Positions 1 to 32,236 of a stretch of DNA of 32,236 nucleotides are shown piece after piece (within the stretch, counting starts at the first letter, position 1; the number at the start of each line of letters is the position of its first letter). Origin of the DNA: Natronohydrobacter sp. (GTDB lineage Bacteria; Pseudomonadota; Alphaproteobacteria; Rhodobacterales; Rhodobacteraceae). The stretch spans positions 1-32,236 of the forward strand of contig SKGU01000128.1 of the NCBI GenBank assembly GCA_007117255.1. The letters run 5' to 3'. The notes under the pieces were generated by a model. The model saw nothing but the letters and a program-made list of their open reading frames with translations. It had not been told where the DNA came from and did no database searches. The position numbers and the translations under genes were made by a program.

Positions 1-23
1 GCCTGTGCCCTTGGGGCACAGGC
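1..23 (-). terminator. Hairpin downstream of the acyl-CoA dehydrogenase gene
   Basis: GCCTGTGCCC-TTG-GGGCACAGGC: 10-bp perfect stem with 3-nt loop, just past the (-) strand stop at 32. Window edge prevents checking for a T-tract. Confidence 0.55.
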
Positions 24-31
24 ACTGGTGC

Positions 32-1705
32 TTACATGAGACGGCGCGTGATGACCTGCGCCTGAATCTCGCCTGCACCCTCGAAAATGTTCAGGATGCG
101 CGCGTCACACAGAATGCGGCTAATCTGGTATTCCAGCGCAAATCCGTTCCCACCGTGGATCTGCAAGCCGTTATCAGCGGCCGCCCAGGCCACGCGTGCG
201 CCAAGTAGCTTCGCCATGCCCGCTTCCAGATCACAGCGACGCTCGGCGTCTTTTTCGCGTGCGCTGAAATAGGTCAATTGACGCGCAACCATGATTTCCA
301 CTGCCATCATGGCCAGTTTCGCGGCGACGCGTGGGAATTCGATCAGCGATTTTCCGAATTGCTTGCGGTCTTCGGCATATTGCATCGACACTTCCAGCGC
401 ATTCTGCGCCACGCCAATGGCGCGCGCCGCGGTCTGGATGCGCGCGGATTCAAAGGTCTGCATCAACTGCTTGAAGCCTTGACCTTCCTCGCCACCGAGC
501 AGGTTTTCGCCTTTCACGCGGAAATCGTCGAAATTGACGGTGTATTCCTTCATTCCGCGATAGCCCAGAACCTCGATCTCGCCGCCGGAAATGCCGGGAT
601 CGACAAAGGGCTTCTCATCTGTGCCTGGCGTCTTTTCTGCCAAAAACATCGACAAGCCGCGATAATCCTTGGTGTCGGGGATCGTGCGGGCAAGAACAGT
701 CATCACATGGGTGCGTGCCGCATGTGTGATCCATGTCTTGTTTCCATTCACGACCCAGTCATCGCCATCCTTGACAGCGCGCGTGCGTAAGCTGCCAAGA
801 TCAGAGCCAGTGTTGGGTTCGGTGAAGACCGCTGTTGGCAGGATTTCACCCGAAGACAGTTTCGGCAGCCAATGTTCTTTCTGTTCCTGCGTGCCACCAC
901 AGATGATGAGTTCCGCCGCGATTTCAGTACGGGTGCCGAGGCTACCTACCCCAATATAGCCGCGTGAAAGTTCTTCTGAAACCACAACCATGGCCGCCTT
1001 TGGCATGCCCAGACCGCCAAACTCTTCGGGGATCGTCAGGCCGAACACCCCCATCTCAGAGAGTTGTTCAATCACCTGCATCGGGATCAACTCATCCTTC
1101 AGGTGCCATTCATGCGCATGCGGGATAATCTGTTCATCAGAATAACGGCGGAATTGGTCGCGAATCATTTCCAGCTCTTCATCGAGACCTGTCGCGCCAA
1201 ATGTTGCGCGACCGTGGTTTTCACGCATCAACTGAACCAGACGCATCCGCGCCCCATCGGTATTGCCGCTTTCACGCAAGCTGCGTACGGCATCGGTCTG
1301 GAATTCAGACAGATCGGCCCAATCAAGGCCCATATCCACCATACGAACAGCTTCGCCCTGGTTCATCGGGATTCCGCCAGCGATCTGTTGCAGGTATTCG
1401 CCAAAAGCGATTTGAAGGATCAGTTGTTCCATTTCGCCGAACTGGCCGTCAGCTTGCAAGCGCTCGGCCCAACCCTGCATTTGACGCAGACTTTCAACAT
1501 AGGTTGCCAGCCACGCCAGACCATGTGCGGCATATTGATCAGTATCCAGCAGCGCCGGATCGACCTTGCCATTTGGTGCAATGCGCGCGCGCACCGCGTC
1601 ACGAGCCCGATCCATCACCGTTTCAACCGGTGCAAGTGCCGCGCATGTCACACTGAGAAGGTCCGTCATCACGGGCGAAGGCATTGCGGTTCCATCATGT
1701 GGCAT
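32..1705 (-). CDS. mcd: Acyl-CoA dehydrogenase with ~170-aa N-terminal extension, likely (2S)-methylsuccinyl-CoA dehydrogenase (ethylmalonyl-CoA pathway)
   Basis: 557-aa ORF; C-terminal ACAD fold motifs (FTEPNTGSDLGSLRTRA, GNKTWITHAAR, QIHGGNGFALEYQISRILCDARILNIFEGAGEIQ). The extended N-terminus (AAHGLAWLATYVESLRQMQGWAERL) matches my recollection of Mcd proteins. Confidence 0.75.
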   Translation of the reverse strand: MPHDGTAMPSPVMTDLLSVTCAALAPVETVMDRARDAVRARIAPNGKVDPALLDTDQYAAHGLAWLATYVESLRQMQGWAERLQADGQFGEMEQLILQIAFGEYLQQIAGGIPMNQGEAVRMVDMGLDWADLSEFQTDAVRSLRESGNTDGARMRLVQLMRENHGRATFGATGLDEELEMIRDQFRRYSDEQIIPHAHEWHLKDELIPMQVIEQLSEMGVFGLTIPEEFGGLGMPKAAMVVVSEELSRGYIGVGSLGTRTEIAAELIICGGTQEQKEHWLPKLSSGEILPTAVFTEPNTGSDLGSLRTRAVKDGDDWVVNGNKTWITHAARTHVMTVLARTIPDTKDYRGLSMFLAEKTPGTDEKPFVDPGISGGEIEVLGYRGMKEYTVNFDDFRVKGENLLGGEEGQGFKQLMQTFESARIQTAARAIGVAQNALEVSMQYAEDRKQFGKSLIEFPRVAAKLAMMAVEIMVARQLTYFSAREKDAERRCDLEAGMAKLLGARVAWAAADNGLQIHGGNGFALEYQISRILCDARILNIFEGAGEIQAQVITRRLM

Positions 1706-1860
1706 CGGTCACTCCATCTTTGTCAGTCGGCGATTTTGCAATTGCAGCATTACATAGGGCCTTGAAGGATACCAAGCAACATAAATACGCCGGACTGTGC
1801 CATTCTTTGCATTTATGTCGCAGGTGTTTTGCGCGACCTGGTGCCGCAGTCGTGACAGGA

Positions 1861-3633
1861 TTACCCGGAGATCTGCTCGCGCAAGACAGATCCTGTCATG
1901 GATACAAACAGATAAATGCCAAGGAAGATCAGAAACGCCAGCGCCGAGTTTTCCAACTTGCGTGGGTAAGTGGGTTCATCCGGGGCCACAGGTTCCACTG
2001 AAAGAGCCAGATAACGAACCTGTCGGCTGACTTCGAGGCGCGCAGATTCCAGTTGTTGCATGGCCTGTGCACGCATCATCTCGCGGGTTTGGACTTCGGC
2101 TTCGGCCATGATCAACTGGCTTTGCGTGCGTGCAAGCGACGCTGTGCCCGATGTATCGCGTGTCATTGAACCGCGCAGCGTTTCGATCTGGGCACGCAAT
2201 GCCTCTTCTCGCCGTTCCAGTGGTTGCAGACGTGCCGGATTCGGGCGCGGGTTTGATCGCATTTCCTGCAGGCTTAACCGCGTCTGCGTCAACTCTGCTT
2301 CCAGTGTCCCGATCTGTTGCGACAACAGCGATAACTCCACTTCGCTTGACAGCACTTCGGAACGCTCTTGCAAATCGACCACGGCAAGGCGCGCTTCGAT
2401 CAGCTTTTGTTGTGCGTCTTCAAGGCTTTGACGCGCTTCGGTCATTTGGCTGTCACGCAATCGCTGGGTCATCATGTCGACATGCTCTTCGGCATAGCGG
2501 ATCAACGCGCGCGAGAAACGTTCACTGTCTTCAGGGCTGGCAGCAATCACCTCCATCCTGATAACGCCTTCGGTTGGGTCGTATCCGATCTGGACCTGCC
2601 GTTTGAACAGCCGATAGGCTGCTTCATCGGAAACATCTTCCGGCAAGCGTTTGAGCAAATCGATGTTTTCGCCGCTGAAATGATCCTTGAAGCCTTCTTC
2701 CGCGTCCAGCCGCAACATGGCAGACCGCGACTGCAAGAAGCTTTGTACAGAGGATGCTTCATTCTGGCCGCCTAATCCCATCCCGGCAGCAGAGGGCAGC
2801 ATACCACCAAGGTCGCCCATGCCTGCGCTATCAGCTTGCTGAATGATGAACTGGCTTTCTGTGGCATACATCGGCGTAGCGATCAGATAGAAATACCACG
2901 TTACAATAAATGTCGGCAGCGTCACGAATACCAGCAGGCGTGCGCCCAGAAGGGCAAGGCGCTTGCGCCTGCGTTTGGCGATCTCGCGCTGAACCTTGCG
3001 CAGCTCCTTGTCGCGTTCGCTGGACAGACGCGCCATACGTTCCTTGGCCACTGTAACAGGGTTGGATGCGTCCTCTCTTACGACGGGGGCGGTGTCTGGC
3101 CGTGGTGCAAGTTCGCGGCTTTGCGAGGCACCTTCGTTCTGTACCAGCTCAAGCATGGTCGAGCGCGCAAATGGGTCAATGCCGCGCTGGCGCAGCAGCA
3201 AGACGGCTTCATGTGCCGAGGTCGGACGGATTCCGTATTTCTGTGCAACGCGCATCGCCATGCGCAATTGCCGTGCGGTCAGCCCTTCATCTCGAATTGC
3301 GTCAAGGGTGTTCAGGGCATCGGGTCGCCCTTCAACATCTGCGCCAACAGGTGTTTCAGGCTGCGACCGGTCGGCTTGGTCCGGTGCTGTTCCAGCCGTG
3401 GGTTTGGGACGTTTCTCGATTCGGACCGCGGGCGTTTCAGGCGAAGATGGCTGCTGTACCGAGGCTGGGGAATCTTCATCGGCGAGTTCTGCGTCCTGAA
3501 CTTGATCCGACGCGTTCTGCTTCGTCAACTGAGACGACTGGGATCTTGCGTCCTTGTCTGCTGTTGCCGGTGTGCCCGATGCGGGCGCAGTGCGGCGCAG
3601 GCGGAAGCGCTTGGATTTAATCTGAGTAGTCAT
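1861..3633 (-). CDS. kpsE: Capsule polysaccharide export inner-membrane protein (KpsE/BexC/Wzc-like)
   Basis: Two terminal TM segments (LLVFVTLPTFIVTWYFYLIATPMYATESQFIIQ ... NSALAFLIFLGIYLFVSM) flanking a periplasmic coiled coil; long charged cytoplasmic N-terminus. Start chosen at MTTQIKSKRF (3633) rather than the ORF-track start at 3699, giving a 17-bp overlap with kpsT. Confidence 0.8.
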   Translation of the reverse strand: MTTQIKSKRFRLRRTAPASGTPATADKDARSQSSQLTKQNASDQVQDAELADEDSPASVQQPSSPETPAVRIEKRPKPTAGTAPDQADRSQPETPVGADVEGRPDALNTLDAIRDEGLTARQLRMAMRVAQKYGIRPTSAHEAVLLLRQRGIDPFARSTMLELVQNEGASQSRELAPRPDTAPVVREDASNPVTVAKERMARLSSERDKELRKVQREIAKRRRKRLALLGARLLVFVTLPTFIVTWYFYLIATPMYATESQFIIQQADSAGMGDLGGMLPSAAGMGLGGQNEASSVQSFLQSRSAMLRLDAEEGFKDHFSGENIDLLKRLPEDVSDEAAYRLFKRQVQIGYDPTEGVIRMEVIAASPEDSERFSRALIRYAEEHVDMMTQRLRDSQMTEARQSLEDAQQKLIEARLAVVDLQERSEVLSSEVELSLLSQQIGTLEAELTQTRLSLQEMRSNPRPNPARLQPLERREEALRAQIETLRGSMTRDTSGTASLARTQSQLIMAEAEVQTREMMRAQAMQQLESARLEVSRQVRYLALSVEPVAPDEPTYPRKLENSALAFLIFLGIYLFVSMTGSVLREQISG

Positions 3634-4270
3634 ACAGTTCCTTGGCTTCCTCGAGCGTGTCGAAGAAAAACAGCTTGCCATCAAGCATGACGGCTGCAAC
3701 GTTGCAGAATTTGGACAAGATATCTACCTGATGCGATACGATCACAAGGGTCGAGGTTTCGAATCTTTCCCGCATCACCCCGCCGGCCCTGCGATTGAAG
3801 CCGACATCAGTGGTGGATGGCATGCCTTCATCGATCAGATACAGGTCAAAATTCATGGCCAGCATCAACGACAAGGACAGGCGCGAGCGCATGCCCTGAC
3901 TATATGTCCCCAGAGGCAGGTCGAAATATTCGCCAATGTCGCACAGCCAGCGGCAAAAGGCTTCCACCTCATCAGGGCTCAGGCTGTAGAGAGATGCAAT
4001 GTAGCGTACATTTTCTGTGCCGGATTGTTTCGTATCCAGCCCCCCCATGAAGCCCAGCGGAAAAGACACACTGCAATTGCGGTGGATGCGTCCTTCGTCT
4101 GGTTTTTCAAGTCCGGCCATCATGTTGATAACCGTCGTTTTCCCTGTTCCGTTCTTGGCAAGAATCCCCAGGTTCATCCCACGGTTCACAGTGAAGCTTG
4201 CATCATCCAGAATGACCTTGCGCTGTGTGCCCGTCCAGAATGACTTGCTGACATTTTCGAATTCCAACAT
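3617..4270 (-). CDS. kpsT: Polysaccharide export ABC transporter ATP-binding protein (KpsT-like)
   Basis: Walker A-like GILAKNGTGKTT, signature YSQGMRSRLSLSLML, Walker B FDLYLIDEGMPSTTD, SHQVD H-loop; adjacent to kpsE. Confidence 0.85.
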   Translation of the reverse strand: MLEFENVSKSFWTGTQRKVILDDASFTVNRGMNLGILAKNGTGKTTVINMMAGLEKPDEGRIHRNCSVSFPLGFMGGLDTKQSGTENVRYIASLYSLSPDEVEAFCRWLCDIGEYFDLPLGTYSQGMRSRLSLSLMLAMNFDLYLIDEGMPSTTDVGFNRRAGGVMRERFETSTLVIVSHQVDILSKFCNVAAVMLDGKLFFFDTLEEAKELYDYSD

Positions 4271-4515
4271 GTCCTTGCGCCCGACTCACCTGCTTGACCA
4301 CATTATATACACAAACCCGACATCAACGAAAAATCGGATCAAGCGCCCATACCGCCTGACGTCGCGATCATCATCCCTGATGGACTATGTGTGCATCCAG
4401 CAGATATCGCAATCCTAGCGCAGTATCAGTAAAGACGCTGTGAAAAACGTGCAACACGCCCGATCCTGTCGGGTGTGCTCCTGTTTTGGCAAGTTTGTCT
4501 GGCTTTGATGCGGGC

Positions 4516-5079
4516 TTATCTGCCCCAAGCGCGATTGGCGCCGCAGTCGAAATGCACGAAATTCGACCCTGAATAGCGCCCCACACCGCCTGCGTTGCAT
4601 GATTGTGCGGCTTGTGCGATCTGCGCGACCGTGCGTGACCGCAAACGAACATCTGCAGCTTGACCCACTAGGTGCAGCGAGTTCTGCGCCACACCGCTCG
4701 ACCGGGCGCGTAGCATTGCGTTGGTCTGGGGCGAACGATAGCCCGACAGCAGCATATATGGTTCGCTTACGCGCAGGATGTTATGCGCGGCAGCCAGAAA
4801 ATCTATCGTGCGGGCGTCGATGTTGTGGACTTGATTATTCCGCCAATCGCGGAAGAAGTGATTGATTTCGCCCAAGGATTCGGGAATGTACTTGCCGTCG
4901 ATCCAGTAGATGACGTTGATATTCTCGCCTGTCCGGCCTGAGTAGAATTTCACGCGTCGAATGTCGCCCGAACCCCGTGCATAAGCTGTCACCCCAGGAA
5001 AAAACGGAGCCGCTGTTATTGCTGTCGCCGCGAAAGCCCCCAAGAGCGACCGGCGCGTGATCGTCGATGCATCTGGCAT
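4516..5079 (-). CDS. DUF882 / YcbK-like (M15-type peptidase fold) exported protein with Tat-like signal
   Basis: MPDASTITRRSLLGAFAATAITAAPFFPGVTAYA leader; GYRSPQTNAMLRARSSGVAQNSLHLVGQAADVRL and NFVHFD metal-ligand-like motifs. Start reassigned from 5376 to 5079. Confidence 0.85.
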   Translation of the reverse strand: MPDASTITRRSLLGAFAATAITAAPFFPGVTAYARGSGDIRRVKFYSGRTGENINVIYWIDGKYIPESLGEINHFFRDWRNNQVHNIDARTIDFLAAAHNILRVSEPYMLLSGYRSPQTNAMLRARSSGVAQNSLHLVGQAADVRLRSRTVAQIAQAAQSCNAGGVGRYSGSNFVHFDCGANRAWGR

Positions 5080-5465
5080 GAAATGTTTTATTCCTTGTCC
5101 CTGCGATGCGCATGCGGCTTGGCCGTCTGTTGATTGCGCATGTTCCATTTCTGTTGGGTGGCAATGGCCGCCTCGCGCATCAGTGGTGCCACAGTTGCCT
5201 TCGAAGCCCAAGTATTTTTCAAAGTTGGAACGCGCTGCACTTGGCGTTTGAGCGGAAATTTGCCAACGGACTTCAACGTTGTCACGGGCGTTGCTGGAGG
5301 CGGGCGAGTGATTTGGTGTTGTCATGGGGGCAGTCTTATCTGCGAAATCTTCAAAAATCCTAAAAGACACGATCAAGAATCGAAACCGCTCCGCTCGCAG
5401 GCTTGTGACTGGACGTGATGAGCGATATTCTGCCTAACTTGTGCCAATTGGTTTGAGGGACAAGA

Positions 5466-7076
5466 ATGATTGGATTCAGGGTGGATCGTTCGTCAAAAGC
5501 TATGCGACATTCGGTTTGGGCATTGGCTGTCGCGGTTATGCTGGCGCCAGCGGTTCCGGCGAAGGCTCAGCAATTCCCGGCATTCCGGCAAGCCGTTGCT
5601 GAAAGTGTATCGGCGAATACTGCGGTGTCCGCCTTTTATCGCGAAAACGGATACGCGCCGATCTGGACGGGCGCGGAAGATGCTCCCCGCCGCGAGGCGC
5701 TGCTGACAGCGCTGTCACGCGCGGGTGAGCACGGATTGCCCGTCGAACGCTACGATCTGCCCGGTCTCATTGCCGCCTTTGAAGCGGTCCAGAGCGAGCG
5801 GGACAGGGGCATACTTGAAGCACGCGTGACCGAAGTTTTCCTGAAATACGCGCGCGATATAACCAGCGGCGTGCTTGATCCCAGGCAGGTTGATCGTAGC
5901 ATCGTGCGTGTCTTGCCGCGCCCGGATCCGGAAAAGCTGCTTGCGGATATGACACGCCTGCCTGCGACCACGGTACTGCGCAATCTTATACCTGTCGCGC
6001 CGGAATATGCGCGTCTGTTTCATGCCCGCAAAAACCTGGAGCAGGTGATCGACGACGGCGGTTGGGGGCCGCGCGTGCCTGAGACGCGTTTCACGCCTGG
6101 CACATCAGGCGCAGAGGTTATTGCCCTGCGCAACCGTCTGATTGCCATGGGCTATCTTCAGCGCTCTGCGGCAGCCAGTTATGATTCGGCGCTGCAGATG
6201 GCTGTCATGAATTTTCAGCAGAATCATGGGATCGAGGCCGATGGCATTGCAGGTGTGGCGACGATACGGGCCATAAATGTTGCACCTGAAGAACGCCTGA
6301 AGTCGGTCATTGTCGCGATGGAGCGCGAACGCTGGCTGAACATTCCGCGCGGCGACCGCCACATATGGGTGAATCTGACGGATTTCACGTCGCAGATCAT
6401 CGATAATGACCAAGTGACCTTTGAGACGATTTCTGTTGTAGGTGCGCAAGCCAGCGATCGCCAGACCCCCGAATTTTCGGATCACATGCGGTATCTGGAA
6501 ATCAACCCGGACTGGACTTTGCCGCGTTCGATTCTGGCGCGGTCATACTGGGGGGCGCTGGCCTCTGGCGGTGCGCGGCATCTGGAGATTGTCGATGCGC
6601 GCGGACGTGTCGTGCCGCGCGGGGCTATCGATTTTTCGCGCTACACGCCTGCAAATTTCCCATTCAATGTGCGCCAGCCTCCAGGGCCGAGCAATGCGTT
6701 GGGTGAAGTGAAATTCATGTTCCCCAATCCCTATGCGATCTATCTGCATGACACGCCGGAACGCCACTTGTTCCGGACAACTGTACGCACGCATTCATCC
6801 GGATGCGTACGGCTGAATGACCCGCGTGACTTCGCTTACGAATTGTTGTCACGTCAGAGCGATGATCCGCAGGGACTGTATCATTCGGTTCTGAACACGC
6901 GCCAGCAAACGCGGGTATATCTTGATGACCCGGTGCCCGTGCATCTGGTCTATCGCACAGCCTTCACCAATGTGCGCGGTGAGCTGAACTTCCGGGCCGA
7001 TATGTACGGGCGTGATGCGAAAATATATGAAGCGCTTCAGCGCCTCGGAGCGGGCACAAACGGTCTGCAAATCTGA
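5466..7076 (+). CDS. L,D-transpeptidase, YcbB/LdtD family, with peptidoglycan-binding domain
   Basis: Signal peptide (HSVWALAVAVMLAPAVPAKAQQ), PG_binding_1-like segment (EVIALRNRLIAMGYL..YDSALQMAVMNFQQNHGIEADGIAG), catalytic THSSGCVRLNDP. Confidence 0.9.
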   Translation: MIGFRVDRSSKAMRHSVWALAVAVMLAPAVPAKAQQFPAFRQAVAESVSANTAVSAFYRENGYAPIWTGAEDAPRREALLTALSRAGEHGLPVERYDLPGLIAAFEAVQSERDRGILEARVTEVFLKYARDITSGVLDPRQVDRSIVRVLPRPDPEKLLADMTRLPATTVLRNLIPVAPEYARLFHARKNLEQVIDDGGWGPRVPETRFTPGTSGAEVIALRNRLIAMGYLQRSAAASYDSALQMAVMNFQQNHGIEADGIAGVATIRAINVAPEERLKSVIVAMERERWLNIPRGDRHIWVNLTDFTSQIIDNDQVTFETISVVGAQASDRQTPEFSDHMRYLEINPDWTLPRSILARSYWGALASGGARHLEIVDARGRVVPRGAIDFSRYTPANFPFNVRQPPGPSNALGEVKFMFPNPYAIYLHDTPERHLFRTTVRTHSSGCVRLNDPRDFAYELLSRQSDDPQGLYHSVLNTRQQTRVYLDDPVPVHLVYRTAFTNVRGELNFRADMYGRDAKIYEALQRLGAGTNGLQI

Positions 7077-7083
7077 TATACCG

Positions 7084-7113
7084 GCCGTGGCACAGCGCAG
7101 GTTGTGCCACGGC
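7084..7113 (+). terminator. Hairpin downstream of the L,D-transpeptidase gene
   Basis: GCCGTGGCACA-GCGCAGGT-TGTGCCACGGC: 11-bp perfect inverted repeat, 8-nt loop, beginning 8 nt after the stop; no clear T-tract. Confidence 0.55.
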
Positions 7114-7210
7114 TGTCTGCGATATCGAGATTTTGAGTTGCCCGCTGTTACCAAGCTGTTACAATTCGGGTAGATACAGGGCGTGGCAACCTGACCAAGG
7201 AGCGCGTCCA

Positions 7211-7498
7211 ATGGGACTCGATATCATGCAAGAAATTGATGTGATTGCGGAACGTGTTATCGCGATTATTGCCGAACAGGCGATGCTGGACCCTGCGGAG
7301 ATCACACGCGGGTCCCGCCTGTCTGAACTTGGCATTGACAGCCTTGGGGTTGTCGAGTGCATCTTCGGCATTGAAGAGAGCTTTGGCATCACGGTGCCTT
7401 TCAATGCAAACACGCCGGATCAGGCAGGTTTTGACATCTCTTCTGTTGGTTCGATCATTGCAGAGGTCGAAAAGCTGGTGGCGCGTCAAGCCGCATGA
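7211..7498 (+). CDS. Acyl carrier protein (NodF-like stand-alone ACP)
   Basis: LSELGIDSLGVVE phosphopantetheine-attachment motif; ATG at 7211 preceded by AAGGAGCG RBS-like sequence (ORF track start 7133 is upstream). Overlaps the next CDS by ATGA. Confidence 0.85.
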   Translation: MGLDIMQEIDVIAERVIAIIAEQAMLDPAEITRGSRLSELGIDSLGVVECIFGIEESFGITVPFNANTPDQAGFDISSVGSIIAEVEKLVARQAA

Positions 7499-8706
7499 GG
7501 CGCGTGGTCATCACGGGATGCGGCACGCTTAATCCGCTGGGCAAGAATGTGGCTGAAACCCATGCCGCGATGCGGACGGGGGATTGTGCCATTGGTCCGC
7601 TGACCTGCCGAGATGTGGATCGCTTGAGCGTGCGTATCGGCGCGGAATTGCAAGATTACGAGCCAGAAAAACATTTTGCGCGCAATTCGCTGTCCTTGTT
7701 GGACAGGTTTACCCAAATTGCGCTGATCGCTGCTCGTCAGGCCATGGCGCAGGCAGAACTGGCCCTAGATGAGGCTGCGGTTTTGCGCTCTGGCGTTGTT
7801 CTTGGCACGGCAGGGGGCGGCAATACGACCGTCGATGACAATTACCGCACTGTCTATGAGGATGGAAAGAATCGCGTGCATCCGTTCGTGGTGCCGCGGT
7901 TGATGCATAATGCAGCGACATCGCATGTTGCGATGGAATTCGGTCTGAAAGGCCCGAGTTTCACTGTCTCAACCGCCTGTGCCTCGTCCAATCATGCGAT
8001 GGGGCAGGCGTTTCACCTGATCCGTCATGGCAGTGCAGATGTCATGCTGACCGGTGGATCAGAGGCAATGCTGTGTTTTGGTGGTATCAAGGCGTGGGAA
8101 GGTCTCCGTGTCATGTCGCGCGATACCTGCCGCCCATTTTCGCGCGATCGGTCTGGCATGGTTCAGGGCGAGGGGGGCGCGGTTTTTGTCTTCGAAGAGC
8201 TGGAACATGCGCGCGCGCGTGGGGCGGCGATCCTGGCGGAAGTGGCGGGCTTCGGCATGAGTTCGGACGCGGGTGATATCGTCATGCCTGATCTGGACGG
8301 CCCTGTGCGCGCCATGCGCGCGGCGTTGACCGATGCCGGGCTGGACGCTGCTCAGGTCGGCTATGTCAATGCGCATGGCACGGGCACGGCTGCCAATGAC
8401 CGGGTCGAGGCACAGGCCCTGGGTGTGGTTCTGGGCGATCATCTGCGCAATGTGCCAGTATCATCGACCAAATCCATGCATGGACATCTGATCGGCGGCA
8501 CCAGCGCGGTAGAGCTGCTGGCCTGCTTGCTGGCAATTCAGCACGATGTAATCGCGCCAACAGTGAATTTTACCGAGGCTGACGCCGAGATGGCGCTGGA
8601 TGTGGTGCCAAACACAGCACGCGAAGCGCGGGTCGATGTGGCCATGTCGAATGCCTTCGCCTTTGGTGGCCTGAATGCGGTCCTTATCGTGAAACGCTTC
8701 GCCTGA
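7495..8706 (+). CDS. Beta-ketoacyl-ACP synthase II family (NodE/FabF-like)
   Basis: STACASSNHAMGQAF (Cys nucleophile), VNAHGTGTAAND and SSTKSMHGHLIGG (two His), NAFAFGGLNAVL C-terminus. Confidence 0.92.
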   Translation: MRRVVITGCGTLNPLGKNVAETHAAMRTGDCAIGPLTCRDVDRLSVRIGAELQDYEPEKHFARNSLSLLDRFTQIALIAARQAMAQAELALDEAAVLRSGVVLGTAGGGNTTVDDNYRTVYEDGKNRVHPFVVPRLMHNAATSHVAMEFGLKGPSFTVSTACASSNHAMGQAFHLIRHGSADVMLTGGSEAMLCFGGIKAWEGLRVMSRDTCRPFSRDRSGMVQGEGGAVFVFEELEHARARGAAILAEVAGFGMSSDAGDIVMPDLDGPVRAMRAALTDAGLDAAQVGYVNAHGTGTAANDRVEAQALGVVLGDHLRNVPVSSTKSMHGHLIGGTSAVELLACLLAIQHDVIAPTVNFTEADAEMALDVVPNTAREARVDVAMSNAFAFGGLNAVLIVKRFA

Positions 8707-8727
8707 GACCAGCCAATGTGGCTGGTC
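8707..8727. terminator. Hairpin between convergent ketosynthase and MarR genes
   Basis: GACCAGCC-AATGT-GGCTGGTC 8-bp inverted repeat between the convergent stops; no T-tract. Confidence 0.45.
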
Positions 8728-9229
8728 AGCGACTGGCCGCAGCCTTGCGTACAGGCTCCGTGTCATCTTTGAGCGGCGCGTCCATGTTCTGAACAGTGTC
8801 GCGCAACTCGTTAAGAAGGTTCAGTAATGTGTCAAGGCGTGTGGGGCCGAACGCATCGGCAAGACGCTGATAGGTTGGCTCAGATTCTTCGACCACTTCT
8901 TCGAAAAGACTGCGGCCTTCATCGGTCAGGCGAACCATATGACGACGGGCATCGTTGCAATCGACTGGTGCAATAAGCCCGCGCTGGGTCAGACAGCGAA
9001 AGATCCTGGTCAGCGAGGGCGGCAGGATCACGCAGCGTTCGGCCAGCGTTTTGGCGTCCAGCGCGTCGGCTTCTGCCAAGGCCCGCAACACACGCCATTG
9101 TGGCATCGTCAGGTCGTGACTGTCGATGAATGGCTTGAACAATCGGGTCGTTGCCTCGCGCGAGCGTAGCAGCGCAATGGGCAAGGATTTCTCGAACTTG
9201 CGTAATGATGTTGTCGTGCTTAGTGCCAT
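8726..9229 (-). CDS. MarR family transcriptional regulator (HpaR-like)
   Basis: wHTH pattern (LTMPQWRVLRALAEADALDAKTLAERCVILPPSLTRIFRCLTQRGLI..DARRHMVRLTDEGRSLF) resembling homoprotocatechuate-type MarR regulators. Confidence 0.85.
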   Translation of the reverse strand: MALSTTTSLRKFEKSLPIALLRSREATTRLFKPFIDSHDLTMPQWRVLRALAEADALDAKTLAERCVILPPSLTRIFRCLTQRGLIAPVDCNDARRHMVRLTDEGRSLFEEVVEESEPTYQRLADAFGPTRLDTLLNLLNELRDTVQNMDAPLKDDTEPVRKAAASR

Positions 9230-9278
9230 GGCCTCACTTTCTGCATTTGTGAAAGTTTAGCAGGCCATGCCGTATTTT

Positions 9279-9298
9279 CAAATGAAAATTATTTTGCA
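9279..9298. promoter_or_regulatory. Candidate second Fur/Mur-type metal box upstream of the MarR gene
   Basis: CAAATGAAAATTATTTTGCA matches 16/20 positions of the 13296-13315 box (CAAATGAGAATTATTCTCAA); overlaps the last codons of the metal permease. Confidence 0.35.
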
Positions 9299-10452
9299 GG
9301 CGCGGCATTTCGTCCCGTCGGGCTGAGCGCGCGCGCACGAGCGCGTCCGGCATCAGTCAAATGCAGGGTCGGCTGTCCAGCGCCCGCACCGGGCTGGCGC
9401 AGGATCAATCCACCATCCAATGCACTGCGTAATGCCGCGCGGGCGCGCGCATCGGGCCATCCCAGATCCGAGGTCAGCGCCGCACGCGTATTTTCGTCGC
9501 CTGCGCGGGCTGTATGTTCATGGGCGGCAAGATGCATGATCAGTGTCAGGCTGTCGATGTGCCGTGCCTCGTTGCGTTTGCGCACTGCGCCTGCGATTAA
9601 CCCGTCTTTTGGGCCAGCGATCAGCGTGCCCACGAAAAACACCCCCGTCATGACGGCCATCATCGCACCGATATTGACGTCCCACCACACTGCAAGTGCA
9701 TAACCCGACAGGCAAGACAGGGCGGCAACGGCCATGGCAATCAACACCATGCGTGACAGCACGCGCGTCAGCAAAAAGGCCGTCGCAGGTGGGGTGATGA
9801 CAAAGGCGATGAACAGGATCGCGCCCACGGCCTCGAAACTCGCCACTGCTGTCACCGAGGTCAACGCAAGTAAAGCGTGGAACAGAACCCCCGGTGCGAA
9901 ACCCAACGCGGTTGCAAGAGCAGGATCGAAGGTTGCGATTTTCAGCTCTTTCCAGAATAACAACACAAAGCCCAGATTGATCAAGAACACTGCCGCCAAA
10001 GCCAGATTGGCCACAGGTACTGGCTGGCCAAAAACCTGAACTGTATCGATCCAGACAAAGGCAATTTCGCCAAGCAGCACAGCATCGACATCCAGATGCA
10101 GGTTGCGGGCATTGAGGTTGATGAGCAGCACCCCCAGTGCGAACATCGCCGGGAAGATCAGCCCGATCGCGGTTTCCATCCGCACCAGCCCGGTGCGGTG
10201 CACAGCTTGCGTCAGCGCCACCGTCACCAGCCCGGTCACAACCGCGCCCGCAAGTTGCACAGGTCCGCTCAGATGTCCGGTCAGCAGCCAGACTGTGACA
10301 ATGCCCAGAACAATCGCATGGCTGATCGCATCGGTCAGCATGGCCGCACCGCGTAGCACCAGAAAACTGCCGAGAAGCGCACCGGACAAGCCCACCAGCA
10401 CACCCGCTGACAGGACCATGGCGGGAATGGATGCGAAAAAGGCGTCAATCAT
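9289..10452 (-). CDS. Metal (Mn/Zn/Fe) ABC transporter permease with C-terminal winged-helix-like tail
   Basis: ABC-3 family membrane protein (LRGAAMLTDAISHAIVLGIV, VGAILFIAFVITPPATAFLL) followed by ~100 aa soluble tail (RHIDSLTLIMHLAAHEH..AALRSALDGGLILRQ..LHLTDAGRARA). Confidence 0.88.
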   Translation of the reverse strand: MIDAFFASIPAMVLSAGVLVGLSGALLGSFLVLRGAAMLTDAISHAIVLGIVTVWLLTGHLSGPVQLAGAVVTGLVTVALTQAVHRTGLVRMETAIGLIFPAMFALGVLLINLNARNLHLDVDAVLLGEIAFVWIDTVQVFGQPVPVANLALAAVFLINLGFVLLFWKELKIATFDPALATALGFAPGVLFHALLALTSVTAVASFEAVGAILFIAFVITPPATAFLLTRVLSRMVLIAMAVAALSCLSGYALAVWWDVNIGAMMAVMTGVFFVGTLIAGPKDGLIAGAVRKRNEARHIDSLTLIMHLAAHEHTARAGDENTRAALTSDLGWPDARARAALRSALDGGLILRQPGAGAGQPTLHLTDAGRARARALSPTGRNAAPAK

Positions 10453-11572
10453 CGGTCGCTTCGCCTCGGTTCAGCGCATCGGCGCGCGCGCGCCCTTTTT
10501 CGGTCAGTTGCCAATGTGGCGTCGTTTCCGGCGGATGACTGATTTCACGCACAAGACCGCGCGCTGACAGGCTGGTTAGCGCCGGCACTGTTGCGCTGCT
10601 GTGTTCGGCCTGAAGCATGCCCAGTTCTGCTGGATAATCGGGGTTGTCGTGATCGCGGGCCAGCGCATGAATGGTGCCCAGCACCCGGTCCGATGACAGC
10701 CGCCGTACGCGTGCGCGCTGCGCGATGGCGCGCCAGATCAGTCCGCGCTCTGGCGCGAAGGCCATTGACAGCGCGACAATGCCCGTGGCCACCAGCACGA
10801 TTACCGGTCCTGTCGCCAACCCGCGCGCGCTCGCACTGATCAGCGCACCGATCACGCCGGACGCCACTGCGAAACTCATCGACAATATTACCATGCCTGC
10901 GAGCGATCGGGCCCATTGCCGCGCTGCGGCCGCTGGCGCGATCAGCAGTGCCACCATCAAGACCACGCCAACCATCTGCAAGCCTGCCACTATGGCCAAT
11001 GCGACCATGACCGTCAGCATGCCCTGCACGCGTGTCACGGGTAGCCCAAGGGCGCGGGCGTAATCCGGGTCGAAACTGACCAGTTTGGCTTCTTTCCACA
11101 ACAGCGTGATAATGCCTAAGGCAATGGCTGCGAGCGTGCCCATGATCCACAGATCGCTGCGCAACGTGGCTGCAGCCTGCCCGAACAGAAAACTCGACAG
11201 CCCTGCGCTGGACGCGCCGGATCGCCCCTGAACATGGCTGAGCAGCACCACGCCCAAAGCAAAGGATACTCCCAGCACCACCCCAAGCGCGGCATCGGGT
11301 TTCAATCTGGTGCGCGCTGTAATCGCCATGACGGCAAGTGCGGCCAGCCCGCCGGAAATTGCAGCGCCCGTCAGGATCGCACCCAGATCGCGCCCGCCGG
11401 CAATCAGGAACCCCAAGGCAATACCTGGCAGCGCTGCATGGCTGACCGCATCACCCAACAGGCTCTGGCCGCGCAGCACTGCGAATGCGCCCAACGCGCC
11501 ACTGATCAGGCCCAAAAGGGCGGCCCCCAAAACCACGGTTTGAACGATCTGGCTGGACAAGAGCGCGCCCAT
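10445..11572 (-). CDS. Metal (Mn/Zn/Fe) ABC transporter permease with C-terminal winged-helix-like tail
   Basis: ABC-3 family (LRGQSLLGDAVSHAALPGIALGF, VVLMVALLIAPAAAARQW); C-terminal tail (LSSDRVLGTIHALARDH..VPALTSLSARGLVREI..WQLTEKGRARADALNRG). Overlaps next permease by 8 bp. Confidence 0.88.
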   Translation of the reverse strand: MGALLSSQIVQTVVLGAALLGLISGALGAFAVLRGQSLLGDAVSHAALPGIALGFLIAGGRDLGAILTGAAISGGLAALAVMAITARTRLKPDAALGVVLGVSFALGVVLLSHVQGRSGASSAGLSSFLFGQAAATLRSDLWIMGTLAAIALGIITLLWKEAKLVSFDPDYARALGLPVTRVQGMLTVMVALAIVAGLQMVGVVLMVALLIAPAAAARQWARSLAGMVILSMSFAVASGVIGALISASARGLATGPVIVLVATGIVALSMAFAPERGLIWRAIAQRARVRRLSSDRVLGTIHALARDHDNPDYPAELGMLQAEHSSATVPALTSLSARGLVREISHPPETTPHWQLTEKGRARADALNRGEATDD

Positions 11573-11573
11573 C

Positions 11574-12320
11574 TCAGCCCCGGATCAGGGCGGCGCGGTG
11601 CCCGTAGGTCTGGCGAAGGTTTTCGGCCGTGTAGACTTCAGTCACCGGTCCTTGCGCCACGATGCGGGTGTTCAGCATCACCAGCCAGTCGAAATACTGC
11701 TCGACCGTGGACAGGTCGTGATGCACCACGATCACGGTTTTGCCCCGGTCGCGCAAGCCTTGCAGCAGGGCTATGATGATATCTTCGGTGGGGCGGTCCA
11801 CGCCTGCCATCGGCTCGTCCAGAAAATACAGATCGGCATCCTGAACCAACGCACGGGCAATGAAAACGCGCTGTTGCTGCCCGCCGGAAAGCTGGCTGAT
11901 CTGGCGGCGCGCGTAATCCTGCATGCCGACCGCAGAAAGCGCGTCCATGGCCTTGGCGCGCTCTGGCGCGCCGGGGCGGCGCAGCCAGCCAAGCTGGCCA
12001 TACAGCCCCATCGTCACCACATCCAGCACATCCGCCGGAAAATCCCAATCCACGCTGGAGCGTTGCGGCACATACCCGATCCGGCGGCGCATGGCGCTGA
12101 TGGGTTTGCCAAACAGGCGCACATGCCCGGCCACGGGCCGCACCAGCCCCAGCGAAGTTTTCAGCAAGGTGGATTTGCCCGAGCCATTCGGCCCCACGAT
12201 CGCCGCCATCACACCGGGCGGCACATCGATGTCGATATCCCACAGCGCGGGTGCCGCGCCATAGGTGACGGTCAGATCCTCGACATGGAGGGCGAATTGT
12301 GGCTCGTGCAGATCATTCAT
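11574..12320 (-). CDS. Metal ABC transporter ATP-binding protein
   Basis: Walker A GPNGSGKST, signature LSGGQQQR, Walker B LYFLDEPMAG, HHDLSTV; in operon with permeases. Confidence 0.93.
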   Translation of the reverse strand: MNDLHEPQFALHVEDLTVTYGAAPALWDIDIDVPPGVMAAIVGPNGSGKSTLLKTSLGLVRPVAGHVRLFGKPISAMRRRIGYVPQRSSVDWDFPADVLDVVTMGLYGQLGWLRRPGAPERAKAMDALSAVGMQDYARRQISQLSGGQQQRVFIARALVQDADLYFLDEPMAGVDRPTEDIIIALLQGLRDRGKTVIVVHHDLSTVEQYFDWLVMLNTRIVAQGPVTEVYTAENLRQTYGHRAALIRG

Positions 12321-13270
12321 GGTGTGATGTTGCGCGTCTCGGCCCAGTGTGCAAGGGGTTCGGGTGTCTGGGGCAGTTCGCCCCCCAGGGCAGCGGTGAT
12401 CGTAGCAATGTTTGACCAGATCATGCCGATGTAATCGCCTGCCAAGGAGCCGGGCTCACCCATGGCATCTGCGTATAGTTCTCCGCCGATGGATACGTCA
12501 TGGCCTTGCGAGCGGACTTCGGCCACCAGCGCTTCTATGCTGCGCGGGTTGATTGTGGATTCTACGAATACCGCTGGTACGCCATTTTCTACCACAAACG
12601 CTGCAACCTCGCGGATATCGGCGATAGAGGCTTCGGCATCGGTGCTGATTCCCGCCACCGCTTCGGATGCTTCGATTCCATACGCATTGGCGAAATAGTT
12701 GAACGCGTCATGGGCTGTGACCAGCAGGCGGTTGCCTTCGGGGATTGTGGCGATGGCGTCGCGCGCCCAGTCATCAAGGGCCGCAAGCTGGCGTGCATAG
12801 GCATCTGCCCCCTCAGTCATGGCAGTGGCGCAATCGGGGCGGGCGTCAGCCAGCATTTCGGTCACATTCGGGATCGCCTGCGCCCACAAGGCGACATCCA
12901 TCCAGACATGCGGATCGGGCTGGCCGTCATCATCAAGCAACTGATCGGGTGTGTAGGTTGCGGCCAAGACACCGAGCACGGGCTTGCGGTCGGACATTGC
13001 CTGCAGGGGCCGCGTCATCTGTGCTTCAAGCGTCGGATCCAGGTAGAGGATTACATCTGCCTGTTCCAGCCGCGAGATATCCGACGCGCGGGGCGTGTGG
13101 AGGTGCGGATCGCTTCCAGGCCCCATCAGCGCCTCGGATGCAACGCATTCGCCGCCGATGGCGCTGGCCATATCTGCCAGCATCCCAACAGTGCTCAGGA
13201 CGCGGAGAGGTTCTGCGGACAGGGCAGGGGCGTGAAGCATCGCAGCGGTTGCGAGTAAAAGTGTGCGCAT
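12317..13270 (-). CDS. Metal ABC transporter substrate-binding protein (TroA/MntA/SitA-like cluster A-I)
   Basis: Signal peptide; GSDPHLHTPRASD, DPHVWMDVALW, VTAHDAFNYFANAYGI, GISTDAEAS; no His-rich loop of the ZnuA type, so Mn/Fe favoured over Zn. Confidence 0.88.
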   Translation of the reverse strand: MRTLLLATAAMLHAPALSAEPLRVLSTVGMLADMASAIGGECVASEALMGPGSDPHLHTPRASDISRLEQADVILYLDPTLEAQMTRPLQAMSDRKPVLGVLAATYTPDQLLDDDGQPDPHVWMDVALWAQAIPNVTEMLADARPDCATAMTEGADAYARQLAALDDWARDAIATIPEGNRLLVTAHDAFNYFANAYGIEASEAVAGISTDAEASIADIREVAAFVVENGVPAVFVESTINPRSIEALVAEVRSQGHDVSIGGELYADAMGEPGSLAGDYIGMIWSNIATITAALGGELPQTPEPLAHWAETRNITP

Positions 13271-13299
13271 CTGATTTCCTTTCTCGGATCAATTGCAAA

Positions 13300-13314
13300 T
13301 GAGAATTATTCTCA
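13300..13314. promoter_or_regulatory. Fur/Mur-type operator upstream of the metal ABC operon
   Basis: TGAGAAT-T-ATTCTCA perfect 7-1-7 palindrome 30 bp upstream of the metal-binding protein start, within TTGCAAATGAGAATTATTCTCAACAA. Confidence 0.75.
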
Positions 13315-13423
13315 ACAAGAGGCGAAGTCAAGTGCGCCTTCGGGCTTGCATGGCCGCGCCGCTTTGGGCATGACCGGAGCCATTGATGCAGGACCATCCA
13401 ACAAGACAGGACAGAGGCAAGAC

Positions 13424-13681
13424 ATGAGCGATATCACACAGGACGCCTACAACGTCACCGCCGAAGAGCTGCGCCAGTTCATCGAGCGTTATGAGCACCT
13501 GGAAGCCGAGAAGAAGGACATCACTGATCAACAGAAAGAGGTCATGGCCGAAGCCAAGGGGCGCGGCTATGATACCAAGGTTCTTCGCAAGATCATCGCC
13601 ATGCGTAAACGCAAGCCCGATGAAATTGCCGAAGAAGAAGCGGTGATGGAGCTTTACAAGGCCGCTTTGGGCATGGAGTGA
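13424..13681 (+). CDS. gapR: GapR / DUF2312 nucleoid-associated protein
   Basis: 86-codon CDS from ATG 13424: MSDITQDAYNVTAEELRQFIERYEHLEAEKKDITDQQKEVMAEAKGRGYDTKVLRKIIAMRKRKPDEIAEEEAVMELYKAALGME. Confidence 0.92.
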   Translation: MSDITQDAYNVTAEELRQFIERYEHLEAEKKDITDQQKEVMAEAKGRGYDTKVLRKIIAMRKRKPDEIAEEEAVMELYKAALGME

Positions 13682-13686
13682 CCCGT

Positions 13687-14562
13687 TCAGGGTTGCAACA
13701 ACGTCACGCCGTCCACACCGCTGATTGTGTCGGTGTCTTCTTCATAAAGTTCCGACAAGACATCGACACGCATTTCGTCCCAACCGGTGACGCTGACATC
13801 AATCTCAAGCTTGTCTTCATCGCAGAACTTGTCGAGAAACACAGAAATGACGCGTTGCCGGTGGGCTTCGTCCACAGGGGGAGAGCGATCCAGGTAGGCG
13901 GCAAGTTTTTCGGCACCTCCATCGACCATCACGGATTTGAACCACTCGAAGCTACCAGTGAATTCGTGCTCTGGTTCAATGCCAGAGACAAGCCGCAAAA
14001 GTCTGTGCCAGATGAAGGGCGTATCTTCATCGCACCAGACTGTGACTTTGGCTTCGGGCCAGACACGCCGAATCTCGCTAATAAGTTCTGACCAGCGCAG
14101 ATTTTCGCTGACAATCTCAGATCCCGATCCGCCTTTTTCCTGCACCCGGCTTGCCGTCAGATAGGCAGGCACGAAAGATGCCGGATTGCGGATCGCGATG
14201 AAAATCTCGACGTCCTGGCCAGCGAAAATGTGCCGTAGAGCCGCCAGACGACGCTCCGCACCCGGATAAAACCTTGTTCCGTCCATCGCATCGGGCAGCT
14301 TTGACAAAAGACCGGGTGCGGAAAACACCAATCTGCGCGCATCAGCAGGGGCGTCAATCGCTTGCAGGATGCGATTCAGGGCATCCGGCGCACCATGACC
14401 GGATGCAACATGATTCGCAGCCTCGATGATCATGTTCAGATAGCTGCGTGCACGCGGAACCATGACCCCTTGTTGTGCAAGGGTGGCCCGGTTGGCTTGC
14501 AGGCAATCCCTGAGTTGCGTTTCATCAGTCAGATGAGCGCCCAGATGAAGTGCGATTTCCAT
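13687..14562 (-). CDS. Hypothetical protein, sulfotransferase-like with degenerate N-terminal motif
   Basis: MEIALHLGAHLTDETQLRDCLQANRATLAQQGVMVPRAR... and VEIFIAIRNPASFVPAYLTAS (sulfotransferase-like 3'-PB region). Start reassigned to 14562. Confidence 0.6.
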   Translation of the reverse strand: MEIALHLGAHLTDETQLRDCLQANRATLAQQGVMVPRARSYLNMIIEAANHVASGHGAPDALNRILQAIDAPADARRLVFSAPGLLSKLPDAMDGTRFYPGAERRLAALRHIFAGQDVEIFIAIRNPASFVPAYLTASRVQEKGGSGSEIVSENLRWSELISEIRRVWPEAKVTVWCDEDTPFIWHRLLRLVSGIEPEHEFTGSFEWFKSVMVDGGAEKLAAYLDRSPPVDEAHRQRVISVFLDKFCDEDKLEIDVSVTGWDEMRVDVLSELYEEDTDTISGVDGVTLLQP

Positions 14563-14751
14563 AATGATCGAGCCTTTTTTGCCTAAATAGCTTATGCCAT
14601 CACAATATGACATTGATTGGACCCGATTTCGTCCACAGTAGGGCGCATATCAAGCAGAATTACCCGATTTGACAAAAACGCCGCAAGTGGTCGTCAGTGG
14701 TGCATTCGCGTCTTGAGCCGGGATGAATTTGCTTTTATGTAGCGGGCGAGA

Positions 14752-14827
14752 GCCGGCTTAGCTCAGTTGGTAGAGCAGTGGTTTTGTAAACCGAAGGTCG
14801 GGGGTTCGAGTCCCTCAGCCGGCACCA
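14752..14827 (+). tRNA. tRNA-Thr (anticodon TGT)
   Basis: gccggcttagctcagttggtagagcagtggttttgtaaaccgaaggtcgggggttcgagtccctcagccggcacca: 7-bp acceptor stem GCCGGCT/AGCCGGC, loop TTTGTAA with TGT anticodon, GGTTCGAGTCC T-arm, encoded CCA. Confidence 0.97.
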
Positions 14828-14990
14828 GACATTCCCTCGCAATATGAAAATGCGTTGCAGGACTTGCCTTGCACGAATTGGCGAGATGCGGTCAGCTGCG
14901 CAAAACCTGACGCGCGGCCCTGGGTTGACGCTCTGACGTCGTTATGGCGATGTACAGCATATCAGAACGAGCGATCGCATGTGCCAGACG

Positions 14991-15019
14991 AAAAAAGGGC
15001 GCACATCTCTGTGGCCCTT
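14991..15019 (-). terminator. Rho-independent terminator of the NYN-domain gene
   Basis: On (-): AAGGGCCACAGAGATGTGCGCCCTTTTTT - stem GGGC/CACA paired with TGTG/GCCC with one bulge, followed by a T6 tract. Confidence 0.75.
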
Positions 15020-15049
15020 CTCTCATCTGCTTCGGGTTTGGCGCTCGAT

Positions 15050-15625
15050 TCAGGTTTCGCTCATCTCTGGTGTCGGTTCGCGATCAAAGCGCGGTTCGCG
15101 CGGTGGGCGACCAATGACATCGCGCAACTCGTCCAGTTCGATGAAGTTGTCAGCCTGACGGCGCAGGTCATCTGCGATCATGGGCGGATGGCTGCGGATG
15201 GTAGAGACCACCGATACACGCACGCCCTGACGTTGCAAGCTTTCCACCAGCGGGCGGAAATCGCCGTCACCAGAGAACAGCACAGCATGATCCAGTCGTG
15301 GCGCAAGCTCCATGGCATCGACAGCCAGTTCGATATCCATATTGCCCTTGACCTTACGTCGACCCATCGAGTCGGTGTACTCTTTCGCGGCCTTTGTCAC
15401 CATGTTGTAACCATTATAGTGCAACCAGTCGACAAGCGGACGGATCGGAGAGTACTCGTCATTCTCAAGCAGGGCCGTGTAGTAGAAGGCACGCAGCAAT
15501 TTGCCGCGGCGCATGAACTCTTGTCGAAGGAGCTTGTAGTCGATGTCAAAACCTAGCGCCTTGCCGGCAGCATAAAGGTTTGCGCCATCTATAAAGAGCG
15601 CGAGGCGCTCATCTTTGTAGAACAT
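15050..15625 (-). CDS. NYN domain (LabA/DUF88-type) putative ribonuclease
   Basis: MFYKDERLALFIDGANLYAAGKALGF ... KGNMDIELAVDAMELAPRLDHAVLFSGDGDFRPLVESLQRQGVRVSVV; conserved acidic PIN-like residues. Start reassigned from 15697. Confidence 0.88.
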   Translation of the reverse strand: MFYKDERLALFIDGANLYAAGKALGFDIDYKLLRQEFMRRGKLLRAFYYTALLENDEYSPIRPLVDWLHYNGYNMVTKAAKEYTDSMGRRKVKGNMDIELAVDAMELAPRLDHAVLFSGDGDFRPLVESLQRQGVRVSVVSTIRSHPPMIADDLRRQADNFIELDELRDVIGRPPREPRFDREPTPEMSET

Positions 15626-15735
15626 TTGTTTTACCTTGTGAGAAACGACATCTAGGATAAAGGTGCTTCTTGCTCGGCGTTCCGGGCTGCATTGCAAGCG
15701 GAAACTCTAAATACAATGAAACACCTTAACATGGC

Positions 15736-16392
15736 ATGAGACATAGACACACTCCTGAAAAATGCAATCTTGTGCTGGTGGCCCTTGGGGGTAACGTCAA
15801 TGGGCAAATGGATAGTCCTATCGCACAAATTGACGCTGCGATTCATCAAATTTTTCAAGCAGGTCTTGGGCTTGAGCGGGTTAGCAGGATGTGGAATACC
15901 CCTGCTTTCCCTGCGGGTTCAGGTCCCGATTTCGTGAATGCCGCTCTCGCTTGTGTGACTGATTTAGCGCCGACACGGATATTGGAAAGGCTTCATGACA
16001 TCGAAGAACAGGCAGGGCGTGTAAGGGGTGCGCGTTGGGCTGCGCGGGTGATCGATCTGGATCTGCTTGCAGTGGGTGATCTGGTTTTGCCCGATATTGA
16101 TCACTATCGCCAGTGGGCAGGGTTGCCCCTCGCAGAGCAAATGAAACGCACGCCTGATGAACTCATCTTGCCCCATCCCCGTATGCAGGATCGTGCTTTC
16201 GTTTTGGTGCCGTTGATGGATATTGCGCCTGACTGGCGCCACCCTGTATCCGGGCGCACTGTCACCGAGATGCATGCGGCCTTGTGCCCGGAAGACATTG
16301 CACAAGTGGTGCCGGTTTCACATGAAATTCACACTGATATCGGTGTGCATGGCTTGTCATGCGCGCCAATGCATAGTAGGCACGGCGCTTGA
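15736..16392 (+). CDS. folK: 2-amino-4-hydroxy-6-hydroxymethyldihydropteridine diphosphokinase
   Basis: VALGGNVNGQMDSP, WNTPAFPAGSGPDFVNAAL, RWAARVIDLDLLAVGDLV, ILPHPRMQDRAFVLVPLMDIAP. Confidence 0.9.
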   Translation: MRHRHTPEKCNLVLVALGGNVNGQMDSPIAQIDAAIHQIFQAGLGLERVSRMWNTPAFPAGSGPDFVNAALACVTDLAPTRILERLHDIEEQAGRVRGARWAARVIDLDLLAVGDLVLPDIDHYRQWAGLPLAEQMKRTPDELILPHPRMQDRAFVLVPLMDIAPDWRHPVSGRTVTEMHAALCPEDIAQVVPVSHEIHTDIGVHGLSCAPMHSRHGA

Positions 16393-16422
16393 TCCGGATT
16401 TTTAGACGAGAAGGAGCTGCTC

Positions 16423-16782
16423 ATGGCCCGCGTGACAGTGGAAGATTGTGTCGACAAAGTGCCCAACCGCTTCGAGTTGGTGGCGTTGGCATCGCACCGC
16501 GCCCGTGAGATTGCAGCCGGTTCGCCAATCACGGTTGACCGCGAAAACGATAAGAACCCGGTTGTTGCCTTGCGCGAAATCGCTGAGGAGACTCAACTGG
16601 CAGATCATCTGCGAGAGCGCATGATCGAAAGCCTGCAAACGCAGATTGAAGTCGATATGCCTGAAGACGACGATATGGCCCTGATGATGGGCGGCCCAGA
16701 GCAGGACCAGCCCGAACAGGACGGGATGAACGAGGCGCAGATGTTGCGCGCCTTGATGGAAGCTCAAGGGCAGGCAGGCTGA
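16423..16782 (+). CDS. rpoZ: DNA-directed RNA polymerase omega subunit
   Basis: [58 protein letters not shown]. Confidence 0.95.
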
Positions 16783-16842
16783 GCCTGACTTGCTGGCGCG
16801 CAACGCGCCCACACTGGCTGACGGGCAGAAGGGGCCGCAGGC

Positions 16843-18960
16843 GTGATCACGCAAGATGATCTGATCGCACTTGTGCGCAATTACAATCCGCGCTGTGACG
16901 AAGGTCTGATCCGTCAGGCATGGGACTATGGCGTCCGAATGCATGAGGGACAATTCAGGCATTCGGGCGAGCCGTATTTCACGCATCCGGTCGCCGTCGC
17001 GGCATTACTGTCTGAAATGCGCCTTGATGACGCGACGATCATCACTGCGCTGTTGCACGATACGATCGAAGACACAAAATCCACCTATTCCGAAGTGTCG
17101 CGTCTGTTTGGTGCGGAAATCGCCGAATTGGTTGACGGGGTCACCAAGCTGACCAACCTTCAGCTCTCGTCATCCGAGGCCAAGCAGGCCGAGAATATCC
17201 GCAAGCTCTTGATCGCCATGTCGCGCGATTTGCGTGTGATCCTTGTCAAGCTCGCGGACCGTTTGCATAATATGCGCACCATCCGCTCCATGCGTGCCGA
17301 CAAGCAAGCGCAAAAAGCGCGCGAAACCATGGATATCTATGCGCCACTGGCCGGTCGCATGGGCATGCAATGGATGCGCGAGGAACTCGAGGATCTCGCA
17401 TTTCGGGTGCTTAATCCAGAAGCCCGTAACTCGATCCTGCGCCGATTCATTACATTGCAACGCGAAGCAGGCGACGTGGTGCACCGCATTGGTGCAGATA
17501 TCCGTGCTGAGTTGGACCGTGCCGGGATCGAGGCTGACGTTTATGGCCGTGCCAAGAAGCCCTATTCGATCTGGCGCAAGATGCAGGAAAAGGATCTGGC
17601 CTTCTCGCGCCTGTCCGACATCTACGGTTTCCGCATCATCACTGATAAATCCGAAGATTGCTACCGCGTCCTGGGCGTGGTGCATAATCGCTGGCGCGCG
17701 GTTCCGGGGCGGTTCAAGGATTACATCAGTCAGCCCAAATCGAATGGGTATCGCTCGATCCATACCACTGTGTCCGGGCGGGACGGCAAGCGGGTTGAAA
17801 TTCAGATACGCACTGTCGAAATGCACGAGGTCGCCGAAGCCGGGGTTGCCGCGCATTGGGCGTATCGCGATGGTCAGCGCTCGGAAAACCCCTTTGCAGT
17901 CGATCCGGCGAAGTGGATCAGCACACTGACCGAAGGTTTCGATAGCGAGGACGATCACGACGCGTTTCTTGAGCATGTGAAGCTTGAGATGTACTCGGAT
18001 CAGGTCTTCTGTTTCTCGCCCAAAGGGGATGTGATCCAATTGCCGCGCGGCGCGACCCCTCTGGATTTCGCCTATGCGATCCATACCCGGATTGGTGATG
18101 GCTGCGTGTCTGCAAAGGTGGACGGGCTGCGTGTGCCGCTATGGACGCGACTCAGGAATGGCCAGTCGGTCGAGATCATCACAGCAGAGGGCCAGCGCCC
18201 GCAATCAAGCTGGATTGATATCGTCGTCACCGGGCGCGCGAAATCCGCAATCCGCCGCGCGCTGCGCGATGAGGATCGCGAACGCTTCATCCGGTTGGGC
18301 AATGAACTGTTGCGCCTTGCTTTCGAGGGGGCAGGCCGCGAGGTGAGCCAGAAGGCGCTGGGCACTGCCGCCAAGCTTCTCAGCATCCCTGATGCGACAG
18401 AGTTGCGCGCAAGGGTCGGTGCTGCCGAAATCAGTGCACGCAGTGTGGTTGCTGCGCTGTACCCCGAAATGGCTTTGTCCGAGCCAGAAGTGGATGCAAC
18501 CCATCCGGTCGCCGGGCTGGAGGCCGACCAGTCCTTCCGCCGCGCGCCCTGCTGCCAGCCACTGCCGGGTGAGCGCATTATCGGGATTACCTATCGTGGC
18601 AAGGGTGTGGTAGCGCATAGCATGGATTGCGACGCGCTGGCCGAATATGATGACCAGCCAGAACGCTGGATCGACCTGCGCTGGCTCGATGGCACGCATC
18701 CGGCAGTTTACGATGTGACGCTGGATTTGACGATTTCCAATGATGCTGGTGTTCTGGGGCGTGTGTGCAGCTTGATTGGCGAGCATAAGGCCAATATCTC
18801 TGATCTACGATTCGTAGACCGCAAACCGGATTTCTACCGCCTGCTGGTCGAAGTGGAGTTGCGTGGAATTTCGCATCTGCATCAGGTCATGACGGCGCTT
18901 GATGCGGAAACGGCAATTGCTCAGGTGACACGGTCACGGGATCCATCGTTACGCCCCTAG
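16843..18960 (+). CDS. rsh: Bifunctional (p)ppGpp synthetase/hydrolase (RelA/SpoT homolog)
   Basis: GTG start; intact HD motif ALLHDTIEDT, synthetase segment DIYGFRIITD..PKSNGYRSIHTTV, TGS and C-terminal ACT domains. Confidence 0.95.
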   Translation: MITQDDLIALVRNYNPRCDEGLIRQAWDYGVRMHEGQFRHSGEPYFTHPVAVAALLSEMRLDDATIITALLHDTIEDTKSTYSEVSRLFGAEIAELVDGVTKLTNLQLSSSEAKQAENIRKLLIAMSRDLRVILVKLADRLHNMRTIRSMRADKQAQKARETMDIYAPLAGRMGMQWMREELEDLAFRVLNPEARNSILRRFITLQREAGDVVHRIGADIRAELDRAGIEADVYGRAKKPYSIWRKMQEKDLAFSRLSDIYGFRIITDKSEDCYRVLGVVHNRWRAVPGRFKDYISQPKSNGYRSIHTTVSGRDGKRVEIQIRTVEMHEVAEAGVAAHWAYRDGQRSENPFAVDPAKWISTLTEGFDSEDDHDAFLEHVKLEMYSDQVFCFSPKGDVIQLPRGATPLDFAYAIHTRIGDGCVSAKVDGLRVPLWTRLRNGQSVEIITAEGQRPQSSWIDIVVTGRAKSAIRRALRDEDRERFIRLGNELLRLAFEGAGREVSQKALGTAAKLLSIPDATELRARVGAAEISARSVVAALYPEMALSEPEVDATHPVAGLEADQSFRRAPCCQPLPGERIIGITYRGKGVVAHSMDCDALAEYDDQPERWIDLRWLDGTHPAVYDVTLDLTISNDAGVLGRVCSLIGEHKANISDLRFVDRKPDFYRLLVEVELRGISHLHQVMTALDAETAIAQVTRSRDPSLRP

Positions 18961-19008
18961 GGCTATATTGGTCAGGCTGCGCCAGCCAAGGGAAAGTCGG
19001 GTAGTTTG

Positions 19009-19632
19009 GTGTTCAGACGTCGCGCTCCACGCAATATTCGCCAGAAGCTGGTGAATATATTCTATCCAGGTGGCGGGTGGGCGCGCTCTGCAAGCTATGT
19101 GCTGCATCGATTGCGTCGCTTGCCTGACAGTCCAGAACGGATCGCGAAGGGTATTGCTGCGGGTGTAGCCGTCAGTTTCACACCCTTGTTCGGGTTGCAT
19201 TTCATCGCCGCCGCCTCGATTGCGTGGATGCTGCGCGGGAATATCTTTGCGTCGCTCCTGGCGACGTTCTTTGGCAATCCTTTCACCTTTCCGATGATCG
19301 TTGTGGGTGCGATTGAGCTGGGCAGTTTCCTTCTGGGCAGTGAAGGATCAGTGCGTCCTGGTGAAGCCATGCGGGCTTTCACTGGGCTCTGGTCGGAGGT
19401 TGGGCAGAATGCGCTGGCCATATTCACCGCCGAGCCGTTCCACTGGGAGAAGATGAGCAAATTCGGAGATGATATCTTCTTGCCATATCTGCTGGGGGGC
19501 TCGATTCTGGGTGGCATCTTCGGGATTGCCGCGTATTTTCTGTCCCTGCCTGTCATCCGAGCCTATCGCAAGCGGCGTCTGCGGAAGCTCCAGCAGCGTT
19601 TCGAGCTTGCGCGCAAGCAGCTTGACGAGTGA
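19009..19632 (+). CDS. DUF2062 domain-containing membrane protein
   Basis: PERIAKGIAAGVAVSFTPLFGLHFIAAASIAWMLRGNIFASLLATFFGNPFTFP; GTG start at 19009 (TTG at 19006 is an alternative). Confidence 0.88.
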   Translation: MFRRRAPRNIRQKLVNIFYPGGGWARSASYVLHRLRRLPDSPERIAKGIAAGVAVSFTPLFGLHFIAAASIAWMLRGNIFASLLATFFGNPFTFPMIVVGAIELGSFLLGSEGSVRPGEAMRAFTGLWSEVGQNALAIFTAEPFHWEKMSKFGDDIFLPYLLGGSILGGIFGIAAYFLSLPVIRAYRKRRLRKLQQRFELARKQLDE

Positions 19633-19716
19633 TACTCGTGACATTGCGATATTTTGGTGTGTTGTGTTTATATTTGTTCAGATTATGTTCACGTCCATCG
19701 GGTGAAGGGGGAACCT

Positions 19717-20475
19717 ATGACACAGTCCATGTCTGATGCACCATTGCGTTTGGGGGTGAATATCGATCACGTCGCAACCGTGCGAAATGCACGCGGAGGC
19801 CGTGATCCAGACCCTGCGCGTGCTGCAATGATCGCGCAACAGGCGGGGGCGGATGGGCTTACCGTGCATCTGCGTGAAGACCGTCGCCACATCGTCGATG
19901 CGGATCTGCCCGCGATCATGAAGGCCGTAAGCCTGCCGATCAACCTGGAGATGGCCGCGACCGAAGAAATGCGCAGGATCGCGCTTGGCTTGCGTCCCCA
20001 TGCGGTCTGCATTGTGCCAGAGCGCCGCGAGGAACGTACCACGGAAGGCGGGCTTGAGGTCGCGCGGGATGACAAGCGCCTGCGCGAATTCATAGCACCT
20101 TTGCGTGAGGCAGGCGCGCGTGTGTCGCTATTCATCGCACCTGACGAGGCACAGGTCGAAGCGGCGGCGCGTGTCGGTGCACAGGTGATTGAGTTGCACA
20201 CAGGCAGCTATTGTCTCCACTGCGCAGATGGTGACGACAGCGCGCGCGATGAAGAATTGCGCAGGTTGTTTTCGGCTGCGGCGCTGGGCAAGGATCTGGG
20301 GTTGGAAGTGCATGCAGGACACGGGCTGAATTTCGAGAATGTCGGACCGATTGCCGCTATCCCCGAACTGGTTGAGCTGAATATCGGCCACTTCCTGATA
20401 GGCGAGGCGATTTTTGTCGGGCTGGAAGCAGCCATTCGTGAAATGCGCCGCCATATGATGTTGGCGCGGATGTAG
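19717..20475 (+). CDS. pdxJ: Pyridoxine 5'-phosphate synthase
   Basis: [50 protein letters not shown]; start at MTQSMSDAP after GGGGGAAC RBS-like sequence. Confidence 0.96.
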
Positions 20476-20483
20476 CGAGCGAC

Positions 20484-20885
20484 ATGATCATCGGGATTGG
20501 GACTGATCTGGCAAATATCGACCGGATTGCCGGAACGCTTGCACGCTTCGGTGATCGCTTCCGTCAGCGCGTCTTTACAGAGGAAGAGCGCGCCCGCGCA
20601 TCACGGCGCGACGACGACCCGGCCACTTATGCCAAGCGCTGGGCCGCAAAAGAGGCATGTTCCAAAGCCTTGGGAACAGGGCTTGCGATGGGCATTTCAT
20701 GGCGTGATATGTGGGTGACGAACCTCAAAGGGGGGCAGCCCGTGATGCACGTGTCTGGCTGGGCGGCAGAGCGTCTGGCGGCGCTGACCCCCGAAGGCCA
20801 TGAGGCCGTGATCCATGTCAGTCTGACTGACGATCGCCCTTGGGCACAGGCATTCGTTGTGATCGAGGCGCGTAAATGCGTCTGA
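20484..20885 (+). CDS. acpS: Holo-[acyl-carrier-protein] synthase
   Basis: [51 protein letters not shown]. Confidence 0.96.
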
Positions 20886-21097
20886 ACTGTTGCGCCAAGT
20901 TTCGAATCACGCGTGGCACGAACGACAAGATTTTTTCCAAACAGGGGTCAATACCGGGAAGTTGACGATACTGTTCATGTTTTGCTGGTCACGCTTTCAG
21001 CATTCACAGGAATCTCGCGCTGTGAGCAGAAAATTTCTTGCGAAATGACCCTGAGTGTTTTCATGGTGTTGCTGGGGAACATTTGAATGAGTGACGC

Positions 21098-21265
21098 ATG
21101 TGGTCTTTCTTGAATTCTTTCTGGTCGCGTGGTGACGGGACAACAACCAACGTTTCTTCGGTGCCTGAAATCGACGCATCGACCGGATTACTAGCGATGG
21201 CTGCGCTCGGTGCGGCTGTATTGTTTGCTTGGGAACGCCGTCGGCGTTTGGCCAAAAAAGCCTGA
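21098..21265 (+). CDS. VPEID-CTERM sorting-domain small protein (55 aa), putative exosortase E substrate
   Basis: My translation: MWSFLNSFWSRGDGTTTNVSSVPEIDASTGLLAMAALGAAVLFAWERRRRLAKKA*. VPEID (21161-21175) + hydrophobic TM + basic ERRRRLAKK tail is the canonical PEP-CTERM-like tripartite signal. Missing from the ORF track, which lists nothing under 60 aa. In-frame TGA at 21092-21094. Cognate exosortase gene adjacent. Confidence 0.9.
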   Translation: MWSFLNSFWSRGDGTTTNVSSVPEIDASTGLLAMAALGAAVLFAWERRRRLAKKA

Positions 21266-21303
21266 AATCATCATCGGCATAGCTGATTGATTGCTGATTG
21301 AAT

Positions 21304-21333
21304 GAACCGCCTCATGTGGACTTGAGGCGGTTC
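21304..21333. terminator. Bidirectional terminator between the VPEID-CTERM gene and the exosortase gene
   Basis: GAACCGCCTCA-TGTGGACT-TGAGGCGGTTC, 11-bp perfect stem, followed by TTCTTT on (+); lies between the convergent stops. Confidence 0.8.
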
Positions 21334-21350
21334 TTCTTTATGGGAAACAA

Positions 21351-22985
21351 TCAGATCAGGCCCAGATCTCCCAGTGCAATGGCTGATCCGGCGACAACAA
21401 TATTTGCCGCAATATGGGCCTGGACGGCATCGCCTACCCGGTTCCTGCGCAAGTAGACATATGCGAAGACAAGCCCGGCCAGCGTCGCTTCGACATAGCG
21501 CCCGTGCAGGATTGCAAACGCACCGGTCGAGATTGCAATGGCCAACCCCCTGCGTTGCCAGTCGTTGCCGTTGAAACGCGCCAGAAGATACCCGCGGAAG
21601 AAAAACTCTTCGATCAACGGCACCAGCAGGATCGTTCCGAATAAACGCAGAATCACCCAGATAATTGCACCTGCCAATGACATGCCAGCCAGCATGGTAC
21701 TCAATTCCGCGCCGCTGCCCGATGATCCGCCCTGCATGGCGATCCAGATCAGCCCGACACCTGCACCAAGTGCCCATGACAGACCGTCGAAATGCCATGG
21801 CAGCGCGCGAATAAGCCGCCAGAACGGCAAGAGTGCTGCCAGCATGATTGCCACACGCAACGGATAACCAAGCGCGGCAGGCGCGAAAAAGGCCGAGGCA
21901 ATCAGTCCAGACAGCATAAACGCGATGAATGGCAGGATCTGTGCGGCAATCATGTCTTGCGTGATCGGGGTAGAGGGCGCGCGTGCCTCTGCCCGATGAA
22001 GCGAGGCGGAGCGATGCACGATGATCAGGATACCCAGTGCCAGCAAGGTGAAGAAAATCCAGCCCGCGTAGCTGTGAAATCCGTCCACAGCCAGTCGTGG
22101 GGACACATGCGCGCCCAGCAACACAAGTGTAGCAATCCGCACGATATTCAGCACCCAGCTTGCCAGCAATGCCAGCGGCAGAACGATCAGCCAGAAGCGG
22201 GCATGCCGAATGGTTGCATGAAACAGCAGCGCATATAGTGCCACGAATCCGCCCACTAGAACGAAACCTTCTACACCAGAGCATTGCGCCGCAATATGAA
22301 CGGCGAAATCGTCGACACCCAGGATGAAAGTGTCGGGATCGGCGAAGGCCCCTGTGCCAAGAATGCGAAGCAGAACATAGACCAGCGCAAAGGTTAGAAA
22401 GGTAAGCGCCTCAATGTTCCACAGCGGCTGCATGGCGGCGGCCATTTCCGGCATGAAGGTCACGAAAACCAGAACCGCGCCGCCCAGCCAGCCAAGGCTG
22501 CGCAACAGCCAGCCCCAGTCAGATATTGGCGCAATCCAGCGTAGTGCGGCAGGTACGATGATCAGGCCGCCTGTGATCCAGATCGGCACGGCGCGCGCAA
22601 ACTGCTCCGGCCCGGCATCCTGCACAAGAAAAATGGCCGGGATCAGAAGGATAGCGAAGCCTGCAAATGCAAATACTCCGGCGATGTGGCTTGTGCGTGT
22701 TGTTTGTGCGGCACGCTGGGAGAATTCGGCGAAAACCGCAGGTCTTGCCAGAATCAGGACCGCGATGCCCGTGGCCAGTGCCATACCCCGCCCCAGTGCC
22801 GAGCGCAGGCCGCGGCACAGCTCATATGAACCGGTCGAGCCGCAATCGATATCAACAAAGAACTGATATATGACCGCCAGTGCAACAAGTTGCACCAACA
22901 AGATCAAGGCGCGAAACCGACCGCTATGGGCCTGCACCCGACCTGCCTCATGTCTCAGTTCGTTTCTATGATCACTGAAGGTCAT
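21351..22985 (-). CDS. xrtE: Exosortase E / CPBP-family protease fusion (VPEID-CTERM system)
   Basis: 544 aa polytopic protein. Exosortase triad-like AAQCSGVEGF (Cys codon 22281-22283), LNIVRIATLVLLG, DGFHSYAGWIFF; CPBP protease motifs VPLIEEFFFRGYLLARF (EEFFFRG 21591-21611), FAILHGRYVEATLAG, AHIAAN. Confidence 0.9.
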   Translation of the reverse strand: MTFSDHRNELRHEAGRVQAHSGRFRALILLVQLVALAVIYQFFVDIDCGSTGSYELCRGLRSALGRGMALATGIAVLILARPAVFAEFSQRAAQTTRTSHIAGVFAFAGFAILLIPAIFLVQDAGPEQFARAVPIWITGGLIIVPAALRWIAPISDWGWLLRSLGWLGGAVLVFVTFMPEMAAAMQPLWNIEALTFLTFALVYVLLRILGTGAFADPDTFILGVDDFAVHIAAQCSGVEGFVLVGGFVALYALLFHATIRHARFWLIVLPLALLASWVLNIVRIATLVLLGAHVSPRLAVDGFHSYAGWIFFTLLALGILIIVHRSASLHRAEARAPSTPITQDMIAAQILPFIAFMLSGLIASAFFAPAALGYPLRVAIMLAALLPFWRLIRALPWHFDGLSWALGAGVGLIWIAMQGGSSGSGAELSTMLAGMSLAGAIIWVILRLFGTILLVPLIEEFFFRGYLLARFNGNDWQRRGLAIAISTGAFAILHGRYVEATLAGLVFAYVYLRRNRVGDAVQAHIAANIVVAGSAIALGDLGLI

Positions 22986-23089
22986 GCTATATCAACGGTT
23001 TTCATGTAAGAATCTTCGGTTTGATAGGCACGAAAAATGGCGCAATTATGCTGAAAATCAGATGATCGTTTCGATACAGTCATGTATTT

Positions 23090-23113
23090 GCACCCGTGAT
23101 ACAATCAGGGTGC
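23090..23113 (-). terminator. Hairpin downstream of recO
   Basis: On (-): GCACCCTGAT-TGT-ATCA(C)GGGTGC, 10-bp stem with one bulged base, 5 nt beyond the recO stop; no T-tract. Confidence 0.5.
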
Positions 23114-23117
23114 GCTG

Positions 23118-23831
23118 TCAATCCAGCGTGGCGATCAGGCGGTTTCGGGCTTCGGGCAAGGCGCGCCCATGTGCTTCGGCCAGCCATTGATGCAGGAAAT
23201 GGCCACTCAAGCGCAGCGCTTCGCGCATGGCATTTGCGTCCATCTGAGCGCCGGGGTCGATCAGTGCAGCGGGCAGAGGCAGCAGACGCGACGCATACTC
23301 GCCCGCACCGTCATGTGTGACCGCCCGTCCGGTCCGGGGTGAAACATAGGCCAGCCCTGCGCGCGCGCCAGTTACTGCGCATTGCTGCAAATCAAGCCCG
23401 AAACCCGTCGCTTCCAGCAGTTGCAGCTCCCATATGGCATATATGCGCAACCAACCGGGCCGGGCGAGGGCATCGAGCAATTCCAGTGTTTCACTGTAAA
23501 GGCCAGGATAGGGCTGACGCTCTGGCAGGGCAAAGCGGCACAGCGCGCATATTGAACTGAGCGCGGCCAAGGCCAGGCGGTCGCCAAGAATCAGCCCTGC
23601 GCGTGCCCGTGTCAATTCGACTGTGAAACTGCCCAACTGGTCTTCCAGCCGTGCGCGCCAGGTCAGGTCCAGCTGCCCGCCCGGTTGCATTGTCGCCGCC
23701 ATCTTGCGCGAGCCGCCGCCGCGCACCACTCCGGCATGTCGTCCGTGCAGTGCCGAAAATACCTCGATGATCGCGCTGCTCTCTCCATGCGCGCGAGCGG
23801 CCAGCAATATTCCTTCGTCACGCCAATCCAT
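23118..23831 (-). CDS. recO: DNA repair protein RecO
   Basis: MDWRDEGILLAARAHGESSAIIEVFSALHGRHAGVVRGGGSRKMAATMQPGGQLDLTWRARLEDQLG. Start reassigned from 23867. Confidence 0.93.
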   Translation of the reverse strand: MDWRDEGILLAARAHGESSAIIEVFSALHGRHAGVVRGGGSRKMAATMQPGGQLDLTWRARLEDQLGSFTVELTRARAGLILGDRLALAALSSICALCRFALPERQPYPGLYSETLELLDALARPGWLRIYAIWELQLLEATGFGLDLQQCAVTGARAGLAYVSPRTGRAVTHDGAGEYASRLLPLPAALIDPGAQMDANAMREALRLSGHFLHQWLAEAHGRALPEARNRLIATLD

Positions 23832-23920
23832 GTTGCAAGGCTTGCCGCGAACGCGCTGTTGCGGCAAGGGGTTTCCTGTGCACCCGCAGCTTGTCGCGTC
23901 AATCGCAAGAAGGAAATGAG

Positions 23921-24532
23921 ATGCAGATGGACCCGAAATACCGGATCACCGCCGGGCTGATCGGCGCGATTGGTGTAGCGGCGCTGGCTTCGCAACTGGG
24001 GTTGCGGCTGGGGCGCGGCCAAAGCGTGCTGACAGCGTTATGGGGTATGAGTGGCTTTTTCACGATCCTGACGAATGCCCTGATGGCGGGCACGATGCTG
24101 CATGTTGCTGTGACGGGCCGGCGGGCCAGTTTCGGTTGGATGAGCATGCTCACCGTCTCGATGATCATGGTGGCTTTGGTCTATCACAGTCTTCTTGCGC
24201 GCTATGTGGTGTTCACGGGCCTGCGTTGGTGGACGGATCACGCGCTGCATTCGATCCTGCCTGCAATGATGCTGTGGTTCTGGCTGATGGAGACAACACG
24301 GCACAAGCCGCGCCGCGGGGCACCCCTGACCTGGCTGATCTGGCCTGCGCTTTATGCAGTCTATGCCATGACGCGCGGGGCGCTGAGCGGGCGCTATCCC
24401 TATCCGTTCCTGAATCTGGATCGGCTTGGCCTGAGCGCTGTGGCGCTGAATATGGCCGGGTTGGTGCTTGCGTTCCTGCTGCTGGCATTGGTGCTCAATG
24501 CTTTGGGCAAACGCATGCCATTGCGGGATTAG
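23921..24532 (+). CDS. Pr6Pr family membrane protein
   Basis: Six hydrophobic segments; LTNALMAG, DHALHSILPAMMLWFWLMETTRHKP, ALSGRYPYPFLNLDRLG as in Pr6Pr/FAR-17a-like proteins. Start reassigned from 23891. Confidence 0.75.
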   Translation: MQMDPKYRITAGLIGAIGVAALASQLGLRLGRGQSVLTALWGMSGFFTILTNALMAGTMLHVAVTGRRASFGWMSMLTVSMIMVALVYHSLLARYVVFTGLRWWTDHALHSILPAMMLWFWLMETTRHKPRRGAPLTWLIWPALYAVYAMTRGALSGRYPYPFLNLDRLGLSAVALNMAGLVLAFLLLALVLNALGKRMPLRD

Positions 24533-25479
24533 CGCGCATCGAGATAGGCCGCGCAACCCGCAAGAGCCGCATAGTCGTCTTCGACAATCGCAACCGGGAA
24601 ACGCGCCACCAGATCCGAGAAACGGCCCATATCCGTGAAGGCGGCATCAAATCCGAAACGCTCAAGATATTGCGCAAAGGCGCGCGCGACCCCGCCAATC
24701 AGATAGATCCCGCCAAAGGGCAGGGTGATCAGTGCAAGATCAGCCATGACCTGTGCCAGCAGACGCACATAATGGCGCCCAACAGACAGGGCCAGCGCAT
24801 CGCCTTTTTCCATCGCGGCCATGATCGCCGCTGCGTCCAGCGATTGCGCAGATTTGGCTTGCTGCGCGTGAAAGGCAAACAAGCGCTCCAACCCCGACCC
24901 GGACAGCACATCTTCTACCGAGGCAAAGCCACGCCGCGCCACCAGCCAGTCTGCAAGGCTGTAATCTTCCGGCCCGTGCAGAGGTAGATGAATGTGGCCA
25001 GCTTCGGCAGGCGGCACGATATGCCCTGCACCAGCGGCATAGACCGGGGCCGCATTGACCCCAGTGCCCAGACCGATAACCAGTTTCGGGCCGTCCTCAG
25101 CCTGGCCAGCGCGAATGCGACGCAAATGGCTGTCCGGCAGGTAGGCAAGCGCATGACCCTGTGCCTGAAGATCGTTCAACAGCGCGATCTGGTCCAACCC
25201 AATCTCTTGGGCCAGAGACTTGGCTTCGACCTGCCAGCCCAGATTGGTCATTTCAGCATGGTTGCCACGCACGGGGCCTGCCAGCGCCACAGCGGCGCGC
25301 TGCGGCAATGTCCGGTGACGCGACAGAAATTCCTTCAGGACAGAGGCCAGCCCCGGATGATCCGCATTGCGGAACCGTTCAGTCGAGCCTGCGACCAAAG
25401 AGCGCCCACGCGCCAACGCCACGCGCGTATTTGTGCCGCCGACATCGACAACAAGAACCGGTACATCCGCGGAAGTCAT
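24529..25479 (-). CDS. glk: Glucokinase
   Basis: VLVVDVGGTNTRVALARG phosphate loop, VALAGPVRGNHAEMTNLGW, GLGTGVNAAPVY, PAEAGHIHLP. Confidence 0.9.
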   Translation of the reverse strand: MTSADVPVLVVDVGGTNTRVALARGRSLVAGSTERFRNADHPGLASVLKEFLSRHRTLPQRAAVALAGPVRGNHAEMTNLGWQVEAKSLAQEIGLDQIALLNDLQAQGHALAYLPDSHLRRIRAGQAEDGPKLVIGLGTGVNAAPVYAAGAGHIVPPAEAGHIHLPLHGPEDYSLADWLVARRGFASVEDVLSGSGLERLFAFHAQQAKSAQSLDAAAIMAAMEKGDALALSVGRHYVRLLAQVMADLALITLPFGGIYLIGGVARAFAQYLERFGFDAAFTDMGRFSDLVARFPVAIVEDDYAALAGCAAYLDAR

Positions 25480-25552
25480 GGCGATCCTTTATGATCATGG
25501 AGTGTCTGGTGTGCTGCCTGTGGGGCAGGTCCTGCATGGGCTGATACCGTGC

Positions 25553-25579
25553 TTTGGGCGTATGCTTCAAGCGCCCAAA
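25553..25579. terminator. Hairpin downstream of the LacI-family gene
   Basis: TTTGGGCG-N11-CGCCCAAA 8-bp inverted repeat between lacI-type gene and glk; no T-tract. Confidence 0.4.
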
Positions 25580-25594
25580 ATCTGAATGCGCGTG

Positions 25595-26638
25595 CTATCC
25601 ACTTTCCTGAGGCACCGCTGGCCCGGTAGAGGCTCCGACCACAAGCGAGGTTTCCATCAATTCGGTCAACGGGGCTGAGGCCGGGGCCTCGACCAATCGC
25701 AGCAACATGCTGGCCGCGCGCCGCCCGGCTTCGCGCACCGATGATTTCGTCGCGGTGAACATTGGGACATCCCCATCATTGGGCAGGTAGGACAGATCAT
25801 CGTCATGTGTAATGATCGACACATCACGCCCCAGTTTCAGCCCAAGATCGGACAAGCCACGGCGCAGACCGTAGGCGACAATCATGGACGAGGCCATGAA
25901 GGCTGTCGGCGGATCGGGCAATTTTCGCATTTCGATCAAGGCGCGATAACCGTAGGGCTCGGTCATTTCAGCCTGCCGCATCAGTGCGGGATCAACCGCA
26001 ATGCCTGCGTGCTCCAGCGCTTCAAGGTAGCCATTGCGCCTACGATTGGCGAAATCCATTTCCTCAAGACCATTGACCAGCGCAATCCTGCGATGTCCAA
26101 GATCGATCAGGAACTGGGCGGCGCGTCGGAATGAGCGTTGGTTGTTGATATCGAGCCAAGAATATGGCTGGTCGATATTGCTGGTGCGGCCATGAAACAT
26201 GAAAGGCACTTCAAGCTCGCCCAGTAGCGCCACGCGGCTGTCTTGCTGGCGCGGTCCGTGGACCATCACGCCATCAACCGCGCCGCGCGCGATCAGATCG
26301 CGGTAAGCCTGAGCTTCATCAGCATCGGGCACCACGCGCAGCACCATCTCATAGCCCGCGCGCGAATAGGTCTCGCCAGCGCCCGCGATGAAATCGGCAA
26401 AAACCGGATTGACGATTTCGTGGCTGGTTGAGACCGGGATCACATGACCAATGGCCTGCGCGCGCCCGGTGGCCAGGCTTTTGGCACGCGTATTCGGGCG
26501 ATAGTTGGCCCGTTCCGCGGCCTCTCTGACGCGCTTGCGCGTTGCGTCATTGACCTCTGGGAACCCGTTCAGAGCACGACTGACCGTCGTGGGTGACAGG
26601 CCCAGAGTCCCCGCAAGTTGTTTCAGTGTCACGCTCAT
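25595..26638 (-). CDS. aglR: LacI family transcriptional regulator (AglR-like)
   Basis: MSVTLKQLAGTLGLSPTTVSRALNGFPEVNDATRKRVREAAERANYRPNTRAKSLATGR; periplasmic-binding-like sensor; divergent from agl operon. ORF-track extension to 27055 is unlikely. Confidence 0.9.
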   Translation of the reverse strand: MSVTLKQLAGTLGLSPTTVSRALNGFPEVNDATRKRVREAAERANYRPNTRAKSLATGRAQAIGHVIPVSTSHEIVNPVFADFIAGAGETYSRAGYEMVLRVVPDADEAQAYRDLIARGAVDGVMVHGPRQQDSRVALLGELEVPFMFHGRTSNIDQPYSWLDINNQRSFRRAAQFLIDLGHRRIALVNGLEEMDFANRRRNGYLEALEHAGIAVDPALMRQAEMTEPYGYRALIEMRKLPDPPTAFMASSMIVAYGLRRGLSDLGLKLGRDVSIITHDDDLSYLPNDGDVPMFTATKSSVREAGRRAASMLLRLVEAPASAPLTELMETSLVVGASTGPAVPQESG

Positions 26639-26809
26639 CAGCAAAATCAAACCGTGTTGGATGGGCGCGATAATATGCAAAGTTCTTACCTGCTGAAAAG
26701 GCTTTTGTGATACCTTTGTTATGCTGCGCCTGCAAAAAGGCCCATTAAATTCATTGGCTTTGGGACAAAACAGATTGACAGAGTGCAGGCATTCCGCCAA
26801 CTTGAGGCA

Positions 26810-26825
26810 TCCAAAGCGGTTTGGA
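26810..26825. promoter_or_regulatory. Candidate LacI-family (AglR) operator
   Basis: TCCAAAgCGgTTTGGA: 16-bp palindrome with central CG, symmetric at 14/16 positions, 80 bp upstream of aglE and downstream of TTGACA (26775-26780). Confidence 0.6.
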
Positions 26826-26905
26826 AATGATTCCTGACAGCTGGGATGAGACGGGCGCAATCGCAAGAATTGCACATGACACGGGTCAACCTTGGGAGGA
26901 TGACA

Positions 26906-28258
26906 ATGAAAACGAGACTTTACGCAGGCGTGGCTACGCTTGCTTTGATGGCCGCGGGCGCAAGCGCGGATGAACTGATCATCGCGCCGGGCACCGAAGG
27001 GTTCAACTGGGACAGCTTCGATGCGTTCTCTGAAGCGCATGATTTCTCGGGGCAAAGTCTGAGCATCAATGGGACTTGGACCGGCCTCGATGCGGCGAAT
27101 TTGCGCCGTACGCTCGCTTATTTCGAAGCGGCGACCGGTGCGACTGTCAATTATTCGGGGTCTGAAAGTTTCGAGCAGGATATTGTGATCGCGGTGCAGG
27201 CAAATTCAGCGCCCGATGTTGCGGTGTTCCCGCAGCCAGGTCTGGCCGCTGACATGGCCGCACTGGGCGCGCTGTCGCCCTTGGGTCAGGACACTGCTGA
27301 CTGGATGGTCGAGAATTACGCCGCCGGTCAATCCTGGGTCGATCTGGGCAGTTTTCCCGGCGCAGACGGTGAAGAACAGATGTTCGGCTTCTTCTACAAG
27401 GTCGATGTGAAGTCTCTGGTCTGGTATGTGCCCGAAGCCTTTGAAGAGATGGGCTATGACATTCCCGAGACCATGGAAGAGCTGATCGCCCTGTCAGAGC
27501 AGATCGTCGAGGATGGTGGCGCGCCTTGGTGCATCGGTCTTGGGTCAGGGGCGGCGACAGGTTGGCCTGCGACCGACTGGGTCGAGGATATGATGCTGCG
27601 GCTGCATGAGCCTGAGCTTTATGATCAGTGGATCACGAATGAATTGCCGTTCAATTCGCCCGAAGTCGTCGAGGCGATCGAGATGTATGGCAAATTCGTG
27701 CGCACCGAAGGCTGGGCACAGGGCGGTCCCGAAGCGTCTGCCACGACGGATTTCCGTGACACGACGGCCGGTCTCTTTCAGATCCCGCCAGCCTGTTACA
27801 TGCATCGGCAGGCCTCCTTTATTCCGACCTTCTTTCCTGAAGGATCGGAATATGGGCTGGACTATGATTTCTTCTACTTCCCGGCTTTTGAGGATCGCGA
27901 TCTGGGCGAACCTGTCCTCGGGGCTGGAACGCAGTTTGCGATCCTGAATGACAGCGATTTGTCGCGTGCATTCATCGACTTCCTGAAGACCCCCATCGCG
28001 CATGAAGTCTGGATGGCGCAGTCGGGTTTCCTGACGCCGCATAATGGTGTGAACCTCGAAGTGTTCGGCGATGATGCGCTGCGGGCGATGAATGAAATCC
28101 TGCTCGATGCCACGACATTCCGCTTCGATGCGTCGGACGTCATGCCCGGCGAGATCGGTGCAGGCGCGTTCTGGACGGGCATGGTGGATTTCACCACGCA
28201 GGGTGATGCACAGGCCGCAGCAGACGCTATTCAAGCGCGCTGGGACGCGATGCGCTAA
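26906..28258 (+). CDS. aglE: Alpha-glucoside ABC transporter substrate-binding protein
   Basis: Signal peptide MKTRLYAGVATLALMAAGASA; DVAVFPQPGLAADMAALG, WYVPEAFEEMGYDIPETMEELIALSEQIV; RBS GGGAGGA; followed by two permeases and GH13. Confidence 0.9.
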   Translation: MKTRLYAGVATLALMAAGASADELIIAPGTEGFNWDSFDAFSEAHDFSGQSLSINGTWTGLDAANLRRTLAYFEAATGATVNYSGSESFEQDIVIAVQANSAPDVAVFPQPGLAADMAALGALSPLGQDTADWMVENYAAGQSWVDLGSFPGADGEEQMFGFFYKVDVKSLVWYVPEAFEEMGYDIPETMEELIALSEQIVEDGGAPWCIGLGSGAATGWPATDWVEDMMLRLHEPELYDQWITNELPFNSPEVVEAIEMYGKFVRTEGWAQGGPEASATTDFRDTTAGLFQIPPACYMHRQASFIPTFFPEGSEYGLDYDFFYFPAFEDRDLGEPVLGAGTQFAILNDSDLSRAFIDFLKTPIAHEVWMAQSGFLTPHNGVNLEVFGDDALRAMNEILLDATTFRFDASDVMPGEIGAGAFWTGMVDFTTQGDAQAAADAIQARWDAMR

Positions 28259-28268
28259 CTTGACTTGC

Positions 28269-28299
28269 TTGAAAGGGCCGCCATGCGCGGCCCTTTCAA
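28269..28299 (+). repeat. Intercistronic stem-loop between aglE and aglF
   Basis: TTGAAAGGGCCGC-CATGC-GCGGCCCTTTCAA: 13-bp perfect stem, 5-nt loop, 10 nt after the aglE stop. Confidence 0.85.
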
Positions 28300-28385
28300 C
28301 ACATGAATTCCGCGCCAAACAGAGCCAGACAGGACCGCAGCTTGACCCCGGAGGAGGGGGGGCTTGTTGGTCGGGGAGGGGAAGA

Positions 28386-29363
28386 ATGTCACCAGTCCTT
28401 CAGGGTATCTTGACCATCATCATCGGTGTCGGTGGATGTGTCGGATACTTTTATTTCTCGAATATCATCCTCGACAAGGTGATCTTTCCAGCGAAGGGGC
28501 CGCAAGCAGGGCGCAATATCAACCGGGCCAATCAGGTTCGTCCTTGGTTGTTCCTGTTTCCGGCCATGTTCGCACTGGGCCTGTATCTGGCCTACCCCGT
28601 GGTTGGGTCGTTCTGGCGCTCTCTGTTTGACCGGTCCGGGGCCAATTTCATCGGGCTTGGCAATTACTTTGACCTTTTCGCGGAAAGTACCTTTCGCACA
28701 GCCGTATTCAATAATCTTCTATGGGTGCTGTTCGTGCCAGCAGCAGCGACATTCTTTGGCCTGCTGGTCGCACAACTGACCGACCGGTTGAGCTGGGGGA
28801 ATATCGCCAAATCTCTGATCTTCATGCCGATGGCGATCAGTTTCGTGGGGGCTTCGCTGATCTGGCGCTTCGTCTACTCGCCCAACCCAGATATCGGCAT
28901 AATCAATTCGATCCGCGACAGCATGGGCATGGCATCGCTTGATCCGCTTCAGATACAGTTCTGGAACAACTTTTTCCTGATGTTCATCCTGGTCTGGATT
29001 CAGACAGGCTTTGCCATGGTGATCCTGTCTGCGGCTTTGCGTGGCATCCCGGAAGAAACCATCGAGGCCGCAATCATCGACGGGGCAAATCCGTTTCAGG
29101 TGTTCTTTAAGATCAAGGTGCCGCAGATCATGGGCACGATCGTGGTGGTCTGGACCACGATCACGATCCTTGTGCTGAAGGTGTTCGATATTGTCTACAC
29201 CATGACCGGCGGCAATTTCGGTACGCATATCCTGCCAAGCTACATGATGACCTACATGTTCCGCGATGATGGGCGGGCGACGGCAGTGGCCTTTGTCATC
29301 ATGATCCTTGTTCTGCCGGTGATGATCTCGAATATCCGGCAGGCCCGGAAAGAAATGCGCTGA
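28386..29363 (+). CDS. aglF: Alpha-glucoside ABC transporter permease
   Basis: MSPVLQGILTIIIGVGGCVGYFYF..; EAA loop PEETIEAAIIDGANPFQVFFKIKVPQI. Start 28386 rather than 28092. Confidence 0.92.
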   Translation: MSPVLQGILTIIIGVGGCVGYFYFSNIILDKVIFPAKGPQAGRNINRANQVRPWLFLFPAMFALGLYLAYPVVGSFWRSLFDRSGANFIGLGNYFDLFAESTFRTAVFNNLLWVLFVPAAATFFGLLVAQLTDRLSWGNIAKSLIFMPMAISFVGASLIWRFVYSPNPDIGIINSIRDSMGMASLDPLQIQFWNNFFLMFILVWIQTGFAMVILSAALRGIPEETIEAAIIDGANPFQVFFKIKVPQIMGTIVVVWTTITILVLKVFDIVYTMTGGNFGTHILPSYMMTYMFRDDGRATAVAFVIMILVLPVMISNIRQARKEMR

Positions 29364-29376
29364 GGGAGGGTGAGAC

Positions 29377-30528
29377 ATGGATAATATCGCTGGACAAAAC
29401 TCAGGCAGCAAGCTCGCCGTCAATATCACAGTCCTCATTCTGGTTCTGCTGTGGCTCTTGCCGACAATCGGGCTGTTTGTGTCATCCTTCCGTGACCGGG
29501 ACCAGATTTCCAATTCAGGCTGGTGGCAGGCCCCGCTTGCGGTGGATCTGAACTTCCGCACCCGTGTCGCAGCGGATAACCCGCGTGAAGAGAACGGTGT
29601 TTTCGTGCTGGAGGGCAATGTCTTTGCCGACCCGGCGCTGGCGTCGAGTTTTCCCGAAGGGACAGGGACCGTTTCCGCCTATGGCACGCGTGCGGTTGCG
29701 CCCGGTGAGTTCCCGGCAGGAGAGGTGTCTGAGCTGCGCAGCGGCGGCACGATTGTCGTCGAACGTGATGGCAGTTATCGTATCGAAAGTGCGGAAGCGC
29801 TGGATCGTGGCCCGACGCTTTATTTTGAGGCGCGCACACCTCCGAAATTCACGCTGAACAACTACCGAACTGTTCTCTTCGCAGACGGGATGGACCGCGC
29901 TTTCATCAATACGCTGACAGTGACCATTCCGGCCACGATCATTCCTATTCTGATTGCGGCTTTCGCGGCCTATGCGCTGGCTTGGATGGATTTCCCCGGT
30001 CGTGGCCTGTTGATCGCTGCTGTGGTGGGGCTGCTCGTGGTGCCCTTGCAGCTTGCCCTTGTGCCGCTTCTGAAACTGCATACCGAAATCGGCATCGGGC
30101 AGAGTTTCCTCGGCATATGGCTTGCGCATACGGGATTCGGCTTGCCACTGGCGGTCTATCTCTTGCGAAATTACATGGTGGGATTGCCGCGCGATATCAT
30201 CGAAAGCGCCAAGGTAGATGGCGCAACGGATTTCCAGATATTCGTGCGCATCATCCTGCCGCTCAGCTTTCCGGCACTGGCGTCATTCGCGATTTTCCAG
30301 TTCCTGTGGACATGGAACGATCTGCTGGTGGCCAAGGTTTTCTTACCATCCGGTGCAGAATCTCAGGTCATGACGGTCAAGATCGCCGATGATCTGCTTG
30401 GTTCTCGCGGGGGCGATTGGGGCATCCTTGCGACTGCGGCCTTCGTGTCCATCGCTGTGCCGCTTTTGGTCTTCTTCACAATGCAACGCTACCTGGTGCG
30501 CGGCCTGCTGGCTGGCTCCGTCAAATAA
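29377..30528 (+). CDS. aglG: Alpha-glucoside ABC transporter permease
   Basis: EAA loop LPRDIIESAKVDGATDFQIFVRIILPLSFPAL; ~120-aa extracytoplasmic insertion after TM1. Confidence 0.92.
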   Translation: MDNIAGQNSGSKLAVNITVLILVLLWLLPTIGLFVSSFRDRDQISNSGWWQAPLAVDLNFRTRVAADNPREENGVFVLEGNVFADPALASSFPEGTGTVSAYGTRAVAPGEFPAGEVSELRSGGTIVVERDGSYRIESAEALDRGPTLYFEARTPPKFTLNNYRTVLFADGMDRAFINTLTVTIPATIIPILIAAFAAYALAWMDFPGRGLLIAAVVGLLVVPLQLALVPLLKLHTEIGIGQSFLGIWLAHTGFGLPLAVYLLRNYMVGLPRDIIESAKVDGATDFQIFVRIILPLSFPALASFAIFQFLWTWNDLLVAKVFLPSGAESQVMTVKIADDLLGSRGGDWGILATAAFVSIAVPLLVFFTMQRYLVRGLLAGSVK

Positions 30529-30539
30529 GGACAAGACAC

Positions 30540-32192
30540 GTGACTGCTCAAACTTTGTTGCAGCCCGATCACGGGCTGGAGCTTCACCCCGACTGGTGGC
30601 GCGGTGCGGTAATCTATCAGATTTACCCCCGCAGCTATCAGGACAGCAATGGCGATGGTATCGGCGATCTGCGTGGGATCGTGGAACGTCTGCCTTATAT
30701 CGCCTCGCTTGGGGTCGATGTGATCTGGATAAGCCCGTTCTTCACCTCACCGATGAAGGATTTCGGCTATGACGTGTCGGATTACTGCGATGTTGATCCA
30801 ATGTTCGGCACGCTGTCCGATTTCGACGCGCTGGTGGCCACGGCGCATAAGCTGGGCATCAAGGTGCTGATCGATCTGGTGCTGTCGCATTCGTCAGACC
30901 AGCACCCCTGGTTTGTTGAGAGCCGCGGCAGCCGCGACAATGCGCGCGCGAACTGGTATGTCTGGGCTGACCCAAAGCCTGATGGAACGCCGCCGAACAA
31001 CTGGCTGTCGATATTTGGCGGGTCTGCTTGGGCCTGGGATTCGACACGCTTGCAGTATTTCCTGCACAACTTTCTTGCGTCGCAGCCCGATCTGAACTTC
31101 CACGAACCACAAGTGCAAGACGCGCTGCTGGACGTCGCAAAATTCTGGCTTGACCGGGGCGTGAATGGTTTCCGGCTCGATACGATCAATTTCTATGTTC
31201 ATGACGCAGAGCTGCGCGACAATCCCGCATTGCCGCCAGAGAAGCGAAACGCCAATATCGCGCCTGCCGTAAACCCATATAACCATCAGGAACATCTTTA
31301 CGACAAGAACCGCCCGGAGAATCTGGAGTTCTTGCGCCGTTTCCGGGCGCTGCTAAATGATTACGACGCGGCGGCGGTGGGTGAAGTCGGGGACGCACAG
31401 CGCGGGCTGGAAATCCTTGGCGAATACACATCCGGTGGTGACAAGGTGCAGATGTGCTACGCCTTCGAGTTTTTGTCGCCGGAAGCTCCGACGGCACAGC
31501 GCTTTGCGTCTGTTATCCACCAATTTGAAGCTGCGGCACCAGATGGTTGGGCTTGCTGGGCGTTTTCAAACCATGACGTTATGCGGCATGTCTCGCGCTG
31601 GGATTTGACGCCAGCGGCCGCCCGCTGTTATGCGACGCTGCTTTTGTGTCTGCGCGGATCGGTCTGTCTGTATCAGGGCGAAGAACTGGGTCTGCAAGAG
31701 GCAGAGTTGCGCTTCGAAGACCTGCAAGACCCCTATGGCATTCAGTTCTGGCCAGAGTTCAAGGGCCGCGACGGATGCCGGACGCCAATGGTCTGGACGT
31801 CGGATAATCAAAATGGTGGGTTCTCACAGGGCCACCCATGGCTTCCGGTCGCCCGTGAACATCTGCACTTGTCGGTTGATGCGCAGGAACGCGCGCCGGA
31901 TGCATTGCTGCATCACTACCGCCGGGCCATCGCGTTCCGTCATGCCCATCGCGCGCTTGTGCAGGGTGATATGCATGAGATGAAAACAGAGGGTGACGTT
32001 CTGTCCTTCCAGCGCGAGGCTGCGGGCGAAACGCTGTTCTGTGCCTTCAATCTTAGCCATGAGCCAGCAACCCTGACATTGCCACAGGGCAACTGGGTTG
32101 CTGTTGGGCAGGACTTGAACAGTTCCGGTCCGGGGGAGGACGGGAAAGTACATCTGGGACCATGGCAGCCCTGCCTGGTCGTCAAACGATAA
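30540..32192 (+). CDS. aglA: GH13 alpha-glucosidase
   Basis: GTG start; WWRGAVIYQIYPRSYQDSNGDGIGDLRGI, GVNGFRLDTINFY, AVGEVGD, ALFSNHD-type region AFSNHDVMRH. Confidence 0.93.
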   Translation: MTAQTLLQPDHGLELHPDWWRGAVIYQIYPRSYQDSNGDGIGDLRGIVERLPYIASLGVDVIWISPFFTSPMKDFGYDVSDYCDVDPMFGTLSDFDALVATAHKLGIKVLIDLVLSHSSDQHPWFVESRGSRDNARANWYVWADPKPDGTPPNNWLSIFGGSAWAWDSTRLQYFLHNFLASQPDLNFHEPQVQDALLDVAKFWLDRGVNGFRLDTINFYVHDAELRDNPALPPEKRNANIAPAVNPYNHQEHLYDKNRPENLEFLRRFRALLNDYDAAAVGEVGDAQRGLEILGEYTSGGDKVQMCYAFEFLSPEAPTAQRFASVIHQFEAAAPDGWACWAFSNHDVMRHVSRWDLTPAAARCYATLLLCLRGSVCLYQGEELGLQEAELRFEDLQDPYGIQFWPEFKGRDGCRTPMVWTSDNQNGGFSQGHPWLPVAREHLHLSVDAQERAPDALLHHYRRAIAFRHAHRALVQGDMHEMKTEGDVLSFQREAAGETLFCAFNLSHEPATLTLPQGNWVAVGQDLNSSGPGEDGKVHLGPWQPCLVVKR

Positions 32193-32213
32193 ACACAAAG
32201 GGGAGGAGACATC

Positions 32214-32236
32214 ATGGCCGATCTGAAGCTCAAGGA
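32214..32236 (+). CDS. aglK: Start of truncated CDS, probably alpha-glucoside ABC transporter ATP-binding protein
   Basis: ATGGCCGATCTGAAGCTCAAGGA (MADLKLK...) after GGGGAGGAGAC RBS; position in agl operon. Truncated by the window end. Confidence 0.6.

Follow-up and report, generated by a model that had tools for sequence, protein, structure and literature searches.

The window, i.e., the whole stretch of 32,236 nucleotides analyzed here from Natronohydrobacter sp., encodes a 55-residue VPEID-CTERM protein without a signal peptide (SP), a state that is conserved in its genus and has arisen repeatedly, as the SP was lost independently at least three times in related bacteria. The protein is probably the sole substrate of the adjoining exosortase, XrtE. 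Its lineage would have lost the Sec SP and kept the mature peptide, which would be inserted in the N-out/C-in orientation and processed by XrtE.

The VPEID-CTERM gene and its surroundings

The locus consists of the following features, with positions numbered along the window:

20484–20885, plus strand: acpS, left flank of the cassette (profile match; flank comparison)
21092–21094, plus strand: in-frame TGA closing the frame 5' of the start (direct reading)
21098–21265, plus strand: VPEID-CTERM protein, 55 residues, without an SP, stop codon included (TIGR04161 match and genus orthologs)
21098–21160, plus strand: N-tail of 21 residues, an aromatic start and a Gly/Ser/Thr/Asn linker, predicted to be translocated (pN/pS, AlphaFold2)
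21161–21175, plus strand: VPEID motif, predicted recognition or processing site of XrtE (start of the TIGR04161 match)
21188–21232, plus strand: lone hydrophobic helix, LLAMAALGAAVLFAW (AlphaFold2 and composition)
21233–21262, plus strand: basic tail ERRRRLAKKA with six Lys/Arg, predicted to be cytoplasmic, a positive-inside determinant (direct reading)
21304–21333, no strand assigned: stem-loop terminator between the convergent substrate gene and xrtE (11-pair stem)
21351–22985, minus strand: xrtE, 544 residues, an exosortase with a fused C-terminal glutamic protease of the Rce1/CAAX type (TIGR04162, 492.8 bits; PF09721; PF02517)
23118–23867, minus strand: recO, right flank of the cassette (profile match; flank comparison)

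The 55-residue ORF matches TIGR04161 over residues 22–50 with 53.6 bits (E 1.7e-14, cut-off 33), which is far above chance, and has orthologs in four other genomes of the genus. XrtE (TIGR04162), the enzyme expected in a genome with a member of this family, is encoded in the window. The tripartite C-terminus of exosortase substrates is complete, comprising VPEID, a helix at residues 27–54 that AlphaFold2 predicts confidently (pLDDT about 95 in its core), and ERRRRLAKKA. Ahead of VPEID, which starts at 21161, there are exactly 21 residues (MWSFLNSFWSRGDGTTTNVSS), as had been estimated approximately; for this N-tail, AlphaFold2 gave a short low-confidence helix (residues 2–9) and coil thereafter. 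The protein lacks the N-terminal SP of PEP-CTERM-like exosortase substrates.

The Shine-Dalgarno sequence in the window is weak (GAGTGA), and the four relatives of the genus have AAGGTG or GAGGTG just 5' of the ATG in the DNA alignment. A sigma-70 promoter scan gave no candidate upstream of the gene. A block at 21030–21046, about 50–70 nt 5' of the start codon, is also conserved in L031–L034 (window, AAAATTTCTTGCGAAA; relatives, AAAATGCTTGCGAAA) and is possibly a promoter or regulator site.

Absence of a signal peptide

The original prediction held that an in-frame stop one codon before the start forbids any longer form with an SP. Direct reading confirmed the TGA at 21092–21094, which a single codon, CGC, separates from the ATG at 21098. 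The presence of an SP was judged heuristically, from a hydropathy window, a von Heijne-like cleavage score, and inspection by eye. The 150 nt upstream of the gene contain no SP-like ORF in any of the frames; the nearest hydrophobic mini-ORF (MTLSVFMVLLGNI, 21045–21086) has neither a basic n-region nor a cleavage motif, and nothing like it was found in the sister genomes. Scattered SP-like candidates upstream of the gene in other SP-less genomes were mutually dissimilar. In three SP-less clades, pN/pS was 0.29, 0.29, and 0.44 over the first 14 N-tail codons (0.29 in the window genus) vs. 0.85, 1.04, and 0.99 over the 20 codons 5' of the Met (0.85 in the window genus). Since coding constraint begins at the Met and no SP-like ORF lies upstream, the internal Met is taken as the start and the tail as a constrained peptide.

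A frameshift, an assembly error, or a missed start could in principle have taken away a real SP: the window assembly is a fragmented draft, 71% complete, and apparent SP absences among GlyGly-CTERM proteins were mostly gene-model or sequencing errors (PMC3237569). However, the SP-less architecture is found in all five carriers of the genus and in 27 further copies in other genera, no SP is encoded in any frame upstream of the window gene, the upstream DNA is unconstrained, and a Shine-Dalgarno-like sequence stands just 5' of the internal Met in most SP-less genes (in genus g306 it often overlaps the in-frame stop). Conservation in the genus and across independent genomes rules out a frameshift or sequencing error at 21092–21097 as the source of the SP-less form, and the probability that the absence is an artefact is negligible.

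Distribution in Rhodobacteraceae

The survey covered 298 genomes of the same family as the window, with counts that treat related genomes as independent. A VPEID-CTERM match was present in 34 genomes, XrtE above the cut-off in 35, and both in 32; VPEID-CTERM occurred alone in two genomes and XrtE alone in three, a pairing that is close to strict. The exceptions (XrtE above the cut-off without a TIGR04161 match in G007, G017, and G142, the reverse in G048 and G135) are possible cases of divergent or unannotated partners. A single match was found in 32 of the 34 carriers, usually adjoining xrtE, and the window genome likewise has one match beside xrtE in an assembly that is 71% complete. This arrangement, one target per genome beside its enzyme, is that of a dedicated single-target system. 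Together with the close pairing of the two genes, it favors the earlier suggestion of a dedicated peptide system over bulk protein sorting. A contig scan with XrtE returned only one relative, from Natronohydrobacter sp. The match between L047 and the XrtE fragment of G310 suggests that the window genus includes Natronohydrobacter.

The homologs do not turn out to be long secreted proteins, the finding that would have refuted the original prediction; they comprise about 50–100 residues, and most have an SP. In other genera, most substrates carry a cleavable SP, ending for example in ASAQ or ALAQ, followed by a mature region of 6–46 residues. In the window genus, the gene is present in 5 of 37 genomes and the SP is absent in all five; the N-tails share an aromatic-rich start (MFNFWNWF or MWSFLNSFW), a Gly/Ser/Thr linker, and VPEID. 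SP-less forms are also found in all 10 carriers of genus g306 (MWWDSWRIFFGGG...). Genus g281 is mixed, with 14 SP-less carriers (MFDWFWNGWYGG..., MWNWFF...) and the remainder SP-bearing, and a fourth genus, g28, has three tandem SP-less copies.

Two loci have unusual arrangements. In G027 (L073, 4291–5258), the three tandem SP-less substrates are diverged and lie beside one xrtE, and a fourth, SP-bearing copy is remote. L021 (G217) has, on the minus strand, three VPEID motifs in one open frame; its middle helix runs into VPALAQ and may serve as an internal SP for the next peptide, as in a small polyprotein.

Evolution of the signal peptide state

XrtE trees were built from 64 rows (the careful tree) and from 91 rows. 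The two SP states require four changes on the XrtE tree, three of which are forced by well-supported branches in the 64-row tree. Uniting all SP-less rows in one clade was rejected by the AU test (p-AU 4.2e-6), and joining any two of the three main SP-less groups was rejected as well (p under 2e-5). These tests rule out a single origin of the SP-less forms. A separate fourth loss in L119 is unsupported, since joining L119 to the g281 group gave a p-AU of 0.30. As L119 may belong with that group, the number of origins is put at no fewer than three.

Although the root itself is unproven, these changes are likely to have been losses, because the whole VPEIS class, which lies beyond the midpoint root from the SP-less groups, is SP-bearing, and because published exosortase substrates have SPs. 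Such recurrent loss implies that membrane entry of the SP-less peptides is probably tail-first and follows a route other than that of the SP.

XrtE and the two-gene cassette

The xrtE gene is convergent with the substrate gene and lies 85 bp past the substrate stop. The catalytic Cys, Arg, and His of the exosortase are invariant in the 64 XrtE rows, and the protease motif residues EE, R, H, and H..N are conserved in rows from SP-less and SP-bearing systems. These data bear on whether the SP-less protein is a substrate at all. It might instead be a small single-span protein that is not exported and acts within the membrane, for example by regulating or inhibiting XrtE or as one of its subunits, with a VPEID motif that binds and is not cleaved. 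Its size and single helix suit known small membrane subunits, the genes pair one to one, and constraint is strongest in the CTERM part (pN/pS 0.08–0.18 vs. 0.29–0.52 in the tail). However, both catalytic centers of XrtE are intact where the partner is SP-less, SP-bearing homologs show every element of the sorting signal, and constraint extends to the tail, all of which makes a non-exported subunit rather unlikely.

The same conservation argues against the view that the SP-less systems are decaying remnants in which export was lost and the tail drifts. In two close SP-less genomes (L054 and L131, from G415 and G925), the xrtE frame appears interrupted between the exosortase part and the CAAX part, through either gene splitting or decay, and the presence of the system in only 5 of 37 genus members could also be read in this way. 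Yet in three SP-less clades, purifying selection acts on the tail as well as on the CTERM part, with tail pN/pS well below 1, the catalytic residues are conserved, and SP-less systems persist over deep branches. Decay is therefore very unlikely, and a functional substrate of XrtE is the preferred reading.

In eight cassette-less members of the genus (L179, L184, L187, L188, L191, L192, L193, and L196), the site is empty, with acpS followed directly by the convergent recO. The window and three relatives carry the substrate gene and xrtE after acpS in this same place, and G310 shows the same order up to the end of its contig. Thus, the two genes behave like a self-contained insertion, which agrees with a dedicated system. 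Elsewhere, in L153–L163 and L073, xrtE is flanked by two large ORFs of about 1272 and 463 residues that resemble an RND-type efflux pump and an adaptor for it. Such transporter-like ORFs occur in the clade around g28, g306, and g281, in SP-less and SP-bearing members, and are absent in the window genus; hence, they were taken as shared synteny, and a conserved partner gene besides xrtE was rejected. A further proposal is that XrtE itself or another dedicated factor, not YidC or Sec, inserts the SP-less protein. The tight genetic pairing and adjacency would agree with it, but the window-genus cassette has no additional conserved gene and exosortases are not known to have insertase activity, so that insertion of this kind is unlikely.

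Properties of the N-tail and proposed mechanism

The SP-less N-tails comprise 20–32 residues with 0–2 Lys/Arg and are accompanied by 3–6 basic residues after the helix. By analogy, such lengths and charges would fit the needs of SP-free N-tail translocation. The window protein, with an N-tail of 21 residues that includes one Arg and with six Lys/Arg behind the helix, shows the short Lys/Arg-poor tail and basic C-flank of a Pf3-like mode. The mean number of Lys/Arg is 0.53 in SP-less N-tails vs. 1.58 in SP-bearing VPEID mature tails, a modest difference between phylogenetically non-independent sequences (Mann-Whitney p = 8e-4, uncorrected for relatedness). Within the first 13 positions, the aromatic share is 37% in SP-less proteins, 23% at the mature start of SP-bearing VPEID forms, and 5% in the VPEIS class. 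In sequence, the SP-less N-tail is similar to what SP-bearing relatives carry as their mature peptide, as illustrated by MWWDSWRIFFGGGSTPTASS beside QSYSWWSSWWGNWNYGGGGTTSSS; indeed, the FLNSFW segment of the window protein matches the aromatic-rich start of that peptide. The helix of SP-less proteins is not more hydrophobic than that of SP-bearing VPEID forms, so no compensating change of the helix was found, and compensation for SP loss by a more hydrophobic helix is not seen in the VPEID class.

A four-step mechanism is proposed. Translation would begin at 21098, as backed by constraint and conservation. Membrane targeting would then rest on the single C-terminal helix, and the short Lys/Arg-poor N-tail would cross ahead of this helix, probably via YidC and/or SecYEG, with the Arg cluster remaining inside to give the N-out/C-in orientation. 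The C-terminus should be inside because ERRRRLAKKA follows the sole hydrophobic segment of the protein, which is C-terminal, and a passenger this short may cross as an N-tail without the help of an SP. In the third step, VPEID would lie at the periplasmic face, the topology that SP-bearing relatives reach after signal peptidase cleavage. Judging from its family, XrtE would cut at VPEID with its Cys-Arg-His exosortase site, possibly together with the fused glutamic protease, and would perhaps transfer the N-terminal part to an acceptor. The product would be an aromatic-rich, Gly/Ser/Thr-tailed peptide of about 20–30 residues.

N-tail translocation and a 20–30-residue product had been offered in the original prediction as alternatives. 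The conserved and recurrent SP-less form, the Lys/Arg-poor tails, and the basic C-flanks favor the former, and comparative evidence also points to the latter. The opposition between them does not hold, since the two are compatible. It is conceivable, although we suggest it only tentatively, that exosortase systems repeatedly became dedicated, SP-independent peptide factories encoded by two-gene cassettes. In these, a single-span precursor of 50–60 residues would insert with its N-tail first, and XrtE would free an aromatic-rich peptide of 20–30 residues from it or pass this peptide to an acceptor, for a role in signaling or in modification of the surface.

Comparison with known systems

The family is already known, but searches of the open literature found no paper on VPEID-CTERM and no description of its SP-less state. 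To date, PEP-CTERM proteins have been described as carrying an SP in 97% of cases after start-site revision (PMC1569441) and, in another report, "always" (PMC3237569). Being conserved, recurrent, and under selection, the SP-less forms are a true exception that breaks the published rule that exosortase substrates always carry an SP. They also provide natural matched pairs in which one sorting substrate occurs both with an SP and lacking it, some of them within one genus; these pairs make the delivery of substrates to exosortases and the smallest unit that an exosortase matures testable. Moreover, searches for sorting signals that require an SP will overlook real substrates.

The window system is a member of VPEID-CTERM/XrtE (TIGR04161, TIGR04162), with which it shares the C-terminal domain, the cognate exosortase-CAAX fusion, the adjacent genes, and the single substrate per genome. 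Most other members have a cleavable SP, whereas the window lineage and three others do not. PEP-CTERM/EpsH has the same tripartite sorting signal (motif, helix, and basic cluster) and an exosortase, whose active site was placed at the periplasmic face by Haft et al. (PMC1569441); unlike the window system, it has many substrates per genome, nearly always with an SP. JDVT-CTERM/MrtJ and the single-target rhombosortase pairs are, like the window pair, dedicated two-gene systems of one protease and one target, but their enzymes belong to another class than XrtE, and the accessible parts of the reports describe no SP-less targets (PMC11980579; PMC3237569).

The closest analogy of mechanism, with SP-less and SP-bearing substrates as counterparts, is offered by the Pf3 coat protein and the M13 procoat. 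Pf3 coat has no cleavable leader, and M13 procoat has one. Both are Sec-independent YidC substrates (PMC9360617), and in N-out proteins the charges at the N-terminus determine how far insertion relies on YidC and on the proton gradient (PMC9360617; PMC8548208). Although they are phage coat proteins of unrelated sequence without a sorting enzyme, they are short single-span proteins that end in the N-out/C-in orientation, as predicted for the window protein.

Follow-up and report, generated by a model that had tools for sequence, protein, structure and literature searches.

Exosortases and archaeosortases leave their substrates on the cell surface and may be transpeptidases (PMC11980579). In the PEP-CTERM/XrtA (EpsH) system, the exosortase is paired with proteins that end in a motif, a transmembrane (TM) helix and a basic tail. 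Species with this system often have 20 or more such targets, and these proteins always bear a signal peptide (PMC3237569). Sorting enzymes are also known from the CPBP family of proteases, where MrtX acts on the tripartite C-terminal MYXO-CTERM tag, the motif of which needs an invariant Cys. A CPBP protease has been demonstrated as a sorting enzyme in Myxococcus and works in E. coli, while MrtJ, which consists of a CPBP protease only, is a lone sorting enzyme that adjoins a single JDVT-CTERM target and occurs sporadically (PMC11980579). Exosortase E (XrtE; TIGR04162), an exosortase-CPBP fusion, and the VPEID-CTERM proteins (TIGR04161), encoded adjacent to it and ending in a tripartite C-terminus, are likewise families that already have names. 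The original prediction assigned the locus described here to these families, and rightly so. It also held that the processed product has no assigned function, which stands for the literature searched, where the term VPEID was not found.

The window, a stretch of 32,236 nucleotides from Natronohydrobacter sp. (contig SKGU01000128.1), carries both genes. What is new is their anatomy, namely a strict pairing of enzyme and substrate, a substrate that is nearly signal only, a missing signal peptide and invariant active sites. The substrate gene is a 55-codon open reading frame (ORF) at 21098..21265 on the plus strand, with exactly the translation first given for it, and its product matches TIGR04161 with 53.6 bits (cut-off 33; E = 1.7e-14). 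It had been called unlisted, and it is indeed missing from the supplied ORF track, but RefSeq labels some of its relatives ‘VPEID-CTERM sorting domain-containing protein’; the VPEID genes of other relatives stand in public annotation as ‘hypothetical protein’. The sorting domain (21161..21247, plus strand), located by the TIGR04161 match to the genome, has the tripartite form that was expected of it, with the VPEID motif, a single TM helix (G30-W45) and an Arg-rich tail. In our alignment of this domain (A1), P, E and G are invariant, and a Trp and a Glu at the helix end and two Arg residues are nearly so. A genome-wide scan found the 55-aa ORF to be the sole credible VPEID-CTERM match in the whole assembly, which is a 71%-complete genome in 389 contigs. 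The same mini-gene occurs at the same place in four congeners. Across its C-terminal 30 codons, the window differs from these congeners with a dN of 0.05-0.10 and, where computable, a dS above 1. These codons are under purifying selection, which, together with the E value of the VPEID-CTERM match, rules out a chance ORF.

N-terminal to the sorting domain are only 21 residues (MWSFLNSFWSRGDGTTTNVSS; 21098..21160, plus strand), a predicted exported peptide with an aromatic start followed by a Gly/Ser/Thr linker. Its aromatic, Gly-rich character is common to the congeners; the ectodomain sequence itself is poorly conserved even inside the genus. The predicted exported part, counted from a signal-peptide cut to the VPE motif, spans these 21 residues in the window and ~8-46 residues across Rhodobacterales, where the cut was placed by a simple rule (not SignalP) that did not call the signal peptides evident in G124 and G293. 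Most clade-A proteins have 20-46 such residues, often rich in Trp and Gly; those of clade B have ~8-20, and those of G379, a genome of a different family, 5-8. By this count, the predicted substrate consists almost entirely of its sorting signal. Following the mini-gene is a terminator-like hairpin (21304..21333, plus strand) with an 11-bp stem and a T-rich tail (-23 kcal/mol, z = -5.3). Folding of three congeners gave hairpins of divergent sequence at the equivalent position (z -3.0 to -5.0), and the alignment shows one there in the fourth. On the 5′ side, the genus conserves short blocks within window positions 20930-21046 (near TTTTTC..GTCAAT, TGTTCA and AAAATTTCTTGCGAAA) but not their surroundings. 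The AAAATTTCTTGCGAAA block showed no genome-wide enrichment. A regulon marked by the upstream block AAAATGCTTGCGAAA was considered and rejected, its 15 matches besides the locus in four genomes being not clearly more than those of a reversed-pattern control.

The window protein begins MWSFLNSFW, with an in-frame TGA one codon 5′ of the ATG, and its 21 N-terminal residues contain no hydrophobic segment (maximum KD over 11 residues of -0.08, against ~1.4-2.9 in signal-peptide-bearing relatives). By our rule-based test, it lacks the N-terminal Sec signal peptide of classical exosortase substrates, and in this the substrates of the window and its genus differ from most of their TIGR04161 relatives. 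The signal-less state is common to all five carriers in the genus, and a search of all upstream frames in these five genomes, the window's included, found no conserved upstream or out-of-frame signal peptide. That five genomes share the state, with upstream stops, argues against an error. The protein of G140 is also signal-less; its gene is preceded by an AGGAGGT site and, three codons upstream, by a stop in frame, and the accompanying xrtE is intact. The VPEID gene of G123 is signal-less too, and lies beside an xrtE interrupted by an internal TAA (L078 / G123:C76), so this locus may be decaying. In the XrtE tree, from which G123 was left out, the window's five-member clade has a support of 100/100, and two changes are needed to account for the signal-less state. 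The Shine-Dalgarno sequence at the start codon in the window is weaker than those in the congeners. With its apparent loss of the signal peptide, the window substrate is an atypical form of VPEID-CTERM, and the original prediction, which did not mention the absence, is amended to this extent.

The gene xrtE (21351..22985, minus strand) is convergent with the mini-gene and encodes the proposed 544-aa fusion of exosortase E to a CPBP/Rce1-like glutamic protease. TIGR04162 matches it with 492.8 bits (cut-off 150) over model positions 5-516 of 516, so that enzyme and substrate both score far above their family cut-offs, and Pfam also resolves both halves above cut-off. The exosortase half (22014..22721, minus strand; PF09721, Exosortase_EpsH) contains C235, R283 and H304, which correspond to the catalytic Cys-Arg-His residues of exosortases and are invariant in 36/36 aligned XrtE homologues; G123 was excluded from this alignment owing to its internal stop. 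The CPBP/Rce1-like half (21396..21659, minus strand; PF02517, E 4e-16) carries the EExxxR, His and HxxxN motifs (E459, E460, R464, H494, H524 and N528), which do not vary among the 35 homologues that extend over this half. Two further cysteines near the N-terminus are conserved, C48 in 35/36 and C57 in 36/36 homologues. No solved structure was matched to XrtE by sequence. With both proteolytic centres intact and a single substrate, the enzyme may act on this substrate in two steps.

Compared with the described systems, the pair shares with PEP-CTERM/XrtA a motif, TM helix and basic tail matched to an exosortase, but its single target lacks a signal peptide and its enzyme carries a fused CPBP half. 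With MrtJ it has in common the adjacency to a single target and the sporadic occurrence; XrtE, however, also possesses an exosortase half, and the MrtJ model covers only its CPBP part (32.6 bits, cut-off 75). MYXO-CTERM offers a further parallel in the use of a CPBP-family enzyme on a tripartite tag, whereas the VPEID protein of the window contains no Cys at all.

The two genes are flanked by acpS (20484..20885, plus strand; PF01648) and recO (23118..23867, minus strand; PF02565 and PF11967), the latter forming the same flank in the congeners. The pair fills the acpS-recO gap as a unit in the window and its congeners, and in G320 and G325, both without the module, acpS directly abuts recO with the flanking order of the window. 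From this layout, the pair appears to be a mobile or losable two-gene unit. In G296 (L153:2968-5002), the gap is occupied instead by an XRE-like regulator and a SulP-like transporter, as read from the ORFs. The neighbours of xrtE vary from clade to clade, and across the carriers only xrtE and the VPEID gene are common.

That the neighbouring gene encodes the cognate enzyme is supported by co-occurrence. Among 296 Rhodobacterales genomes, the curated models find xrtE in 32, VPEID-CTERM in 32 and both in 31, and a more sensitive profile raises the co-occurrence to 32/32 (Fisher p ~1e-39 or below, which is only indicative, the genomes being related and hence not independent). G276, the one xrtE genome in which the curated model missed VPEID-CTERM, has a VPEID gene that was found by a motif scan and by our own profile. 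Within the window's genus, five of the 37 species have both genes and the other 32 have neither. The concern voiced with the original prediction, that the ORF might not be conserved in relatives with xrtE, is answered by 37/37 examined xrtE carriers with a VPEID-CTERM gene, usually an adjacent one. Our profile, built from 30 sequences, gives exactly one strong match in each Rhodobacterales carrier (E 3e-14 or better, the next-best E being above 0.004), and additional VPEID-CTERM substrates in these genomes were rejected as none was credible; the pairing is that of one enzyme with one mini-substrate. The window genome and all clade-A carriers have no exosortase other than XrtE, and seven clade-B genomes have a second one. 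Outside Rhodobacterales, the system was found in one further genome of the class sample. In G379 (L157), xrtE is accompanied by three tiny substrates. An exception to the pairing is G180 (L099), in which a 99%-complete genome with a VPEID gene and a thioester adhesin holds zero exosortases, leaving the substrate an orphan. A dedicated module of one enzyme and one mini-substrate, with the substrate apparently signal-less, is the best-supported addition made by this analysis.

We lean towards reading the pair as a self-contained two-gene module for dedicated sorting, wherein an N-out mini-protein would be cut at VPEI/D to yield a short surface peptide, attached or released. The family matches, the co-occurrence, the one substrate, the sole exosortase, the invariant sites, the presence as a unit in the acpS-recO gap and the precedents all count for this reading. 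Counted against it are the exosortase-free VPEID gene of G180, the weaker Shine-Dalgarno sequence of the window, an N-out topology without a signal peptide, which would be unusual among exosortase substrates, and the lack of experiments on any XrtE in the literature searched. The 55-aa protein would enter the inner membrane without a cleavable signal peptide, with the 21 N-terminal residues on the outside and the Arg-rich tail on the inside, a topology suggested by the charge distribution. XrtE would recognise the VPEID motif at the outer face, and its exosortase half (Cys/Arg/His) would cut at VPEI/D. The N-terminal peptide might then be attached to a putative envelope acceptor, either glycan or lipid, or be released, while the CPBP half probably acts on the helix that remains or at another site in the same substrate. 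The outcome would be a short surface peptide rich in aromatic residues, Gly, Ser and Thr.

By analogy with the precedents, surface attachment of this peptide is favoured, and its main rival is release, in which XrtE would free the N-terminal peptide as a diffusible signal or an antimicrobial-like peptide without anchoring it. Such a role would suit ectodomains that are tiny throughout, with lengths of ~5-20 aa in G379 and clade B and of 20-46 aa in clade A, where most are Trp-rich. It would also suit an enzyme with one substrate, the arrangement that a pair devoted to peptide maturation should show, and the CPBP proteins include bacteriocin-processing members, as the family name records (PMC11980579). 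However, the pair has no conserved neighbour of the receptor, sensor kinase or immunity type, and the ectodomain sequence varies even within the genus. We judge release without anchoring to be unlikely.

A second alternative arises from clade B, where the genes are codirectional and the VPEID gene is preceded by one for a repeat protein of up to ~1850 aa (SdrD_B, Big_9, cadherin-like) with a C-terminal Pfam thioester domain. The gene at L090:9316-12537 and nine similar ones (in G042, G060, G075, G083, G085, G113, G180, G216 and G265) adjoin the VPEID gene. Across 14 aligned thioester proteins, C53 (Y-C motif), Q119 (QxA(I)W motif) and Q181 (QP motif) are invariant, and most of the proteins end D-C-x-C. 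Thioester adhesins have similar Cys and Gln motifs (PMC4450167), and the clade-B proteins are predicted to be covalent adhesins of Gram-negative bacteria. The processed VPEID peptide could serve to accept or anchor a large surface adhesin or an exopolysaccharide, with XrtE a part of the attachment system. The thioester protein is indeed encoded beside the VPEID gene in 10/10 clade-B genomes (G180 counted), and plasmid-borne xrtE often lies amid polysaccharide genes, as in Leisingera, Alloyangia, Rhodovulum and Limimaricola. On a plasmid of Alloyangia pacifica (L184), xrtE and the VPLPA-CTERM exosortase gene xrtD are ~8 kb apart or less within one polysaccharide locus. Yet the thioester protein occurs in 0/28 other carriers (p 2e-9 for the contrast with clade B). 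No SdrD_B/thioester protein adjoins the pair in the window, and none was found in G000 or the four congeners; because it is absent from 28/28 other carriers, it cannot explain the module of the window. Moreover, three g4 genomes have a thioester protein without xrtE or VPEID, and the flanks of the window's pair showed no polysaccharide genes. A thioester adhesin as the general partner of XrtE was rejected, being restricted to clade B, and the broader accessory role is somewhat less likely still than release.

It is improbable that the 55-aa protein is instead a membrane microprotein that binds XrtE as an uncut pseudosubstrate. Such a regulator would fit a substrate barely larger than its sorting signal and a signal peptide lost in the window's lineage, but both proteolytic centres are invariant and no other XrtE substrate on which it could act was found. 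Least probable, and already largely refuted, is a truncated or decaying gene whose signal peptide was lost via assembly error or pseudogenisation, for the weak Shine-Dalgarno sequence of the window and the interrupted xrtE of G123 are outweighed by four congeners with the same architecture, purifying selection and hairpins, by the ribosome-binding site and upstream stop that G140 has independently, and by intact xrtE genes in G140 and the window.

Beyond the dedicated sorting module, we tentatively raise a wider proposal, to which we would give something short of an even chance. Rather than a general sorter, XrtE may be an enzyme that uses two protease activities to mature a peptide from one mini-substrate; several lineages would have dropped the Sec signal peptide, the C-terminal helix alone would drive N-out insertion, and the outcome would be a short surface or released peptide. 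The chemistry of exosortases, whether hydrolysis or transfer and to which acceptor, is a question stated in the literature that this module could address. It pairs one enzyme with one substrate, and its predicted product of ~25 residues is of a size at which the mature peptide could be analysed directly by mass spectrometry, something not easily done with the large PEP-CTERM proteins. The functioning of the CPBP sorting enzyme of Myxococcus in E. coli (PMC11980579) gives a ready assay for cleavage by XrtE, and the signal-less form tests whether a sorting signal alone drives N-out insertion and processing.
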